DNA from: Moorella sp. E308F | GTDB lineage: Bacteria; Bacillota; DSM-521; Neomoorellales; Neomoorellaceae | Length of the DNA stretch: 64,000 bases | Assembly (NCBI RefSeq): GCF_006538365.1 | Contig: NZ_BJKN01000001.1 | Span: forward strand, 1,111,583-1,175,582 | Reading direction: 5' to 3' | Part shown: positions 1-64,000 of the stretch, in pieces | How positions within the stretch are numbered: the stretch's first letter is position 1 | Layout: each line of letters begins with the position of its first letter | Notes under the pieces: generated by a model | What the model was told of the DNA's origin: nothing | Databases searched by the model: none | Seen by the model: the letters and a program-made list of their open reading frames with translations, nothing else | Translations under genes and position numbers: made by a program

Positions 1-44
1 AACTCTGCCCCCCATTTGCCGGATGAATAATTAAGCTTGTTTTA

Positions 45-80
45 GCCCCCATCTCAGAAATCGGTGGGGGTTCTTTATTC
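45..80 (+). terminator. Rho-independent terminator of an upstream gene
   Basis: An eight-pair stem (five C:G pairs, then A:T, T:G, C:G) at 46-53 and 63-70 encloses a nine-base loop and is followed by a T-rich stretch. The frame open from base 1 ends in TAA at 28-30, so this probably terminates a gene whose last codons lie in the first 30 bases. Confidence 0.5.
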
Positions 81-202
81 TTATCTTACGTAAGGGCAAA
101 AAGTGGGTTATATTTGACGCTTACCTTTTGTTTGTAAAAGTTTTGTAAAAAGGCACCGGAAGGTTAATTTCCCGGGCCTTTTCTTTTTAGGAGGTGATTT
201 TT

Positions 203-2197
203 ATGTTCAACAAGATATTTGCAAGTTTCACGGAGAAAACCGGCAATAACGGCATAGGGTTTCTTTTGCTGGCAGTCGGCTTCATAACGAGCCTGGCGGT
301 ATTGTACATCATCGACGTGTGGTTGCTCGGTCCTGTAGCCGCCATCTTTGCGGCAGCTTATAAATGGCTGGCCGGGGGCCTGCACGGGCACCCCAATTAT
401 ACTTCAGCCTTGTGGTACTTCCAGCACCCGGTGGCAACTGCCAGGGCCTGGCTGGGCGGCCATATCTCCCAGCCTGAAGTGCGTTCCTGGTGGATCGGCC
501 TCAATGTTTTCATCGCGGTAATATGGACCCTGCGCCGGATAGCCTGGCAGTTTGACTGGGCGATAATTAACGCCACCGGGAACGGGATAAAGATAAAAAA
601 GAACGATGCCACCTACGGCAGCGCCAGGTGGGCCGTGAAAAGCGACCTGGCGCGGGTTTGCGACTTCGGCTTCGGCCCGGGAATAATACTGGGCGCTTTA
701 GGCGCAGCGCCGGTTCGTATCCCCCCTAAACCCAAGACCTGGATGAACCGCCATGTGCTCGTGGTCGGCGCCCCCGGTTCCGGCAAAAGCCGTGGCTATG
801 TCCGGCCCAATATCTTCGCGGCGGTCCGTTCAGGGGAGAGCGTCCTGGTGACGGATCCCAAGGGCGAGCTTTACCGCAGCATGGCCGGCTGGTTAAAGTC
901 AAAAGGGTACACGGTTAAGGGCTTCAACCTGGTCCAAATGGAACAATCGGATCACTGGAACCCTCTGGGGGAGATCAGGACCCCATTGGATGCCGACGTT
1001 TTTGCCCAGGTGGTTATCAGCACAACTGAAACCGGGCCTAAAAAGGGCGGTGACGCCTTCTGGGACCGGGCTGAACAGAACTTGCTAAAAGCACTGGCCC
1101 TTTATGTAACCACAGAACTGCCTGCGGATAAACGCAATTTTGGCTCCCTTTATGATATATTAGCTGCAGGTGATTTTGAACAAGTGGATGCCTTGTTCAC
1201 CAAACTTCCACCGGGCCATCCAGCAAAAGGACCGTATAATGTTTATGCCATGGCCGGCGATAACGTCAAAGGTGGGGTGGTAATCGGGCTGGGTACCCGG
1301 TTGCAAGTTTTTCAGCAAGAAATGGTGCGACGCATAACTGGTGACAGCGATATAGACTTAACGTTACCTGGCAAGGGAAAGTGCGCTTACTTCATCATTA
1401 CCCCGGATACCCACGGTGCCTTTGATTTTCTGGCTTCACTGCTGTTTACTTTTTTATTCGTCCGGCTGGTGGAGGTTGCTGATACTTCTTCCAATGGCCG
1501 TTTACCGGTGCAGGTCAGATTTCTCCTGGATGAGTTCGCCAATATCGTAAGCATTCCGGAGTTTGAAAAGAAAATCGCCACCGTCCGCAGCCGCGGCCTC
1601 GACTGCCATGTTATAGTCCAGAGCATTCCCCAGTTGGAAAGGAAATATGGACGGACATGGGAGGAAATAATGGCCTGCTGCGACACGAAGTTAATTATAG
1701 GCGTGAAAGATGATACTACCGCCCGCTACGTAAGCCGTATGCTAGGGGAAAGTACCGTGGAAACAAGAAGCGCTACCCGGGAAGTTAACCCAATATGGGG
1801 ACAGGGGTTATTTGACGACAGGCGTAGCCTCGGTATTACCGGCCGGGAACTGATGACCCCGGACGAGATCCAGAAAATGCGCTCAAAGTTTTGCCTGGTA
1901 TTTCTCCCCGACGGCACACCGCCGGCGAAGTTAAGGATCCTTGATTATGAGCAGTTCTCGGAGGCGAAGGAGTTGAGGAAGGTTATAGTTACAGTAAAAA
2001 GGGAAGAAAAAATGGATCAGAAGATCGTAGATGAGATTAACGAAAGTGAAAATGAGGAGGAACGCCAGGGTCCCTTGAGCCAGCAACCAGTAGAAAATGG
2101 AGAAAAAGAAACTTTGGCGGAAGAAAATTTACAAGATAAGGGTGAAGTTATGGAGACAGGAAGCACAGGTAGCGGAAAAACCGTTGTCCCGTGGTAA
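203..2197 (+). CDS. VirD4/TraG-type conjugative coupling ATPase
   Basis: A membrane-anchored coupling protein that would bring a relaxosome DNA substrate to a type IV secretion channel. Two hydrophobic segments lie in about the first 115 residues. A Walker A motif (APGSGKS) sits near residue 190 and a Walker B motif (FLLDEFANI) near residue 440, with family-typical stretches such as VTDPKGEL between them. The last ~60 residues are highly charged. The frame opens at GTG 194, but the AGGAGGTG Shine-Dalgarno at 189-196 points to ATG 203, giving 664 residues, a normal length. No relaxase, VirB4 or other secretion gene is seen in the following 60 kb, so in this window it is an orphan. Downstream sequence is debris, which suggests the edge of a decayed or continuing conjugative element to the left. 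Family assignment is sound; activity is inferred. Confidence 0.85.
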   Translation: MFNKIFASFTEKTGNNGIGFLLLAVGFITSLAVLYIIDVWLLGPVAAIFAAAYKWLAGGLHGHPNYTSALWYFQHPVATARAWLGGHISQPEVRSWWIGLNVFIAVIWTLRRIAWQFDWAIINATGNGIKIKKNDATYGSARWAVKSDLARVCDFGFGPGIILGALGAAPVRIPPKPKTWMNRHVLVVGAPGSGKSRGYVRPNIFAAVRSGESVLVTDPKGELYRSMAGWLKSKGYTVKGFNLVQMEQSDHWNPLGEIRTPLDADVFAQVVISTTETGPKKGGDAFWDRAEQNLLKALALYVTTELPADKRNFGSLYDILAAGDFEQVDALFTKLPPGHPAKGPYNVYAMAGDNVKGGVVIGLGTRLQVFQQEMVRRITGDSDIDLTLPGKGKCAYFIITPDTHGAFDFLASLLFTFLFVRLVEVADTSSNGRLPVQVRFLLDEFANIVSIPEFEKKIATVRSRGLDCHVIVQSIPQLERKYGRTWEEIMACCDTKLIIGVKDDTTARYVSRMLGESTVETRSATREVNPIWGQGLFDDRRSLGITGRELMTPDEIQKMRSKFCLVFLPDGTPPAKLRILDYEQFSEAKELRKVIVTVKREEKMDQKIVDEINESENEEERQGPLSQQPVENGEKETLAEENLQDKGEVMETGSTGSGKTVVPW

Positions 2198-2209
2198 ACG
2201 AGGGGAATA

Positions 2210-2347
2210 GTGAGTTATCAGTGGATCAAGGAATTGGCTCGGTATGGTGGCTTGGAATTACCTAGCCATACTCTTCGGACCGCCTTGCCTTCCAGCCGGG
2301 AGGTAAATGCTGCTGCTAAGATCGGAAGGCAGGGTCTGAAGGCTTGA
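2210..2347 (+). CDS. Possible small ORF or remnant, unknown function
   Basis: A 45-codon frame starting at GTG 2210, 13 bases after the coupling protein stop. It reads as ordinary protein sequence (for example WIKELARYGG) rather than random sequence, but I do not recognise the family. There is only a weak Shine-Dalgarno (aggggaa). It may be the start of a gene whose end is the fragment at 2394-2507. Confidence 0.25.
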   Translation: MSYQWIKELARYGGLELPSHTLRTALPSSREVNAAAKIGRQGLKA

Positions 2348-2393
2348 AAAAATGGTCTGAGGTAAGAACCCCTCTACCACCTCGGCCAATTGA

Positions 2394-2507
2394 GTCTCTC
2401 TGGACGACGTCTCCACCCGGGACTATATTGCCGACGGTGTGGCCGATCTGGCCATGTTATCGGAGTACAAACGTAGTAATAAGAGAAACCCTTGGGACGC
2501 AGGTTAA
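2394..2507 (+). pseudogene. C-terminal remnant of an unrecognised protein
   Basis: This frame begins just after a stop and has no start codon, yet it reads as a plausible protein tail (TRDYIADGVADLAMLSEYKR and so on) ending in TAA at 2505-2507. Together with the frame at 2210-2347 it may be one gene disrupted by frameshifts downstream of the coupling protein. The rest of 2508-2714 holds only a small GGGCCA/TGGCCC hairpin at 2650-2665 and no gene. Confidence 0.3.
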
Positions 2508-2714
2508 CTGCGGGCCCGGGGGCTTTTTGTTTACTTATTGGGATAGGGGAAATGTTTTCCGTGATAACTTTTTTTAACCAAATAGAAGGGATTCTTAATT
2601 TAATGTAGAACTAACTTATAAAGTCCATGTCTAAATTATAGATTTTAGGGGGCCAAAGTTGGCCCTTTAAGCTATTGGTTATGGTAATGAATAATACTTT
2701 TAGGATGAAAAACA

Positions 2715-3629
2715 ATGCATTCTTCAGGAGATACTATCGAACGCTTATTTCATTACCACGTTTTCCAAAATAGGGTTCTGGAATCATCTGGCTCTGCGTT
2801 TCAAACGCTTTTTGAGCAAATTATGATGAGAGCCTATCCCACCGATTTTCAACCAGTGAGGGCTTACGGAAACCAAGGAGACTGGAAATGCGATGGACGC
2901 AAGGGCGGGCAGTATTTCCAATGTTATGCACCTGATAATTTAAAGGTAACAAATTTCATTGCTAAAATTAAAACCGATCTAAAAGGATGCCTTGAAAAAT
3001 GGGGTTCAGCAGTTAAAGAGTGGACTTTGGTTCATAATGCTAAAGTAGGTTTACCTGCCCAAGTTATTAACTATGTCGACCAACTTAAAAAAACTTACCC
3101 TGAAATACATATTACTTTTTGGGATCGGCAAAGATTATGGCAAGTAGTTGAAGCCTTGCCTCTTCAAAAGCGGAATGAAATTCTTGGCCCAGTTCCCTCA
3201 CGTGGTGAAGTTCAGAATGTAACTTTTGCAGAATTAAAGGTTATAGTGGATTACTTATCAACAGTACCTCCGGATGCTACTCCGGTTGGAACATTAGTAC
3301 CTCCTGATAAAAAAATCAAATACAATAGATTGGGGAGACACTCCGAAAATCTAATCCGCATCGGTATATGTGAATCTTATAGAGTAGAGGATTATATTAA
3401 TCGACATCCAAACCCTGCTGTAGGAGAAGTGCTAAGAAAACGGTTTGTACAGGAATACCTTGACCTCAGGGATAAACATCATGATGAGCCCGATCTAATT
3501 TTTGGTAAATTATTAGCGTTTGCATCCATAAATTCCCAAGATACAAGAATTCAGGGTGCAGGGCTTGCTGTCCTGGTTTATTTCTTTGTTACCTGCGATG
3601 TGTTTGAAACGAGTGAGGGAATAACATGA
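2715..3629 (+). CDS. ABC-3C system effector/sensor with FQxYAP-type nuclease-like N-terminus
   Basis: The 304-residue product has an N-terminal region with the pattern GDWKCDG (about residues 55-61) followed by YFQCYAP (about 67-73). This resembles the D...(E/Q)xK core of restriction-endonuclease-like domains in conflict systems, with QxY where the usual ExK would be. A WDRQRLW motif follows near residue 135. The C-terminal third (from about residue 200, KIKYNRLGRHSENLI...) looks like the C-terminal domain shared by ABC-three-component proteins, which would couple it to the ATPase. Its stop overlaps the start of the next gene (ATGA), and the three genes form a tight operon. The DNA is clearly AT-richer than its surroundings, consistent with recent transfer. 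Family placement is from motif memory and gene order; whether it cleaves nucleic acid is unknown. Confidence 0.6.
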   Translation: MHSSGDTIERLFHYHVFQNRVLESSGSAFQTLFEQIMMRAYPTDFQPVRAYGNQGDWKCDGRKGGQYFQCYAPDNLKVTNFIAKIKTDLKGCLEKWGSAVKEWTLVHNAKVGLPAQVINYVDQLKKTYPEIHITFWDRQRLWQVVEALPLQKRNEILGPVPSRGEVQNVTFAELKVIVDYLSTVPPDATPVGTLVPPDKKIKYNRLGRHSENLIRIGICESYRVEDYINRHPNPAVGEVLRKRFVQEYLDLRDKHHDEPDLIFGKLLAFASINSQDTRIQGAGLAVLVYFFVTCDVFETSEGIT

Positions 3630-3874
3630 TCCTGCCCAGTAAACACATGGCTAACTATAGATCGTTATTAGGAATTGGTTTTGTTATCCTCCAAATTTTA
3701 GATAGACCACAAACGGTATCATCGTTATGGGAAAAGCTATCAGAGTTAGCTCCAGATAAGTTATGCGGCTCTAAACCAAATTTTGCTCAATTTGTTTTAT
3801 GCCTTGACATGCTTTTTACCCTAGGTACTATCAGGATGTATGGAGGCGTTCTTACTAGGAGTGAAACCCTATGA
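3626..3874 (+). CDS. ABC-3C system middle component
   Basis: An 82-residue protein whose start overlaps the preceding stop by four bases and whose own stop overlaps the next start. It looks like a small winged-helix-type fold (LDRPQTVSSLWEKLSEL, then a hydrophobic helix and a terminal GTIRMYGGVL hairpin). Small 'middle component' proteins of this size sit between the effector and the DUF2326 ATPase in ABC-three-component operons. The role as adaptor between the two is an inference from that arrangement. Confidence 0.6.
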   Translation: MILPSKHMANYRSLLGIGFVILQILDRPQTVSSLWEKLSELAPDKLCGSKPNFAQFVLCLDMLFTLGTIRMYGGVLTRSETL

Positions 3875-5649
3875 TGATAAAACAAGTACTCGCAAATGAT
3901 CCTCGTTTTAAGGCCAATAAAGCCATCTTTAAACCCGGCTTAAATGTTATACTTGCTGATCGTGATAAGAAGGCTAAAGAACGCGACACGACGAATGGAG
4001 CGGGGAAGACTACATTTCTAGAGATTATACATTACTGCCTTGGGAAGGATGTGTCTAAAGATAAGCAATCTATTTTTAAAAAGTCTGCACTGGAAGGCTG
4101 GATATTCACAGTAGTAATGGCCTATAAGGGTAAAGAAATAAAATTTTCTCGGCCTGTAGGAAATAAAAGTAATGTTATTACTATCGAAACCCCAATACCA
4201 CTACACGGATTTAATGATTATTTTTCTGTCGATTTACCATCTGGAGAAAAAAGAATAACAATAACTCGTTCAGCGTTTACGGAGGCAGCAGGGCCGTTAT
4301 TTTTTGACCTTCCTTTAAAACCTCTCGAACCCTATTATCCAAAATTCCGTTCTTTACTTTCTTATCTTATTAGAGTAGGTAAAGATGCCTATCATTCGCC
4401 ATTTTCCAATAACCGGAAGCAACAACAATGGGATGAGCAAGTTTGTACTACTTTTCTTTTACGTTTAAATCCAGATTATGCTGGCCGCTGGCAGGCGCTC
4501 CGAGATAAGGAGAAACGCTTTAAGGTATTAGGTGAAATACAAAACATTAATTTACCAACCGGTAAAAAGGTTACTAAAGCGGCCTTATTTGCTAAATTAA
4601 CACGTTTAAAGGAGCAGGTGGAAAAGGATCGAGTTGCTCTTAATACTTTTAGAGTACATGAACAATATGAAGCGATGGAGCAACTAGCAAATAACTTGAC
4701 CGAGCAAATCCACCAATTAGTTAATGATAATATTAGTGATGAGCAACTAATTGCGCATTATCAAGAAGTTAGTAGAGAGGAAGAGGTTGACATTAATCCT
4801 AGCGATGTGGAAAAAATTTATAAAGAAGTGGGTGTTGCTTTTCCGGATCAGGTTCGTAAACGACTTGAAGAAGTAAAAGCGTTTCATGAAGCTGTAATAG
4901 CCAATAGACGATATTTCGTTGAACGTGAGATTGAAAAACTTAAAACTACTATTGAAGAGCGCCGCGTTGAAATAAAAAAACTTACTGATAGAAGGGCCGA
5001 GATTCTAGCGGTGTTGTCAACCTGTGGAGCATTAGAGGACTATATGGCTTTAGAAAGGCAATACTATGCAACCTTGGATGAATTAAAGGAAGTTGAAAGA
5101 GCTTATAATGAAAGAGTCGAGCTAGAAGAGGGAAAAAGTGCAATCAGGCGAGAACGCGAGGATCTTAAAGAAAAGGCTGAGATGGATTTATCAGAGCGAG
5201 AGGAACTTCGGAAGGAAGCCATTTTACTTTTTAACCAAAATTCCCAAGTACTTTATGAAGTACCTGGGGATTTGCTGATTGAAGTTACCGATAGTGGCTA
5301 TAAGTTTGAGGTTGAGATCGAACGAGCTCGCAGTCAAGGCATCAGTAATATGAAGATATTTTGTTATGACCTTATGTTAATGCAGCTTCCACGCATTAAC
5401 CGATTTCCCAAATTCCTAGTTCATGATAGCCTGATATTCGAAGGTGTTGATAACCGCCAAAAAGCTAAAGCTATAGAGTTAGCTGCAAAAGAAGCGGGAA
5501 GGTTAGGATTCCAATATATCATGACAATTAATCGGGATGATGTTCCCTGGGGAGATTTTTCCCCCGGCTTTGAAAACCAATTTCGTGAAGCGGTTCGTCT
5601 AGAATTGAATGACCAAGAGGATGGTGGCCTTTTAGGATTCCAGGTTTAG
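3871..5649 (+). CDS. DUF2326/SMC-like ABC ATPase of an ABC-3C system
   Basis: A 592-residue ATPase with Walker A TTNGAGKTTFLEI near residues 39-51, long coiled-coil regions with charged heptads (about 210-290 and 335-460), and a C-terminal half-site containing KFLVHDSLIFEGVDNRQ (near residue 510), which contains the Walker B and adjacent loop. This split-head, SMC/RecN-like layout is that of DUF2326 proteins, the ATPase component of ABC-three-component conflict systems. It probably senses or clamps DNA and licenses the effector. Start ATG overlaps the stop of the middle component. The gene is AT-rich relative to its neighbours. The family is recognised with good confidence; the trigger is unknown. 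Confidence 0.75.
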   Translation: MMIKQVLANDPRFKANKAIFKPGLNVILADRDKKAKERDTTNGAGKTTFLEIIHYCLGKDVSKDKQSIFKKSALEGWIFTVVMAYKGKEIKFSRPVGNKSNVITIETPIPLHGFNDYFSVDLPSGEKRITITRSAFTEAAGPLFFDLPLKPLEPYYPKFRSLLSYLIRVGKDAYHSPFSNNRKQQQWDEQVCTTFLLRLNPDYAGRWQALRDKEKRFKVLGEIQNINLPTGKKVTKAALFAKLTRLKEQVEKDRVALNTFRVHEQYEAMEQLANNLTEQIHQLVNDNISDEQLIAHYQEVSREEEVDINPSDVEKIYKEVGVAFPDQVRKRLEEVKAFHEAVIANRRYFVEREIEKLKTTIEERRVEIKKLTDRRAEILAVLSTCGALEDYMALERQYYATLDELKEVERAYNERVELEEGKSAIRREREDLKEKAEMDLSEREELRKEAILLFNQNSQVLYEVPGDLLIEVTDSGYKFEVEIERARSQGISNMKIFCYDLMLMQLPRINRFPKFLVHDSLIFEGVDNRQKAKAIELAAKEAGRLGFQYIMTINRDDVPWGDFSPGFENQFREAVRLELNDQEDGGLLGFQV

Positions 5650-5677
5650 GCAAATCAGCAAGAAGAAGGCAGGTAAA

Positions 5678-5725
5678 GTGAAAATACCTAAATTCGCCAG
5701 TGAAGAGGAGGAGGTAGAATTTTAG
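5678..5725 (+). pseudogene. Truncated N-terminus of a CopG/BrnA-type antitoxin
   Basis: From GTG 5678 the frame reads VKIPKFASEEEEVEF and stops at TAG 5723-5725. The pattern KIP.F.SEEEE..F is the characteristic opening of CopG-family antitoxins that accompany BrnT-like toxins. Nothing antitoxin-like continues in any frame, so this is likely a stump left by deletion or rearrangement right after the ABC-3C operon. Confidence 0.35.
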
Positions 5726-5742
5726 ATTTAAAGGGGCATTAC

Positions 5743-6015
5743 TTACAGTTTATGCCTTATGTTACCGATTTGAATTGTGGATTTGAAAGTATGCGCCCCG
5801 CCTCCACCATCTGAATCCACAGACACCTTGAAGGTGACTTCAATGGTTTTTTTATGATGATCTTCATATTCAGGTATATATTTTTGAGGTATCCAAATGC
5901 CAGCGAGTACCATATACCTGGCTTTTGTCTGCCGGCTTTCATCACAAAATACCCGGATAACCTTACGCTTGTTAGATGGCAATAAAGGTTCCTCCCTCAA
6001 ATATCCCTTTTTCAA
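5743..6015 (-). pseudogene. DUF3800 protein remnant
   Basis: On the minus strand the frame reads VIRVFCDESRQTKARYMVLAG, the conserved opening of DUF3800 proteins (a nuclease-like family often found in mobile and defence regions). After about 55 residues it passes into unrelated sequence rich in Gly and Ser and stops at 90 residues, whereas the family is usually over 200. I read it as a broken gene. The TTG start at 6015 has no convincing Shine-Dalgarno. The interval 6016-6303 contains no gene I can support. Confidence 0.5.
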
Positions 6016-6303
6016 CTCTTACCTTCCTACCTCAAACACCGCCGCCACTTCCCTCACAAACAAATCAGCATTTATTACTTGAAAACCTGTCATATATAAG
6101 ACAGCTTTCATGCAGAAAAACACCCTTATCTTTTTTCCTTTTAGGCTGCAGAGCGAAATCAAACCAAGGAGGAACTGGGCACTCAGAAAAAGGACGAGAT
6201 GGTAATTTGGGGCATGTTGTTTATGATGTACCCCACAGAGGTATTTCTGTAGTCTACGTCAGGAGAGAAAAAACTGTCAGTCTGAGCGATAGGAAACGGT
6301 CAA

Positions 6304-6684
6304 TCACTCAATATGGTGGCCACTTTGCTTAAGGACACGGATTGCTAAACCAAGTTGTTCCTCTTTAACCAGCAAATAATCCGTATCATAGGTCGATATC
6401 GCAAAAATACTTATTCCCGCCTTAGCCAGGGGGGTAACCAGTGATGCCAAAATTCCCGTCAAAGAAAAATCTAAGGGACCTTCTATTTTCAAGCATCGCC
6501 ACCCCTTTTCGCAAAGGACATTTACGGGTACATCTTTCTGGGAACAGACAATTGAAAGCTCAGAATGGGTTCGAGTGCAAGAGAAAAAACTGCTCCTCTG
6601 TGCCCATTCCGGTAGTGGAGCATCCCTGTCCAGCCTGCAGATAGCAAGTGTGTCGTCCATTATTGCCAGCTTTTGCTGTTGCAT
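6304..6684 (-). CDS. ACT domain-containing protein
   Basis: A 126-residue protein with the layout of small CASTOR/ACT_7-type ACT proteins: an N-terminal strand and helix with a CRL...PLPEWA segment, then a second ACT half with SIVCSQKDVP, GPLDFSLTGILASLVTPLAKAGI and SIFAISTYDTDYLLVKEEQL. Such proteins bind amino acids or related ligands and act as small regulators, sometimes of amino-acid metabolism. An AGGTGATG Shine-Dalgarno precedes the ATG at 6684. It is monocistronic on the minus strand. The ligand cannot be told from sequence. Confidence 0.8.
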   Translation of the reverse strand: MQQQKLAIMDDTLAICRLDRDAPLPEWAQRSSFFSCTRTHSELSIVCSQKDVPVNVLCEKGWRCLKIEGPLDFSLTGILASLVTPLAKAGISIFAISTYDTDYLLVKEEQLGLAIRVLKQSGHHIE

Positions 6685-6942
6685 TCTACATCACCTGTCC
6701 ACGTATTTAGTATTGGCGAAGCCTCGCATATGATTAAAAGATAATTCGTTGTATGATAAAAATATTCCTTCTGACGGTTTTGCTGTTTATGTGGTTACAC
6801 ATTCCAGGATGAGGTAGAAGATAATGAGGACGGACGTTTCGCCTAATGTTTGCGTCCTATTTCGCCAGAGTAGTGCGAGGCTAATCCGCCATTATGTATA
6901 TTTATAGATTTTCCGGGGAAAATATCCTTGAGGTGATAGTAA

Positions 6943-7437
6943 ATGGTTTTAGAAGGTCTGGCGGGACCAATTGTTTTGCTGGGCGGGTTGATTCTCATGT
7001 TTCTGGTTGTACCCTGGGAGCGAGTTAAGGAACTGGCCCTCATCGGGTTGGTGGGCGGATTAGCCCTGGCTTTCCTGGTAGTTTACCTGATGCAAAACTA
7101 CTTCGGTTTCTGGACCTTCCGCCGCGTTGATTTGGTCAGTATCGGCGGCATACCCCTTTTCCTGGCGGCAAGCTGGTTCCCGCTGATAATTGTCTTCAGC
7201 CATCTCCTGGCCCAGTACAGGAGCATTTTGCCGGTGGTGCTTATCCTGCTGGCTTTTCCTCTGGGTGCCACCTTACTCCATCTGCTCCTGCGGGCCAACG
7301 GCATGCTGCTTTATCGCAACTGGAACCTGCCCTTAACTTTCATTCTCTCCTTAGGTATCCACCTGTTGATAATGTCTTATCTTTATGCAACGGGCCGGTT
7401 GGAGAACTTACGCGGGCTTACCCAAACTCAAACTTAA
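6943..7437 (+). CDS. Multi-spanning membrane protein, unknown function
   Basis: 164 residues, almost wholly hydrophobic, with about five predicted membrane helices separated by short charged loops (PWERVKE, RRVDL, YRS). It resembles the small integral membrane proteins annotated as CBO0543-like in Clostridia, but I am not sure of that family. A GAGGTGATAG Shine-Dalgarno precedes ATG 6943. A strong terminator follows at 7468-7503, so it is a single-gene unit. Confidence 0.7.
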   Translation: MVLEGLAGPIVLLGGLILMFLVVPWERVKELALIGLVGGLALAFLVVYLMQNYFGFWTFRRVDLVSIGGIPLFLAASWFPLIIVFSHLLAQYRSILPVVLILLAFPLGATLLHLLLRANGMLLYRNWNLPLTFILSLGIHLLIMSYLYATGRLENLRGLTQTQT

Positions 7438-7467
7438 AGGACCCCGGTATTTTTACCGAATCAATGT

Positions 7468-7503
7468 AATAAAGTCAGCCCGGGTGTTAAGGCTGACTTT
7501 ATT
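7468..7503 (+). terminator. Intrinsic terminator after the membrane protein gene
   Basis: A perfect 13-base-pair stem (AATAAAGTCAGCC at 7468-7480 with its complement at 7491-7503) and a ten-base loop; the descending arm ends in T-rich sequence. It can work in both directions. Confidence 0.75.
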
Positions 7504-7506
7504 TAT

Positions 7507-7760
7507 GTGCGCCTGGCATCGCACTGAACCGCCGGAAGCGGGGGAACGAAGCTGCGTTGTGAGCAGGCATAGGGCAACCGGCCACGGCCACCTTGAACCT
7601 GTGGTGAAACAATATCGGCCCGGCGTTCTGGCCTGTCAGGTAACGGTCAAGCCCGGTAGTTTCAAGAACTTTGGCCAGGGCACGGGCGAGGGTCCCATCG
7701 TTAAATAATGTTAACGGGCAGCTGGAGGCACCCCATTTTAGTCCATTTTACGGTTCTACG
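7507..7760 (+). ncRNA. Possible degenerate group II intron fragment
   Basis: A stretch without a credible gene. It begins GTGCGCC at 7507, the typical 5' end of a group II intron, and continues with blocks that resemble domain I text of bacterial introns (GGGGGAACGAAGC, AGGGCAACCGG, CCTGTGGTGAAAC). Near 7755 there is TTACGGTTCT, which recalls the 3' strand of domain V. No reverse transcriptase frame and no complete domain V are present, so if real it is an internally deleted relic. This is pattern memory only, and an unrelated structured RNA or chance is possible. The remainder up to 7933 shows nothing else. Confidence 0.3.
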
Positions 7761-7933
7761 CCAGCTACATTAGTGAATTATATCACATAAGGAAGAGGCA
7801 TGGAGCGGTTAGATTTAATTAATGTTTAACTGGGCAGGAGATTTCCTGTAACTGTCGAATAGAAACGAAATGGTTGCTAGGTGATGGAAGTAACAGGCTG
7901 TTGAATAATAGGGAGGAGATCTAAGAAGCAACA

Positions 7934-8755
7934 ATGGACGTCCCCTTATCAGAACCCGCCCGGCAATACGAAGACGAAATAGATTTAAGGGAAATTTTGC
8001 TGGTCCTCTGGCGCCAGCGCTGGATGATTACCTTTATCACTCTGGCTGCCGTATTAGCCTCTATCATTGCCAGTCTAGTGTTGCCCCCGGTTTATAGAGT
8101 AGAAGCTCTGATAGAATTAGAAAGGATAGACGCAAAAGCCTTGCAACAAAATGAGGGAAAAGCAATACTTGAGAGCCAGGCTCTCTTAACCACAGCCCTG
8201 GAGCAGCTGGCAGTCCCGGCGGACCCTAAAAGTTTTAAGACCCGGGGGGAAGCGATCAAAGATACCAACTACCTCAAGTTTTTCCTGGAGGGCCGGGATC
8301 CCAGTCAGGTTGCAGCCGTGGCGGCTAAAATGGTGGCCCTTTTTATTGAAGAGAGGAATAAAGTGTATGAGGAGCGTCGGGCGTCGCTGGAAGAAAATCT
8401 ACAAAAAATAAGCCAGGATCTGGAACAATCCAATGCTGAGAAAGAAAAAATTAATGCGCTTATCGCCGGCCTGGAAAAGGCACCTTTAAGCGAAGTCGAG
8501 CAGAAACTTTATACCCTGCAGCTGGTCCAGTTACAGGGAATCCAGGCCCAGGAGAAGGTTGGACTGATAGGGCAGTATCTTTCCCTCCAGGACAGGCTTG
8601 CCGCCATGCACCCGGCCAGGATTATCGATGACATCAGCGAGCCGGAAAAGGTCAGGCCCCGCCTGTTACTCAATGCGGCTGTGGCCCTGGTCCTGGGTAT
8701 AATGACGGGTATTTTCCTTGCTTTAGGCCGCAACTGGCTGGCAGGACCCTCCTAA
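7934..8755 (+). CDS. Wzz-type chain-length determinant-like membrane protein
   Basis: 273 residues with the Wzz architecture: a short cytoplasmic N-terminus (EIDLREILLVLWRQRW), a first membrane helix near residues 31-54 ending in the PPVYRVEALIE motif, a periplasmic-type coiled-coil domain (about 130-215), and a second membrane helix near 243-265. Proteins of this type set polymer length in polysaccharide export. No glycosyltransferase or tyrosine kinase genes flank it, so the polymer is unknown and the gene may be an isolated member. A GGGAGGAGATC Shine-Dalgarno sits at about 7910-7920, a little far from ATG 7934. Confidence 0.75.
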   Translation: MDVPLSEPARQYEDEIDLREILLVLWRQRWMITFITLAAVLASIIASLVLPPVYRVEALIELERIDAKALQQNEGKAILESQALLTTALEQLAVPADPKSFKTRGEAIKDTNYLKFFLEGRDPSQVAAVAAKMVALFIEERNKVYEERRASLEENLQKISQDLEQSNAEKEKINALIAGLEKAPLSEVEQKLYTLQLVQLQGIQAQEKVGLIGQYLSLQDRLAAMHPARIIDDISEPEKVRPRLLLNAAVALVLGIMTGIFLALGRNWLAGPS

Positions 8756-8811
8756 AATTGAACGCCGGGGCGAAAAATATGGTGAAACCTTAAAAAGCTG
8801 GGAGGGTCAAT

Positions 8812-9768
8812 ATGCAAAAAGGCAAAAAGGTTCTAGCTCTGATAGCAGGTGTGGCTCTGGTGTTTTCCTTTGTCCTGCCTGCCTGGGCCAGGGGAGGAGG
8901 AGAAAAGGGCAGGACGTGGGAGTATGAGTTGGAACTGGAAGCCGGGTTACAGGATGATGTACAGCAGGATGCTGACCAGGAGCAGGAAAGAACGAGGGAG
9001 AGGGATCGCGAAAGGGAACAAATAAAGGTTAAGAACGGGAAAAGTGTGGCGAAGCACGTATATAGAGGCGTTGAGAATGCCCTGTTACATGTGAAAAATC
9101 CGGTAGCACGTGCTGCTTTGACAGCAATCCTGGAGGGACGGAGCGTAGCCGAAGCAGTTTATGAAGCCAAGGCGCAGCTTGATACCTGGAAGGACGCAGA
9201 AGAGATTGTTGACGTCACGGAGCAGCTGGAAAATGCCGTCGAAGCCGATACGACCCTTGATGCTGCCACCCGGGCGCAAATTAAGAAGCAGCTGGGCATG
9301 ATGTATTTTAAGGCCGGCAAGTTTAAGGATGCCCGGGAACTGCTGGAAGACGTACTTGAGGAGGAGCCTGATGACGAAGAGGTTTACCGGCAATTAGATC
9401 AGGCTTATGCGGCCAGCGGTGAACTGCAGGTAAAGGTTTTTATCAAAGGGAAAGCGCTGCAATTTGACGTTCCTCCCCGGATTGAAAACAGCAGGGTCTT
9501 GATACCTGTACGGTTCCTGGCCGAGGGGCTGGGCGCAGAGGTAAATTATGATAATGGTGTTGTAGTAATTACCAATAAGGGCTCTACCATTCGCCTGGCA
9601 ATAGGGAGCAATAAAGCCCTGGTAAACGGAGCGACGGTTTATCTGGATGTCCCGGCCCGGGTGGTTGACGGCCGTACCCTCGTCCCTTTAAGATTTGTCA
9701 TGGAAAAATTTAAGGCTAAAGTAGATTATTATGACGGCAGCAACCTGGTGGCCGTGCAGCCTTTATAA
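8812..9768 (+). CDS. Secreted protein with TPR region and copper-amine-oxidase N-terminal-like domain
   Basis: An N-terminal signal peptide (KKVLALIAGVALVFSF, cleavage near AWA at residue 26) is followed by a Glu/Arg/Asp-rich linker, a tetratricopeptide-like helical segment (MYFKAGKFKDARELLEDVLEEEPDDEEVYRQ cut here to its theme, about residues 163-200) and a C-terminal Cu_amine_oxidN1 domain (about 210-318) with its paired motifs SRVLIPVRFLAEGLGAEV and GRTLVPLRFVMEKF. This domain is common in extracellular proteins of thermophilic Clostridia and is thought to be cell-surface structural, not an oxidase. A GGGAGGG Shine-Dalgarno precedes ATG 8812. Confidence 0.8.
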   Translation: MQKGKKVLALIAGVALVFSFVLPAWARGGGEKGRTWEYELELEAGLQDDVQQDADQEQERTRERDREREQIKVKNGKSVAKHVYRGVENALLHVKNPVARAALTAILEGRSVAEAVYEAKAQLDTWKDAEEIVDVTEQLENAVEADTTLDAATRAQIKKQLGMMYFKAGKFKDARELLEDVLEEEPDDEEVYRQLDQAYAASGELQVKVFIKGKALQFDVPPRIENSRVLIPVRFLAEGLGAEVNYDNGVVVITNKGSTIRLAIGSNKALVNGATVYLDVPARVVDGRTLVPLRFVMEKFKAKVDYYDGSNLVAVQPL

Positions 9769-9975
9769 AGCATCAGTTGACGAGGTAACTTTAAGGGCAA
9801 GAGGCCATTCTTCATCCCAATCTTTGATAAGCACCTCGGGGAATGAAAAAAATGGGTTGACAAAAGTTCCTCCCTGGCTTAAAATATCAACTAAGGCAGA
9901 ACGAGAGGAGTATTGATCCAAAGAAGGACGCTTGTTGACGGGAGATACTATCAAGAGGCGTTTCATATTGCCCAA
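9763..9975 (-). CDS. Uncertain small ORF, unknown function
   Basis: A 70-codon minus-strand frame in otherwise empty sequence (9769-10296). From the internal ATG at 9966 it reads MKRLLIVSPVNKRPSLDQYS, which looks protein-like, but I recognise no family and see no clear Shine-Dalgarno. It overlaps the end of the upstream convergent gene by six bases. It may be a remnant. Confidence 0.2.
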   Translation of the reverse strand: MGNMKRLLIVSPVNKRPSLDQYSSRSALVDILSQGGTFVNPFFSFPEVLIKDWDEEWPLALKVTSSTDAL

Positions 9976-10007
9976 ACATGTTATCCAATGATGGAAGCAA
10001 GGTAAAG

Positions 10008-10049
10008 GCGCTTTTCAGGAGTTCCGTCTTCTGAAATAGCGCTTTTTTA
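10008..10049 (+). terminator. Terminator-like hairpin
   Basis: GCGC plus TTTCAG at 10008-10018 pairs with CTGAAA and GCGC at 10031-10042, followed by TTTTTTAT. It lies between the secreted protein gene and the nif operon. Confidence 0.45.
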
Positions 10050-10101
10050 TTCTATTGGCATTCTATCGGCCAGGATTATTAAACCTTTTTTAAACGAGTG
10101 C

Positions 10102-10149
10102 AAGGGTGCTTTAAAGGAGCAAAGCTGCTCCAGGAAAAGCACCCTTTTT
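10102..10149 (+). terminator. Terminator hairpin upstream of nif operon
   Basis: A long stem: AAGGGTGCTT at 10102-10111 pairs with the matching strand ending in AAGCACCCTT, and an inner GGAGC/GCTCC stem extends it. It ends in a run of five T. It isolates the nif operon from upstream transcription. Confidence 0.65.
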
Positions 10150-10164
10150 ACGTTTTGCAGGAAA

Positions 10165-10230
10165 GTCCGGCCGGACGATAAGATACAGGTCATCTTCAGC
10201 CGTTACAGCAGGCATGGAAACTGCAGCGGC
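10165..10230 (+). promoter_or_regulatory. Palindromes upstream of nifH, candidate operators
   Basis: A perfect 12-base palindrome GTCCGGCCGGAC lies at 10165-10176. An imperfect dyad pairs GCCGTTACAG (10199-10208) with CTGCAGCGGC (10221-10230). No clear -24/-12 or consensus sigma-A promoter is seen. Their position 70-130 bases before nifH makes them candidate control sites, but no known regulator box is matched. Confidence 0.25.
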
Positions 10231-10242
10231 TGGGGTGTATAA

Positions 10243-11124
<882 letters not shown>

Positions 11125-11175
11125 AAACCGGAAGCCTCAAGAGAAGATGAAAATTTATATACGGGGGTTATAGCT

Positions 11176-11493
11176 ATGAAAATGCTCCGGGCTATCATTC
11201 GTCCCGAAAAAAGCGAAGAAGTGGTAGATGCCCTGGCTGAAGCCGGATACGTGGCCCTGACCAAAATGGATGTGGTCGGGCGGGGTAAACAAAGAGGTAT
11301 TCATATGGGCAGTATCTACTACGACGAACTGCCCAAAGTAATGATCATGCTGGTAGTGGAAGACAGCCAGGTGGAAGAAGTGGTAGCGATCATTACCAGG
11401 TCAGCCCATACCGGAAACTTCGGTGACGGCAAAATCTTTGTCACACCGGTGGAAGAAGCCTACACCGTACGGACAGGTTCCGCCGGGCTGTAG
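11176..11493 (+). CDS. nifI1: PII-like nitrogenase regulator NifI1
   Basis: A 105-residue GlnB-family protein (MLRAIIRPEKSEEVVDALAEAGYVALTKMDV, C-terminal GDGKIFVTPVEEAYTVRTG signature). In methanogens and many anaerobic bacteria NifI1 pairs with NifI2 to switch nitrogenase activity off post-translationally by binding NifDK in response to 2-oxoglutarate and ATP/ADP. Its place between nifH and nifD, next to nifI2, is diagnostic for that role rather than for general PII. Start ATG 11176 has a GGGGGTTATAGCT leader. Confidence 0.92.
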   Translation: MKMLRAIIRPEKSEEVVDALAEAGYVALTKMDVVGRGKQRGIHMGSIYYDELPKVMIMLVVEDSQVEEVVAIITRSAHTGNFGDGKIFVTPVEEAYTVRTGSAGL

Positions 11494-11509
11494 GGAAAGG
11501 GTGATCTCC

Positions 11510-11872
11510 TTGAAAGAAATAGTTGCCATCATCAGGCCCAATAAAATTAACGCTACCAAAAAAGCCCTTGACGTGTTAGGTTTTCCGGGTATGAACGCCT
11601 GCAAGGTAGTCGGGCGGGGTAAGCAGAAAGGCATTCTTGGGGAAGTAGCCTTCACCGTCAGCCCCGAACTGCAAAACCAGGAGGGTGGGATGAAATACGT
11701 GCCCAAAAGGATGCTTTCCCTGGTGGTAGACGATCAAGACGTGTCCCTGGTTGTGGCGGCAATCATCAAAATCAACCGTACCGGCCAGATTGGCGACGGG
11801 CGTATCTTTATATGTCCTGTTGAGGAAGTAGTACGTATACGCACGGGGGAAAAGGGAGAGACGGCCATCTGA
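11510..11872 (+). CDS. nifI2: PII-like nitrogenase regulator NifI2
   Basis: A GlnB-family protein of 120 residues from TTG 11510 (LKEIVAIIRPNKINATKKALD...). It carries the longer NifI2-type T-loop region (FTVSPELQNQEGGMKYVPKRML) and the C-terminal GDGRIFICPVEEVVRIRTGE motif. It acts with NifI1 on NifDK. The frame is open further upstream (to 11423), but that part overlaps nifI1 and is not PII-like; AAAGGGTGA at 11496-11504 supports TTG 11510. Confidence 0.92.
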   Translation: MKEIVAIIRPNKINATKKALDVLGFPGMNACKVVGRGKQKGILGEVAFTVSPELQNQEGGMKYVPKRMLSLVVDDQDVSLVVAAIIKINRTGQIGDGRIFICPVEEVVRIRTGEKGETAI

Positions 11873-11918
11873 TTGAGAGGGTAGGGGATATTTTCCGTTA
11901 GGGGGGAAGAAGAACATC

Positions 11919-13379
11919 ATGCCGATGGTAAAAATGAAGTGCAACGAAACGATTCCCGAGCGGGATAAGCATATTTACCGCACCGAAAAGGAGAAATCCA
12001 TAATTCCGGCCTGTAATATCGCCACCCTTCCCGGGGATATGACCGAGCGGGGGTGTGCTTTTGCCGGTGCCCGCGGGGTCGTAGGCGGACCAATTGCCGA
12101 CGTCATCCAACTGGTTCATGCGCCCGTAGGTTGTGCCTGGTACACTTGGGGTACGCGGCGCCATCTGTCCGACTTTTATCTCTGGGCTACGCCCACTCGC
12201 CTGACCAATGTTGCCTTCAACCGCCGCTACTGCGTGTGTACCGACATGCAGGAAAAAGACGTTGTTTTTGGAGGCATGAAAAAGCTGGAACGGGCCTGCC
12301 TGGACGCCATCCGGCTCTTCCCTGAAGCAAAGGGCCTGATTATTTTTACCACCTGCACCACCGGCCTGATCGGCGACGACGTGCAGGCGATAGCCCGGCA
12401 GGTTGAGAAGGAAACCGGCAAGCTGATCTTCACTTCCGAATCACCTGGTTGCTCCGGGGTGAGCCAGTCAAAAGGTCACCACGATTTTAACACCCAGTTT
12501 TACCGGCAGATACGGCAGTTAAGGGAGCGCCGGCCGGAGCTAAAAATGAGCGAAGAAGAAAAAACGCCCTATGACATCTGCCTGATTGGCGAGTACAACA
12601 TGGACTGGGATTTAAAGGTGGTGAAGCCCCTCTTTGAAAAAATCGGCGTGCGCGTTGCAGCCGTTTTTAGCGGTAACGAGCGCATCGAAAACCTGGTCAA
12701 GATGCCCGACGTAAAATTAAACGTGGTGCACTGCCAGCGTTCGGCCGAGTATATCGCCCACATGCTGGCAGACGGGTTTAACATTCCCTTTATTCGCGTT
12801 TCCCTCTTCGGGATTAAACAGACTGCGGAAGCGCTGCGGAAAACGGCCGCCTTCTTTGGCCTGGAGGAGCGGGCCGAGGAGGTAATTGCTGAAGAAATGA
12901 AGCGGGTAGAGAAGAGCCTGGCTTTCTACCGGGAAAAGTTAAAGGGCAAGCGGGTGGCCATTTACGTTGGCGGGCCGCGGGTCTGGCACTGGATCAAGCT
13001 GATGGAGGAACTGGGGATGACCGTGGTGGCCGTCGCCTGCACCTTTGCCCACCAAGACGACTATGAAAAGATCAACGCCCGGGCGCCGGAGGGAATGCTG
13101 GTTATCGACAACCCCAACGAGTTTGAAATCGAAGAGATGCTAAAGAGCGAAAAACCGGACCTGTTTTTAACGGGACTAAAAGAAAAGTATATCGCGCGCA
13201 AGATGGGTATTCCTACGGTAAACTCCCATTCTTATGAAAAAGGTCCTTACGCCGGCTTTGTCGGTATGGTTAATTTCGCCCGGGATATTTACCAGGCCCT
13301 TTATGCACCGGTTTGGCAATTCCAGTGGGGCCTTGACGGTGCTCCATTAAAAGACGAGGGGGGAAGGGCATGCAGCTAA
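11919..13379 (+). CDS. nifD: Nitrogenase component I alpha chain, NifD-like with V-type features
   Basis: Catalytic subunit that binds the nitrogenase cofactor. P-cluster ligands C46 (RGCAFAG), C72 (APVGCAWY) and C146 (TTCTTGLIGDD) are present, as are cofactor ligands C272 (NVVHCQRS) and H437 (NSHSYEKGPY), and Q183 and H187 (SQSKGHH), matching Azotobacter Q191 and H195. The N-terminus (MPMVKMKCNETIPERDKHIY) and the cofactor loop GGPRVWHW (351-358) resemble VnfD (GGPRLWHW) rather than Mo NifD (GGLRPRHV). At 486 residues it is of Mo-like length, and no anfG/vnfG gene is nearby. A GGGGGGAAGAAG Shine-Dalgarno precedes ATG 11919. Its last ten bases overlap nifK. Metal type is uncertain. Confidence 0.9.
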   Translation: MPMVKMKCNETIPERDKHIYRTEKEKSIIPACNIATLPGDMTERGCAFAGARGVVGGPIADVIQLVHAPVGCAWYTWGTRRHLSDFYLWATPTRLTNVAFNRRYCVCTDMQEKDVVFGGMKKLERACLDAIRLFPEAKGLIIFTTCTTGLIGDDVQAIARQVEKETGKLIFTSESPGCSGVSQSKGHHDFNTQFYRQIRQLRERRPELKMSEEEKTPYDICLIGEYNMDWDLKVVKPLFEKIGVRVAAVFSGNERIENLVKMPDVKLNVVHCQRSAEYIAHMLADGFNIPFIRVSLFGIKQTAEALRKTAAFFGLEERAEEVIAEEMKRVEKSLAFYREKLKGKRVAIYVGGPRVWHWIKLMEELGMTVVAVACTFAHQDDYEKINARAPEGMLVIDNPNEFEIEEMLKSEKPDLFLTGLKEKYIARKMGIPTVNSHSYEKGPYAGFVGMVNFARDIYQALYAPVWQFQWGLDGAPLKDEGGRACS

Positions 13380-14848
13380 AGGAAATTCCAATTGCAGGCA
13401 TACCTTACGATCAGATAAAAATCGCCAAAGTCCCGGCCACGCCGGAGTATTGTGAGCGGCCGGCAGAGCTGATCCCCTCCACGAGCAGGAGTGTGGTGAT
13501 CAATCCCAACCGTACTTGTATGCCCCTGGGAGCCATGTGGGCGGTGCTGGGAGTAAAAAAGGCAGTTCCCTTTGTCCAGGGCGCCCAGGGTTGTACCACC
13601 TACGTGCGCTATACTTTCAGCCGTATTTTTAAAGAACCGGCCGTTATCGCCACCGCCTCCTTCCATGAGGATGCAGCGGTTTTTGGTGGCCGGCGCAACC
13701 TGGTGGAGGGCATTCGCAACCTGGTGGTACGTTACTGGCCGGAGTTGATTGGTGTAGTGACCACCTGTTCCAGCGAGATTATCGGCGACGATATGGTCAG
13801 CTTTATCAAAATGGCCAGGGCCAACCTGCGCAAAGAGATCGGGGCGAAAAAAGCGGACCAGATCCCCATCGTGCTGGTTAACACCCCCAGCTTTGCCGGG
13901 TCCCACGTGGAAGGTTATGACCGCGCCTCCCGTGCCTTTGTGGAGACCCTGGCTACCACCAGAGGGGAGCCCAACGGCAAGGTAAATATCATCCCCGGCC
14001 TGCTCTACCCGGGCGATATCCGGGAGATCAAACACCTGCTGCGCCACATGGGTATAGAAGCGATAGTGCTCTTTGATATTTCCGATACCCTGGACGCTCC
14101 CCTGGAGCCGCCAACGTCCGTCCCCTACTGGGCTCCCGGCGGCACTGAGGTAGAGGAAATTAAAGATATGGCCAATTCGCTGGCCACCTTTGCCCTGCAG
14201 CCCCACGCCGGCCAGGCCGGGGCCCGCTACCTGGAGCGCAAATACGGCGTGCGTGCCGTGGTGGGGCCGCCGCCGGTGGGAGTACAGGGCACCGATGCCT
14301 TTTTAAAGGCGTTGCGGGAAATAACCGGAAAACCCATCCCCCGGAGCCTCTTAGAGGAAAGGGGACGTTTGGTTGATTCCCTGGCCGACACCTTGCATCA
14401 CACCATGATGAAAAAGGTGGCTGTTATGGGGGACCCTGATATCGTGCTCGGTGTCACTCGCTTCGTGCTGGAAATGGGTATGGAGCCGGTGGCCCTGGCC
14501 GGTGGTACGGCCAGTAAGACCTTCGTCCACGATGTAGAGGCTATCCTGGCCGAGGCAGGGTATGAAGGTGAACCGCCGCTGATCATCAACGGCGGTGACC
14601 TGTTCGAGTTTGAGGAGTACCTGAAAAAACAATCGCGCCTGGACCTGATCATCGGTAATTCCCGGGCCGTAGACATCTCCCGTGAGCTGCAGGTACCACT
14701 GGTGCGGGTAGGTTTTCCTATCTATGACCGCTTCGGTTATCAAAAACGCCCCATTGTCGGTTACCGGGGTGGGGAGATGCTCCTGGCGGAAATTGTCAAC
14801 AGCATGCTGGATTACCAGTACCCGGATGACCGTACCCAGCAGCTGTAA
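13370..14848 (+). CDS. nifK: Nitrogenase component I beta chain
   Basis: Forms the heterotetramer with NifD and shares the P-cluster. Ligands C50 (NRTCMPLGA), C75 (GAQGCTTYVRY) and C133 (TTCSSEIIGDD) are all present, with the S174 counterpart in NTPSFAGSHVEGYD. The 492-residue length lacks the long N-terminal extension of Azotobacter-type NifK and fits clostridial or alternative forms. The start ATG 13370 overlaps nifD by ten bases and has GAGGGGGGAAGG just before it, which suggests translational coupling for equal stoichiometry. Confidence 0.93.
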   Translation: MQLKEIPIAGIPYDQIKIAKVPATPEYCERPAELIPSTSRSVVINPNRTCMPLGAMWAVLGVKKAVPFVQGAQGCTTYVRYTFSRIFKEPAVIATASFHEDAAVFGGRRNLVEGIRNLVVRYWPELIGVVTTCSSEIIGDDMVSFIKMARANLRKEIGAKKADQIPIVLVNTPSFAGSHVEGYDRASRAFVETLATTRGEPNGKVNIIPGLLYPGDIREIKHLLRHMGIEAIVLFDISDTLDAPLEPPTSVPYWAPGGTEVEEIKDMANSLATFALQPHAGQAGARYLERKYGVRAVVGPPPVGVQGTDAFLKALREITGKPIPRSLLEERGRLVDSLADTLHHTMMKKVAVMGDPDIVLGVTRFVLEMGMEPVALAGGTASKTFVHDVEAILAEAGYEGEPPLIINGGDLFEFEEYLKKQSRLDLIIGNSRAVDISRELQVPLVRVGFPIYDRFGYQKRPIVGYRGGEMLLAEIVNSMLDYQYPDDRTQQL

Positions 14849-14865
14849 GGAGATGAGCGAGGCAA

Positions 14866-16248
14866 ATGCTCATTGAAACAATGCCCGAACGGACCGGACA
14901 TCTGGAGCCGGCGAACCTGCCCGCGTGTGAGCGGCAGACCTTACCCGGGGTGATCTCCCAGCGGGCCTGCCTGCTTTACGGAGCCCGCTGGATGCTGGCG
15001 GCCATCAGGGACGCGGTTCACCTCATCCACGGGCCGGTGGGTTGTGCCTACTACAGCCAGACGGTACGACAAAAGAATTACAAGGTGTTTTCTACCGGTC
15101 TGGGAGAAAAGGAGATTATCTTCGGCGGCGGGCAAAAACTGGAAGAGGCTATCAGGGAAGCAGTAAGTTTGTATCCCCGGTCGTCAGCCGTGCTGGTTTA
15201 CACTACCTGCGCGGCAGGACTGATCGGTGAAGACGTGGAGGCAATCTGCAAACAGGCGGCGGCTGCCCTGGGCCTGCCGGTGGTGCCGGTCAACTGCCCG
15301 GGTTTTGGCGGGGTGAGCCAGGGTAACGGGCACGATGTTGCTGCAGCAGCTCTGCTGGAGCATTTTATCGGGCGCGGTTCTGCCGGGACGCCCCTGGAAA
15401 ATAGTGTGAACATCCTGGGCGAGTTTGATGTTCAGGGCGATTTGAAGGAAATTGAGCAGCTATTGCAGCGACTCGGTTTAAATATTATCTGCGCCGTTTC
15501 CGGCCGGGCAACGGTAAAAAATTTGGCCCGGGCTCACCGGGCCAGGCTCAATATCGTCCACTGCGGGCGTACCGGGCGCTGGCTGGCCCGGAGGATGGAG
15601 GAGCGCTTCGGTATTCCCTGGCAGAAGGTATCCTTTTTCGGTTTGGACGCAACCGCGGCGGCACTGCAGGCCATCGCTGCTTTCTTTAACCGTCCGGAGG
15701 CGGCCGCGTGGGTAGAAAAGGAGGCGGAAGCCACCAGGCAGAGGGCGCTTCCTTACCTGGGACGCCTGGCGGGCAAACGGGTGGCCCTGTTTTTTGGCGC
15801 TTCACGTATGGGTTCCATGGCCGGGGCCTTCAGGGAATTGGGTATGGAGGTGGTTTTATGCGGCTCCCAATTCGGCTGTCAGGAAGATTATACCGAATCC
15901 CGCCGCTGCCTGGGCCGGGGAACGCCGCTGATCGATGACGCTCACCAGCGGGAGCTGGAGGAATTCTGGCACCGCTACCGGCCGGATTTGCTGGTGGGGG
16001 GTACCAGGGAGAGATTTGTGGCCCATAAGATGGGAATACCCTTCCTGGTCTTTCCCCAGGAAACAAGCCCTTATGCCGGCTTCAACGGTTTTGTGCATCT
16101 GGCCCGGGAAGCGGCGGCCCTGGTGGGAGCGCCGGTGTGGCGGTTGAGCAACAACGAGCTCTTGCGGGAAGAAGGAGAAGAAAAGATGGCTGAATATGTA
16201 CGGTATGTGGAGAGGGGGAAAAAGGAGAATGGGAGATCCAGCCTATGA
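14866..16248 (+). CDS. nifE: Nitrogenase cofactor scaffold protein NifE
   Basis: A NifD-paralogous scaffold on which the NifB product is matured to the final cofactor. C35 (SQRACLLYGAR), C60 (GPVGCAYYSQ), C115 (TTCAAGLIGED) and C233 (LNIVHCGRT) correspond to the cluster-binding cysteines of NifE. The final histidine cofactor ligand of NifD is not kept (PQETSPYAGFNGF), as expected for NifE. At 460 residues it is full length. Its normal partner NifN is not encoded anywhere in the window; nifB follows directly, overlapping the 3' end by 20 bases. AAGGAGATGAG precedes the ATG. Whether it works as a homomer or with NifK is an open question. Confidence 0.88.
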   Translation: MLIETMPERTGHLEPANLPACERQTLPGVISQRACLLYGARWMLAAIRDAVHLIHGPVGCAYYSQTVRQKNYKVFSTGLGEKEIIFGGGQKLEEAIREAVSLYPRSSAVLVYTTCAAGLIGEDVEAICKQAAAALGLPVVPVNCPGFGGVSQGNGHDVAAAALLEHFIGRGSAGTPLENSVNILGEFDVQGDLKEIEQLLQRLGLNIICAVSGRATVKNLARAHRARLNIVHCGRTGRWLARRMEERFGIPWQKVSFFGLDATAAALQAIAAFFNRPEAAAWVEKEAEATRQRALPYLGRLAGKRVALFFGASRMGSMAGAFRELGMEVVLCGSQFGCQEDYTESRRCLGRGTPLIDDAHQRELEEFWHRYRPDLLVGGTRERFVAHKMGIPFLVFPQETSPYAGFNGFVHLAREAAALVGAPVWRLSNNELLREEGEEKMAEYVRYVERGKKENGRSSL

Positions 16249-17044
16249 AGAGATAACCAGGGAACATCCATGCTACAACAAAGCCGCTGCCAGGTGGTTC
16301 GGGCGCATCCACCTGCCGGTAGCGCCGGACTGTAACATAAAGTGTCGCTATTGTACCCGGCTCTACGATTGCGCCAATGAAAACCGACCCGGCGTGACCA
16401 GCCACCTGATGGCCCCTGGGGAAGCCCTGCAGCACGTGCAGCGGCTGGTGGAAAGGGACAGGTGCATCCGGGTGGTAGGCGTTGCCGGTCCCGGGGAGCC
16501 CCTGGCCAATAAGGCCACGATCCATACCCTGCGGCTGGTACATCGCCGCTTTCCGGGGCTGATAAAATGTATCAGCACCAACGGGTTGTTGTTGACCGAA
16601 AGCCTGCCGGCGCTGCGGGAAGCAGGGGTGCGGGCGGTGACGGTGACGGTGAACGCCGTTTCCCCGGCGGTAGGCAGCCGGATTTACGATTACGTATCTT
16701 ACCGGGGACGGGTATATAAGGGAACTGCCGGGGCGGAACTGCTGTGGCGGGCCCAGCATGAGGGTATTCGCCAGGCCCGGGAATCGGGCATGGTCGTTAA
16801 AGTAAACAGCGTGCTCATTCCCGGAATCAATGACCATCACCTGGAAGAGGTGGCCCGGGCGGTGAAGGCGGCCGGGGCGCATGTCATGAACATAATTCCC
16901 CTGATTCCCCAGGGGGAATTTGCCGGACTGCTACCACCGCCGCCGGCGCGGGTCAACCTGTTGCGCCGGAAGTTGTCGCCCATTATTGACCAGATGTCCC
17001 ACTGCCGGCGCTGCCGGGCGGACGCGGCGGGGAGGCTGGGATGA
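16229..17044 (+). CDS. nifB: NifB radical SAM cofactor-core synthase (short form)
   Basis: Builds NifB-co, the 8Fe-9S-C core of nitrogenase cofactors. The radical SAM motif CNIKCRYC is at residues 35-42 (C35, C39, C42), preceded by HPCYN and the FGRIHLPVAPDC signature, with CISTNG in the barrel and a C-terminal MSHCRRC motif supplying further cluster cysteines. At 271 residues it lacks the C-terminal NifX-like domain of proteobacterial NifB and is not fused to NifN as in some clostridia. The frame is open from 16196; ATG 16229 with AAAAAGGAG before it is the best start and gives a conventional N-terminus. It overlaps the end of nifE. Confidence 0.9.
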   Translation: MGDPAYEEITREHPCYNKAAARWFGRIHLPVAPDCNIKCRYCTRLYDCANENRPGVTSHLMAPGEALQHVQRLVERDRCIRVVGVAGPGEPLANKATIHTLRLVHRRFPGLIKCISTNGLLLTESLPALREAGVRAVTVTVNAVSPAVGSRIYDYVSYRGRVYKGTAGAELLWRAQHEGIRQARESGMVVKVNSVLIPGINDHHLEEVARAVKAAGAHVMNIIPLIPQGEFAGLLPPPPARVNLLRRKLSPIIDQMSHCRRCRADAAGRLG

Positions 17045-17075
17045 GATTTTATGCCCTGCCCTGGAGGTGAGGCTG

Positions 17076-18260
17076 ATGCGGGTGCGGGTTGTGGATACGA
17101 CCTTGCGGGACGGGGAGCAGGCCCCGGGGGTGGCTTTTAACCTTGAGGAAAAGGTAACCATTGCCCGGATGCTGGACCGGCTTGGCGTAGCGCAGATTGA
17201 GGCCGGCACGCCGGCCATGGGGGAAATTGAGCAACAGGCTATAAAGGCCATCGTCAGGATGGGCTTAAAATGCCGGATCAGTACCTGGAACAGGATGCTA
17301 TGGGAAGATATCCGCGCCTCCCTGGCCTGCGGGGTACGTGATGTGCATATTTCCGCTCCCGTGTCGCCCATTCAAATCCGGTACAAACTGGGGCAAAGTC
17401 ACCAGTGGGTGCTGGAGCGCTTGCGGCAGGCCTGCCTCTATGCCATGGACCACGGCCTGCGGGTGACAGTGGGAGCGGAGGACGCTTCCCGGGCAGACCC
17501 CGTTTTCTTGCTGGAGTTTGCCTTCCTGGCCCGGGAACTGGGGGCGGAACGGCTGCGTTACTGCGATACCGTGGGTGTTCTGGACCCGTTCGCCACCTTT
17601 GAGCGTCTTGCCTGGCTGAAAGAAAAAATAGACCTGGAACTGGAGTTTCACGGTCATAACGACTTCGGCCTGGCCACGGCCAACGCCCTGGCGGCCGTCA
17701 AGGCCGGTGCTGGTTGGGTGGATGCCACCATCTGCGGACTGGGGGAAAGGGCAGGGAACGCCGCCCTGGAGGAGGTGGTCATGGCCCTCAAGCACCTGCA
17801 CGGGGTCGAGCTCGGCTTCAAGACGGAAAAGTTACAGGAAATCGCCGCATATGTGGCCCGCGCTTCCAGACGGCAACTGCCTGCGTGGAAACCGATCGTC
17901 GGAAGCAACATATTCGCCCACGAATCAGGTATTCATGTCGACGGCACCCTCAAAGATCCCCGGACTTATGAGGTATTCGCGCCTGAAGAAGTCGGCCTTA
18001 GGCGGCAGATTGTAATCGGCAAGCACTCCGGCACCGCCGCCCTCAAGGCGAAGTTTGCCGCATACGGCATCGCTTTGAGCCAGGAGGACGCCGCAGTCAT
18101 ACTGGAACGGGTGCGGGCGGCAGCGGTGCAGCTAAAGCGCTCCCTTGGCGACCAAGAATTGATTTATTTATATGAGGACTACCTTCTCCACCAGGCCGCC
18201 GGGGCAAGTTCCGCACCCCAAGCGGTAGCAGCACCGAGCCAGGAAAAACGGCCTGAATAA
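17076..18260 (+). CDS. nifV: Homocitrate synthase
   Basis: Condenses acetyl-CoA with 2-oxoglutarate to make homocitrate, the organic ligand of the nitrogenase cofactor. The 394-residue product opens VVDTTLRDGEQAPGV, the alpha-isopropylmalate synthase family active-site motif, and has the metal-binding FHGHNDFGLA and the GLGERAGNAALEEVV motif. NifV rather than LeuA or CimA is favoured by the operon context and the length. The frame extends upstream to 16920, but that part overlaps nifB in another phase and is not conserved; TGGAGGTGA at 17062-17070 points to ATG 17076. A terminator follows, so it ends the operon. Confidence 0.9.
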   Translation: MRVRVVDTTLRDGEQAPGVAFNLEEKVTIARMLDRLGVAQIEAGTPAMGEIEQQAIKAIVRMGLKCRISTWNRMLWEDIRASLACGVRDVHISAPVSPIQIRYKLGQSHQWVLERLRQACLYAMDHGLRVTVGAEDASRADPVFLLEFAFLARELGAERLRYCDTVGVLDPFATFERLAWLKEKIDLELEFHGHNDFGLATANALAAVKAGAGWVDATICGLGERAGNAALEEVVMALKHLHGVELGFKTEKLQEIAAYVARASRRQLPAWKPIVGSNIFAHESGIHVDGTLKDPRTYEVFAPEEVGLRRQIVIGKHSGTAALKAKFAAYGIALSQEDAAVILERVRAAAVQLKRSLGDQELIYLYEDYLLHQAAGASSAPQAVAAPSQEKRPE

Positions 18261-18313
18261 CCTCTACCTTCCGTGCAGCCTTTATAAAAAGCATAGGGAA
18301 AATAATCGAAGGG

Positions 18314-18343
18314 GAGCCTCGCCCGGGAGCGGGCTCTTTTTTT
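18314..18343 (+). terminator. Terminator of the nif operon
   Basis: GAGCC and GCCCG on the left pair with GGGCTC on the right, followed by seven T. Confidence 0.65.
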
Positions 18344-18408
18344 GCCATCGGTGTGCTATAATAATAGCAATTAACAACGGATTATATTAGCTAGAGGGGG
18401 TCCGGTGC

Positions 18409-18642
18409 ATGATCGGTAAAGTCAATGACGATTTTTTCCGCCAGGCCATTTTACCCCATACAGGGGCTGGAGCTCCCGAGGTAGTGGTAGGGCCGCGCAT
18501 GGGCGTGGATGCGGCTGTCCTTAAAATAGGAGAGGAGTGCCTGGCTGTTGCCGAAGACCCCATATTCACGGGGGCCACGATGTTCCCCGAAATTGTGGCT
18601 AAAGTCAAAGCCCTGGCAGCAAAAGTAGAAGAACTTGGTTAG
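18409..18642 (+). pseudogene. AIR synthase-related protein with internal deletion
   Basis: The first ~53 residues (MIGKVNDDFFRQAILPHTGA..., GPRMGVDAAVLKIGEECLAVAEDPI) are the ATP-binding N-terminus of an AIR synthase/HypE-like protein. The remainder (FPEIVAKVKALAAKVEELG) does not continue the fold, and the product is 77 residues instead of about 330. This suggests a large internal deletion joining the two ends. A GAGGGGG Shine-Dalgarno remains. It sits directly before mtnA and probably makes no functional enzyme. Confidence 0.6.
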
Positions 18643-18743
18643 GAGAGAAAACGTGGCCGCCTTAAAGGGGCTACGGTTTTAACCTGTACCGGCCCGGACG
18701 AGCAAAATATTAAAGAGCCAGAACTGGCCTGGAGGTGTCCTTT

Positions 18744-19808
18744 TTGCAGTACGAACCTGTTGCGCCTATTCGCTGGCAGGACGGCCAGGTGGAAATGATT
18801 GACCAGACGCGCCTGCCGGAGGAGCTGGTCATTATCCGGCCCCGGACGGTAGAGGAAATGTGGGATGCTATTAAAACGCTAAAGGTCCGGGGGGCACCGG
18901 CCATCGGCATAGCTGCGGCCCTGGGCCTTTACCTGGCCATCAAGGATTCCCGGGCCAGGGACAGGGCGGAATTTGAGACCGAATTAAAGCAGGCTGCCGC
19001 TTACCTGGCCTCGTCCCGGCCAACGGCGGTCAACCTTTTCTGGGCCTTGAAACGGGTTCAGAAGGCCGTTGCCGCCGCTGCCACCACCACCAATGATGTT
19101 TCTTCCTTGAAAGATCTGGTGTTAAAAGAAGCCCTGGCCATCCGCGACGAAGATGAAGCCACATGCCGGGCCATTGGAAAAAATGGCGCTGCCCTCCTCC
19201 AGGATGCCGAAGCCGTCCTCACCCACTGCAATGCCGGCACCCTGGCTACCGCCCGCTACGGTACGGCACTGGCGCCTATTTATTACCTGGCATCCCGGGG
19301 CAAGGTGCTCAAAGTGTTTGCCGATGAAACCCGGCCCCTTCTCCAGGGAGCAAGGCTTACGGCCTGGGAACTGCACCAGGCCGGTATCCCGGTTACCCTG
19401 ATTACCGATAATATGGCCGCTGCCGTCATGGCCCGGGGCCTGGTCCAGGCGGTCATCGTCGGTGCCGACCGCATTACCGCTAACGGCGATGTGGCCAATA
19501 AAATCGGCACCTACGGGGTGGCAATACTGGCCAGGGAACACGGCCTTCCCTTTTATGTAGCAGCTCCGGCTTCTACCTTTGATTTAAGCCTTTCCAGCGG
19601 TGAGCAGATTCCCATTGAAGAAAGGGACCCGGCGGAAGTCAGCCACTTTGGCCTGCGGCCCACGGCGCCGGAAGGCATCAACATTTTTAACCCGGCCTTT
19701 GACGTGACGCCGTACCGTTATGTGACCGCTATTATTACCGAAAAAGGCATTATCAGGCCCCCGTATAAAGAGAATATCCCGCGCGTGCTAACCGGTGAAA
19801 GCAGGTGA
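18744..19808 (+). CDS. mtnA: S-methyl-5-thioribose-1-phosphate isomerase
   Basis: Isomerises methylthioribose-1-phosphate to methylthioribulose-1-phosphate in methionine salvage. Family motifs are clear: KVRGAPAIGIAAALG, RPTAVNLFWAL, THCNAGTLAT, the catalytic-Asp region VIVGADRITANGDVANKIGTY, and FYVAAPASTFD. From TTG 18744 it has 354 residues. The frame opens at GTG 18735, but that codon lies within the GGAGGTG Shine-Dalgarno. With mtnP a little downstream it forms a methylthioadenosine salvage pair. Confidence 0.93.
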   Translation: MQYEPVAPIRWQDGQVEMIDQTRLPEELVIIRPRTVEEMWDAIKTLKVRGAPAIGIAAALGLYLAIKDSRARDRAEFETELKQAAAYLASSRPTAVNLFWALKRVQKAVAAAATTTNDVSSLKDLVLKEALAIRDEDEATCRAIGKNGAALLQDAEAVLTHCNAGTLATARYGTALAPIYYLASRGKVLKVFADETRPLLQGARLTAWELHQAGIPVTLITDNMAAAVMARGLVQAVIVGADRITANGDVANKIGTYGVAILAREHGLPFYVAAPASTFDLSLSSGEQIPIEERDPAEVSHFGLRPTAPEGINIFNPAFDVTPYRYVTAIITEKGIIRPPYKENIPRVLTGESR

Positions 19809-19872
19809 CAGCCGTTTACCCTGGGCGACGGATGAGCATAATATAAAAAATTCACCCCAAAGGAGGCCGGGC

Positions 19873-20055
19873 GTGCATATGGATAAGGAAAGAGAAATCG
19901 ACGAGCAGCGGCGGTTGGCTGAAGCCCTGGGGGAGGAAGAAGAGCAAAAGAGGGAGCAGTTCGCCCGCGGTATCTTGCGGGAAAGGGAAGGCATAGCTGC
20001 TGAAAGGGAGAAATTCCTCCACGACCTGAAAACCACGTCCATCAAGAAATTGTAG
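19873..20055 (+). CDS. Small charged helical protein, unknown function
   Basis: A 60-residue, very charged protein (MDKEREIDEQRRLAEALGEE..., REREGIAAEREKFLHDLK), almost certainly one long helix or coiled coil. AGGAGG at 19861-19866 lies six bases before GTG 19873; ATG 19879 is an alternative. It sits between mtnA and mtnP and is followed by a terminator. No family recognised. Confidence 0.6.
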   Translation: MHMDKEREIDEQRRLAEALGEEEEQKREQFARGILREREGIAAEREKFLHDLKTTSIKKL

Positions 20056-20059
20056 CTAA

Positions 20060-20100
20060 AAAAGAGGCCATTTGCGGTTGGGCAGCAGGTGGCCTCTTAA
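20060..20100 (+). terminator. Intrinsic terminator
   Basis: AAGAGGCCA (20062-20070) pairs with TGGCCTCTT (20090-20098); the loop is 19 bases. It separates the mtnA unit from mtnP. Confidence 0.65.
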
Positions 20101-20171
20101 AGTATTTCTAGTTCTATGATAAAATTGTTAAATAGTGGACAGTATACCAGGTTGGAAGGAGCGTGGTCCGG

Positions 20172-20960
20172 GTGCGCATAGCCATTATCGGAGGGTCCGG
20201 GGTTTACGATCCAGGAATTTTAAGCAATATCAGGGAAGAAAGGGTTGAGACGCCTTATGGTACGGCCGTGCTTAAGGTCGGTACTTATCAAGGCGAGGAA
20301 ATAGGTTTCATGCCCCGCCATGGGGAGAAACATACTGTACCTCCCCACAGGGTGAATTACCGGGCCAACATCTGGGCCCTGAAGATGTTGCAAGTAGAAC
20401 GAGTCCTGGCTACGGCCGCCGTCGGTTCCACCAACCCCGACTACAGGCCGGGGGATTTTGTCATTGTCAATGATTTCCTCGATTTTACCAAAACCCGCAC
20501 TTATACCTTTTTTGAAGGCGGCGAGACGGGGGTAGTCCATACGGATTTTACCACTCCTTACTGCCCCGAGCTGCGGCGGTTGCTCGTGGAGACGGCTGCT
20601 GCCCTGGGGATCAAAGCCCACGACGGCGGCGTTTATGCCTGTACGGAGGGCCCCCGTTTTGAAACCCCGGCCGAGATCCGTATGATCCGGCAGCTGGGCG
20701 GGGACCTGGTGGGAATGACCAACGTCCCCGAAGTAATCCTGGCCCATGAGGTGGGCCTGTGCTATGGCCTTATAGCCATGGTAACCAACATGGCGGCCGG
20801 TATTTCCGCCACTCCTTTAAGCCATGCCGAGGTCCTGGAGATCATGGACCAGAACGGCAAGAACCTGCGAGAGCTCATCATGCAAACTATCCCCAGGATA
20901 CCCCGGGAAAGGAACTGCCGCTGCAGCCTAACGGGTGGAAAAATTGAAGTCCACGACTAG
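20172..20960 (+). CDS. mtnP: 5'-methylthioadenosine phosphorylase family protein
   Basis: Phosphorolyses 5'-methylthioadenosine to adenine and methylthioribose-1-phosphate, the substrate made ready for MtnA. Motifs: IAIIGGSGVY, FMPRHGEKHTVPPHRVNYRAN, ACTEGPRFETPAEIRM, VGMTNVPEVILAHE. The length of about 262 residues is typical. A related specificity such as methylthioinosine is possible and cannot be excluded by eye. GTG 20163 is another start, but AAGGAG at 20156-20161 is better spaced from GTG 20172. The stop overlaps the convergent ldcA-like gene. Confidence 0.88.
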   Translation: MRIAIIGGSGVYDPGILSNIREERVETPYGTAVLKVGTYQGEEIGFMPRHGEKHTVPPHRVNYRANIWALKMLQVERVLATAAVGSTNPDYRPGDFVIVNDFLDFTKTRTYTFFEGGETGVVHTDFTTPYCPELRRLLVETAAALGIKAHDGGVYACTEGPRFETPAEIRMIRQLGGDLVGMTNVPEVILAHEVGLCYGLIAMVTNMAAGISATPLSHAEVLEIMDQNGKNLRELIMQTIPRIPRERNCRCSLTGGKIEVHD

Positions 20961-21913
20961 GGTGGCGCTACTGCTGCCTCCAGGTAAGTCAGAGTACGCG
21001 CCGCCGCATCCAGGCGGGCGCGGATACCCAGGGGCAGGGTGGCCTGGGTGGCCAGGTGACCGGCGGGCAGGCCGTAGAAACAGGGAATACCCAGGGGGGC
21101 CAGGTGGTCGGTTATAACTTCCAGGAGGCCGGGTTGAAGAGAGGGATTTTCGCATCCGGTACAGAAACCTAGAACAATCCCGGCCGCAGCTTCCAGTTTA
21201 TGAGCCAGCTTGAGCTGGGTGAGCATGCGGTCGATGCGGTAGGGGGCCTCATCCACTTCTTCTATGAAAAGGATTTTCCCCCGGGTGTCAATTTCAAAGG
21301 GTGTACCCAGGGTGGCAACTACCAGGGACAGGTTGCCGCCGGTGACTATTCCCTCGGCCCGTCCGGGAGTAATGGTCACCGGTGGGGGTAATCCAGGCGC
21401 CGGCGGGATGCTGCCCAGGGGTGAAGCAACCGCCAGGGCCCGGCAGAGGCTTTCCCTAGTATAGGGGGGGAGGGCCTTACTGCCCAGTTCGGGATAGAGC
21501 ATGGGGCCATGAAAGGTTACCAGGCCGGTCATTCTGTTGAGGGCCAGGTGCAGGGCGGTAATATCGCTGTAGCCCACTAAAATTTTAGGATGGTAGCGGA
21601 TAAGGTTGTAGTCGAGGTCAGCCAGGAGCCGCAGGGTGCCGTAACCGCCCCGGAGGCATATTATGGCCTTTACTTCCGGGTCCTGGAACATCTGGTGCAG
21701 GTCGGCCAGGCGCCCGGCATCGCTGCCGGCCAGGTAGCCGGTGGCTTTGCTGATATGGGTGCCGGTACGTACTCTGTAGCCCAGGCTGAGCCAGAAGTCG
21801 ATCCCCCTGGCCAGGTACGCCGGGTCTGGCAGGGGACTGGCCGGAGCAATGATGCCAATCGTATCGCCTTTTTGAAGGGCCGGCGGTTTAATAATGGGAG
21901 TAGTTGCGGACAT
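20957..21913 (-). CDS. LD-carboxypeptidase, peptidase family S66
   Basis: A cytoplasmic-type serine peptidase that removes the terminal D-alanine from muropeptides during murein recycling, or a self-immunity MccF-like relative. The catalytic triad is visible: S116 in LVGYSDIT, E218/E219 in FIEEVDE and H286 in LPAGH. An N-terminal LQKGDTIGIIAPASP motif marks the family. 318 residues is a normal length. It is transcribed against mtnP, and the two genes overlap by four bases at their 3' ends. Confidence 0.9.
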   Translation of the reverse strand: MSATTPIIKPPALQKGDTIGIIAPASPLPDPAYLARGIDFWLSLGYRVRTGTHISKATGYLAGSDAGRLADLHQMFQDPEVKAIICLRGGYGTLRLLADLDYNLIRYHPKILVGYSDITALHLALNRMTGLVTFHGPMLYPELGSKALPPYTRESLCRALAVASPLGSIPPAPGLPPPVTITPGRAEGIVTGGNLSLVVATLGTPFEIDTRGKILFIEEVDEAPYRIDRMLTQLKLAHKLEAAAGIVLGFCTGCENPSLQPGLLEVITDHLAPLGIPCFYGLPAGHLATQATLPLGIRARLDAAARTLTYLEAAVAPP

Positions 21914-21994
21914 GGTGCTTCCCTCTGCTTGTAGTTGAATTCCCGGGGTTGCAGCAGGCCCCCCTGGTCCAATATATATGCTCTATTAAAATAA

Positions 21995-22019
21995 AAACGG
22001 CAGGGTGTACCTGCCGTTT
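21995..22019 (-). terminator. Bidirectional hairpin terminator
   Basis: A perfect ten-pair stem AAACGGCAGG / CCTGCCGTTT with a five-base loop, placed just after the stop of the DUF1540 gene on the minus strand. Confidence 0.65.
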
Positions 22020-22040
22020 GCCTATAATTTCACCGGGCAG

Positions 22041-22283
22041 CTATTTGCGGGTGATGCCGTCGGCGTTCTTTTCAGCAGAACCCTTGGCAATGAAAGTCTT
22101 GCAGCAGGTTTCTGCCGAAGACTTTACGGGGGTAGCTGAAATACTACCGGCCATAGGGGCATCGACATTCTGGGGTTGAGAATTGCTGATGGCATCGGAA
22201 GTAACCAGGATTTGCGAAGCGTCACAGACGTTACCGCTGGACCAGTAATGGCAGTTGTTAACGCTGCAGGTAATGCGCGGCAT
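22041..22283 (-). CDS. DUF1540 domain-containing protein
   Basis: A small Cys-containing protein (80 residues) that opens MPRITCSVNNCHYWSSGNVC and ends with a second ETCCKTF cysteine group, the DUF1540 pattern of four metal-binding-type cysteines. The Shine-Dalgarno GGAGGTG places the start at ATG 22283; the frame opens five codons earlier at TTG. A second, shorter DUF1540 gene lies at 54788-54955. Function unknown; found widely in spore-forming Firmicutes. Confidence 0.85.
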   Translation of the reverse strand: MPRITCSVNNCHYWSSGNVCDASQILVTSDAISNSQPQNVDAPMAGSISATPVKSSAETCCKTFIAKGSAEKNADGITRK

Positions 22284-22415
22284 GAAGGGCACCTCCAAAG
22301 AATTGATTTGTTTTTTAATACAATTTCCTTGAAAGAGCCTTTTTATGCGCTGCTATACTTGATATAATTTACAGCCCACCGGTATATACTAATTTTGAAG
22401 TTTTAGTGAAGTTCC

Positions 22416-22444
22416 TTGACAAAGGTGAAGCCAGTAAATAAGAT
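22416..22444 (+). promoter_or_regulatory. Sigma-A type promoter for the SHOCT-htpX-psp operon
   Basis: A -35 box TTGACA at 22416-22421 and a -10 box TAAGAT at 22439-22444 are separated by exactly 17 bases, about 80 bases before the first gene. Confidence 0.55.
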
Positions 22445-22523
22445 GGACTTAAACAACTACAGGCAGGGGGTATGTCAAACTCAACCCTGAACTTGCTAAA
22501 AATAGTTGAGGAGGTTATTATAT

Positions 22524-22760
22524 ATGATGTGGGGATATTATGGCAACTGGGGGATGGGCCTCTGGATGCTGGTCTGGTGGGTGTTACTAATTGGCATCCT
22601 GGTCCTGGCGGTTTATGGCCTGGTAAGCCTGTTTAACCGCCGCACCGGCCAGCAGCCCGCGCTGCGTCCTGACCCCCTGGCAATATTGAAGGAACGCTAT
22701 GCAAGGGGTGAAATTACCACCGACGAGTACCACCGTATGCGTGAGGAACTCAGGGAGTGA
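22524..22760 (+). CDS. SHOCT domain membrane protein
   Basis: A 78-residue protein with a Trp/Tyr-rich start (MMWGYYGNWGMGLWM), one membrane helix (WWVLLIGILVLAVYGLVSLF) and a C-terminal SHOCT motif (DPLAILKERYARGEITTDEYHRMREEL). SHOCT domains are short oligomerisation-type segments. GAGGAGG at 22508-22514 supports ATG 22524 over the upstream TTG at 22506. It is the first gene of the run leading to htpX and the psp genes, suggesting a membrane stress role. Confidence 0.8.
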   Translation: MMWGYYGNWGMGLWMLVWWVLLIGILVLAVYGLVSLFNRRTGQQPALRPDPLAILKERYARGEITTDEYHRMREELRE

Positions 22761-22850
22761 TATGTTCAATTCCATGTTCTGGGGAGCTCCTCATGGCGGT
22801 CATCAACCGCCTCCACTGCTTGTGACTTCCTATTTCGGGGGAGGGTGGCT

Positions 22851-23744
22851 ATGCGACGCCAACTTGGCAGCGATGCCGGTTTAACGGCGCGAATGTTTTT
22901 GACCATGTTTTTACTGGCAGCCCTGTATCTCTTTTTCCTGGCCGTCTTGTGGCAGGCCGGGGTGAGTTATACAGGTATTATCATTTTTGTCGGGATTATG
23001 CTGGCCGTCCAGTATTACTTTTCCGACCGCATGGTTCTCTGGTCCATGGGTGCCAGGGAGGTATCTCCCCGGGAAGCGCCGGAACTCCATGCCCTGGTGG
23101 AAAGGCTGGCCGCCCTGGCCGATTTACCCAAACCCAGGGTAGCTATTGTTGATACTCCCATGCCCAATGCCTTTGCCACCGGCCGCAGCCCGGCCAATGC
23201 CGTCGTGGCAGTGACAACCGGGATCCTGGAACGCCTGGATCCCCCGGAACTGGAAGCCGTCCTGGGTCATGAATTGAGCCATATCAAAAACCGGGATATG
23301 ACGGTGCTGACGCTGGCTAGCTTTTTTGCCACCGTTGCTTCCTTTATCGTGCAAAACTTTTTCTACTGGGGCGCCTTTGGCGGCCGCGACCGGGACGAGC
23401 GCAACAATACCATGCTGGTTTACCTGGTGTCCCTGGTGGTCTGGCTGGTCAGCTACTTCCTCATTCGTGCCCTGTCCCGTTACCGGGAATTTGCTGCCGA
23501 CCGGGGCGCGGCCATCCTTACCGGTGCGCCGGGCCAGCTGGCCTCTGCCCTGGTAAAGATCAGCAGCAGCATGGCGCGCATCCCTGACCGGGATTTGCGC
23601 CAGGCCGAGGCCTTTAACGCCTTCTTCATTATCCCGGCCTTAAACAGCAACAGCATCATGGAGCTTTTCTCTACCCACCCGTCTCTGGAGCGCCGCCTGG
23701 CCTACCTGCGTAAACTGGAACGGGAAATGGAGGAATGGCGGTGA
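22851..23744 (+). CDS. htpX: Membrane zinc metalloprotease HtpX
   Basis: An M48 family membrane protease that degrades misfolded membrane proteins. The zinc site is H140-E141-xx-H144 (HELSH) with E213 (YREFAADR) as third ligand. Membrane helices lie near residues 15-35, 40-57, 155-172 and 187-205. 297 residues fits the family. The frame opens at GTG 22845, but GGGGGAGGG fits ATG 22851 better. The GTGA overlap with the next gene indicates translational coupling to the Psp proteins. Confidence 0.93.
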   Translation: MRRQLGSDAGLTARMFLTMFLLAALYLFFLAVLWQAGVSYTGIIIFVGIMLAVQYYFSDRMVLWSMGAREVSPREAPELHALVERLAALADLPKPRVAIVDTPMPNAFATGRSPANAVVAVTTGILERLDPPELEAVLGHELSHIKNRDMTVLTLASFFATVASFIVQNFFYWGAFGGRDRDERNNTMLVYLVSLVVWLVSYFLIRALSRYREFAADRGAAILTGAPGQLASALVKISSSMARIPDRDLRQAEAFNAFFIIPALNSNSIMELFSTHPSLERRLAYLRKLEREMEEWR

Positions 23745-24313
23745 GCTTCTGGGACGCCCTCCTGGGGCGAACCCGGGTACCACCGGCGCGCACGGAGCCC
23801 CTTTTTGCCCTGAGCACGGCCATTGTCACCCTGGAAAGCGAGCTGGGCTGGCAGCCCTGCGGCCGCGCAGGGGTAGTCCTGCGGCCCGGTGAAGACAGTT
23901 TTTTTACCACCACCCAGGAAGAGACGGAGGAACTGGTATCCCTGGCCGCCCGGGAAATGGAAGGCCGCCTCGAGAGTAAAAAGGATGAATATGGCTACCA
24001 CTGGCTCATCTTCGCCGATCGTGACTGGGAGGATCTGGTCGCCCTGGCCCACATGGCGGGTCAGAATTTTAAGGAGAAGGGTGCCGGCGACCGCCTGCTG
24101 GCGGCAGTTTTCAAGCTGCAAAAAAAGGACCAGGTCCTTTATCTCATTTTCAGCTACAAGAGAGGTGCTTTTTATCCCTTTATCCCCGTTGATGAGCACA
24201 ATAAGAAGCGGGATAATGCCGGGGAAATGCGCCTGGCGGCTTTAATGGATAAGGAACTTCCCTGGGAAAAGGATATCACTCGCTGGTACCCCCTCTGGGG
24301 TTGCCCGGTATAA
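23741..24313 (+). CDS. pspAB: PspA-associated protein PspAB
   Basis: Starts with MSFWDALLGRTR, continues PLFALSTAIVTLESELGW and contains HWLIFADRDWEDLVALAHMAGQNF, the pattern of PspAB, a soluble companion of PspA found next to htpX in actinobacteria and some Firmicutes. About 190 residues. GTG 23741 overlaps the htpX stop by four bases, and GGAGGA stands six bases before it. The biochemical role is not established; context says membrane-stress response. Confidence 0.85.
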   Translation: MSFWDALLGRTRVPPARTEPLFALSTAIVTLESELGWQPCGRAGVVLRPGEDSFFTTTQEETEELVSLAAREMEGRLESKKDEYGYHWLIFADRDWEDLVALAHMAGQNFKEKGAGDRLLAAVFKLQKKDQVLYLIFSYKRGAFYPFIPVDEHNKKRDNAGEMRLAALMDKELPWEKDITRWYPLWGCPV

Positions 24314-24335
24314 TCCACGAAAGGAGTTTTATACT

Positions 24336-25037
24336 ATGGGGATCCTGTCGCGCATGTCGACAATTTTCAAATCTAAGATGAACAAAATCCTCGATCAGGT
24401 AGAAAATCCCCAGGAAACCTTGGAGTATTCCTACAACCGTCAGCTGGAAATGCTCCAGAACGTCAAACGTAACCTGGCTGATGTCGTTGCTTCCAAAAAA
24501 CGTCTGGAACTCCAGGCCGTCAAGTTGAAGGACAGTCAAAAAAAGCTGGAAGATCAGGCCCGCCAGGCCCTGCAGCTGGGGCGCGAGGACCTGGCCACTA
24601 CCGCCCTGGAGCGGAAAGCAGCCATCCAGCAGCAGCTGGATGGCCTGCAGGAACAGATTAAAGGGCTGGAAGCGGAACAGGCAAAACTTGCTGCCGTAGA
24701 GGCCAAGCTTCAGGCCAAAGTGGAAGCCTTCCGGACTAAGAAAGAAATAATCAAGGCCCAGTATTCGGCGGCTCAGGCCCAGGTCAAGATTGGCGAGGCG
24801 GCCACCGGTCTGTCGGAAGAGCTGGCCGACGTCTCCCTGGCCATCCAGCGCGCCGAAGAAAAAACAGAGCAAATGCGGGCCCGGGCGGCAGCCATTGACG
24901 AGCTGGTAAACTCCGGGGTCCTGGAAGACGCCCTGGAAACGGCCGATCCTCTGGAGCGGGAGCTGAAGCAGGCTGGCGCTGCCACCCAGGTCCAGGCGGA
25001 CCTGGAGCGCTTGAAGAGAGAGGTGGGCAAAGCTTGA
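24336..25037 (+). CDS. pspA: PspA/IM30 (Vipp1) family membrane-protecting protein
   Basis: A 233-residue coiled-coil protein of the ESCRT-III-like PspA/IM30 family: N-terminal amphipathic helix (MGILSRMSTIFKSKMNKI), then DQVENPQETLEYSYNRQLEMLQ and long Arg/Gln/Glu/Ala-rich helices. Such proteins polymerise on damaged membranes to limit proton leakage. AAAGGAG precedes ATG 24336. It stands in the run htpX-pspAB-pspA-pspAA. No PspF or PspBC homologue is nearby, so control is probably by another route. Confidence 0.93.
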   Translation: MGILSRMSTIFKSKMNKILDQVENPQETLEYSYNRQLEMLQNVKRNLADVVASKKRLELQAVKLKDSQKKLEDQARQALQLGREDLATTALERKAAIQQQLDGLQEQIKGLEAEQAKLAAVEAKLQAKVEAFRTKKEIIKAQYSAAQAQVKIGEAATGLSEELADVSLAIQRAEEKTEQMRARAAAIDELVNSGVLEDALETADPLERELKQAGAATQVQADLERLKREVGKA

Positions 25038-25312
25038 TAATCCGTATTTTATCGGAAGGCCAGTACCGGCTGGAAGGGGAGGCCTTGAGCGAACTCGACC
25101 GGCTAGATGACAGGCTGCTGGATGCCCTTGAAGCAGGCAACCCTGAGGAATATGATAACAGCTTCCGGGAGGTTCTGTCCCTGATCCGCGGGCGGGGCAT
25201 ACGCATTCCTGATACGGAACTGGTAGAATCGGATCTTATCCTGCCGGCACCGGATACTACCTTTGAAGAGGCCCGCAACCTCTTTGCTGATTACCCGAGG
25301 CATCTCAGCTAA
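25034..25312 (+). CDS. pspAA: PspA-associated protein PspAA
   Basis: A 92-residue protein (MIIRILSEGQYRLEGEALSELDRLDDRLLDALEAG...) that matches the small PspAA domain family found directly after pspA. It starts at TTG 25034 and overlaps the pspA stop by four bases. A terminator follows at once, closing the operon. Confidence 0.85.
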   Translation: MIIRILSEGQYRLEGEALSELDRLDDRLLDALEAGNPEEYDNSFREVLSLIRGRGIRIPDTELVESDLILPAPDTTFEEARNLFADYPRHLS

Positions 25313-25331
25313 GATAAAAGTAGAGGATTTT

Positions 25332-25364
25332 AAAAGCAGGTATCTTAATAGATACCTGCTTTTT
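25332..25364 (+). terminator. Terminator of the psp operon
   Basis: AAGCAGGTATC (25334-25344) pairs with GATACCTGCTT (25351-25361), followed by TTT. Strong stem with a short loop. Confidence 0.75.
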
Positions 25365-25430
25365 GCTGGCGCTATATGGTAAATTATGGTATAATAAGAA
25401 ATAAAATACAATCCAGCGGAGGGGAGAAAA

Positions 25431-26729
25431 ATGCGTAAAGCCAGTTTGGCCGGTCTTATCATGTTTTTCATGCTGCTGCCGTGGGGAACAGCCTGGGCCG
25501 GGCCGGCGGAGAGCTCACTTCTGGCCCTGTTACCGCCGGAAAAGGCCAGGGCACCAGCATTAACCCGGGGCGGATTTGCTGTTATGCTGGTGGCAGCAGC
25601 TCGGATTAAAAGTGAAGTTCGCGACATCAACCTGCCCGATGACGTCCCGGCCGGTAGCTGGTATGCCCCGGCTTTACAAGCCCTCTGGCAGGAGGGGATG
25701 ATTCATGGCTATCCCTACGGCAAACTACGTCCCGATCAGGAGATAACGAACCTGGAGGCGGTTATTCTTACAGCCCGGGTACTCGGACTGCCCAATGAAA
25801 TCAGCTCGCCCCTTACCGAATTGCAACCAGGCGATATACCCTACGGCTTCAACCAGTATGCCTTTTTCCATCGCCAGGGGTTATTGCCGCCGGGGGGGCC
25901 AATGGCCTTCTTAACGCCGACCGCCGCCGCCGGCTGGTTGGCTGAAGTCTTTAACTCTGACCCCCGGGCCAAAGATCTAATGGATAAATGTCGCCAGGCC
26001 CTGGCCAGGCAACAGGGTATTGCTACCCGGGGGGAGGCCAGTATTAAATTTCACAGCCGGCCGGGTTTGCCGGTTACGGCGGAAATAGACCGGCTGGCAA
26101 TTAAGGGAGAGGTTCTCAATGAAGTTCTCCTTCCGGGGCAAATGCACCAGGTTGCTGCCCTGGAACTGGAAGGCCGTAAGGCCCTGCACATTGAACAGGT
26201 CGCTAGCAATGGCAACCTGTATCGCCGGGTTGCAGAGGCTCCTGGCCAGATAGGTGACTGGGAGCGGTTAAGCCTGGCTCCTGATATTACCCTCCTGATG
26301 CGCCAGCAGCAAAACCTGGGGCTGCCGGCAAACATCTTTCCATACTTACGCTACCGCTACCTGGGCATAAGTAAAGTTGCCGGCCAGGAAGTCCTGGGGA
26401 TCAGTTTTTATACCCGTTTGCATACAGCTGGGCCTGTTACTGAACTCCTACCACCGGCAACCCTGGGTGAGGGACTGGCAGCCTATCTTAACCCGCCGGA
26501 AAAACTTATCCGCTCCTTCTCTTACTGGGGTTTAGTTTACGTCAATCCCCGGACCTTTTTACCCGTCAGGAGTGTCATCAACCTCGTCATGGCCTTTGCC
26601 CCTGCTTACCGGGGGCAGCCGGCACCTATGGCGGCCATGGAATTGCGCTACCGGATAGATAGTTATACCTATCAGGGTATTAAGATTACCCTACCGGTTC
26701 CGGTGCCGCCGCCAGTAAAGGAACACTAG
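25431..26729 (+). CDS. Secreted protein with SLH-like domains
   Basis: 432 residues with a signal peptide (KASLAGLIMFFMLLPWGTAWA). Residues about 40-160 show S-layer-homology features: TRGGFAVMLVAAARI, VPAGSWYAPALQALWQEGMIHGYPYGKLRPDQEITNLEAVIL cut to its theme, with a second partial unit. The C-terminal two thirds contain beta-rich sequence of unknown fold (SYWGLVYVNPRTFLPVRSVINLV). Likely attached to or working at the cell wall. The 3' end overlaps the convergent dedA gene by 39 bases. GGAGGGGAG precedes the ATG. Confidence 0.75.
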   Translation: MRKASLAGLIMFFMLLPWGTAWAGPAESSLLALLPPEKARAPALTRGGFAVMLVAAARIKSEVRDINLPDDVPAGSWYAPALQALWQEGMIHGYPYGKLRPDQEITNLEAVILTARVLGLPNEISSPLTELQPGDIPYGFNQYAFFHRQGLLPPGGPMAFLTPTAAAGWLAEVFNSDPRAKDLMDKCRQALARQQGIATRGEASIKFHSRPGLPVTAEIDRLAIKGEVLNEVLLPGQMHQVAALELEGRKALHIEQVASNGNLYRRVAEAPGQIGDWERLSLAPDITLLMRQQQNLGLPANIFPYLRYRYLGISKVAGQEVLGISFYTRLHTAGPVTELLPPATLGEGLAAYLNPPEKLIRSFSYWGLVYVNPRTFLPVRSVINLVMAFAPAYRGQPAPMAAMELRYRIDSYTYQGIKITLPVPVPPPVKEH

Positions 26730-27296
26730 CAGGATAAGGCCCGCGACGATAACCGCATCGAAGCGGTGGAAAATAGAGCCCAGGGCTTCCCAGCTGGCCC
26801 CTAACTCACGGCCGGCATAGACCAGGAGGATGGACCAGGGCAGGGAGCCCAGAAAGGTATAAATGACAAAGCGGACGAAGGGCATGGCGGCAATGCCGGC
26901 CGGCAGGGAAATAAAAGTCCGGATAACGGGCATCAGCCTGGTAAAAAAAACGGTTGCTTCGCCGTAGCGTTGAAACCACTTTTCTGCTACGGCGAATTCT
27001 TTTTCGGAGAAAAAGACATAGCGGCCATATTTTTTTAAAAAAGGGCGGCCGCCCCGGAGCCCCACAAAGTAGGCGACAATGGAACCAATGGTACCGCCAA
27101 TGGTACCGGCCAGGACGGTTCCCCAGAAATTGAGCCGGCCGGTGCTTACCAGGTAACCACCAAATGGCAGGATTATTTCGCTGGGGAGAGGTATGCAGGC
27201 GCTTTCAATGGCCATACCTATGGCAATACCTGTATAGCCGAGGCTGGCAATGAACTCCGTAATGGCATGAAAAATGGGCGCTAAAAGATTCTCCAA
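26691..27296 (-). CDS. DedA family membrane protein
   Basis: A 201-residue DedA/VTT-fold protein, now linked to lipid carrier flipping and membrane homeostasis. The family signatures ESACIPLPSEIILPFGGYL, the GxxxG-rich helix (GTIGGTIGSIVAYFVGLRGG), and FFTRLMPVIRTFISLPAGIAAMPF are all present. Start TTG 27296 has GAGGAGGAG nine bases upstream. It overlaps the convergent SLH gene at the 3' end. Confidence 0.9.
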   Translation of the reverse strand: MENLLAPIFHAITEFIASLGYTGIAIGMAIESACIPLPSEIILPFGGYLVSTGRLNFWGTVLAGTIGGTIGSIVAYFVGLRGGRPFLKKYGRYVFFSEKEFAVAEKWFQRYGEATVFFTRLMPVIRTFISLPAGIAAMPFVRFVIYTFLGSLPWSILLVYAGRELGASWEALGSIFHRFDAVIVAGLILLVFLYWRRHRNR

Positions 27297-27523
27297 GGCG
27301 GGTATCTCCTCCTCAGGTGGGCTTCTACCTGCTGGTATCTGCTGGCGTTCTGGATAATTATATCAAGCTTACAGGCAGGTAACAAGGCTTTATTCAACTC
27401 CAGCAATGATCGTTGCTTTTACCCGGCTTTTCCTGCCGAACAACCTTCTCTTTTGGCCCGGCTTACGTTATAATAGCCTTATCTTACTACCGTTTAAAGA
27501 ACAGGGGGAGGAGCAAGGTAGCT

Positions 27524-28105
27524 TTGTCAGTGGTCGAACTGTTAAAAGAAAAAATCCGCCAGGAAGGGCGGGTCATTTCCGAAGATATTCTTAAAGTGGA
27601 TTCCTTCTTAAACCATCAGATTGATCCGGTATTGATGCTGGAGGTGGGCAAGGAGTTTGCCCGCCGCTTTGCCGGTACCGGTATTACCAAGGTCCTGACG
27701 GTGGAAGCCTCGGGGATAGCTGTAGCCCTCATGACAGGTTTGAGCCTCCGGGTACCGGTAGTTTTTGCTAAGAAAAAGCAACCTTCCACCATGGATGGCG
27801 ATACTTACTGCGGCCGGGTGCGTTCTTTTACCAAAGAAGAGGTTATAGATATAGTAGTGGCCGGTAGCTACCTGGGACCGGAGGACCGGGTGTTGATTAT
27901 TGATGATTTCCTGGCTTCCGGGGAGGCGGCCCGGGGACTGTTAAAGATTATCGACCAGGCCGGGGCCACCCTGGTGGGCATCGGTACTGTTATTGAAAAG
28001 GTCTTCCAGAGCGGCGGCGAGACTTTACGGGAGCAGGGCATTCGCGTGGAGTCCCTGGTGCAGATCGGCAGTCTAACAGGGGGGCAGATTGAATTTTTAA
28101 ATTAA
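27524..28105 (+). CDS. xpt: Xanthine phosphoribosyltransferase
   Basis: Salvages xanthine to XMP using PRPP. The type I PRTase motif is VLIIDDFLASGEAARGL, and the Xpt-specific opening ELLKEKIRQEGRVISEDILKVDSFLNHQIDP is clear, with FAKKKQPSTM in the flexible loop. 193 residues from TTG 27524; GTG 27530 is an alternative. The longer upstream frame to 27413 contains the likely promoter (TATAAT near 27469) and is not coding. No purine riboswitch is seen in the short leader. Confidence 0.9.
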   Translation: MSVVELLKEKIRQEGRVISEDILKVDSFLNHQIDPVLMLEVGKEFARRFAGTGITKVLTVEASGIAVALMTGLSLRVPVVFAKKKQPSTMDGDTYCGRVRSFTKEEVIDIVVAGSYLGPEDRVLIIDDFLASGEAARGLLKIIDQAGATLVGIGTVIEKVFQSGGETLREQGIRVESLVQIGSLTGGQIEFLN

Positions 28106-28252
28106 TTTTTATCCGGTTGGCAGGATTTTTTTATCGGATGGCGAAATACATATCTAACAACTGGATAAATTGCTTCCGAGTTGCCGCTTCCCTCCGGGAA
28201 GGGCAAACGTCAGGGCCGGGGAGCAATCCCTTGACCTGCTATTGGGCAAAGG

Positions 28253-28288
28253 AAGGTACTCTTAGAAATAGGTAAGAGTACCTTTTTG
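28253..28288 (+). terminator. Intrinsic terminator after xpt
   Basis: AAGGTACTCTTA (28253-28264) pairs with TAAGAGTACCTT (28273-28284), then TTTG. The 360-base gap 28106-28466 otherwise shows GC-rich hairpins (for example CTTCCCTCCGGGAAG near 28188) that I cannot assign to a riboswitch class. Confidence 0.75.
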
Positions 28289-28466
28289 TTTGGCGCAGGT
28301 TTTTCCGGGCCGGGCGACCTGACCACCGGGCCGGTCCGCAGTAGTGACCCTACGGCAGAATAAACTACCGCACCTTTCCTCCACCATGTTATACGGGAGG
28401 TGGGAGATTTAGATTTTAAGCTGAGATGTCGCATTTATATGCTAAATACCGAAGGGAGGAATAATT

Positions 28467-28946
28467 TTGGCGAAGCTTCTGGTGGTCGATCAGGAAAAAT
28501 GTACTGCCTGCCGCCGCTGTGAGCTGGCATGCTCCTTCAAACATACCGGTGCATTCAACCCGGCTGCGGCTCGGCTGTCGGTGGCAGCCTTCCTTGATGA
28601 TGATTATTACCTGCCGGTAGTCTGCCAGCATTGCGATGAGCCGGCCTGCCAGGCCGTCTGTCCGGCCGGAGCCATCAGCCGCGACGGCAAAACAAATGCC
28701 GTGGTGATCAACGAAGATCGCTGCATAGGCTGCCGCATGTGTATCATGGCCTGTCCTTTTGGCGGAACAGATTATTCGGTGTCCGAGCAAAAGGTAGTCA
28801 AGTGTGATCTCTGCGGGGGCGAACCGGAGTGTGTCCTTAACTGTCCCTGGGGAGCCCTGGAGTATAAAGAACCGGCCGGCCAGGCATTGAGCAAGCGGCA
28901 ACAAATAGCCCGCAGGGTCCAGGCTGCTCTACGGGAGGTGGGCTAA
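28467..28946 (+). CDS. Ferredoxin-like 4Fe-4S subunit of aldehyde oxidoreductase
   Basis: A 159-residue iron-sulfur protein with four Cys groups: [11 protein letters not shown] near residue 12, [14 protein letters not shown] (about 53-66), [12 protein letters not shown] (about 86-97) and CDLC...CVLNCP (about 112-126). This is the DMSO-reductase-B-like four-cluster ferredoxin found as the electron-transfer subunit encoded just before AOR. It would carry electrons between AOR and a partner such as ferredoxin or the FAD protein downstream. It ends one base before the AOR start codon. Confidence 0.88.
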
Positions 28947-28947
28947 G

Positions 28948-30747
28948 ATGTACGGCTGGGTTGGTCAATTGCTGCGGGTTGATTTAAGCAGCGGCGAGTG
29001 CAAGGTGGAGAAGCTTGATCCGGTTCTGGCCCGGGATTATGTTGGCGCCCGGGGACTGGCCAGCAAGATTCTTTATGACGAGGTCGATCCCGGCGTCGAC
29101 CCGTTGGCACCGCAAAACAAGCTCATTTTCATGACCGGTCCCTTAACCGGGACGGCGGCCATTTCCGGCAGCCGTTATAACGTCGTTACTAAATCGCCCC
29201 TTACGGGAGCCATTGCCGCCTCCAGCTCCGGCGGTTATTTTGGCGGCGAGCTGAAATATGCGGGCTTTGACGGGATTATTTTGGAGGGGAAGGCCGCCGA
29301 ACCTGTTTACCTCTGGATCGAAGATGGTGCTTGCGAACTACGACCGGCCGGGGAGCTGTGGGGCAAAAATACCCACGAAACGGAAGACGCTATCAAAGCA
29401 GCCACTTGCCCCAATGCCAAAGTGGCCTGCATCGGCCCGGCGGGGGAGAAGCTGGTGCGCTTTGCCTGCGTTATCAATGACAAGCACCGGGCTGCCGGCC
29501 GTTCGGGCGTCGGTGCCGTCATGGGCTCGAAGAACCTGAAGGCCATCGCTGTACGCGGCCACGGCGGTGTTAAGGTTGCGGACGGGCCGGCCTTCCGGGA
29601 GGCGGTCCTGGCGGCCCTGGCCAAGATTAAGGCCAATGACGTTACCCACGGCGGCCTGCCGGCCTACGGTACTGCCGTGCTGGTCAATGTCATCAACGCC
29701 CACGGCGGACTCCCGACCCGCAATTTTCAGACGGGCGTCTTTGCCGGGGCGGCCAAAATCAGCGGCGAGGCCCTGGCAGAAAGTTACCTGGTACGCAAGA
29801 AGGGCTGCCTGGCCTGCCCCATCGCCTGCGGCCGCGCCACTCTGGTTCCCGGAGGTCCTTTTGCCGGCCACGGTGAAGGGCCGGAGTACGAGGCCCTCTG
29901 GTCCATGGGCGCCGACTGCGGTATTGACGACCTGGCGGCGGTGACCAAAGCCAACTTCCTGGCCAATGAGCTGGGCTATGACCCCATTACCTTTGGCTCT
30001 ACCCTGGCCTGCGCCATGGAACTTTATGAGAAGGGCTACCTGCCGGCGCAGGATACCGAATTGCCTCTAGAATTTGGTAACGCCGCCGTGCTGGTAGAAA
30101 CAGCGCGCAAGGTGGGTTACCGCGAAGGCATCGGCGACCTCCTGGCCGAGGGTTCCTACCGCCTGGCCGAGCGTTACGGCCACCCGGAACTGTCCATGAG
30201 CAGCAAGAAGCAGGAATACCCGGCCTATGACCCGCGGGCCATCCAGGGCATCGGCCTGAATTACGCCACCTCCAACCGCGGCGGTTGCCACGTACGGGGC
30301 TATACCGTCGCCGCGGAGGTGATGGGCATACCGGTGCAGGCTGATCCCCTTGCCGCCGAAGGCAAGGCGGCCCTGGTGAAAGCCTTCCAGGACCTTACCG
30401 CCCTGGTGGATGCCAGCGGCATATGCCTCTTCACCACCTTCGCCCTGGGAGCGCCGGATGTCGCCGGCATGCTGGCCCCGGCTACCGGCGTACCCTACAC
30501 TGAGGAAAGCGGCCTTCTTGTCGGCGAGCGCATCTTCAACCTGGAGCGGCTCTTTAACTTTGCCGCCGGGCTGACAAAGGCCGATGATACCCTGGCGCCG
30601 CGCCTCCTGACAGAACCCATGCCCGAAGGACCGGCCAGAGGCAAGACTTCCGCCCTGGCGCAGATGCTGGCCGAGTACTACCAGCTGCGCGGCTGGGACG
30701 AGGAGGGCCGGGTGACGGCAGCCACCCGGGAGCGGCTGGGGCTGTGA
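28948..30747 (+). CDS. aor: Aldehyde:ferredoxin oxidoreductase, tungsten-type
   Basis: Interconverts aldehydes and carboxylic acids with ferredoxin at a tungsten (or molybdenum) bis-pyranopterin centre. 599 residues open with [14 protein letters not shown] and contain [34 protein letters not shown] and [20 protein letters not shown], all AOR signatures. The 4Fe-4S ligands are C287, C290, C294 (CLACPIAC) and C493 (SGICLFTTF). In acetogens such enzymes allow reduction of acetate to acetaldehyde. Gene order with the ferredoxin subunit and the MoaD-like gene supports a complex and dedicated cofactor supply. Confidence 0.95.
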
Positions 30748-30750
30748 GGA

Positions 30751-31020
30751 ATGGAAGTAGAACTCCTTAGTTTCTTACAGCGGGCGGCCGGGGAAAGTCG
30801 GGTAGATATAGAAGCAGCTACTATCGAGGAGCTCCTGGCTGCCCTTATCTCCCGTTATGGGGAAACTTTCCGCCGGGAACTCATGACCCCGGATGGGAAG
30901 CTAAAGACCGGCATCGCCATCCTGGTGAACGGTCGCAATATCAACTTCCTCCAGGGGCTGAATACGTCGTTGGTTCCCGGGGATAAGGTGACTATAATTC
31001 CGCCGGCTGCCGGCGGGTAA
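30751..31020 (+). CDS. MoaD/ThiS-family sulfur carrier protein
   Basis: An 89-residue ubiquitin-fold protein ending in the conserved di-glycine (IIPPAAGG), which becomes a thiocarboxylate for dithiolene formation in pterin cofactor synthesis. Linked to aor with a three-base gap, so it likely serves the tungstopterin. Other features: ILVNGRNINFLQGL and LVPGDKVTIIPP. A terminator follows. Confidence 0.88.
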   Translation: MEVELLSFLQRAAGESRVDIEAATIEELLAALISRYGETFRRELMTPDGKLKTGIAILVNGRNINFLQGLNTSLVPGDKVTIIPPAAGG

Positions 31021-31031
31021 CAGGGCGGAAC

Positions 31032-31070
31032 AGAAGGGGCGGTCCTGGTGGTGCCCGCCCCTTCTTTTTC
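31032..31070 (+). terminator. Terminator of the aor operon
   Basis: AGAAGGGGCGG (31032-31042) pairs with CCGCCCCTTCT (31055-31065), then TTTTCC. The following 31071-31215 contains further dyads (GGCGGC/GCCGCC near 31102; GGCTGGCATT/AGTGCCAGCC near 31145-31185) that may be leader structure of the next gene. Confidence 0.7.
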
Positions 31071-31230
31071 CAGGAGCAGACCGAATTTAATAGGAACCCT
31101 TATGGCGGCACGCGGCCGCCAGAAAAGGCATGAAAATGTCTGGCTGGCATTGGCTGGAGGCGAGTGTGACAGTGCCAGCCTGCGATAGAGTTTTTGGGGG
31201 GAGTGGCAGGGAAAGTTGGTGGCTGACGCA

Positions 31231-32454
31231 ATGCGTTATTTAATTCTTGGCAACAGCGCCGCCGGGGTGACCGCGGCCGGAACCATCCGCCGCGCCGACC
31301 CGGCCGGGGAAATTACAATTGTCGGCGACGAGCCCTACCCCTATTACGCCCGTGTTCTTACATCTTATTACCTGGGCGGGCTGGTCACCCGTGACAGGCT
31401 CTGGCTGGCAGGTGAAGAATGGTACAGGGAGCAACGGATCCGGCTCATTACTGGCCGGCGGGCGGTGGCAGTCGATATTGGAAGCCAGCGGGTTGGCCTG
31501 GACGACGGCAGTGAGCTTTCCTATGACCGTCTGCTGGTAGCCACCGGCGCGGCACCCCAGCAAATTGACTTTCCCGGTAAAACCCTCGCCGGTGTTTTTA
31601 CCCTGCGGACCCTGGACGACGCTGCCGCCATCCGTAAATTCGCCCGGCCTGGGGGGCAGGCGGTAATTGTCGGTGGCGGTATGGTAGGCCTTAAAGCGGC
31701 TGAAGGCTTGCATGCCAGGGGGCTTAAAGTACGCCTGGTGGTATCATCAGGCCGGCTCCTTTCCCAGGCTCTCGATGATACCGGCGCGGAACTGGTGCGC
31801 CGGGCCATGGCTAACGCCGGGTTTACCATCCACCTGCGGGAAGATGTCGTTGCGCTGGAAGGCCGGGAAAAAGTGACGGCCGCCGTCCTGCGCTCCGGGG
31901 TTACGGTACCGGCGGACGTCGTAGTCGTGGGCAAAGGGGTGCGGCCCAATGTGCCCTTCCTTCAGGGGAGCGGGATCGACGTGGACCGCGGTGTCCTGGT
32001 GGATGATTATCTGGCTACAAACATTCCCGGCATCTACGCCGCCGGTGATGTGGCCCAGGCTTACGACTACGCCTGGCAGAAGCCGCGCCTCAACGCCATC
32101 TGGGGCAACGCCGTGGAGCAGGGCCGCCTGGCCGGGTTCAATATGGCCGGGCATCATACGGCTTACCGCGGCGGCATCGGGCGGAATTCCCTGGTGGTGA
32201 ACGGCCTGGGAGTCATCAGCGGCGGCATCGTCAACCCGCCGGGAGAGGGGTATGAGGTGGTGACCCGCCTGGACGAAAAGCGGTCCTGCTACCGCAAAGC
32301 CGTGCTCCAGGGCCGGCGGCTGGTCGGTATGGTCGCCATCGGCTCACCTAGCGGCGCTGGGGGGTTCCAGTCCCTTATCGGCCGGGAGGTAAAGGAAAAA
32401 TATATCGTCAGTTTCCTGGACGGCAGCTTCACCTGGGCCATGGTAGGGCGGTGA
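31231..32454 (+). CDS. NAD(P)/FAD-dependent oxidoreductase, possible AOR partner
   Basis: A pyridine nucleotide-disulfide reductase-like flavoprotein of about 407 residues. It begins MRYLILGNSAAGVTAAGTIRRADP, the first FAD-binding Rossmann motif, has the NAD motif VIVGGGMVGLKAAEGL near residue 150 and the second FAD motif NIPGIYAAGDVAQAYD near 265. It is rubredoxin/ferredoxin reductase-like, and in Moorella-like genomes such a gene follows aor and may link it to NAD(P)H. Starts at TTG 31216 and GTG 31219 are also open; I chose ATG 31231 because the Rossmann motif begins there. Confidence 0.85.
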   Translation: MRYLILGNSAAGVTAAGTIRRADPAGEITIVGDEPYPYYARVLTSYYLGGLVTRDRLWLAGEEWYREQRIRLITGRRAVAVDIGSQRVGLDDGSELSYDRLLVATGAAPQQIDFPGKTLAGVFTLRTLDDAAAIRKFARPGGQAVIVGGGMVGLKAAEGLHARGLKVRLVVSSGRLLSQALDDTGAELVRRAMANAGFTIHLREDVVALEGREKVTAAVLRSGVTVPADVVVVGKGVRPNVPFLQGSGIDVDRGVLVDDYLATNIPGIYAAGDVAQAYDYAWQKPRLNAIWGNAVEQGRLAGFNMAGHHTAYRGGIGRNSLVVNGLGVISGGIVNPPGEGYEVVTRLDEKRSCYRKAVLQGRRLVGMVAIGSPSGAGGFQSLIGREVKEKYIVSFLDGSFTWAMVGR

Positions 32455-32459
32455 CTTAC

Positions 32460-32490
32460 GAGAGCGGGGCGGGACCCGCTCTCAGTTTGT
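32460..32490 (+). terminator. Terminator-like hairpin
   Basis: GAGAGCGGG and CCCGCTCTC pair around a six-base loop just after the oxidoreductase stop. The T-tract is weak. Confidence 0.5.
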
Positions 32491-32547
32491 AAGTAACGTT
32501 TTATTCAGCTGGAAATTATGCTAAACTAAAAAAAGGAGCGTGATAAA

Positions 32548-32736
32548 TTGCATGAGTATTGTAAAGAGGATACTGTTGAATTTGTCGCTGAGCGGATAGA
32601 ACGTCGGCTGGCAGAAACGAAAGCTGATATTGAGGCCAGAATTGCGGCCATGGAAACACGGCTTACATGGAGGCTGTTTGCCTTCTGGATAGGCCAGGCA
32701 GCTTTTCTACGGATTGGTGAAAGTCTTTCTGGCTAA
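32548..32736 (+). CDS. Small coiled-coil protein with C-terminal hydrophobic segment
   Basis: A 62-residue protein from TTG 32548: a charged helix (EFVAERIERRLAETKADIEARIAAMETRL) followed by WRLFAFWIGQAAF. This is the layout of short coiled-coil proteins ending in one membrane helix (DUF1640-like). The helix is cut short after GQAAF and the tail LRIGESLSG is not hydrophobic, so the 3' end may be frameshifted. AAAGGAGCGTG precedes the start. Confidence 0.5.
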   Translation: MHEYCKEDTVEFVAERIERRLAETKADIEARIAAMETRLTWRLFAFWIGQAAFLRIGESLSG

Positions 32737-32783
32737 ATAGGAGCGGGTATAACAGGGCCCCTTTTATTGTTAAGGTGACCAGT

Positions 32784-33179
32784 ATGGATAAAAAATCTAT
32801 AAGCAATTAAAAAGCTACTTTAAATGAGCAACAAAATATACGTATGGCCTTTTTATTTGGTTCCCGGGCCAAAGGTCGGGCCCGGCAGGGGTCAGATGCA
32901 GATGTGGGAGTATACCTCGAGCCAGGCTATACCAGGCAGGATATTTACCGGATATGGAATGAACTTGAGGATATGCTGGGCCTTAAAGTGGATCTCCTGG
33001 TTCTAAATGAAGCAACGCCCTCTCTGATATGGACGGTTTTAAAGGGGAAGCCCCTCTTTATCCGGGATCAAAGTTTTTATATCCAGTATATGCTGGATAT
33101 TTCCCGTGAAGCCGAAGATTTCCAACAGTTTTTACTTGACTGGTGGCGCTGGCGGATGAAAATCAGGGGGTCGGTATAA
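32784..33179 (+). pseudogene. MNT-type nucleotidyltransferase with frameshifted N-terminus
   Basis: From ATG 32844 the frame encodes 111 residues with the minimal nucleotidyltransferase core MAFLFGSRAKGRARQGSDAD (GSxxxG...DxD). In this family the start normally lies about 20 residues earlier. Upstream sequence encodes that part (DKK, then KQLKSYFK, then EQQNIR) but spread over different frames with a stop, so two small indels have broken the N-terminus since ATG 32784. MNT proteins are antitoxins of HepT toxins; no HepT gene follows here. A shortened product from 32844 would lack the first helix. Confidence 0.55.
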
Positions 33180-33317
33180 ATGGCACCTAACCTGGACATA
33201 AAATGGGAACTTATCAAAGATTTTTTAGCTACTGGTATTGCTAATATGGAGCAGTTCAAGTTACAGGTAGAGCAGAGGTTGATCGCCCGGGAGAAAGAAG
33301 GCGAAAGTAGAAGTTAA
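33180..33317 (+). CDS. Possible small protein, unknown function
   Basis: A 45-residue frame from ATG 33180, right after the MNT stop (33177-33179). It reads as a helical, charged peptide (WELIKDFLATGIANMEQFKLQVEQRLIAREKEG). It is not HepT-like. It may be a real small gene or the rest of a decayed one. Confidence 0.35.
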   Translation: MAPNLDIKWELIKDFLATGIANMEQFKLQVEQRLIAREKEGESRS

Positions 33318-33392
33318 TGGTAATGGCGGGTGAAAATGGTGTTTTGCTAATACTTCGATGGTAGCAGGATTAGGGTCTATGGGAGTGGTATT

Positions 33393-35303
33393 ATGTCCCA
33401 CCTGGGCCTGGTGGCTCCCTATGCCGGCCTGGCGGCTCTGGCAAGGCAGGTGTGCGCGGAGCTGGGAGAGGACGTAACCATTACCATCGGCGACCTGGCG
33501 GAAGGGGTAAAGGTGGCCCGGGAACTGGCAGCTAGAGGTGCGGAGGTTATTATCAGCCGCGGCGGCACCGCCACCCTTATCAGCCGCCATGTAGAGGTGC
33601 CGGTGGTGGAGATTGCCGTCAGCGCCTTTGACCTGGTCCGGGCCCTGGCCGAGGCCAGGGAACTGGGCCGTTATATCGGCGTTGCCGGTTTCCGTAACGT
33701 CATTTACGGCACCAAAAGCCTGGAATCAGTCCTGGGGGTCCATATTGAAGAGTTAATTATTGAGGCCGAAGAGGGCGCAGCCGGGATTATTGCTGAAGGC
33801 AAGGCTATGGGGCTGGAAGTTATCGTCGGCGATGCCGTATCCGTCCGGTCGGCCCGGGAACTGGGTCTCCAGGCGATACTCGTCACTTCCGGCAAAGAGG
33901 CCATCAACCAGGCCATACGCGAGGCCCGGGAGGTGGCGCTGGTGCGCCGCCGCGAGCGGGCCCGAGCCGAGCAGTTCAAAGCCATTCTGGATTTCGCCTA
34001 TGAGGGTATTGTGGCCACCGACCAGGAAGGCCGCATTACCCTGGTCAACCCGGCGGCCGAAAAGATCCTGGGCCTGACGGCATCCCGGGTAGTGGGACGG
34101 CCGGCGCGGGAGGTTCTGCCAGGCGTTCCCCTGGACCAGGTGCGGAAGTCAGGGCAAAAGCGCTTGGGGGAACTGCACCGGGCCGGCAATACCCTGGTTG
34201 CCGAGAACGTGGTTCCGGTAATTACCGGGCGGGAAATTGTCGGGGCTGTGGCTACCTTCCAGGATGTCAGCCATCTCCAGGCCGTGGAAACCAGAGCCCG
34301 CCAGGAATTGTATCTCAAAGGCCACGTAGCCCAGTTTACCTTCGATGATATCGTTACCTGTAGCCCGGTCATGGCCCGCGTTATCGAGCGGGCGCGCCAG
34401 TTTGCCGCCGCCGACGCGACAATATTAATCACCGGCGAAACCGGCTCCGGTAAGGAAATGGTGGCCCAGAGCATCCACAACGCCAGCCAGCGGCGAGAAG
34501 GACCTTTCGTAGCGGTCAACTGCGCCGCCGTGCCGGAAAACTTGCTGGAAAGCGAACTCTTCGGCTACGAGGAAGGAGCTTTCACCGGTGCGCGCAAAGG
34601 TGGTAAGAAGGGTCTCTTTGAACTGGCCCACCGGGGTACCCTTTTCCTGGACGAGATCGGCGAACTTTCTTTAAACCTGCAGGCGCGGCTTCTACGGGTA
34701 CTGCAACAGAAGGCCATAATGCGCGTCGGAGGTGACCGGGTGCTGCCGGTGGACGTGCGCATCATTGCTGCCACCCACCGCGACCTGGAAGAGGCCGTGG
34801 CCAGGGAAACCTTCCGCCGTGACCTGTATTACCGGTTGAACGTGCTGCATATAAAACTACCGCCTTTGCGGGAACGTTTGGAAGATTTACCGTTACTCAT
34901 CAAAGCCCTGGTCGAAAAAGTCAGCCGGCGTTCCGGGCGCCTACCGCCGTTATTCAGCGAGGATGTCATCGCCCGGTTACAGGCCTACGACTGGCCAGGC
35001 AACGTTCGCGAGCTGGAAAACATCATCGAGCGCCTGGTGGTCCTGCGCAGCGGCCAGGAGGTGGAGCCTGCCGATCTGGAGGAGATATTGGGGCCGGTGG
35101 AAAATAAGCCGGAGCCCGGCTTGCAGCTTGTTTTGCGGGGCACCCTGGAGGAAATGGAGGCGGAAATCATCCGCCGGACCCTGGCCCTCACCAATAACAA
35201 TAAAGACGAAACCTGTCGTCGCCTGGGGCTTAGTAAAACCACCCTCTGGCGGCGGCTAAAAAGCTGGCAGGAGGGGGGACATCGTAGGGTCAGTGGCAGC
35301 TAA
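33393..35303 (+). CDS. Sigma-54-dependent transcriptional activator (PrpR_N-PAS-AAA-HTH)
   Basis: A 636-residue enhancer-binding protein. Residues about 1-185 form a PrpR_N-type sensor domain (LARQVCAELG, EVIISRGGTATLI, RYIGVAGFRNVIYG). A PAS domain follows (FAYEGIVATDQEGRITLVNPAAEKILGLT cut to its theme, about 200-305). The AAA+ domain has Walker A GETGSGKE (~350), the sigma-54 contact GAFTGA (~393), Walker B TLFLDEIG and the R-finger region. A Fis-type HTH (NKDETCRRLGLSKTTLWRRL) ends it. It very likely activates the downstream kinase-dehydrogenase-permease operon, whose -24/-12 promoter and palindromic sites lie just 3' of this gene. Ligand probably an acid-sugar metabolite (inference). Confidence 0.93.
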   Translation: MSHLGLVAPYAGLAALARQVCAELGEDVTITIGDLAEGVKVARELAARGAEVIISRGGTATLISRHVEVPVVEIAVSAFDLVRALAEARELGRYIGVAGFRNVIYGTKSLESVLGVHIEELIIEAEEGAAGIIAEGKAMGLEVIVGDAVSVRSARELGLQAILVTSGKEAINQAIREAREVALVRRRERARAEQFKAILDFAYEGIVATDQEGRITLVNPAAEKILGLTASRVVGRPAREVLPGVPLDQVRKSGQKRLGELHRAGNTLVAENVVPVITGREIVGAVATFQDVSHLQAVETRARQELYLKGHVAQFTFDDIVTCSPVMARVIERARQFAAADATILITGETGSGKEMVAQSIHNASQRREGPFVAVNCAAVPENLLESELFGYEEGAFTGARKGGKKGLFELAHRGTLFLDEIGELSLNLQARLLRVLQQKAIMRVGGDRVLPVDVRIIAATHRDLEEAVARETFRRDLYYRLNVLHIKLPPLRERLEDLPLLIKALVEKVSRRSGRLPPLFSEDVIARLQAYDWPGNVRELENIIERLVVLRSGQEVEPADLEEILGPVENKPEPGLQLVLRGTLEEMEAEIIRRTLALTNNNKDETCRRLGLSKTTLWRRLKSWQEGGHRRVSGS

Positions 35304-35393
35304 AGATGGTGGTGCGGTCATGTTTTCCAAGAACCCGGAGAACTTATAGCACTGTTACCAGGGGCAAGCATGGTTACGCAGAAACTAGCTATA

Positions 35394-35495
35394 TTCCAAG
35401 ATGAAATACTAAAATTCAATATGAAATGAGCAAGTATTATGGCCAGATTAGCTTTTTAATCTGGCCTTTATCTTTTTAACCTTTCAGAATGAAAT
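35394..35495 (+). promoter_or_regulatory. Three palindromic upstream activator sites
   Basis: Three copies of a TTCA-nnn-TGAA-like element: TTCCAAGATGAAAT (35394-35407, degenerate), TTCAATATGAAAT (35415-35427) and TTCAGAATGAAAT (35483-35495). They lie 65-165 bases before the -24 box, the usual distance for enhancer-binding protein sites. The first two are about 20 bases apart, on one DNA face. The regulator terminator lies between sites two and three. Confidence 0.55.
35441..35478 (+). terminator. Terminator of the regulator gene
   Basis: GGCCAGATTA (35441-35450) pairs with TAATCTGGCC (35457-35466), followed by TTTATCTTTTT. Strong stem with a short loop. Confidence 0.75.
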
Positions 35496-35559
35496 ATTGT
35501 CAGTTATAATAAATGCAACTACGATAAGCATCCTTCAAAATTGTACGCCAATACTTCCC

Positions 35560-35576
35560 TGGCACGCTTTTTGCAT
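35560..35576 (+). promoter_or_regulatory. Sigma-54 (-24/-12) promoter
   Basis: TGGCACGCTTTTTGCAT matches the sigma-54 consensus TGGCAC-N5-TTGCA at every fixed position. It lies about 42 bases before the kinase start and downstream of the activator sites. Confidence 0.9.
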
Positions 35577-35617
35577 TATTTTTTTGGTGACTGTTGCGCC
35601 GTGAGAGAGGGTAGTAA

Positions 35618-36910
35618 ATGGAACAGATATCCATCATCGCCGACGATTTAACCGGAGCCAACGATACCGGCGTCCAGTTTTGCCAGCACGGTTTCCGCAC
35701 CATGGTTATTATAGATGCTGCCAACGTAGAGCGGGTGGGGCAGGATAAAGATGTCTGGGCGATCAACACCGACACCCGCCACCTGGCAGCACCTGAAGCC
35801 TACCAGCGAGTTTATGAGATCACTTTAAAACTAAAAAAAGCTGCCATCAGCCGGGTTTACAAAAAGATTGATTCCACCCTGCGCGGCCACCCAGGTGCCG
35901 AGCTGGAGGCTGTCATGGACGCCTGGCAGGCGGACCTCGCCCTGGTGGTGCCGGCCTTTCCGGCCAACCGGCGGTTAGTGGTTGACGGCCACCTGTTGAT
36001 AAGCGAGGGCACGGAGATGGCCGTAGCTTCCACAAGCCTTACTCCTGGCGATGCCAGGATAGCCCTTTGCCACATCCCTACCGTCCTGCAGGGGGAGATG
36101 GGCCGTCGGGTAGGTCAGATTAACCTGGCGACTGTACGCCAGGGAGTGAAAGAACTGGTAGCTGCCCTGGAGACCGCTCGAACAAACAGCCAGGTGTTGG
36201 TCCTTGATGCCGCCGACGAAGAGGACCTAAGAAATATCGCCCGGGCAATCAGCCGCTTCCAGCGGGATGTCATTGTGGCCGGCGCCGCCGGCATGGCCGC
36301 CTATTTACCTCTGGCCTGGAACCTAAAACCAGTACCTAATAATCCATTAAATAAAAAGGGAGCTATTCTCCTGGTTGCTGGATCGCGCAACCCGGTCACT
36401 GCCGCCCAGGTGCAACGCCTGGCTGAGGTTAGCGCGTGTCAGGCTGTAAAGGTAGAGACGGAAGCTATACTTACCGGAGAACCGGCTGTTGAAATAGAAA
36501 GGGTGTTGCAGGAAGTTACAACTCAAGATGCAGACACGGGTTTAATTATTATAGCCGTAGATAGCCTTTTCCAGACCATTGATAGAGATAAGGTTTCCAA
36601 CAAAGGAAGCAAAGCCATAGCTTTAGCCCTTGGCACTATCACCAGCCGCCTCTTAAATATGAAAAAGATAAGTGCCCTGGTAGTTACTGGCGGAGATACT
36701 GCCGTTCACGTTTGCCGGGCTCTGGAAGCCAGAGGAATTAACCTGGCGGCCGATTTGTTGCCGGGTATTCCCTTGGGGTATCTGGAAGGGGGGCGGGGTG
36801 ATGGACTTCCAATCGTTACTAAAGCCGGCGGTTTTGGTTCCCCCGATTCCCTGATCAAAGTAAATGAATTTCTTCAACAGAGAATGAAAAGTGAAATGGA
36901 GTTGGTATGA
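35618..36910 (+). CDS. Four-carbon acid sugar kinase family protein (D-threonate/erythronate kinase type)
   Basis: A 430-residue DUF1537-type kinase. The N-terminal motif IIADDLTGANDTGVQF and KKIDSTLRGHPGAELEAV belong to the substrate-binding domain, and the C-terminal nucleotide-binding domain contains VVTGGDTAVHVCRAL and GGFGSPDSLI. Such kinases phosphorylate D-threonate or D-erythronate at C4; with the PdxA2-type dehydrogenase next to it, D-threonate is the likeliest substrate, giving 4-phospho-D-threonate. It is the first gene of the sigma-54 operon. Confidence 0.85.
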   Translation: MEQISIIADDLTGANDTGVQFCQHGFRTMVIIDAANVERVGQDKDVWAINTDTRHLAAPEAYQRVYEITLKLKKAAISRVYKKIDSTLRGHPGAELEAVMDAWQADLALVVPAFPANRRLVVDGHLLISEGTEMAVASTSLTPGDARIALCHIPTVLQGEMGRRVGQINLATVRQGVKELVAALETARTNSQVLVLDAADEEDLRNIARAISRFQRDVIVAGAAGMAAYLPLAWNLKPVPNNPLNKKGAILLVAGSRNPVTAAQVQRLAEVSACQAVKVETEAILTGEPAVEIERVLQEVTTQDADTGLIIIAVDSLFQTIDRDKVSNKGSKAIALALGTITSRLLNMKKISALVVTGGDTAVHVCRALEARGINLAADLLPGIPLGYLEGGRGDGLPIVTKAGGFGSPDSLIKVNEFLQQRMKSEMELV

Positions 36911-36911
36911 G

Positions 36912-37934
36912 ATGGTAAAACCATTAATTGCTATTACTGTAGGTGACCCTTGTGGCATTGGGCCTGAGATTACTGCTAAAGCCCTGGCCATACCAGAGAT
37001 TTATGATCTATGCCGGCCTCTGGCTATAGCCGATGCCGGCCTGATGGGCGAAGCTATCAAGATCGCGGGAGTTAACCTGTCCGTTCGAGCCGTGACCAGT
37101 CCTGGTGAAGGCCGGTATGAGTATGGCACCATCGATGTCCTGGACATGCAAAATGTTGACCTGAACCAGTTGCAGTACGGCAAAGTAACCCGCATGGGGG
37201 GTGAAGCCAGTTTCCAGTATATAACCCGAGCCATCGAACTCGCCCTGGCCGGGGAAGTTGATGCCGTCACCACCGGTCCCATTAATAAAGAAGCTATCAA
37301 CTTGGCCGGACATCATTACTCCGGGCACACGGAGATCTTTGCCGACCTGACGAAAACGCAGGACTACTGCATGATGCTCGTTGACAAGAATTTTCGGGTT
37401 TCCCATGTGACTACCCATGTGGCTTTCAGTCAGGTACCATCACTTATAAAAAAGGAACGGGTACTTACAGTAATCAAATTGACTAACGATGCTCTTTTAA
37501 AAATGGGAATTTCAATACCGAGAATTGCGGTCGCTGGACTCAACCCCCATGCCGGCGAGGATGGTCTCTTCGGCCGCGAGGAAATCGAGGAAATCAGTCC
37601 GGCTATCGCTGCCGCTAGGGAGCAGGGAATCCAGGTAGATGGCCCGGTGCCTCCAGATACTATTTTTGTTAAACTCCAGGGTGGCCAGTATGATGCTGTA
37701 GTAGCTATGTACCATGATCAGGGCCATATTCCGACCAAATTAATCGGTTTTAAATACGACAATGCCACCGGCAAGTGGGGATCGGTTGCCGGGATAAACA
37801 TCACTTTAGGATTACCAATAATACGGACCTCAGTTGATCATGGTACCGCTTTTGGTAAAGCTGGAAAGGGGACAGCCAACCCCGAAAGTATGGTGGATGC
37901 CTTGAAAATGGGGGTAATAATGACGCGAACCTAA
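36912..37934 (+). CDS. PdxA2-type 4-phospho-D-threonate 3-dehydrogenase
   Basis: A 340-residue PdxA family enzyme (MVKPLIAITVGDPCGIGPEITAKAL; metal site histidines in LAGHHYSGHTEIFA and AMYHDQGHIPTKL; DHGTAFGKAGKG). Context with a DUF1537 kinase points to PdxA2: it oxidises and decarboxylates 4-phospho-threonate to dihydroxyacetone phosphate, rather than making vitamin B6. GGAG before ATG 36912 supports this start over ATG 36891, which overlaps the kinase stop. Confidence 0.88.
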   Translation: MVKPLIAITVGDPCGIGPEITAKALAIPEIYDLCRPLAIADAGLMGEAIKIAGVNLSVRAVTSPGEGRYEYGTIDVLDMQNVDLNQLQYGKVTRMGGEASFQYITRAIELALAGEVDAVTTGPINKEAINLAGHHYSGHTEIFADLTKTQDYCMMLVDKNFRVSHVTTHVAFSQVPSLIKKERVLTVIKLTNDALLKMGISIPRIAVAGLNPHAGEDGLFGREEIEEISPAIAAAREQGIQVDGPVPPDTIFVKLQGGQYDAVVAMYHDQGHIPTKLIGFKYDNATGKWGSVAGINITLGLPIIRTSVDHGTAFGKAGKGTANPESMVDALKMGVIMTRT

Positions 37935-38036
37935 GTATTGTGATAGGATTTAAATGCCAAATCGGGGAAGGGGTATAGGTAGAAAGAGTTTAGCGGTGTT
38001 TGGTAAAGAATTAAACAGAGAAAGGAGAGTATTTTC

Positions 38037-39422
38037 ATGGAAGGCATTTCCGGAATTCAGATAATTATTGGTCTGATTGTTGGTATCTTTGTACTTGTAT
38101 ATTTAATACTTAGGACCAAAATTCATGCTTTTCCTGCTCTTATCATTGCGGCTTCCATAATCGGGCTAATTGGGGGCATGTCGCCATCTACAGGTGATAT
38201 TAACCTTGCTAAATCAATCACGACTGGCTTTGGTAATACTTTAGCAAGTATCGGTCTTGTAATTGGTTTTGGCGTAATGATGGGACGATTGCTGGAGATA
38301 TCCGGGGCTGCCGAACGTATGGCTTATACTTTCTTAAAGTACTTAGGACGTGGAAAAGAAGAATGGGCGCTGGCCGCAACTGGATATGTTATTTCTATTC
38401 CTATTTTCTGCGATTCAGGTTTTGTTATTTTAACACCTCTGGTTAAAGCGTTATCACGTAGTACCAAAAAATCCGTACTTGCTCTTGGCGTCGCTCTGGC
38501 AGCCGGTCTGGTGGCTACCCATAGTGCAGTACCACCAACACCGGGACCTCTGGCAGTAGCAGGCATTTTTAAAGTTGATGTGGGTATGGTAATTATTTCC
38601 GGACTTATATTTACTATACCAATAATTATAGCTGGGGTTTTGTACGGCAAATGGTTGGGTAAAAAAATATATCAATTACCCGGTGAAGACGGTCAGAAAT
38701 GGGAACGACCTCCTTATCAAACTTCTCAGATTACCGAAGAAGATTTACCTAAAAATGGCAACCTACCTTCTGCCTTTATATCCTTTGCTCCTGTTGTTAT
38801 TCCTTTAATTTTAATCTTTGTCAATACGTTATTGACAGCTATGAAAATAAACCAACTATGGGCGCGTTACCTAGTTTTCCTTGGTAATCCGGTAATAGCG
38901 GTTGGTATTGGTCTTATTATTGCTATTTATGGTCTGGCTCCGAAACTTTCTCGGTCTGAAGTAATAAAAAGGATGGAAGAAGGTGTTTCTTCAGCTGGTA
39001 TAATTATCTTAATTACAGGTGCTGGTGGCGCATTAGGCCAGGTGTTAAGGGACAGTGGTGTCGGTAATTATGTGGCTCAACTTATTGCTTCTAGCCCTCT
39101 ACCTCCATTTTTGTTACCCTTTTTTGTTGCTACTTTTGTACGATTAGTCCAGGGAAGTGGTACAGTAGCCATGATTACCTCTGCTTCTATTACTGCACCA
39201 ATCTTGGCTAATCTTTCCGTAAATCCAATTATTGCTGTTCAAGCAGCTAATTTAGGTTCATTAATATATTCTTATTTCAATGATAGTTTTTTCTGGGTCG
39301 TCAATAGATTTTTAGGAGTCGATGACATTAAGGAACAAACACTGACGTGGTCGGTTCCGACTACAATTGCTTGGGGCGTTTCTTTAATTATGTTATACAT
39401 TGCCAACGCCATTTTAAGCTAA
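38037..39422 (+). CDS. GntP family permease
   Basis: A 461-residue, highly hydrophobic gluconate:H+ symporter family protein with about 12 membrane helices; conserved parts include PSTGDINLAKSITTGFGNTLASIG and IPIFCDSGFVILTPLVKAL, and RLVQGSGTVAMIT. It would import the acid sugar used by the kinase and dehydrogenase. The gene is noticeably AT-richer than the two before it, so the operon may be a mosaic. GAAAGGAGAG precedes ATG 38037. Confidence 0.9.
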   Translation: MEGISGIQIIIGLIVGIFVLVYLILRTKIHAFPALIIAASIIGLIGGMSPSTGDINLAKSITTGFGNTLASIGLVIGFGVMMGRLLEISGAAERMAYTFLKYLGRGKEEWALAATGYVISIPIFCDSGFVILTPLVKALSRSTKKSVLALGVALAAGLVATHSAVPPTPGPLAVAGIFKVDVGMVIISGLIFTIPIIIAGVLYGKWLGKKIYQLPGEDGQKWERPPYQTSQITEEDLPKNGNLPSAFISFAPVVIPLILIFVNTLLTAMKINQLWARYLVFLGNPVIAVGIGLIIAIYGLAPKLSRSEVIKRMEEGVSSAGIIILITGAGGALGQVLRDSGVGNYVAQLIASSPLPPFLLPFFVATFVRLVQGSGTVAMITSASITAPILANLSVNPIIAVQAANLGSLIYSYFNDSFFWVVNRFLGVDDIKEQTLTWSVPTTIAWGVSLIMLYIANAILS

Positions 39423-39442
39423 TCCAATAAAGGAGTGAGCAT

Positions 39443-39570
39443 ATGTACGAAATGAGCCCACAGGAAAAGGTTTTACGAGCTATAAAAAGAAAGAGTCCTA
39501 TAGAGTCCCACCGATTGATGTGGGCAGTGCTATAATTTCAACTATAACATTAAATGACGATAATGCATGA
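39443..39570 (+). pseudogene. UroD/MtaA-like N-terminal remnant
   Basis: A good Shine-Dalgarno (AAAGGAGTGAG) precedes ATG 39443, and the frame reads MYEMSPQEKVLRAIKRKSPIESHR, which is the opening of uroporphyrinogen decarboxylase/methyltransferase family proteins. A frameshift follows, and the normal continuation PIDVGSAIISTIT appears in another frame until TGA 39568-39570. The remaining ~300 residues are gone. So a gene of this family once stood between the permease and larA genes. Confidence 0.45.
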
Positions 39571-39721
39571 AAAATACATTTGCATTTTAAAACGAAACCA
39601 GCATTCTAGAGATGTCATTCCAAATGACGGTGTTGGTGAAGAAATATTAAAGTGGTATGTAAATGGCATAGGAATATTGTTAGAGGGCTATTTATTGTTT
39701 GGCCGAGAGGAGAAGGATTAA
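39563..39721 (+). pseudogene. Unrecognised short frame, probable remnant
   Basis: A 52-codon frame starting ATG 39563 and stopping one base before the larA-like start. It reads RDVIPNDGVGEEILKWYVNG, protein-like but not assigned. It may be the tail of the broken gene before it. Confidence 0.25.
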
Positions 39722-40999
39722 GTGAGTTGCCGACTCAATCTACCTTACGGAACCTACAGACTTACCTTTCACATTCCCGAAGAAAAAATAAAGGCAGTTC
39801 TATCACCGGTAGCTATGAAAAGAATACCTTCTACGGAAGTAGAGATCCAGAAGGCTTTAGAAAATCCTATCGGGTGTCAACCTTTGGGCACAATGGTATC
39901 GCCAACTAGCCGAGTACTCCTCCTGTGCGACGATAATACCCGCCCGACGCCGGCCAATATCATTGTCCCGGCTATACTGCGGGAATTAGCAAGCGGTGGC
40001 GTACGCAAGGAAAATATTAAGATCCTCATGGCTTTGGGAACCCACCGACCTATGACCCTGGGAGAATTGCAACAAAAATTGGGTGCCGAAGTATTAGGGC
40101 AGGTAGAAGTAATAAACCATGACTTCCGCAACCCGATGGCTCTCTATGATTTCGGCCTTACGGCCAACGGTACGCCGGTAAAGGTAAATCGCTTAGTTCT
40201 TGAAGCAGATGTTGTTATTGGTATCGGTAGTATCGTTCCCCACCACATCCCCGGTTACAGTGGCGGGGCAAAAATCGTCCAGCCCGGGATTTGTGGTGAA
40301 GATACTACAGCGGCCACCCATTTGCTGAGTGTGCGGACCCGGCGAAATATGCTGGGCATTGTGGAAAATAAAGTGCGAGAAGAAATGGAAGTCATCGCCG
40401 ACAGGGCGGGAGTAAAGTATATCTTTAATACGGTCCTGGATCCTCAGGGCCGTGTAGTGAAAGCCTTCTTCGGCGATATCCGCCAGGCCTTCCGAGCCGG
40501 GGTGGAGATCAGCCGGCAGGTTTACGGTATCCCGGCGCCGGGTCGTACGCCTATTGTCTTAGCCAGTTCCCATCCTTGCGACATTGAATTCTGGCAAGCC
40601 CATAAGACATTATATCCGTGCGACATGCTGGTAGAAGAGGGAGGGACAATTATTATCGTCACCCCCTGCCCCGAAGGAGTGGCGGTCACCCACCCGGAGA
40701 TGCTGGAATTTGCCGGCCAGAGCCCGGAGGATATTGACGCCCAGATTGAGGAGGGGATTATAAAGGATAAGGTGGCGGGGGCCCTGGCCCTGGCCTGGGC
40801 CAAGGTGCGGCAGCATGCCGAGGTTTGCCTGGTTTCAGATGGTATAAAAGCCGAAGTGGCGGCTAAACTCGGATTTAAGCACGCTGATACTGTAGAAGAA
40901 GCCCTGGACCGGGCCTGGGCGCGGTTGGGAAAAGGAGCCGGGGTAACAGTATTAACCCATGGAGCTGATACATTGCCCCTGTTGCCGGAAGATGGCTAA
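39722..40999 (+). CDS. LarA family (nickel-dependent racemase-like) protein
   Basis: 425 residues of the lactate racemase LarA superfamily. The N-terminal DDNTRPTPANIIVPAIL motif and ALGTHRPMTLGELQQKLG, VIGIGSIVPHHIPGYSGGAKIVQPGI and SSHPCDIEFWQAHKTL motifs are all present, covering the residues that bind the Ni-pincer cofactor. In this operon it probably racemises or epimerises a 2-hydroxy acid rather than lactate. No larB, larC or larE cofactor genes are in the window. GGAGAAGG precedes GTG 39722. The terminal hairpin CCAACTCCCAGAAGGTGGAGTTGG follows at about 41005. Confidence 0.85.
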   Translation: MSCRLNLPYGTYRLTFHIPEEKIKAVLSPVAMKRIPSTEVEIQKALENPIGCQPLGTMVSPTSRVLLLCDDNTRPTPANIIVPAILRELASGGVRKENIKILMALGTHRPMTLGELQQKLGAEVLGQVEVINHDFRNPMALYDFGLTANGTPVKVNRLVLEADVVIGIGSIVPHHIPGYSGGAKIVQPGICGEDTTAATHLLSVRTRRNMLGIVENKVREEMEVIADRAGVKYIFNTVLDPQGRVVKAFFGDIRQAFRAGVEISRQVYGIPAPGRTPIVLASSHPCDIEFWQAHKTLYPCDMLVEEGGTIIIVTPCPEGVAVTHPEMLEFAGQSPEDIDAQIEEGIIKDKVAGALALAWAKVRQHAEVCLVSDGIKAEVAAKLGFKHADTVEEALDRAWARLGKGAGVTVLTHGADTLPLLPEDG

Positions 41000-41066
41000 A
41001 ATGTGGCCAACTCCCAGAAGGTGGAGTTGGCTACTTTTTTTGCATATACGTCATTCTTAATACTTC

Positions 41067-41095
41067 TTGACATCTGCGCTGTAATGCTGTATGCT
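41067..41095 (+). promoter_or_regulatory. Sigma-A type promoter for the VapBC-like module
   Basis: TTGACA at 41067-41072 and TATGCT at 41090-41095 with a 17-base spacer, 22 bases before the antitoxin start. Confidence 0.55.
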
Positions 41096-41116
41096 GTAAA
41101 TAGCGAGGTGATGGAC

Positions 41117-41374
41117 ATGGAGTACAAATATCGCACCCAGCTTTACCTGGATGAAGAACAATATCAATTTTTAAAGGAGCGTGCCGCCAGCTATAATACC
41201 AGCATGGCTGAGGTAGTTCGGCAATTGATAGCTAAAGAACAAAACAAACAGGAAGAGATCGACCCTGAGGACCCTATTTTTCACCTGGGGCAGAGAAGTA
41301 TTTCCACCGGACGCAGCGATGGCTCGGTAAATCATGACCGGTATATTTACAGGCAATGCTGTGGGGACAGGTAA
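41117..41374 (+). CDS. Ribbon-helix-helix-type antitoxin (VapB-like)
   Basis: An 85-residue protein opening MEYKYRTQLYLDEEQYQFLKERAASYNTSMAEVVRQLI (shortened here in meaning: a beta strand followed by two helices), the pattern of CopG/ribbon-helix-helix DNA-binding antitoxins. The C-terminal part (PIFHLGQRSISTGRSDGSVNHDRYIYRQ) should bind the toxin. GCGAGGTG six bases upstream supports ATG 41117. The partner PIN gene starts one base after its stop. Confidence 0.8.
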   Translation: MEYKYRTQLYLDEEQYQFLKERAASYNTSMAEVVRQLIAKEQNKQEEIDPEDPIFHLGQRSISTGRSDGSVNHDRYIYRQCCGDR

Positions 41375-41375
41375 C

Positions 41376-41828
41376 ATGCAGCAACAGCAGTTGAGGAAAA
41401 AGGAATTTCTATTTATTGATACTTCAGCCTGGATAGCTCTTTATGATAACGACGATCTTCATCACCGGGCTGCAGTGAATTTTTTTACCCCTGATAACTT
41501 GCGGGACCACAGGCTTATCCCTGTAACTACGAACTTTATTTTTGCTGAAGTTTATGCCTATTTCTGCCGGAATAATAGTGCGGCTATTGCAATAGGAAAG
41601 TCGTTAAAGGCGAGTAAAATCCTTAGAATTGTACGGGTAGAGGAAGCGGATGAAGTAAAAGCCTGGGAAATAGCGCAAATGCATGCTGATAAAGGTTTTA
41701 GTTATACAGATTGTACCAGCTTCGCCGTTATGCAGAGATTGAACTGCCGCCAGGCTTTTACCTTTGACAATCATTTCCGACAAATGGGTTTTGAGGTTTT
41801 ACCAAAGAGCGAGAAAATAGATGAATAA
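41376..41828 (+). CDS. PIN domain ribonuclease toxin (VapC-like)
   Basis: 150 residues with the PIN active-site acids in FLFIDTSAWIAL (D), TNFIFAEVYAYF (E), YTDCTSFAVM (D) and FTFDNHF (D). VapC toxins cleave tRNA or rRNA and are held by the VapB antitoxin, here encoded directly upstream. An in-frame start at ATG 41334 overlaps the antitoxin gene; I prefer ATG 41376 because the PIN fold begins 11 residues later and GGGGACAGG precedes it. Confidence 0.85.
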   Translation: MQQQQLRKKEFLFIDTSAWIALYDNDDLHHRAAVNFFTPDNLRDHRLIPVTTNFIFAEVYAYFCRNNSAAIAIGKSLKASKILRIVRVEEADEVKAWEIAQMHADKGFSYTDCTSFAVMQRLNCRQAFTFDNHFRQMGFEVLPKSEKIDE

Positions 41829-41840
41829 GGAGTTGGCGAG

Positions 41841-42044
41841 ATGGGCAGAACGAGAAAAATGCGCCGGCGCGAGCGTCGTTATCACAGGCTGCTGGCATTA
41901 ATTGAAGAACTGTACGAAAACCAAAGGTCGATGATAGCTGTTTTAGGCGAACATATGGTAAAAATACGTACGCTGTCCAGGCAGTTAGCAGCCATACGCG
42001 AGGAGAAAAAATCCGGACAAGAGGGAACCAATGAAAATAGTTAG
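41841..42044 (+). CDS. Small basic coiled-coil protein, unknown function
   Basis: 67 residues: an Arg-rich start (MGRTRKMRRRERRYHR) then a helical stretch (LIEELYENQRSMIAVLGEHMVKIRTL). The second half resembles the C-terminus of the hendecad-repeat protein that follows (ESQNSMSAMLGEHDIKIRNL), so the two are probably related or derived from a common tail. GGAGTTGGCGAG precedes the ATG. Confidence 0.6.
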   Translation: MGRTRKMRRRERRYHRLLALIEELYENQRSMIAVLGEHMVKIRTLSRQLAAIREEKKSGQEGTNENS

Positions 42045-42149
42045 CTTTATTTTAAGAATGACCGCTCCGTATCAATCTCTAGATGGACAGGTCAACTAAG
42101 AATTGCTAAAATAAGGATAAAGCGCTGGCAATTGGGAGAGATGGAGATA

Positions 42150-42971
42150 ATGGAGGAAAAAATTGATGCCCTTTATGGGCTGGTACAGCAGATAGCTATA
42201 GAGCTTAAGCAGACCAGACAGGAGCTTAATACAACAAGAGGGGAACTCACGGAGCAGATTAATGGTGTACGGGAAGAACTCACGGAGCAAATTACCGGGG
42301 TACAAGAAGAACTGCGCGGGGAGATTGCCGGCGTCAGGGGAGAGTTGAGAGGGGAGATTACTAACGTCAGGGGAGAACTGTTGGAGAAGCTCACAGGAGT
42401 TCGTGAGGAACTTCAGGAGCAGATCGCCGGCGTACGGGAAGAACTCACGGAGCAGATTAATGGTGTACGAGAAGAACTCACGGAGCAAATTACCGGGGTA
42501 CAAGAAGAACTGCGCGGGGAGATAACAAACGTCCGGAAAGAGCTGCGTGGGGAAATAACCAATGTCAGGGAAGAGTTGCGCGGGGAGATTGCCGGCGTCA
42601 GGGAAGAACTGCGCGGGGAGATTGCCGGTACCCGGACGGAACTGGGCGCTCAGGTTACAGATGTCCGCAATGAGCTCCACAACACTCGGCAAGAGCTTGG
42701 CGCTCAGATTACAGGCGTCCGGGAGGAACTTTATGATACCAGGCGAGATCTTACAGAAAGGCTCAACAGGATGGAGCAGCGGCTGAACGCCACTTTTAAT
42801 CAGGTCGGCATGCTGAGCGAATTCCGGGTGGAAGTCCTGCACAAACTGGAGGAGCTGGGGGAAAGCCAGAATTCAATGTCAGCCATGCTGGGGGAGCATG
42901 ATATTAAAATTCGCAACTTATCTAGCAAGCTGTCCAAATTTCAGTTAAATATTTTAAGGAGGTCCGGTTAG
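42150..42971 (+). CDS. Hendecad-repeat coiled-coil protein
   Basis: About 273 residues built from roughly fifteen 11-residue units of the form GVREELTEQIT / GVREELRGEIA, preceded by a short helical start (EEKIDALYGLVQQIAIEL) and followed by a unique tail (LGESQNSMSAMLGEHDIKIRNLSSKL). An 11-residue period favours a right-handed or weakly twisted coiled coil, as in surface or membrane-associated helical proteins. There is no signal peptide. Starts at TTG 42132, ATG 42141 and ATG 42150 are possible. The stop directly abuts the next ATG, with the Shine-Dalgarno AGGAGG inside its last codons. Confidence 0.7.
   Translation: MEEKIDALYGLVQQIAIELKQTRQELNTTRGELTEQINGVREELTEQITGVQEELRGEIAGVRGELRGEITNVRGELLEKLTGVREELQEQIAGVREELTEQINGVREELTEQITGVQEELRGEITNVRKELRGEITNVREELRGEIAGVREELRGEIAGTRTELGAQVTDVRNELHNTRQELGAQITGVREELYDTRRDLTERLNRMEQRLNATFNQVGMLSEFRVEVLHKLEELGESQNSMSAMLGEHDIKIRNLSSKLSKFQLNILRRSG
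42244..42529 (+). repeat. 33-base tandem repeats with a 198-base near-perfect duplication
   Basis: Within the coiled-coil gene the block beginning CTCACGGAGCAG at 42246 recurs at 42444, exactly 198 bases (six 33-base units) later. The two copies agree over about 80 bases with a single difference visible (GTACGGGAAG versus GTACGAGAAG). This indicates recent unequal crossing-over or slippage. Confidence 0.8.
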
Positions 42972-43643
42972 ATGCAGTGGTTAGGCCATGCGAGTTTTTA
43001 CCTGGAAACCCCGGCGGGGGTGCGGCTGGTGACCGACCCTTATGGACCACAGGTTTCACCAGCGGCACCGGTGGTCACAGCTGACGTGGTGACCATATCC
43101 CACGAGCACTTTGACCACAATTACCTGGATAATATAAAGGGTAACCCGGAAATTTGGCGGGGTTTGACACCGGATGGAGATTGGGCTAAAGTTAATCGTA
43201 CCTTCAAAGATGTCCATGCTTATACAGTACCTACATATCACGATGAGGCAGCCGGCGCCAAACGAGGTAAAAATGCCGTTTTCGTTCTGGAAATAGGGAA
43301 TCTGCGCCTGGCCCACCTTGGTGATCTGGGACATGTTCTGGGTGATGAACAGGTGCAGAGAATTGGCCGGGTGGATGTATTGATGATCCCTGTGGGCGGG
43401 TACTTTACCATTGACGCCGGCCAGGCCTGGCAGGTGGTGGCGGCACTAAAGCCGCGGGTAGTTCTGCCCATGCATTACCTGGTTCCGGGCATGCAGGGTT
43501 TCCCCATTGCCGGGGTTGAGGAATTTACGGCCGGCCGGTCCAATGTACGCCGCTTCGGGGAGGGGAAAATCGACCTGCGGGCCGAGAGTTTGCCGCAGGA
43601 AACGGAAGTCTGGGTTCTGGCGGCCAGCCAGCCGCGGGTTTAA
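42972..43643 (+). CDS. MBL-fold metal-dependent hydrolase (UlaG/YtkL-like)
   Basis: 223 residues with the metallo-beta-lactamase motifs of the UlaG-like branch: MQWLGHASFYLET, LVTDPYGP, the metal motif SHEHFDHN, AHLGDLGH and LPMHY. Substrates in this branch range from lactones to nucleotides; not predictable here. It is translationally linked to the coiled-coil gene. A terminator follows. Confidence 0.88.
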   Translation: MQWLGHASFYLETPAGVRLVTDPYGPQVSPAAPVVTADVVTISHEHFDHNYLDNIKGNPEIWRGLTPDGDWAKVNRTFKDVHAYTVPTYHDEAAGAKRGKNAVFVLEIGNLRLAHLGDLGHVLGDEQVQRIGRVDVLMIPVGGYFTIDAGQAWQVVAALKPRVVLPMHYLVPGMQGFPIAGVEEFTAGRSNVRRFGEGKIDLRAESLPQETEVWVLAASQPRV

Positions 43644-43680
43644 AATAAGGGATTTAACCTGATAGAGGATATGCCTCCAG

Positions 43681-43727
43681 ATCCCCACCGTTGGATTCGT
43701 TATTTCCCAACGGTGGGGATTTATATT
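43681..43727 (+). terminator. Strong intrinsic terminator
   Basis: A perfect 14-pair stem: ATCCCCACCGTTGG (43681-43694) with CCAACGGTGGGGAT (43707-43720), then TTATATTT. Confidence 0.85.
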
Positions 43728-43798
43728 TATATACCACTTGATCTTTACAGGGAAAATGTTAGAATGAAAATAACGGCAGACAAAAGGGAGGCGATTAT

Positions 43799-44059
43799 GT
43801 GGAACAATTACGTACGACAGTTAGGATGCCGGCAGAGCTGCTCAAAGCTATTGAAGCTGTACGGGACCCAGAAGAGTTTCCGACCTTAAGTGATTTTGTG
43901 CGCAGGGCAGTTGAGAAATATGTTCGGGAATTAAGGCGGGCAAAGATCGCGGCAGAGTGCAAGCGGCTGGCAGAAGGAGAAAACCTGGTTACCCTTGTCG
44001 AAGCTGATCTGGCTGATTATGCAGGGCGTATGGAGCAGGCTGAAAGGGGTGAACTCTGA
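43799..44059 (+). CDS. Ribbon-helix-helix antitoxin of a MazF-like toxin
   Basis: 86 residues from GTG 43799: VEQLRTTVRMPAELLKAIEAV and FPTLSDFVRRAVEKYVREL form a ribbon-helix-helix DNA-binding fold; the acidic C-terminus (VTLVEADLADYAGRMEQAE) should bind the toxin. GGGAGGCG lies nine bases upstream. The stop and the toxin start share one base (TGATG). Confidence 0.8.
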   Translation: MEQLRTTVRMPAELLKAIEAVRDPEEFPTLSDFVRRAVEKYVRELRRAKIAAECKRLAEGENLVTLVEADLADYAGRMEQAERGEL

Positions 44060-44388
44060 TGCCCGGTGAAGTACCACGCCCGGGGGACATTTTTAGGGTA
44101 AGCCTGGAGGGAACCGGCCACGTCTTGCGAGGACCGCATTACGGGGTAGTGGTTTCCGATGAACCCTTCAACTACCTTTCGACGATAGTTATCGTACCAC
44201 TTTCTTCCGGGGCTAAACCTGCTTCCTTCCGGCCAGAAATATCTTTGCACGGAAAGGTAACCAGGGCCCTGCCGGATCAGCTCCGGGCCGTGGATAAACA
44301 CCGGCTCAAAGAATACCAGGGCAGTGTGGCAGGCACTTCCTTTTTTTATGACCTGCAAGAGGCGCTTAGGGAGCTGCTTGCCTTATGA
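44059..44388 (+). CDS. MazF/PemK-like endoribonuclease toxin
   Basis: 109 residues with the PemK/MazF layout: PRPGDIFRVSLEGTGHVLRGPHYGVVVSDEPFN (cut to its theme: a GDI(F/V) strand and a GP..VV segment), TIVIVPLSSGAKPASFRPEI and the ALPDQLRAVDKHRL strand that carries the active-site Arg/Thr/Ser region. Would cleave mRNA at short sequences when free of antitoxin. It overlaps the next gene by four bases. Confidence 0.8.
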   Translation: MPGEVPRPGDIFRVSLEGTGHVLRGPHYGVVVSDEPFNYLSTIVIVPLSSGAKPASFRPEISLHGKVTRALPDQLRAVDKHRLKEYQGSVAGTSFFYDLQEALRELLAL

Positions 44389-45020
44389 AGAAAGAAAAAA
44401 ATCGACGCGGCTTAGCTGCCAAAAGTGGCGCTTCCACAGAAAATGGCCCTTCCTACCTTACCGTGGCCCGGGAAGCCGTAGTCGAACTTAAAATTGAGCG
44501 TTCCCGCTTCATTGGCTATGCCCGCGAAGTAGATAGTGAGGCGGCGGCCAGGGAATTTATTGCCCGCATCCAGGCCGAGCATCGCCAGGCGACCCATAAT
44601 TGTTTTGCCTACCGGCTGGGGACAGGGAAGCAAGAAATAACCTATTACAGCGATGCCGGCGAGCCCAGCGGTACGGCCGGGCGGCCAATTTTAGGCGCCA
44701 TTACCAGCCTGGGCCTGACCAACGTGGCGGTAGTGGTGACCCGTTATTTTGGCGGCAAAAAGCTGGGTGTGCGGGGGCTCATCGAGGCCTACGGCCAGGC
44801 GGCGCGCCGGGTCCTGGAAGAGGCGGGGAGCATCCAGCGGGTCGTGACCCGCGAGCTGGAAGTAACCTGCAGTTATGCCGAGCTGGACCGGTTGCTCTAC
44901 CAGGTTCACAGCCACGGCGGGAAAGTGGTAGAAACGGACTACGACAGCGAGGTCCGGTTAAAGGTTGCCGTGCCCGTCTCAGCATGGGAGAAAATGCAAG
45001 CACTGCTCGAGAAAAGGTAA
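44385..45020 (+). CDS. YigZ/IMPACT family protein
   Basis: A 211-residue UPF0029-type protein: SRFIGYAREVDSEAAAREFI, HRQATHNCFAYRLG, YSDAGEPSGTAGRPIL and TRYFGGKKLGVRGLIEAYG are the conserved family segments. IMPACT proteins bind the ribosome-associated GCN1 pathway in eukaryotes; the bacterial role is not settled. It overlaps the MazF-like gene by ATGA, so a housekeeping gene shares a transcript with a toxin. Confidence 0.9.
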   Translation: MKKEKNRRGLAAKSGASTENGPSYLTVAREAVVELKIERSRFIGYAREVDSEAAAREFIARIQAEHRQATHNCFAYRLGTGKQEITYYSDAGEPSGTAGRPILGAITSLGLTNVAVVVTRYFGGKKLGVRGLIEAYGQAARRVLEEAGSIQRVVTRELEVTCSYAELDRLLYQVHSHGGKVVETDYDSEVRLKVAVPVSAWEKMQALLEKR

Positions 45021-45281
45021 TTGACCCAGTACCTTATCAAGGCTGCCGACATTAGTTTGCAATACGGTTTGCCTATGGCTGATGCCATATTTTACACTGT
45101 GACCAGCATGTATGGGAGTCAAATAGTGACAAGCGATAAGCACTCTAAAGGCCTGGAGATGGTAATTATTTGGACGGCTACCCATGATGCTTTAAATGAA
45201 TGGGACCCCAGCAACGGTGCCTTTTTTTCTTTAATCCTGCCACAGCCACTAGTGCCTGGATCTGGACGCGGCCCCAGATAA
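45021..45281 (+). pseudogene. PIN domain C-terminal remnant
   Basis: Directly after the YigZ stop the frame reads IKAADISLQYGLPMADAIFYTV and QIVTSDKHSKGLEMVI, the C-terminal half of a PIN domain with its last two acidic positions (ADA, SDKH). The N-terminal half, with the first catalytic Asp, is missing, and the tail runs into unrelated sequence. A VapC-type relic near other toxin genes. Confidence 0.6.
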
Positions 45282-45301
45282 CCCGGATTGGGGTCAAGTT
45301 G

Positions 45302-46561
45302 CTACGAACCAGTGGGGCTGGCCAAGTTACCCCGCAGGCTCTTCCATAAATGATAAAGAGCGCTCTGGGTAGACTGCCACTTGATGTTTTCCCGTTCACC
45401 GACAAAAAGCTCCCGTTGTACTTCTACCTTTCCCTGGATATCCAACCCTATATAAACCAACCCTACCGGTTTAGCCGGGGTGCCGCCGCCGGGGCCGGCA
45501 ATGCCCGTAATGCCAACGCCGATATCCGCTGCAAAAGCCCGGCGTACGCCCCGGGCCATGGCGGCGGCAACTTCGGGGCTGACGGCACCATGAGCGGCCA
45601 GGGTTTCCTCCTCTACTCCAAGAAACTTTATTTTAGCTGCATTACTGTAAGCAACCATGCCGCCCAGGAAGTAATCGGAACTCCCGGGGATATTGGTTAC
45701 CCGGTGGGCCAGCAGGCCCCCGGTACAGGATTCCGCTATGGCCAGGGTCAGGCGTCGCTTTGCGAGGATGGCGCCGACGACCCCTTCCAGGGTATCATCG
45801 TCGCTGCCAAAGAGATGCTCACCCAGGCGTTCTCGGATGGCTGTTTCCAAGGGCCGGATTAATTCCCGGGCTTGTTCGGCGCTGCCGGCCCGGGCTGTCA
45901 GGCGTAAGGTTACCTCGCCGGGCGCGGCCAGGGGTGCCAGGGTGGGGTTGTCGCCGTGGAACAGGTCTTTAATGGCTTCTTCCACCGCAGATTCTCCCAT
46001 CCCGACAATCTTCAGCACCCGGGAAAAGATAACCTCCCGTCGGGCACCGTAGGGTTCCAGCAGGGGCAAGAGCCGGTCCGCCACCATGGGTTCAAACTCC
46101 CGCGGTGGTCCCGGCAATAAAGCATAGATCTTGCCCTCATGTTCCAGGAAAACACCGGCTGCCGTGCCATAGGGGTTATTCAGGGCCCGGGCTCCGGCCG
46201 GGAGCAGGGCCTGCTTCAGGTTGCTGGACGGCATGGGTCGCTGGCGGGCGGCAAAATAACGGATGACGTTTTCCCGGGCGGCCGGGTCTTCCACCAGGGG
46301 TAAATTCAAGGCTGCGGCCAGGGCCTCGCGGGAGAGGTCGTCTTCCGTCGGTCCCAGGCCGCCGCTGACGATGATCAAGTCGGCCCGCCGGCGGGCGTTA
46401 TCGATAGCTTCACGGATGCGCTCCAGGTTGTCGCCGACTACCACCTGGCGGTAAAGGCTGATGCCGGCCGCTGCCAGCTGCCGGCTCAAATAGGCGGCAT
46501 TGGTATTGATTATCTGGCCCAGGAGCATTTCCGTACCGGTGAAAATGGCTTCAGCGAGCAA
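45302..46561 (-). CDS. cinA: CinA family nicotinamide mononucleotide deamidase
   Basis: 419 residues with the N-terminal MoCF/COG1058 domain (EAIFTGTEMLLGQIINTNAAYL, VSGGLGPTEDDLSREALA, LLPGPPREFEPM) and the C-terminal CinA amidohydrolase domain (TLAIAESCTGGLLAHRVTNIPGSSDYF cut to its theme; GITGIAGPGGGTPAKPVGLVY). Recycles NMN and may cleanse ADP-ribose. Start TTG 46561 is supported by GGGAGGAGG on the minus strand. The RecA gene that often follows cinA is not here. Confidence 0.93.
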   Translation of the reverse strand: MLAEAIFTGTEMLLGQIINTNAAYLSRQLAAAGISLYRQVVVGDNLERIREAIDNARRRADLIIVSGGLGPTEDDLSREALAAALNLPLVEDPAARENVIRYFAARQRPMPSSNLKQALLPAGARALNNPYGTAAGVFLEHEGKIYALLPGPPREFEPMVADRLLPLLEPYGARREVIFSRVLKIVGMGESAVEEAIKDLFHGDNPTLAPLAAPGEVTLRLTARAGSAEQARELIRPLETAIRERLGEHLFGSDDDTLEGVVGAILAKRRLTLAIAESCTGGLLAHRVTNIPGSSDYFLGGMVAYSNAAKIKFLGVEEETLAAHGAVSPEVAAAMARGVRRAFAADIGVGITGIAGPGGGTPAKPVGLVYIGLDIQGKVEVQRELFVGERENIKWQSTQSALYHLWKSLRGNLASPTGS

Positions 46562-46581
46562 AGGAAACCTCCTCCCAAACT

Positions 46582-46609
46582 AAAAGAGCGCCCAGGTACT
46601 GGCGCTTAA
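46582..46609 (-). terminator. Terminator of the small minus-strand gene
   Basis: On the minus strand AGCGCC and GGCGCT pair around an eight-base loop, followed by CTTTTAG. It lies between the small membrane protein gene and cinA. Confidence 0.55.
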
Positions 46610-46612
46610 AGT

Positions 46613-46744
46613 TTAATGGACAGTTTCAGCAGCTGCACTTGTGGGTCCGTGTTCCGCGGCGGTGCCCAGATTATTGACGGCAGTTACTAGGAAACCCAGG
46701 ACCAACCAAGCGGCCAGGAAAAGTACTATTTGCCACTTTTTCAT
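46613..46744 (-). CDS. Small single-helix membrane protein
   Basis: A 43-residue protein: MKKWQIVLFLAAWLVLGFLV forms one membrane helix, followed by a short Ala/Thr/His tail. GGGGGGCAAT precedes the ATG at 46744 on the minus strand; the frame is open further upstream but that part is not convincing. Function unknown; divergently transcribed from htrA. Confidence 0.55.
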   Translation of the reverse strand: MKKWQIVLFLAAWLVLGFLVTAVNNLGTAAEHGPTSAAAETVH

Positions 46745-46897
46745 ATTGCCCCCCAACCTTTCTGTGTTGCAGCTTTCACTCCCGCCAACAAGTATACCAG
46801 AGGCTTTTACCAGTTGCAATGGCAGGAATGCGGCTATATAATGCTGGTTGAAAGAAACTTTTGTTCCAACACAAGTTATTCTTATGGTGTGAGTAAA

Positions 46898-46954
46898 TTT
46901 CTTAAGTTTTTCTTAGCTTGTCTTAAACATTTTTTTAAATTTCTATTTTATAAT
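46898..46954 (+). promoter_or_regulatory. htrA promoter region with three direct repeats
   Basis: TTTCTTAAG (46898), TTTTCTTAG (46909) and GTCTTAAAC (46920) recur with about 10-11 base spacing, as for tandem binding of an OmpR-type response regulator. A -10-like TATAAT follows at 46949-46954, 34 bases before the htrA start. Confidence 0.4.
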
Positions 46955-46987
46955 TATCCCAGGAAGAAAGGATAGGAGGTATGAAAA

Positions 46988-48151
46988 ATGTGGCAGCACT
47001 CAGGTAGAGCTAGAATCACCGTCCTGGCGGTTTTATTAATCTTCCTGGCCGGGGTGGCGGCAACAGTAGGTTTTTACCAGATCACCGGAGCGGCGGCCGG
47101 AACCCAGCAGCCCTTATATCAGCACGCAGTGGCTGCCAGCGACGCGGTATCAGCCAGCATCCCGGCGGGACTGGGGCCGGAGGCTATTGCTGACATTGTG
47201 GATAAAGCCGGCCCGGCAGTGGTGCGCATCGATACGATTACGGAGACGCGGGTGGCCAGCCCCTTTAACGACCCCTTTTTCCGGCAGTTTTTTGGCGACC
47301 AGTTTGATATCGGTCCCCAGGAACAGCGCGGGCTGGGTTCGGGTTTCATTATTTCCCCGGACGGCTATATCCTGACCAATCAGCACGTCATTGACGGAGC
47401 CAAGCAGGTCAAAGTAACCGTTGTTGGTTATGATAAACCCTTTAATGCCAAGGTAGTGGGCGCCGATGCCCCCCTGGACCTGGCTGTCCTGAAAATCGAT
47501 ACCGGCAAGCCGTTACCTTATCTAACCCTCGGTGATGCCGATAAGGTTCGCGTTGGTGAATGGGCCATCGCCATCGGCAACCCCGATGGCCTGGACCATA
47601 CAGTAACGGTGGGCGTTATCAGTGCCAAGGGCCGGCCCATCGATGTCCAGGACCGACATTATGAAAACCTGCTGCAGACAGATGCTTCTATTAACCCCGG
47701 CAACAGCGGTGGCCCCCTGCTAAACCTCAAGGGTGAAGTGATTGGTATCAATACCGCCGTTAACGCCAGCGCCCAGGGGATCGGTTTTGCCATCCCCAGC
47801 AGCACAGTACAGCCGGTCCTTAATGACCTGATGAATAAAGGCAAAATTGCCCGGCCCTGGCTGGGAGTAGCCTTGGCCACGGTCACGCCGGATATAGCCG
47901 AAATGCTGGGCCTGCAGACTGCCGAAGGGGCCCTGGTGGGTCAGGTAGAGGCCGGCAGCCCGGCGGCGAGGGCGGGTATTCAGAAATATGACGTGATCTT
48001 GCAGCTGGATGGCCAAAAGATAAAGGATGCCAGTGATCTGGTAAATAAAGTCCAGGCCCTGAAGATCGGCCAGCAGGTGCAGCTCCAGGTCTTCCGCCGC
48101 GGCCAGCTGCTGGATATCAGCGTTGTCCTGGGCGAAAAGCCGAGCCAGTAA
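46988..48151 (+). CDS. HtrA/DegP-type serine protease with PDZ domain
   Basis: A membrane-anchored quality-control protease of 387 residues. One N-terminal membrane helix (TVLAVLLIFLAGVAATVGFY) is followed by a trypsin-like domain with the triad H133 (LTNQHVIDGA), D164 (DAPLDLAVLK) and S240 (NPGNSGGPLL), and one PDZ domain (about 290-385: PWLGVALATVTPDIAEMLGL, GSPAARAGIQKYDVI). AGGAGGT at 46974-46980 fits ATG 46988; the nearer ATG 46981 runs into a stop. Likely induced by envelope stress through the direct repeats upstream. Confidence 0.93.
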   Translation: MWQHSGRARITVLAVLLIFLAGVAATVGFYQITGAAAGTQQPLYQHAVAASDAVSASIPAGLGPEAIADIVDKAGPAVVRIDTITETRVASPFNDPFFRQFFGDQFDIGPQEQRGLGSGFIISPDGYILTNQHVIDGAKQVKVTVVGYDKPFNAKVVGADAPLDLAVLKIDTGKPLPYLTLGDADKVRVGEWAIAIGNPDGLDHTVTVGVISAKGRPIDVQDRHYENLLQTDASINPGNSGGPLLNLKGEVIGINTAVNASAQGIGFAIPSSTVQPVLNDLMNKGKIARPWLGVALATVTPDIAEMLGLQTAEGALVGQVEAGSPAARAGIQKYDVILQLDGQKIKDASDLVNKVQALKIGQQVQLQVFRRGQLLDISVVLGEKPSQ

Positions 48152-48264
48152 GCGTCCAATCACAGGTGACGCCAGGTAGAAAGGCAGAGGTTAGAAAAAA
48201 GGAAGCCATGTGGCCCAGAAAGGCCGGGTTAGACGGCACCATTCAGCGTGGTCCGGACGACTGA

Positions 48265-48300
48265 AACCCCGGGAGTGATTTCTCCCGGGGATTTTTATTT
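48265..48300 (+). terminator. Terminator after htrA
   Basis: CCCCGGGAG (48267-48275) pairs with CTCCCGGGG (48282-48290), followed by ATTTTTATTTTT. Confidence 0.8.
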
Positions 48301-48333
48301 TTCTTACAGGCGGTAGTGTCTTTCGGACCATGG

Positions 48334-49836
48334 CTATTTTCGCCGCCAGGGCAGGCGCAGGCGCAAAAACAGGGGCGCCAGGGCCGGACGGGAGATAAAA
48401 AACGGCCGTGAAGGGGAAAAAGGCCGCGGGTTCGGCCGGGGAAGGGGTGACGGTTCTACCCTGGCCAGGACGCTGTGGTGGCGGCTGTAAGCAAAATAAA
48501 CCACCAGCCCCAGGGCCATCCAGATGGCGAAACGGATCCAGGTTAAACGGGGTAGGTTGAAGAAGAGGTAAAGGGCAAAGGCCATGGTCAAAAGGGACGT
48601 CCAGGGCATGAAGGGTACTTTAAAGGGCCGTTCCAAATCGGGCCGGGTGCGCCTTAAAATGAGTACACCCAGGGAAACGATGAAAAAGGCCGACAGGGTA
48701 CCGACATTGGCCAGCTCGGCGATAAGGCCAATGGGCAGCAGGCCGCCGATGAGAGCGATAAAGGTACCGACGACTATGGTTGTCAGCCAGGGAGTATGGT
48801 AGCGGTGGTGGACCCGGGCAAAAAAGGGGGGCAAGAGGCCATCGCGGCCCATGGCCATAAAGACCCGGCTCTGGGCAAAGATGGTTACCAGGAGGACGCT
48901 GGTCAAACCGGCCAGGGCGCCAGTGCCGACAATTAGCGAGGCACCCCTCACACCGGCAGCCAGAAGACCGGTAGTTACCGGGGATGGGGTATTGAGCTGG
49001 GTGTAGCTTACCAGGCCGGTCAGGACTATAGTTACGGCGATATATAATAAGGTAGAGATGGCCAGGGAGCCGATGATCCCCCGGGGCAGGTCTTTACTGG
49101 GGTGGCGCACTTCTTCGGCCGCCGTAGAAACAGCGTCAAAGCCGATATAGGCAAAGAAGATAATGGCTGCACCGTGGATGACACCGGGGATGCCAAAGGG
49201 GAGAAAAGGACGCCAGTTGGCCGGGTTAAGCCGGGGAATGCCCAGTGCCAGGAAGGCCAGGATTACCAGGATTTTGATGGCTACGATAATTTTGTTAGTC
49301 CTGGCGCTGGTAGTTGTGCCCCTTATGGCTACCAGGGTCATGAGGGCGGTAATGAGGATGGCCGGCAAATTAATGAGGCCGCCGCTGGCAGGAGAATTTA
49401 CCAGGACCGCAGGCAGGGCAATCCCCACGGACCTTAGCATATCAGTGAAATAACCGCTCCAGCCGGCAGCCACCGCCCCCGAGGCTACCATGTACTCCAG
49501 GATCAGGTTCCAGCCGATAATCCAGGCAATAATTTCACCTAAAGAAGCATAGGCATATGTATAGGCGCTCCCGGCCACCGGGATCATGGCGGCCATTTCG
49601 GCGTAGACCAGGGCCGCCAGCCCGGCGGTAATGCCGGAGAGGATAAAGGAAAAGACCAGGGCCGGGCCGGCATAATTGGCCGCCGCTACTCCAGTCAGGA
49701 CAAAAATACCAGAGCCGATTATAGCTCCTACTCCCAGGGCGATTAATTCCGGCGTGCCAATACTACGTTTTAACTTTTCATTGTCCCGGCCTTCCTGCAT
49801 AAAGTCTTTAATGCTTTTAGTCCGCCAGATACTCAC
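48334..49836 (-). CDS. APC family amino acid permease
   Basis: A 500-residue transporter with about 12 membrane helices of the LeuT-fold APC superfamily, CAT-like branch. The N-terminal signature IALGVGAIIGSGIFVLTG marks the unwound first helix; FFAYIGFDAVSTAAEEVRHPSKDLPRGI is the consensus loop (cut to its theme). The C-terminal ~40 residues are Pro/Arg-rich and unusual. A GGGGGGAG Shine-Dalgarno precedes GTG 49836. Substrate probably a cationic or neutral amino acid. Confidence 0.9.
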   Translation of the reverse strand: MSIWRTKSIKDFMQEGRDNEKLKRSIGTPELIALGVGAIIGSGIFVLTGVAAANYAGPALVFSFILSGITAGLAALVYAEMAAMIPVAGSAYTYAYASLGEIIAWIIGWNLILEYMVASGAVAAGWSGYFTDMLRSVGIALPAVLVNSPASGGLINLPAILITALMTLVAIRGTTTSARTNKIIVAIKILVILAFLALGIPRLNPANWRPFLPFGIPGVIHGAAIIFFAYIGFDAVSTAAEEVRHPSKDLPRGIIGSLAISTLLYIAVTIVLTGLVSYTQLNTPSPVTTGLLAAGVRGASLIVGTGALAGLTSVLLVTIFAQSRVFMAMGRDGLLPPFFARVHHRYHTPWLTTIVVGTFIALIGGLLPIGLIAELANVGTLSAFFIVSLGVLILRRTRPDLERPFKVPFMPWTSLLTMAFALYLFFNLPRLTWIRFAIWMALGLVVYFAYSRHHSVLARVEPSPLPRPNPRPFSPSRPFFISRPALAPLFLRLRLPWRRK

Positions 49837-49949
49837 CCGGCTCCCCCCTTAAAAAGTGCTTAAACTTATTATGCACCTGACCTTTTTGCCTATGCGTGTG
49901 GCAGGAGAAAGGGTGGTGTTGTCGAAATAAAGGGCAAGGCGGTGAAGCG

Positions 49950-51686
49950 ATGCCCAAAAAGATCCTCACCGGTGCCCTTATTGGCCTGCTGGCCCTGGTC
50001 ATTTTTTCCGGCCCGGCAGCAGTGCCGGGGCCAATTCAATCCCTGCCGGAGATCATTGTTAAAGAGATCACATTTAAAGAGGTGGTCCTGGACCCGCCAC
50101 CCCTGGAAGCAGGGGGGCATATACTGGTATCGGCGGGAGATTTTTTACCCCTGGCCGGCGGCAGTGCCGACTGGTACAAGAACAGGGGTATTTTACGGGG
50201 AAGCAAAGGAGCTGCCGTAGCCGCCGGCAGCCTGGCAGCCGAGGTCGATGGAGTACCCCGGCGGCTTGACGTGGCCCCGGTCCTGGTAGACGATAAGCTT
50301 TACATACCCTTAAACCTGGCTCTGGAGGTACTGGGACTGCCTGACGCCGGCAGAATGGGAGCTGCTCCAGAGCAGGAAAGTACTGATATACGCCTCCCTC
50401 CCCTCAAGGGTCGGGCCGGCCTGCATTTCCGTTATTATCCCGTGTATGACCTTCAGGCCAGGTACGATCCTGCCAGGGGGCAGCTTGCAGGTGAACTCCT
50501 CCTAGCTTACCAAAATCCTTATCTTGTACCTCTGCGGAAACTATATTTCAATCTCCCGGCCAATGCTCAGTATGGTAATGGAGCGAAATTAACAGTTAGC
50601 AGGGTTTATATAAATAACCGGCCCGTTCCCTTCAATTCCCGGGGTAGTTCCCTGGAAATATTTCTGCCCTTGAACCTCGCTCCCCGGGAAACCCTTTTCC
50701 TCTCCCTTTCCTTCACTACCCAGGTACCGCCAGGGGCAGCGCGCCTGAGCCGCAACGGGGACCTTCTGATGGCAGCCGGCTGGTACCCAATCCTTGCCCC
50801 GCGTACCGGCGATACCTGGACAGGGGTTGCCGGTACATCCTACGGTGACCCATATTTTGCCGCTGATGCCTATTACCGGGTGCGCCTGGCTATGCCCCCC
50901 GGTTACCAGGTCCTGGCCAGTGCCCGGGAAACAGGGCGGCAGGAAGGGGGTGATTGGACCGTCTGGACCTTTAACAGCGAGTACCCCATCCGGGAATTTG
51001 CCTTTACGGCCGCTCCTGACTTGCAGTTTACCACCCGCCAGGTGGGAACGGTCCAATTGGTGACAGCCGCCCGGGATGAGCAGGCAGCGGCCGCCCTGGA
51101 GGCAGCCGGCCGGGCTTTAGAATTTTTCCAGGCAATTTATGGACCCTATCCCTACAGCTACCTGCACCTGGCTTTTGTCCCCCTGGATAACCTGGCCGGC
51201 ATGGAATACCCGGGCTTTATTATTTTAAGTAACCGCAAAAATTATAGTCCTGCTACCGTTGTCCATGAGGTTGCCCACCAGTGGTGGTACAACTTGGTGG
51301 GGAACGATAGCATCCATGCGGCCTGGATTGACGAAGGCCTGGCCGAGTACAGCACTCTCCTTTTTTACCGCCAGCGCGATCCGGTCCTTTACCAGGCTAA
51401 ACTGGCCGAGATCGGGCGCCTGGCGGAACAGACAGCTCAACCTATTAACTTATCCCTTGAGGAATATGGTAATGAGCAGGTCTACCGCCAGGCCGTCTAT
51501 AACCGGGGAGCCATATTCTGGTTGGAGCTGGAAGCTGTCGCCGGTACAGCCAGGCTCCAGCAGGCCCTGGCTTATGTCCAACGTTATTACCGCTATGAAA
51601 TCGTCCCTCCGCAAGCTATGATTGCTATTCTTACATATTATGGCAAACTGGCGGCAGCCAATTTTACGTCATATTTACGGAACTAA
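49950..51686 (+). CDS. Secreted M1 family aminopeptidase-like metalloprotease
   Basis: 578 residues with a signal peptide (KKILTGALIGLLALVIFSG). An N-terminal region with a copper-amine-oxidase-N-like segment (DDKLYIPLNLALEVLGL) precedes an M1 fold. The zinc motif is H439-E440-xx-H443 (HEVAHQWW) with E462 (DEGLAEY) as third ligand, and the usual upstream exopeptidase loop is NLAGMEYPGFI rather than GAMEN. This suggests a divergent specificity. The frame opens at 49896; ATG 49950 begins the signal peptide. Acts outside the cell on peptides. Confidence 0.85.
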   Translation: MPKKILTGALIGLLALVIFSGPAAVPGPIQSLPEIIVKEITFKEVVLDPPPLEAGGHILVSAGDFLPLAGGSADWYKNRGILRGSKGAAVAAGSLAAEVDGVPRRLDVAPVLVDDKLYIPLNLALEVLGLPDAGRMGAAPEQESTDIRLPPLKGRAGLHFRYYPVYDLQARYDPARGQLAGELLLAYQNPYLVPLRKLYFNLPANAQYGNGAKLTVSRVYINNRPVPFNSRGSSLEIFLPLNLAPRETLFLSLSFTTQVPPGAARLSRNGDLLMAAGWYPILAPRTGDTWTGVAGTSYGDPYFAADAYYRVRLAMPPGYQVLASARETGRQEGGDWTVWTFNSEYPIREFAFTAAPDLQFTTRQVGTVQLVTAARDEQAAAALEAAGRALEFFQAIYGPYPYSYLHLAFVPLDNLAGMEYPGFIILSNRKNYSPATVVHEVAHQWWYNLVGNDSIHAAWIDEGLAEYSTLLFYRQRDPVLYQAKLAEIGRLAEQTAQPINLSLEEYGNEQVYRQAVYNRGAIFWLELEAVAGTARLQQALAYVQRYYRYEIVPPQAMIAILTYYGKLAAANFTSYLRN

Positions 51687-51757
51687 CGGCCCTGAAAAAC
51701 GTCTAATAAAGTAGAAAGTACTGCATGAAAAAAAGCGGGCAGGAGGGGCGAACCGGT

Positions 51758-52726
51758 ATGAGCCAGGCAGGTAAATTTGTGGTGGGGCACTGGCCCTGGG
51801 TGGCCAGGATTGGCAGGTACCCGCGGGCGATCTGGCCGGTTGCGTTGCTGCAGCTGGGGTACCTGGTGGTAATAGCTGCTTTAATGGCGGTTGTAACCAC
51901 CATTGGCGGTGCCGGCTGGCTTCAGTCTGGAACTGCCGGGCCGGAGATAAGCTCCCCGCCTTCTCCAGAACATTACCAGATGGCCGGTGGCGATCCGGGA
52001 ATGTCTATCGCCCCTGTTGAACCCGTGGCTATACCGCCACCCCCACCCCGGCCGGCGCCGGCCGCCCCGGAGCCGCAGTCCCAACGCGGGCTCCAGCCTC
52101 TGCGCCAGGTACCGGAGGCCGGCCGCCGGGTGGCCCTGACCTTTGACGACGGCCCTTTTCCCCGGTGGACAGGACGTTATTTAGCCGTACTGGCAGCTAC
52201 CAGAACCCAGGCCACTTTCTTTATGGTCGGGCGACAGGCTGAAGCCCACCCGGAGCTGGTCAGGGCAGCCCTGGAAGGCGGCCACGAAATAGCCAGCCAC
52301 TCCTGGCGTCATGCCAACCTGGGAAAGGTGACCCGGGCTGAAGCTGAGGCCGACCTCCGCAAGGCGGCTGCCGCCCTGGAGAAAATAAGCGGCCGGCCGG
52401 TAAAATATTTCCGTCCCCCTTATGGCGCCATGGGACCCAATTTGCTGGCTGCAGCAGCCGGGCTGGGCACCCCAACAGTTACCTGGAGCGTAGATCCCCG
52501 TGACTGGTCCAATCCCGGCCCCGGGGCCATCGTCCAGCACGTCCTGGCTAATGTCCGGGATGGAGGCATTATCCTCCTTCATGAAGGCCGTCCCGGCACC
52601 TTGGTGGCCCTGCCGCTCCTGATTAAGGGGTTACGGGATAAAGGCTATGAACTGGTAACCATATCCGAGCTGATAGCCCGGGGCGAAAAAACCGGTAATA
52701 GTACTACTGCCGTGGAAAGCCAATAG
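51758..52726 (+). CDS. Polysaccharide deacetylase (NodB domain) membrane protein
   Basis: 322 residues: one N-terminal membrane helix (QLGYLVVIAALMAVVTTIGGAGW), a Pro-rich linker, then a NodB domain with motif 1 VALTFDDGPFPRWT (catalytic Asp and metal Asp), motif 2 HEIASHSWRHANL (metal His pair), motif 3 YFRPPYGAMGP and motif 5 GGIILLHEG. It would deacetylate peptidoglycan or another cell wall glycan. AGGAGGGG at 51741-51748 supports ATG 51758 over ATG 51725. Confidence 0.92.
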   Translation: MSQAGKFVVGHWPWVARIGRYPRAIWPVALLQLGYLVVIAALMAVVTTIGGAGWLQSGTAGPEISSPPSPEHYQMAGGDPGMSIAPVEPVAIPPPPPRPAPAAPEPQSQRGLQPLRQVPEAGRRVALTFDDGPFPRWTGRYLAVLAATRTQATFFMVGRQAEAHPELVRAALEGGHEIASHSWRHANLGKVTRAEAEADLRKAAAALEKISGRPVKYFRPPYGAMGPNLLAAAAGLGTPTVTWSVDPRDWSNPGPGAIVQHVLANVRDGGIILLHEGRPGTLVALPLLIKGLRDKGYELVTISELIARGEKTGNSTTAVESQ

Positions 52727-52804
52727 GAGAACTTCTTAATTGGTATATCTTGCATAATAATGGCTTCCTGCGTTATAATTAAGGCGAAAATAGAAAAAAT
52801 TCCC

Positions 52805-52890
52805 CGAAAAGGCAAACCTGCCGAAAGGCAGGGGCGCAAAGCTACAGGGTCTAAAGCCCGGCTACGGGCCAGGACAGCCAGTTGCCGCGG
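52805..52890 (+). ncRNA. Cyclic di-GMP-I riboswitch (GEMM)
   Basis: The aptamer core features are present in order: GGCAAACC at 52811, a P1b-type hairpin CTGCCGAAAGGCAG with a GNRA loop, the GGGGCGCAAAGC joining segment, ACAGGGTCTAAAG, a second arm CCCGGCTACGGGCC, then AGGACAGCCAGTTGCC closing the structure. It senses c-di-GMP. The terminator that follows is the likely expression platform, so c-di-GMP would control transcription into the chemoreceptor gene at 52959. Confidence 0.88.
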
Positions 52891-52897
52891 GTGGGAC

Positions 52898-52925
52898 GGG
52901 GCTACCCAGGGGGTAGCTTTTATTA
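52898..52925 (+). terminator. Riboswitch-associated terminator
   Basis: GCTACCC (52901-52907) pairs with GGGTAGC (52911-52917) with an AGG loop, followed by TTTTATTATT. It lies right after the aptamer, 34 bases before the receptor start codon. Confidence 0.75.
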
Positions 52926-52958
52926 TTTATTAACCAACCGGAGGAGGGGTTTCCATTT

Positions 52959-54749
52959 ATGCGTTTGCACTTATTTAAAAAGAAAGGCCGGGCAGGGCAA
53001 CCGGCGGGTCAAGAGCCGCCCGGATTACCCCGCCCGGTAAAGGCCCGGGTAGGTTTTTTCAGCCGCTGGCGGCTGGGAAGGAAATTAACAGCCGGCTTTA
53101 TCCTTATCATTATGATTTTTGTTGCCGTAGTGGTCTATGTCAATTTTAATCTCCAGCAGGTAGACCGGCTTTCCCGGGAAGTAACCCTGGCCCATGAGCA
53201 GAACATGCTCTTTACCGAGATGACCAACGCCGTGTGGGATGCCTACCGCCGGGCCACCGATTACATAATCAATGGTTCCCAGACCCATGTGGCGGCCTTT
53301 GACGACGCCATGAAGCGTTTCAATGACGCCCGCGCCCGGCTGGAACAACAACAACTCGACAGCCAGGTGGCCGGGTATCTCGCGGCCATGACCCAGGCTG
53401 CCAAGAGTTTTACCGATACCTTCAAGAACAGCATCGTCAACACCAGCCAGGAAGACCGCATGGCGGCCCTGCCTATTTTGAGTTTCCAGATGGGGGCCTC
53501 CCTGGATAACATCAACAATATCGCCAACCACATGGCCAAAGGAATGATCGATAAAAACACCCTAGCCGAAAACCGGCTAACGGCCGCTGTGACGGGAGCG
53601 CGGGCAGTACTGGTAAGCGGCCTTCTCCTGGCTCTGATTCTGGGGCTGCTGGTAGCATGGTTTATCAGGCGCATGGTCGGTAAATCCCTGGGCCAGGTAG
53701 CTGCCTACGCTACGCGGATCGCCGGCGGTGATCTCACTGCCGAACCCCTTCAAGTTATAACCAACGATGAGGTGGGCAAGCTGGCCGCTGCTTTTAACAC
53801 TATGGGAGAAAACCTGCGCCAGCTTATCGGCCAGGTGCGGGAGATGACTAACCAGGTGGCCGCGGCCAGCCAGGACCTGGCCCGCATGTCCCAGGAGCTG
53901 GGGGACGCCGCCCGCCAGGTGGCCGCCACCACCCAGGAAATGGCCAAAGGCGCCGAAGACCAGGCCCAGCAGGTCAGCGAGACGGCGGCCGCGACTGACG
54001 CCCAGGTGACCAGGGTGGAAGAAGTCCATCGCAACACCGAGGATATGGCAGCCGCCTCCGACCAGGCCGCAGCTAAGGCCAGCGAAGGTGCCCGGGCGGT
54101 GGCCGAAGCCACCCAGCAAATGGAGGCCATCTCCATGCGCATGGAAAGCCTGGCCGGGGCTGTAGAGGAGCTCGGAGCCCGTTCCCAGCAGATTGGCCAG
54201 ATTGTAGGTGTTATCTCCGGCATTGCCGAGCAGACCAATCTCCTGGCCCTGAATGCGGCCATTGAAGCGGCCCGGGCCGGGGAACAGGGACGCGGCTTTG
54301 CCGTCGTTGCCGATGAGGTGCGGAAACTGGCCGAGCAGTCGGCCGAAGCCACCAAACAGATTGTCGGCCTGGTGCAGGAGATCCAGCGGGAGACGGAGCG
54401 CGTGGTCAACAGCATGGCCGAAGGCTCTAAGGATGTCCGCCAGGGTACGGAAGTGGTGGGCCGTACGGGTATGGCTTTCGCCGCCATTGAACAGTCCATC
54501 CAAACCCTGGTAAGCAAGATCAAAAATGTAGCTGTTAAGGCGGAAGAAATGTATGCGGGTTCCCGCCAGGTCAAAGGACGGGTCGAAAGTATAGCCGCCG
54601 GTATTGAAGAGATGGCTGCCAGCACCCAGCAGGTTTCCGCTTCCACGGAAGAGCAGACGGCAGCCGTGGACCAGATCAGTCAGGCGGCCCAGCAGCTGGC
54701 CGTTGCCGCAGGTAACCTGGAAAAGGCGGTGGCCCGGTTCAAGCTATAA
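52959..54749 (+). CDS. Methyl-accepting chemotaxis protein
   Basis: A 596-residue transmembrane receptor: first membrane helix near residues 46-64, a four-helix-bundle-type sensor of about 155 residues, second helix near 210-230, HAMP domain ([22 protein letters not shown]...), then the coiled-coil signalling domain with the tip sequence [39 protein letters not shown] (cut to its theme) that binds CheA and CheW. GGAGGAGGGG precedes the ATG. Its expression is probably under the c-di-GMP riboswitch, and cheW-cheA-cheB follow downstream. Confidence 0.95.
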
Positions 54750-54787
54750 TAGTGCCTGTCTACGACTTTTTGCTCCCGCCTCCTGTT

Positions 54788-54955
54788 TCAGACGCGGGCC
54801 TGGAAGGTTTCACACTCGGTATCGCGGTCGTTGTGGGCGCTGGAGGTATTTGGCGTTCCTTGGACGGCCACGGTAATACTGTCGGCGTGGCAGTTGCCGT
54901 CCTGCCAGTAGATGCAATTGGCCACCCGGCACTTGACTTGAGGAGGCATATTCAT
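54788..54955 (-). CDS. Short DUF1540 domain protein
   Basis: A 55-residue minus-strand gene between the receptor and cheW. From ATG 54955 it reads MNMPPQVKCRVANCIYWQDG, then NCHADSITV and ends DRDTECETFQARV, with the DUF1540 Cys pattern C..NC..W..G.C......C. GGAGGGAG stands just before the ATG. It is a paralogue of the gene at 22041-22283. Function unknown. Confidence 0.8.
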   Translation of the reverse strand: MNMPPQVKCRVANCIYWQDGNCHADSITVAVQGTPNTSSAHNDRDTECETFQARV

Positions 54956-55134
54956 TGCTCCCTCCATTATTTATAATCAGGGCGGGGAAACTCAGTCTGA
55001 ACGACCGGTTACTCGGAATCAGGTTTTGCCAGCAACTTTAGCCTGGCCAACGGAGATAAAAATATACCTGCTTTTAAAGGAATTTCCCTAGCAATGCAGA
55101 ATTTACCTGTGAGATAAAGAGGGGTGGGATACTT

Positions 55135-55623
55135 ATGGCAACGGAAACAGCAGCGGAAATCCAGCTGGTTGTTTTCCAGCTGGCCAGTGAAACTTACGGC
55201 GTTGATATTAACCACGTCCAGGAAATCATCCGCATGCAAAACATTACCCAGATTCCTAGGACCCCGGCTTTTATCGAAGGGGTAATCAACTTACGCGGCC
55301 GCATCATCCCGGTGATTGATCTCCATAAACGCTTTGATCTGCCACGGGCCGACATCACGAATAATACCAGGATTATGGTGGTGGAACTGGGGCGGGTGAC
55401 GGTGGGCATGATTGTCGATTCCGTTTCTGAAGTGTTGCGCCTGCCGGCTACCAGCATTGAGCCGCCTCCTCCCATGATAAGCGGCATTGATGTAGCCTAT
55501 CTCAAGGGTGTGGGCAAGTGGAATGAGCGGCTGATTATCCTCCTGGATCTAGAGCGGGTGCTGCGTGAGAGCGAGCAGCGCCAGCTGGAGCAGGAAATAG
55601 CTGCCGGAGTGGATGCAAGATGA
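55135..55623 (+). CDS. cheW: Chemotaxis coupling protein CheW
   Basis: 162 residues with the CheW fold: QLVVFQLASETYGVDINHVQEI, TPAFIEGVINLRGRIIPVIDL and GRVTVGMIVDSVSEVLRL. Links receptors to CheA. Its stop overlaps the cheA start by four bases. Confidence 0.95.
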   Translation: MATETAAEIQLVVFQLASETYGVDINHVQEIIRMQNITQIPRTPAFIEGVINLRGRIIPVIDLHKRFDLPRADITNNTRIMVVELGRVTVGMIVDSVSEVLRLPATSIEPPPPMISGIDVAYLKGVGKWNERLIILLDLERVLRESEQRQLEQEIAAGVDAR

Positions 55624-57668
55624 GCGAGCTGGACATGTCTCAGTACCTGGGTATTTTCCTCGATGAAGCCGGGGAGCAGCTCCAACAGCTGGATGAAGCC
55701 ATTGTCAAGCTGGAGCAAACCCCCGATGACCTTGACCTGCTAAACACCATCTTCCGGGCGGCCCATACCCTGAAGGGATCTTCTGCCTCCATGGGTTTTA
55801 ACCGTCTGGCCACCCTCACCCATCGCATGGAAAACGTGCTAGAACTCTTACGCCAGGGGAAGCTTTCCGTTTCCCGGGAGATCATTGACATCCTCCTGGC
55901 CAGCCTGGATAGACTGCGGCTGTTAAAAGACAGCATTGCTGCCGGCAACGGAGAAGAGGGCGAGGTAGAAGATATAGTTGCCCGCCTGGAAGCCGTTCTG
56001 TCCGGCGAGGCGGGAGCCAGTCGTCGGGAAAAGGCACCTGGCGACGAGGCCCTCACCCTCGACGATGTTGAGGAGAATGTCATCCGCGCAGCTCAGGTGA
56101 AAGGGTTTCAGCCTTATGAGATCCGGGTGCAGCTCGAAGAAGGTTGCCAGATGAAGGCGGCCCGGGCTTACCTGGTATTCAACAATCTCAAGGACGCCGG
56201 TGAGATTATCAAAAGCGTCCCCCATACCCAGGACCTGGAAGCCGAAAAATTTTACGATACTTTTACCCTGCTCATTGTCAGCCGGGAAGATGCCGACACC
56301 CTGGCCAATATCGTCAAGTCTATATCAGAAATTAAAGATGTAACGGTGCGGCCTATCGTCCTCGCGGATGAACATGAGGCGGCAGCGGCCGTCCCTGCCG
56401 CCGACAAGGGCATGGATGCGCCTGGCGCCAGGGCTAATGGCCGGACAGGGGAGCTGCGCGTCACCCAGACAGTACGGGTAGATGTCCAGCGCCTGGAAAA
56501 CCTTATGAACCTGGTCGGTGAACTGGTCATTGATCGCACCCGCCTGGCCGAAGTGGGCAACGGGTTAAAAGCCCGCCTGGGCAACGAAGAGCTCCTGGAA
56601 ACCCTGGAAGAAGTCTCCCTGCACATTGGCCGCATTACTTCCGACCTCCAGGAAGAGATCATGAAAGCGCGCATGTTTCCTATTGACCAGGTCTTCAACC
56701 GCTTCCCCCGCATGGTCCGGGATCTGGCCCGGAAGGCCGGCAAAGAGATCGACTTTATTATTGAAGGCCGGGAAACGGAACTGGACCGCACGGTTATTGA
56801 GGAAATCGGCGATCCCCTCATCCACCTGCTGCGCAACGCCATCGACCACGGCATTGAAGAGCCGGCAGCCAGGCTGAAAGCCGGCAAGCCTCGCCACGGC
56901 ACGGTTCGCCTGCGGGCCTTCCACCAGGAAAACCAGATTGTCATAACCGTAGAAGACGACGGCGCCGGTATGGACCCGGAAAAGATAAAAGCCAGGGCCG
57001 TGGCCAGGGGGCTGATCAGTCGTGAGGCGGCCGCCAGGCTTGGTCCCCGGGAAGCCCTGGATCTCATCTTCCTGCCGGGCCTTTCCACCTCAGATAAGGT
57101 CACCGATGTTTCCGGCCGCGGTGTGGGCATGGATATTGTTCGTAACCATCTGGAAAAGATCAACGGTACCATTGACATCCGCACCACCCCCGGCCGGGGG
57201 ACGTGTTTCACCATAAAGCTGCCCCTGACCCTGGCCATTAACCGTTCCCTCCTGGTCCAGGCCGGCGGGCGAGTCTATGCCTTCCCCCTGGCCAATGTGG
57301 TCGAAATTATCAGCATCACCCCGGACGACATCCAGTACGTCCATCGCCAGCAGGTGGTAGTCGTACGCGGCCGGGTGCTTCCCCTCATATACCTGGGTCA
57401 AGCCCTGGGCGTGGCCGGGGCTGTACCGGCGGGGGAAAATTATGCCGTAGTTATTGTCGGCCTGGCGGAAAAACAGATCGGCTTTATTGTCGACAACCTT
57501 ATCGGCGAGCAGGAGATTGTCATCAAGTCCCTGGGGAATTTTATCGGTAAGATACCGGGCATTGCCGGGGCCACCATCATGGGCGACGGCAGCGTGGCCC
57601 TGATCTTGGATGTCCGCAGCCTGGTGAATGACCTGGGGGTGGAGGCTAGCCGTGAACTGGCCAGTTAA
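55620..57668 (+). CDS. cheA: Chemotaxis histidine kinase CheA
   Basis: 682 residues in the standard order: Hpt domain with the phosphorylated H49 (RAAHTLKGSSASMG), a P2/linker region (about 130-275), dimerisation domain (RLENLMNLVGELVIDRTRL), HATPase domain with N box HLLRNAIDHGIEEP, G1 DDGAGMD and G2 GRGVGMDIVRNHLE, and a C-terminal CheW-like regulatory domain. Phosphorylates CheY and CheB. Overlaps both neighbours. Confidence 0.96.
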   Translation: MSELDMSQYLGIFLDEAGEQLQQLDEAIVKLEQTPDDLDLLNTIFRAAHTLKGSSASMGFNRLATLTHRMENVLELLRQGKLSVSREIIDILLASLDRLRLLKDSIAAGNGEEGEVEDIVARLEAVLSGEAGASRREKAPGDEALTLDDVEENVIRAAQVKGFQPYEIRVQLEEGCQMKAARAYLVFNNLKDAGEIIKSVPHTQDLEAEKFYDTFTLLIVSREDADTLANIVKSISEIKDVTVRPIVLADEHEAAAAVPAADKGMDAPGARANGRTGELRVTQTVRVDVQRLENLMNLVGELVIDRTRLAEVGNGLKARLGNEELLETLEEVSLHIGRITSDLQEEIMKARMFPIDQVFNRFPRMVRDLARKAGKEIDFIIEGRETELDRTVIEEIGDPLIHLLRNAIDHGIEEPAARLKAGKPRHGTVRLRAFHQENQIVITVEDDGAGMDPEKIKARAVARGLISREAAARLGPREALDLIFLPGLSTSDKVTDVSGRGVGMDIVRNHLEKINGTIDIRTTPGRGTCFTIKLPLTLAINRSLLVQAGGRVYAFPLANVVEIISITPDDIQYVHRQQVVVVRGRVLPLIYLGQALGVAGAVPAGENYAVVIVGLAEKQIGFIVDNLIGEQEIVIKSLGNFIGKIPGIAGATIMGDGSVALILDVRSLVNDLGVEASRELAS

Positions 57669-58704
57669 GGTACTGGTCGTTGACGATTCCGCCTTTAGCC
57701 GGCGGTTGCTGATTGACATCTTAAAAGCTGACCCCGGCATCCAGGTAGTGGGTTATGCCCGTAACGGCAGGGAAGCCCTGGAAAAAGTCGCTTCCCTGCA
57801 GCCCCAGGTGGTAACCCTGGACCTGGAAATGCCGGTCATGGACGGCCTGACGACACTGAAAAACCTAATGGCCAGCACTCCGGTGGCCGTCATCATGCTT
57901 TCCGCCCATACGGCTGCCGGGGCTGAAGTGACCATTCAAGCCCTGGAGCTGGGTGCCGTAGATTTTGTCCTGAAACCGGTAAAACCCGGAGACATAAAAG
58001 ACCTGGCCAGGATCCTGCCGGAAAAAATTAAGGCTGCGGCCAGGGTGCCGCTAGGGCGTCTCTGCCGGGGTAAACCTTGCCGGGAAATTATCCCGGCACC
58101 TTTTATTTCTCCCCGGCGGGACAGTGTAGAGGTTGTAGCCATTGGCACCTCCACGGGAGGGCCGGCGGCGCTGCAGCAGATCCTGACTGCCCTGCCCGGC
58201 GACCTGCCTGCCGGCATCGTAATTGTACAGCACATGCCCCCTGGCTTTACCGGCCCCCTGGCCCGGCGCTTAAATGAGCTGGCGGCCCTGGAAATCAGGG
58301 AAGCGAGGGCAGGGGATGTTGTCCGGCCCGGACTGGCCCTCATTGCCCCGGCAGGTAAACAAATGCTCCTGGAACGGCACGCCGGCAGCGTCCGGGTGCA
58401 GCTGGCTGAAGAGGCTGAAGTGCCCACCCTCTTTAAGCCCTCAGTAGACGTGCTCCTGCTCTCCGTGGCCAGGATATACGGCAAAAGGAGCCTGGGGGTG
58501 ATACTTACGGGTATGGGGAACGACGGCGTCCGCGGCCTCAAGGCTATTAAGGAGCTGGGCGGCCAGGTTTTAGCCCAGGATGAAGAGACCTGTATCGTCT
58601 ACGGCATGCCCCGGGCAGCGGTGGAAGCCGGCTTGGCCGACCAGGTCCTGCCCCTGCCGGCCATAGCCGGGGCTATTGTATCCCTGGTTGCGTCGCGCCC
58701 TTAA
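57652..58704 (+). CDS. cheB: Chemotaxis response regulator glutamate methylesterase CheB
   Basis: 350 residues from GTG 57652. The receiver domain has D11/D12 and the phospho-acceptor D57 (TLDLEMP); the C-terminal methylesterase domain has GTSTGGPAAL (Ser), VQHMPPGFT (His) and GMGNDGVRG (Asp). Removes methyl groups from receptors, working against CheR, which is not in this window. It overlaps cheA by 17 bases; an in-frame start at 57628 is less likely because the receiver fold begins at 57664. Confidence 0.95.
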   Translation: MNWPVKVLVVDDSAFSRRLLIDILKADPGIQVVGYARNGREALEKVASLQPQVVTLDLEMPVMDGLTTLKNLMASTPVAVIMLSAHTAAGAEVTIQALELGAVDFVLKPVKPGDIKDLARILPEKIKAAARVPLGRLCRGKPCREIIPAPFISPRRDSVEVVAIGTSTGGPAALQQILTALPGDLPAGIVIVQHMPPGFTGPLARRLNELAALEIREARAGDVVRPGLALIAPAGKQMLLERHAGSVRVQLAEEAEVPTLFKPSVDVLLLSVARIYGKRSLGVILTGMGNDGVRGLKAIKELGGQVLAQDEETCIVYGMPRAAVEAGLADQVLPLPAIAGAIVSLVASRP

Positions 58705-58746
58705 TTTCCTGTACTTGCACTGGATATTTACCTGTTCCCGGCCGGG

Positions 58747-58773
58747 TAAAGATCATTGCTAACTTACCGATAT
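58747..58773 (+). promoter_or_regulatory. Sigma-28 (FliA/SigD) type promoter
   Basis: TAAA at 58747-58750 and ACCGATAT at 58766-58773, with a 15-base spacer, match the flagellar late-gene consensus TAAA-N15-GCCGATAA in all but two positions. It lies 45 bases upstream of flgM. Confidence 0.75.
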
Positions 58774-58817
58774 AAAACTTATATAAGCTGAAAAACACCG
58801 AACAGGGGTGTAAGAGC

Positions 58818-59111
58818 TTGAAGATTACAGGACAGGGACCGGTAGTATCCTGGAACCGGGTGCGTGCAGCCTACCAGCAGTCTGCCGGCGTTAAAGGGCA
58901 GGATCGAGTGGATAAAGCTCCCGCGAGCGCCGACACCGTCCAGCTATCGGCCGGAAGCAAGCTTATCCGGGAATTAAGGACCCACCTGGAGGAAGTAAAT
59001 GATACCCGGGCCGGCCGGGTAGAAGCCATCCGTGCCGCCGTAGCCGCAGGAACTTATAACGTATCGCTGGAAGAGTTGGCCGGCGCCATCTTGAAGGAGA
59101 TAGGCCGGTGA
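58818..59111 (+). CDS. flgM: Anti-sigma-28 factor FlgM
   Basis: 97 residues: a flexible N-terminus and the C-terminal FlgM helices (ADTVQLSAGSKLIREL, RAGRVEAIRAAVAAGTYNVSLEELAGAIL cut to its theme). Holds the flagellar sigma factor until the hook is complete. It stands behind a sigma-28-type promoter, so it sits in its own feedback loop. TTG 58818 start with AGGGGTG upstream. Overlaps flgN by four bases. Confidence 0.92.
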   Translation: MKITGQGPVVSWNRVRAAYQQSAGVKGQDRVDKAPASADTVQLSAGSKLIRELRTHLEEVNDTRAGRVEAIRAAVAAGTYNVSLEELAGAILKEIGR

Positions 59112-59482
59112 GGGAACTGGCAACAGTGTTGCAGGCAGAGCTGGATGTAGTGCGGGAACTGCTGACAGTTTGCCGGCAGGAGCAGGACGCCTTGGTGGCT
59201 GACAATATAACGGCCATCCGGGAAGCAGCCGGGAGAAAAGGAGAATTGGCCCGCCGCCTGGCGGTCCTGGAAGAGGAACGGCAGCAGGTGATGGCCGGCC
59301 AGCCTGGTACACAGGAAATAGAAAAACTGCGTGACCTCTTGAGGCAGGCGGTGCGGGAACTCCAGGAAGCCAACGAGACGAACCGCCTGCTGGCGCGTCA
59401 GTCCCTGGCTTATGTGCAGAAGATGCTGGCCTTGCTGATGCCGACGGTCCCTGCTCCCGTTGTCATGGACCGGTTGGTGTAG
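59108..59482 (+). CDS. flgN: FlgN family export chaperone
   Basis: A 124-residue helical protein (LATVLQAELDVVRELLTVCRQEQDALV...) of the FlgN type, the chaperone of FlgK and FlgL. The position between flgM and flgK supports the call. Start GTG 59108. Confidence 0.88.
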   Translation: MRELATVLQAELDVVRELLTVCRQEQDALVADNITAIREAAGRKGELARRLAVLEEERQQVMAGQPGTQEIEKLRDLLRQAVRELQEANETNRLLARQSLAYVQKMLALLMPTVPAPVVMDRLV

Positions 59483-59493
59483 ATAAAGTACTT

Positions 59494-59519
59494 GCCCCGC
59501 ATCTTGAGGGCGGGGTTTT
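59494..59519 (+). terminator. Terminator-like hairpin between flgN and flgK
   Basis: CCCCGC (59495-59500) pairs with GCGGGG (59510-59515), followed by TTTT. It may lower read-through into flgK rather than end the operon. Confidence 0.5.
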
Positions 59520-59563
59520 GCCGGCTTGGCTGTGATTAGTTCCGTAGTAAAGGGTGAAGAGCA

Positions 59564-60985
59564 GTGCCAGGAACATTTTTTGGCTTTAACACTGCCCTGC
59601 GCGGCATGCAGGCCCAGCAGCGGGGCATTTACACGACTGCCCACAATATCGCCAACGCCAACACCGAGGGCTACACCCGCCAGCGGGTGGTTCTGGCTAC
59701 CCTGCCAGCCTATCCCGTCCCATCCATGAACCATCCCGGCGGCCAGGGCTGGCAAATCGGCACCGGTGTCGACAGCCAGGAAACTCGCCGTATGCGGGAC
59801 GAATTTTTAGACACCCAGATCCGCCGGGAAACCGGAACCCTGGGGCAGTGGGAGCAGATCCAGGATGTCTTAGAGCAGGTGGAGATTGTCTTTAACGAGC
59901 CTTCAGACACCGGCCTGAGCACTCTGATGAGCCAGTTCTGGGCCGCCTGGCAGGAACTCTCCAAGTACGCCGAAAGTTCCCCCGTAAGGACCACAGTAGT
60001 TGAAACGGCTAACGCCCTGGCGGAGGCCTTTAACCACAGCGCCGCCCAGTTAGAAACGATTAAGAACGATATTGACCAGACTATTGAATTGAAGGTCAAA
60101 GAAATAAACTCCCTGGCCCAGCAGATAGCGGATCTAAACGGGCAGATCAAAAATATCGTCACCGTCGGTGACCAGCCAAACGATCTGCTGGATCAAAGGG
60201 ATTTGTTGCTGGACAGGTTGGGTAAGATGATTGATTTTACTGTTACTACATCTAGTAACGGCACCATTACCATTACATTAGGTGGTGGAGGAAACTTAGT
60301 AGAAGAGGTAGATGGCAGTACTACCATTCATAAACTTCAATCTTCAGGTTCAGATGTTAGTTGGGTAGAGGAGGACACTCAACCACCTTTAACTATTTCT
60401 AATGGCGAGTTGTTTGGTTTACAAAAGGTCAAGAGTGAAGTAGAAACCTATTTAACAAATCTAGACACTCTGGCCGGCGAACTGGCAACGGCAGTGAATA
60501 ATGAACATAAAAAAGGTGTGGATTTATCCGGAACAGGAGGAGAAGATTTTTTCGTTGCTGAGGATGGAGGCTCGATTACAGCAGCCAATATCCAAGTAAA
60601 CCCTAATATTCAAGCTGATGTTACCAAAATTGCAGCAGCAACCGCCGGGGGTGGGCCAGGCGACGGCAGCATTGCCTTGGCCATAGCCCAACTGCAACAT
60701 AAGTTGATACCAAGTCTTTCCAATGCCACCTTCGACGACTACTACAAAAACTTCACCGCCAAGTTGGGCGTCGACGCCCATGAAGCCGTCCGCATGACCA
60801 CCAACCAGGGCGTCCTGGTGGACCAGCTAACCAACCGTAAAGAATCCATCTCCGGTGTCTCCCTGGACGAAGAAATGGCTAATATGATCCAGTACCAGCG
60901 GGCTTACGAAGCCGCGGCCAGGATGATTACCACCCTGGACGCCATGCTTGATAAAATCATTAACGGCATGGGGGTAACCCGTTAA
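59564..60985 (+). CDS. flgK: Flagellar hook-associated protein FlgK
   Basis: 473 residues. The N-terminus (FGFNTALRGMQAQQRGIYTTAHNIANANTEGYTRQRVVL cut to its theme) and the C-terminus (SGVSLDEEMANMIQYQRAYEAAARMITTLDAMLD cut to its theme) are the conserved rod/hook-type ends. The middle (about residues 225-350) is shorter than in enterobacteria and its DNA is AT-richer than the flanks, as in surface-exposed, variable domains. Start GTG 59564. Works with FlgN and FlgM upstream. Confidence 0.93.
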   Translation: MPGTFFGFNTALRGMQAQQRGIYTTAHNIANANTEGYTRQRVVLATLPAYPVPSMNHPGGQGWQIGTGVDSQETRRMRDEFLDTQIRRETGTLGQWEQIQDVLEQVEIVFNEPSDTGLSTLMSQFWAAWQELSKYAESSPVRTTVVETANALAEAFNHSAAQLETIKNDIDQTIELKVKEINSLAQQIADLNGQIKNIVTVGDQPNDLLDQRDLLLDRLGKMIDFTVTTSSNGTITITLGGGGNLVEEVDGSTTIHKLQSSGSDVSWVEEDTQPPLTISNGELFGLQKVKSEVETYLTNLDTLAGELATAVNNEHKKGVDLSGTGGEDFFVAEDGGSITAANIQVNPNIQADVTKIAAATAGGGPGDGSIALAIAQLQHKLIPSLSNATFDDYYKNFTAKLGVDAHEAVRMTTNQGVLVDQLTNRKESISGVSLDEEMANMIQYQRAYEAAARMITTLDAMLDKIINGMGVTR

Positions 60986-61005
60986 CCGGAGGATAAAAGC
61001 GGCAG

Positions 61006-61240
61006 GTGGACGTATTAAAACACTGCAACCTCTGTCCCCGGGCCTGCGGGGTTAACTGCCTGGCCGGTGAACGCGGTTTTTGCCGGGCCGGAGATCTGCC
61101 GAAGGTAGCTAAAGCATTTCTGCACGCTTACGGCTGCCGAATATGAAACAGTCCTCGACTACTTTGAAAACCTTGGCCTTGAAAATGGCTATTATCAGGA
61201 GCTAGAGACAGCTACAACGGCCTATATCCCTGAATTTTAA
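61006..61240 (+). pseudogene. Radical SAM (PflA/PflX-like) protein with internal deletion
   Basis: From GTG 61006 the frame reads CNLCPRACGVNCLAGERGFC, the N-terminal cysteine-rich opening of PflX-type radical SAM proteins, and stops at TGA 61144-61146. From 61139 another frame gives YETVLDYFENLGLENGYYQE to TAA 61238-61240, which looks like the family C-terminus. About 200 residues including the CxxxCxxC site are missing. The rest of the gap to 61409 has only a lone AGGAGGT at 61273 with no gene. Confidence 0.6.
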
Positions 61241-61409
61241 GATTACAGGTTTAAATGGAGTTGCAAAATTTTAGGAGGTACGCTATACTAAAAGAGCCTC
61301 TAAAGAACGTTGGCCTGGCCTACTACTAACTATCTCCCCTGGGATAGCCCTGGTAAGTATGGTACATGCCCGTTAGCTTTAGGGAGACTATCTTGTGGGG
61401 AGAAGTAAG

Positions 61410-61727
61410 ATGTTTTATCAGGACAAAACCTTGACCTGCAAAGAATGCGGCAAAGAGTTTATCTTTACGGCCGGCCAGCAGGAATTTTTCGCTGAAAAGG
61501 GTTTTACCAACGAACCGTCCCGGTGTCCCGATTGCCGGGCCGCCCGGAAAGCGCGCCAGGGCGGTAGCCAGAGGCGCAACGATTTCCGATCCGGTCCCCG
61601 GCAGATGTACAGGGCTATTTGCAGCCAGTGCGGTTCCATTACGGAAGTGCCTTTTGAGCCCCGTGGCGACCGGCCGGTATACTGCCGGGAGTGCTACAAC
61701 AGTATGAGGGTCAGAAATTACCGTTAG
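61410..61727 (+). CDS. Zinc-ribbon protein
   Basis: About 105 residues with two zinc-binding units: CKECGKEFIFTAGQQEFFAEKGF...CPDC (a zf-trcl-type probable zinc ribbon) and CSQCGSITEVPFEP...YCREC (CxxC-CxxC). The middle is Arg-rich and should bind nucleic acid. GTG 61395 is also open, but GGGGAGAAG lies just before ATG 61410. Common in Clostridia; function unknown. Confidence 0.85.
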   Translation: MFYQDKTLTCKECGKEFIFTAGQQEFFAEKGFTNEPSRCPDCRAARKARQGGSQRRNDFRSGPRQMYRAICSQCGSITEVPFEPRGDRPVYCRECYNSMRVRNYR

Positions 61728-61755
61728 CTTGGGAAGCCTCCGAGGGGCTTTAGAT

Positions 61756-61788
61756 GAAACCCGGCTTGGCACTGAAGCCGGGTTTCGT
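61756..61788 (+). terminator. Bidirectional terminator
   Basis: A perfect 12-pair stem GAAACCCGGCTT (61756-61767) with AAGCCGGGTTTC (61775-61786). It serves the zinc-ribbon gene and the convergent coiled-coil gene. Confidence 0.75.
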
Positions 61789-61796
61789 ACTGGTTG

Positions 61797-62879
61797 TTAT
61801 CTTTCCAGGATCAGTACCATCTTTCCCGGTTCCAGGGATATATTTTTAAACTTTAAACCATAATCCGGGGGCGGTAAATTCAGGATCAGCTTGTCCCGCG
61901 GCAGGAGCTCGGTCCAGGTGGAGGGATCAAGGGGCAGGCCGGCGAAGGCCACATTTTGCGGGGTAAATAGGAGTTGGTGGGGGCCATAAACCTGGAGGGT
62001 ACCCTGGATCTCAAAGTCAGGTCCCGGTATTTTTATAACTTCACCTGGCAGGAACAGGCGGATGTCCCGCAGTTGTTCTTGCGAACCCAGTAGGGTTTTA
62101 TTGAGGTTTTGCTGACTGAAGGCAGCTACTACCTCGCCTCGGTCTAAATTAACCTGAATAGAATCCGGCCGTAAGCTTCGCCAGGGCAGGGCTGGCAACT
62201 GTTGCAAAAGATATTGCAAAGCCGGCAGGGCTCCGGCCCAGGCTTTCTCCAGGGCCAGCAGGTCCCGGGCCCAGGTGGTATTTTGCTGGCGCAGGGCTTT
62301 AAGCTTCTTTTCCTGTTCTTCCTTTAGTGCCGCCAGATTTTTTTGAGCCGCCAGGCAGGCTTCCCGGGCCAGTTGCAGTTCCCTTTCTTTGGCCGCCACC
62401 AGGCTGCTTTTTTCCCGGGCCAGGCTGGCCAGGGCCAGGTTATGACGGACGATACCGAAGAAATGACCGGCCAGGTGCTTTAATAATTCCCAGCGGATAA
62501 AAAAATCAGGCAAGTTGTTACTTAAAAAAGCAGCCGTTATAAAGGGAGAAGAGCCATAGATGTAAAAAAAGCGTAAACTGCGGCCGAAATCCCGGCGCCC
62601 GGCAGCCAGATCAGCCTCCGCCCGGTCCAGTGCGGCCCGGGCAGCCCGCAGCTCTTCCTGGACAATTTCCAGGCGTTTTGCCAGCTCCTGGTTCTCGGCA
62701 GTGATCTTTTGTAAGCGCGCGTCCAGGCGCAGGATATCCTGCAGGATACGGCTTTCCTGGTTCTGGCTGTCCTGAAGGCGCTGCCGTAAGGCATCTTTTA
62801 TATCCACGGCCCCGGAGGCGGGAATATTAACGGCCAATAAAAAAAAGAAGATCGTCAGCCAAACTATCCGGCGGCGCAT
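61797..62879 (-). CDS. Secreted coiled-coil protein (CwlO/PcsB N-terminal-like)
   Basis: 360 residues with a signal peptide (RRIVWLTIFFFLLAVNIPASG) and long coiled coils (about 28-115 and 165-220) flanking GRSLRFFYIYGSSPFITAAFLS, a pattern seen in the regulatory N-terminal domains of PcsB/CwlO-type cell wall proteins and EnvC-like activators. The C-terminal ~120 residues are beta-rich and unlike NlpC/P60 or LytM catalytic domains. So it is more likely a cell wall structural or regulatory protein than a hydrolase. Confidence 0.65.
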   Translation of the reverse strand: MRRRIVWLTIFFFLLAVNIPASGAVDIKDALRQRLQDSQNQESRILQDILRLDARLQKITAENQELAKRLEIVQEELRAARAALDRAEADLAAGRRDFGRSLRFFYIYGSSPFITAAFLSNNLPDFFIRWELLKHLAGHFFGIVRHNLALASLAREKSSLVAAKERELQLAREACLAAQKNLAALKEEQEKKLKALRQQNTTWARDLLALEKAWAGALPALQYLLQQLPALPWRSLRPDSIQVNLDRGEVVAAFSQQNLNKTLLGSQEQLRDIRLFLPGEVIKIPGPDFEIQGTLQVYGPHQLLFTPQNVAFAGLPLDPSTWTELLPRDKLILNLPPPDYGLKFKNISLEPGKMVLILER

Positions 62880-62970
62880 TGTTTTCCCTCCCGGTTATAA
62901 TATTCGCCAGGCAAGGGCTAAATCCTGCTGTCGATGGAAAAAGATGTAAAATTTATCCATTAAGTCGACC

Positions 62971-62999
62971 TTGACAGGCTTATGCGAAAAGATTATAAT
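62971..62999 (+). promoter_or_regulatory. Consensus sigma-A promoter of the tRNA genes
   Basis: TTGACA (62971-62976) and TATAAT (62994-62999) with a 17-base spacer: a perfect consensus promoter 21 bases before tRNA-Ala. Confidence 0.85.
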
Positions 63000-63019
63000 A
63001 AAACCTGCATTGATAGTAA

Positions 63020-63095
<76 letters not shown>

Positions 63096-63108
63096 CAAGG
63101 TTTTATAG

Positions 63109-63183
63109 GGGCGCGTAGCTCAGTGGGAGAGCGCTTGACTCACATTCAAGAGGTCGCAGGTTCAATCCCTGCCGTGCCCACCA
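63109..63183 (+). tRNA. tRNA-Val (anticodon CAC)
   Basis: Acceptor GGGCGCG/CGTGCCC, D arm GCTC/GAGC, anticodon stem CTTGA/TCAAG with loop CTCACAT (anticodon CAC), T arm GCAGG/CCTGC with loop TTCAATC, and encoded CCA. 13 bases after tRNA-Ala, so co-transcribed. Confidence 0.95.
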
Positions 63184-63217
63184 GGATAGTTAAGCAGTTT
63201 CAAGGGCTTCAAGCATC

Positions 63218-63263
63218 GTGAACAGCTTCCTGTTAGGAGAAACAGGAAGCTGTTCACATTTTG
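63218..63263 (+). terminator. Long hairpin terminator after the tRNA genes
   Basis: A perfect 17-pair stem: GTGAACAGCTTCCTGTT (63218-63234) with its complement at 63241-63257, a six-base loop and ATTTTGTT after it. Confidence 0.8.
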
Positions 63264-63320
63264 TTCACCTGCAACCCAGGGCCGGCAGTCATGAGTTGCC
63301 GGCTACAGGGGGGCTAAAAT

Positions 63321-63704
63321 ATGGGTACCCAACCTGACGAACTGGCTGCTTATTATGCGAAAAAATACCCTTTGACTTTTACCGACGATTATTCAAAAAC
63401 TGACCCTTTCCTAACCGAGCTTTATAGGGAAGCCTGGCAGGTTGCTGTCCGAGCTGCGGCCATATTAAAAGAGCGATATGGTGCCCAAAAAGTGGTGGCC
63501 TTCGGCTCTTTGGTTGATCGATCCCGCTTTTCGCACTGGTCCGATGTTGACCTGGCGGCGTGGGGCATCCCGGACAACCGGTTCTACGCCGCAGTGGGGG
63601 CGGTGACGGGTCTTAGTGAAAAGTTTAAAGTTGACCTAGTTGACCCGGAAGACTGCCGCGCATCTTTACGCAGGGCTATAGAAAGCGAAGGGGTTGAGCT
63701 ATGA
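63321..63704 (+). CDS. MNT-type nucleotidyltransferase antitoxin
   Basis: 127 residues with the minimal nucleotidyltransferase motif VVAFGSLVDRSRFSHWSDVDLA (GS...DxD, about residues 57-75) and a following catalytic-type Asp (KVDLVDPEDC). In MNT/HepT modules this enzyme AMPylates and silences the HepT toxin. It is intact while its partner downstream is broken. It overlaps that partner by four bases. Confidence 0.8.
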   Translation: MGTQPDELAAYYAKKYPLTFTDDYSKTDPFLTELYREAWQVAVRAAAILKERYGAQKVVAFGSLVDRSRFSHWSDVDLAAWGIPDNRFYAAVGAVTGLSEKFKVDLVDPEDCRASLRRAIESEGVEL

Positions 63705-64000
63705 AAAAGAAGTACCTTGCCCTGGTCGGCCGCATCCGAGAGGAGCTCGCTGAAATCCAGCAGGCCGTCGACCGCGCCCGAACCGGATAGGAACGCTATC
63801 AACTTACAGGCGATGATTTTTACCTTGACAGCGTAGCTTTTAATCTTCACAGCTTTTATACGGGGCTGGAGAGGATTTTTGAACTAGTTGCCATCAATCT
63901 GGAGCAAAGTAAGCCGGAGGGGCAAAACTGGCATCAGAGCTCTTGCACCAGATGGCGGTTGAGATTGAACTGATACGTCCCCCTGTCATCTCCAGGGAAA
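63701..64000 (+). pseudogene. Broken HepT-like (DUF86-type) toxin, cut by window end
   Basis: From ATG 63701 the frame reads MKKKYLALVGRIREELAEIQ, then meets TAG at 63788-63790. The same frame then resumes HepT-like sequence (DDFYLDSVAFNLHSFYTGLE, FELVAINLEQSKP), and near 63935 a second frameshift moves the homology to another frame (LLHQMAVEIELIRPPVISRE) that runs off the window. One nonsense and one frameshift lesion therefore inactivate the toxin. Confidence 0.65.

Follow-up and report, generated by a model that had tools for sequence, protein, structure and literature searches.

The nifD gene of Moorella sp. E308F encodes the alpha subunit of the only nitrogenase in its genome, a member of the F-Mc clade that very probably carries FeMo-co in a Mo-type cofactor shell. 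Within the window, the 64,000-nucleotide stretch of DNA that was analyzed, the gene lies in a compact operon with the order nifH-nifI1-nifI2-nifD-nifK-nifE-nifB-nifV, for which several start codons are putative (Table 1). The genome (3.06 Mb) is Moorella-like, and NifD of the window is identical to NifD of Moorella stamsii DSM 26217.

Table 1. Genes of the nif operon, and residues and elements of nifD, by position in the window
Feature	Position	Strand	Basis
nifH, nitrogenase iron protein, AnfH-like sequence	10297..11124	+	TIGR01287 461.6 bits, cut-off 394
nifI1, PII-family regulator	11176..11493	+	PII families; position between nifH and nifD
nifI2, PII-family regulator, GTG start inferred	11501..11872	+	PII families
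nifD, nitrogenase component I alpha subunit, F-Mc / Group III clade, 486 aa	11919..13379	+	family models, tree
nifD codon 46, TGT, encoding Cys at P-cluster ligand position alpha-62 (14 related loci have TGA)	12054..12056	+	
Probable relic of selenocysteine insertion hairpin, 9/10 pairs kept	12066..12091	+	inference
Arg80 = alpha-R96 (Lys in Vnf/Anf)	12156..12158	+	alignment
Cys272 = alpha-C275, cofactor ligand, in CQRS (CARS in Vnf/Anf)	12732..12734	+	alignment
GGPRVWHW loop, residues 351-358	12969..12992	+	alignment
Thr375 = alpha-380, clade-specific (Glu in Nif-I/II, Lys in Vnf/Anf)	13041..13043	+	alignment
His437 = alpha-H442, heterometal ligand	13227..13229	+	alignment
nifK, beta subunit, Ala at beta-92	13370..14848	+	best PDB match 9spz_B, 493 bits
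nifE, scaffold homologue	14866..16248	+	profile search, residue comparison
nifB, short-form radical SAM NifB-co synthase, putative start	16229..17044	+	TIGR01290 307.5 bits
nifV, homocitrate synthase, start inferred	17076..18260	+	TIGR02660 519.5 bits, exceeds cut-off

In profile searches NifD exceeded the cut-offs of both TIGR01862 (555.9 bits) and TIGR01284 (550 bits). The nifB product scored under the TIGR01290 cut-off of 343.65 bits, as would be expected for a form without the C-terminal domain. NifE keeps Cys at the equivalents of 62, 88 and 275 and lacks His442, which is consistent with a scaffold role. Genome-wide, a single alpha subunit was found apart from NifE, together with two ModA proteins and SelB, and a search for a second nitrogenase elsewhere in the genome found none. 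No NifN scored above cut-off anywhere in the genome, the NifN model matching just NifK and NifE at sub-cut-off scores. The lack of vnfG and anfG reported in the preliminary description was confirmed for the whole genome, 99.98% complete, in which TIGR02929 and TIGR02930 had no match. The placement of nifI1 between nifH and nifD is likewise known from Group II/III operons.

In a tree of alpha subunits (69 rows) the Nif-I/II sequences were split from everything else at 100/100. The other side of this unrooted tree held ANME-2, Vnf plus Anf (100/100) and an F-Mc-like group (94/87) consisting of the window and 43 further rows, which included Desulfofundulus, Carboxydothermus, Desulforudis, archaeal sequences and PDB entry 9spz. 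The F-Mc-like group also lay on a single side of a branch in the NifK tree (98 SH-aLRT). It was not one side of any single branch in the NifH tree or the concatenated tree; no starred branch of the latter forbids it, and the nearest neighbours of the window were identical across the D, K, H and concatenated trees. NifD is a member of a known clade, named F-Mc (Garcia 2020), 'uncharacterised' (McGlynn 2013) or Group III (Howard 2013) and classed as Mo-type by McGlynn 2013 (PMC3578447) and Garcia 2020 (PMC7216921). An intermediate lineage, as had been suggested from the mixed signatures, is therefore an apt description of its position, beside Vnf/Anf and outside Nif-I/II, but the clade had already been described. 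The window shares with F-Mc / Group III the placement of HDK, nifE without nifN (as in most members), nifI1 and nifI2 between nifH and nifD, a single alpha subunit with no G subunit, the GxPRxWHW loop, a Mo-type shell with A65, G69, R96, Thr (a residue other than Lys) at 380 and Lys/Arg at 428, and a thermophilic anaerobic host; no feature in the window distinguishes it from this clade.

Two observations on relatives arose from the same sampling. The nifHDK genes of an Armatimonadetes MAG and two Methanoregulaceae MAGs (L010, L015, L016) are 63-88% identical to those of the window and are nested among Bacillota in the tree, indicating either gene transfer or mis-binned contigs. Genome G108, from the same phylum, carries an anfD-G-K operon (L091, 9864-14063, followed by an ORF that may be anfO) together with a nifN-less F-Mc nif operon (L092). 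This goes against the view that Anf is found only alongside a complete nif set; the genome is a draft, and mis-binning is possible.

The protein fits none of three curated type models, the scores with the nifD (462 bits, cut-off 653), VNFD (467.5 bits, cut-off 823.1) and ANFD (414 bits, cut-off 874) equivalog models all being far under their cut-offs. Identity was 45-49% to VnfD, 41-43% to AnfD and 38-43% to NifD, so that the earlier view of the rest of the sequence as Mo-like is correct for the cofactor shell and incorrect for the protein overall. The VnfD-like N-terminus (MPMVKMKCNETIPERDKHIY) was verified against VnfD of 5n6y over an aligned 20-residue stretch, and the closeness of NifH to AnfH was likewise borne out (76-77% identity versus 61-66% to NifH of Nif-I/II). 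That the enzyme belongs to the canonical Nif-I/II Mo-nitrogenases and has its variant loop by chance, as its Mo-type shell residues taken by themselves might suggest, is hardly conceivable. This reading is ruled out by the 100/100 branch, and both the nifD score and the absence of nifN, which leaves no nifEN pair, count against it.

The GGPRVWHW loop was found where the preliminary description had placed it. Among alpha subunits gathered from 40 named-genome loci, a 398-genome phylum sample, plasmid records and PDB matches, P358, R359, W361, H362 and W363 (A. vinelandii numbering) were invariant in 44/44 F-Mc-like and 6/6 ANME-2 sequences. Position 355 was Val in the F-Mc-like clade and Gln in ANME-2, the Thr of VnfD never being seen in these 44 and 6 sequences, while position 360 was Val, Thr, Ala or, once, Leu within the clade; PDB 9spz, a solved relative from the clade, has GGPRTWHW. 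The P-R-x-W-H-W loop is not due to chance; it is fixed clade-wide and normal for the group, for which 'GxPrxWH' was already printed in Table 2 of McGlynn 2013 (PMC3578447). The loop is thus common in its own clade, which by the preliminary description's own standard counts against its reading, although this clade lies outside canonical Nif-I/II. Its use of GGLRPRHV as the Mo NifD form applies to Nif-I and not to Nif-II, where GGS-R-x-HHY is found. In Garcia 2020 (PMC7216921) TGGPRL is given as the Vnf loop, conserved only in Vnf, the Thr355 side chain is said to contact the FeV-co carbonate, and Pro358 is called unique to Vnf. The window has VGGPRV in place of TGGPRL, and the uniqueness of Pro358 to Vnf is not supported, given its clade-wide occurrence in the present alignment. 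As the loop Pro and Trp are common to most of the Vnf/Anf side, they constitute no evidence of V or carbonate. Trp361 would probably represent an old state lost in Nif-I/II, if the unrooted tree is read in that direction. As a marker of V use Trp361 was dropped, since Trp stands at this position in Nif-I NifE too (GGVKSWS).

The cofactor shell of the window consists of A65, G69, V70, R96, Q191, H195, C275, Q276, K426, E427, K428 and H442, all of which are Mo-type or universal, the Vnf/Anf counterparts being C65, L/H69, K96, A276, R426 and G428. At position 380, close to the heterometal, every member of the F-Mc-like clade has Thr, which matches neither Nif nor Vnf/Anf. Sixteen columns of the present set fully separate Nif-I/II from Vnf/Anf; in 7 of them the window shows the Nif state, in 3 the Vnf/Anf state (residues 176, 418 and 435) and in 6 a state of its own, although Vnf-specific counts are rough with a Vnf reference set of two sequences. 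Howard 2013 (PMC3760896) noted that cofactor-surrounding residues do not directly reveal the metal. Among solved structures, D (63% identity) and K both matched PDB 9spz/9sq3 best, an enzyme that shares GGPRxWHW (with T at x), A65, G69, R96, CQRS and T380 with the window, but is without a short insertion near residues 86-101 and has Ser instead of Ala at beta-92.

A V-nitrogenase or metal-flexible enzyme, in which the Pro loop takes carbonate and FeV-co (or FeMo-co plus carbonate) is used in the cell, is very unlikely. The loop differs from that of VnfD at just 2 of the 6 positions 355-360 (Val for Thr355 and Val for Leu360), VnfD has the highest overall identity among characterised types, and, of the solved structures released to April 2026, VnfD comes nearest to the model in fold. 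VnfDGK (5n6y) indeed shares the N-terminus, P358-R359-x-W361-H362-W363 and the fold with the window, but VnfG, Thr355, Leu360, C65, L69, K96, CARS, K380, G382 and G428 are all missing, as is a VNFD score near the cut-off; AnfG and a sufficient ANFD score are missing likewise. The fold ranking carries little weight, the AlphaFold model (20 sequences) having a pLDDT of 73.8 and 9spz not being among the listed matches; with values below 50 in the P-cluster region, the model is too weak to judge the space for a carbonate. The clade-fixed loop, the mostly Mo-type shell, the replacement of Thr355 and the lack of vnfG/anfG all argue against the earlier suggestion that the loop signals likely V or flexible metal use. 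We also consider it improbable, to a similar degree, that the clade pocket (Pro358 and Trp361, with Val for the Vnf Thr) accepts either FeMo-co or FeV-co, or FeMo-co together with a small ligand; if it did, nifN-less thermophile enzymes would be naturally metal-flexible.

From the shell residues and the gene content, the enzyme is probably Mo-dependent. The greater likeness of the sequence to VnfD than to NifD, that of NifH to AnfH, and Thr at 380 are points against a Mo enzyme. For the preferred reading, NifB would supply NifB-co and NifV would supply homocitrate. Because there is no NifN, the final insertion of Mo and homocitrate would take place on NifE (alone or with NifK) or on NifDK, as has been proposed for relatives (PMC3760896, PMC8809328, PMC8209448). 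Cys272 and His437 would then bind FeMo-co, surrounded by residues of the Mo-nitrogenase type, and NifI1 and NifI2 would probably shut the enzyme off under ammonium. In the related Clfx group, NifDK of Roseiflexus has no need of NifEN to build FeMo-co (PMC11573651). As judged by that published description, Roseiflexus resembles the window in being a thermophile without full NifEN and in conserving R96 and H442, but it is also without nifE, unlike the window. Growth of Methanothermococcus thermolithotrophicus, whatever the clade of its enzyme, is strictly Mo-dependent (PMC9765008). A literature search turned up neither a metal determination for any nifN-less F-Mc enzyme nor a study of Moorella fixing N2.

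The protein might be nitrogenase-like without fixing N2, or the operon might not work; this could be argued from the absence of nifN and from an alpha-subunit match in only 4/8 sampled genomes of the genus, one of which (G013) has nifD without nifE and without an adjacent nifK. Against this, all cofactor and P-cluster ligands are intact, as are nifB, nifE, nifV and nifI1/I2, and the nifN-less relatives Caldicellulosiruptor (PMC8209448) and Methanocaldococcus FS406-22 (PMC8809328) grow on N2; we regard either case as highly improbable and favour an active Mo-type enzyme. The G013 locus (L061) holds nifI2, nifD and a nifV-like ORF, with no nifK in its 4.4 kb and no NifE match in the genome. Given the 4/8 count, the nif genes of the genus may be in decay or have a patchy inheritance.

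The P-cluster ligand alpha-62 is Cys in the window, whereas the corresponding codon is TGA in Desulfofundulus and Carboxydothermus, the nearest relatives beyond Moorella stamsii. Wherever a NifD of the Bacillota clade loci had an in-frame stop, it was TGA at the codon of Cys46 (14 loci, several of them near-duplicates: L005, L006, L008, L011, L014, L020, L055, L058, L059, L064, L065, L066, L098 and L099); Desulfovirgula, Desulforudis and others are also represented. Howard 2013 (PMC3760896) described Sec62 in three species, with covarying beta-Ala92, and the range of TGA at alpha-62 is wider than this. At least 6 Sec/Cys changes are needed on the tree, and Sec and Cys have been exchanged repeatedly in the clade. 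Every one of the 14 TGA loci had beta-Ala92, but so did 28 Cys loci including the window (nifK residue 72), with overlapping loci and copies counted; the residue is therefore a subclade marker, independent of Sec. A hairpin with the loop GGGT lies 3' of the TGA, with 10/10 pairs in 7/9 TGA loci tested. With TGT in place of TGA, 9/10 pairs are kept in the window and 10/10 in Desulforudis J_13. At third codon positions, identity between the window and TGA loci was 0.77 within the hairpin stretch and 0.58 elsewhere in nifD; for Cys loci the values were 0.35 and 0.52, respectively. Relatedness accounts for part of this likeness, the folding energies were not unusual against shuffles, and Rfam had no match at positions 9500-19000. 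The pattern points to a probable recent replacement of Sec by Cys in the Moorella lineage, leaving a fossil SECIS; selB is still encoded in the genome.

The locus adds a nitrogenase host close to cultivable Moorella strains. Pro358 and Trp361, which could be read as V markers, turn out to be clade-wide and not V-specific, and what is less expected in this lineage is that Sec and Cys have been exchanged at a P-cluster ligand. Knowing which metal the nifN-less nitrogenases of thermophiles use would help to tell whether Mo served the earliest nitrogenases and how FeMo-co can be assembled without NifEN.
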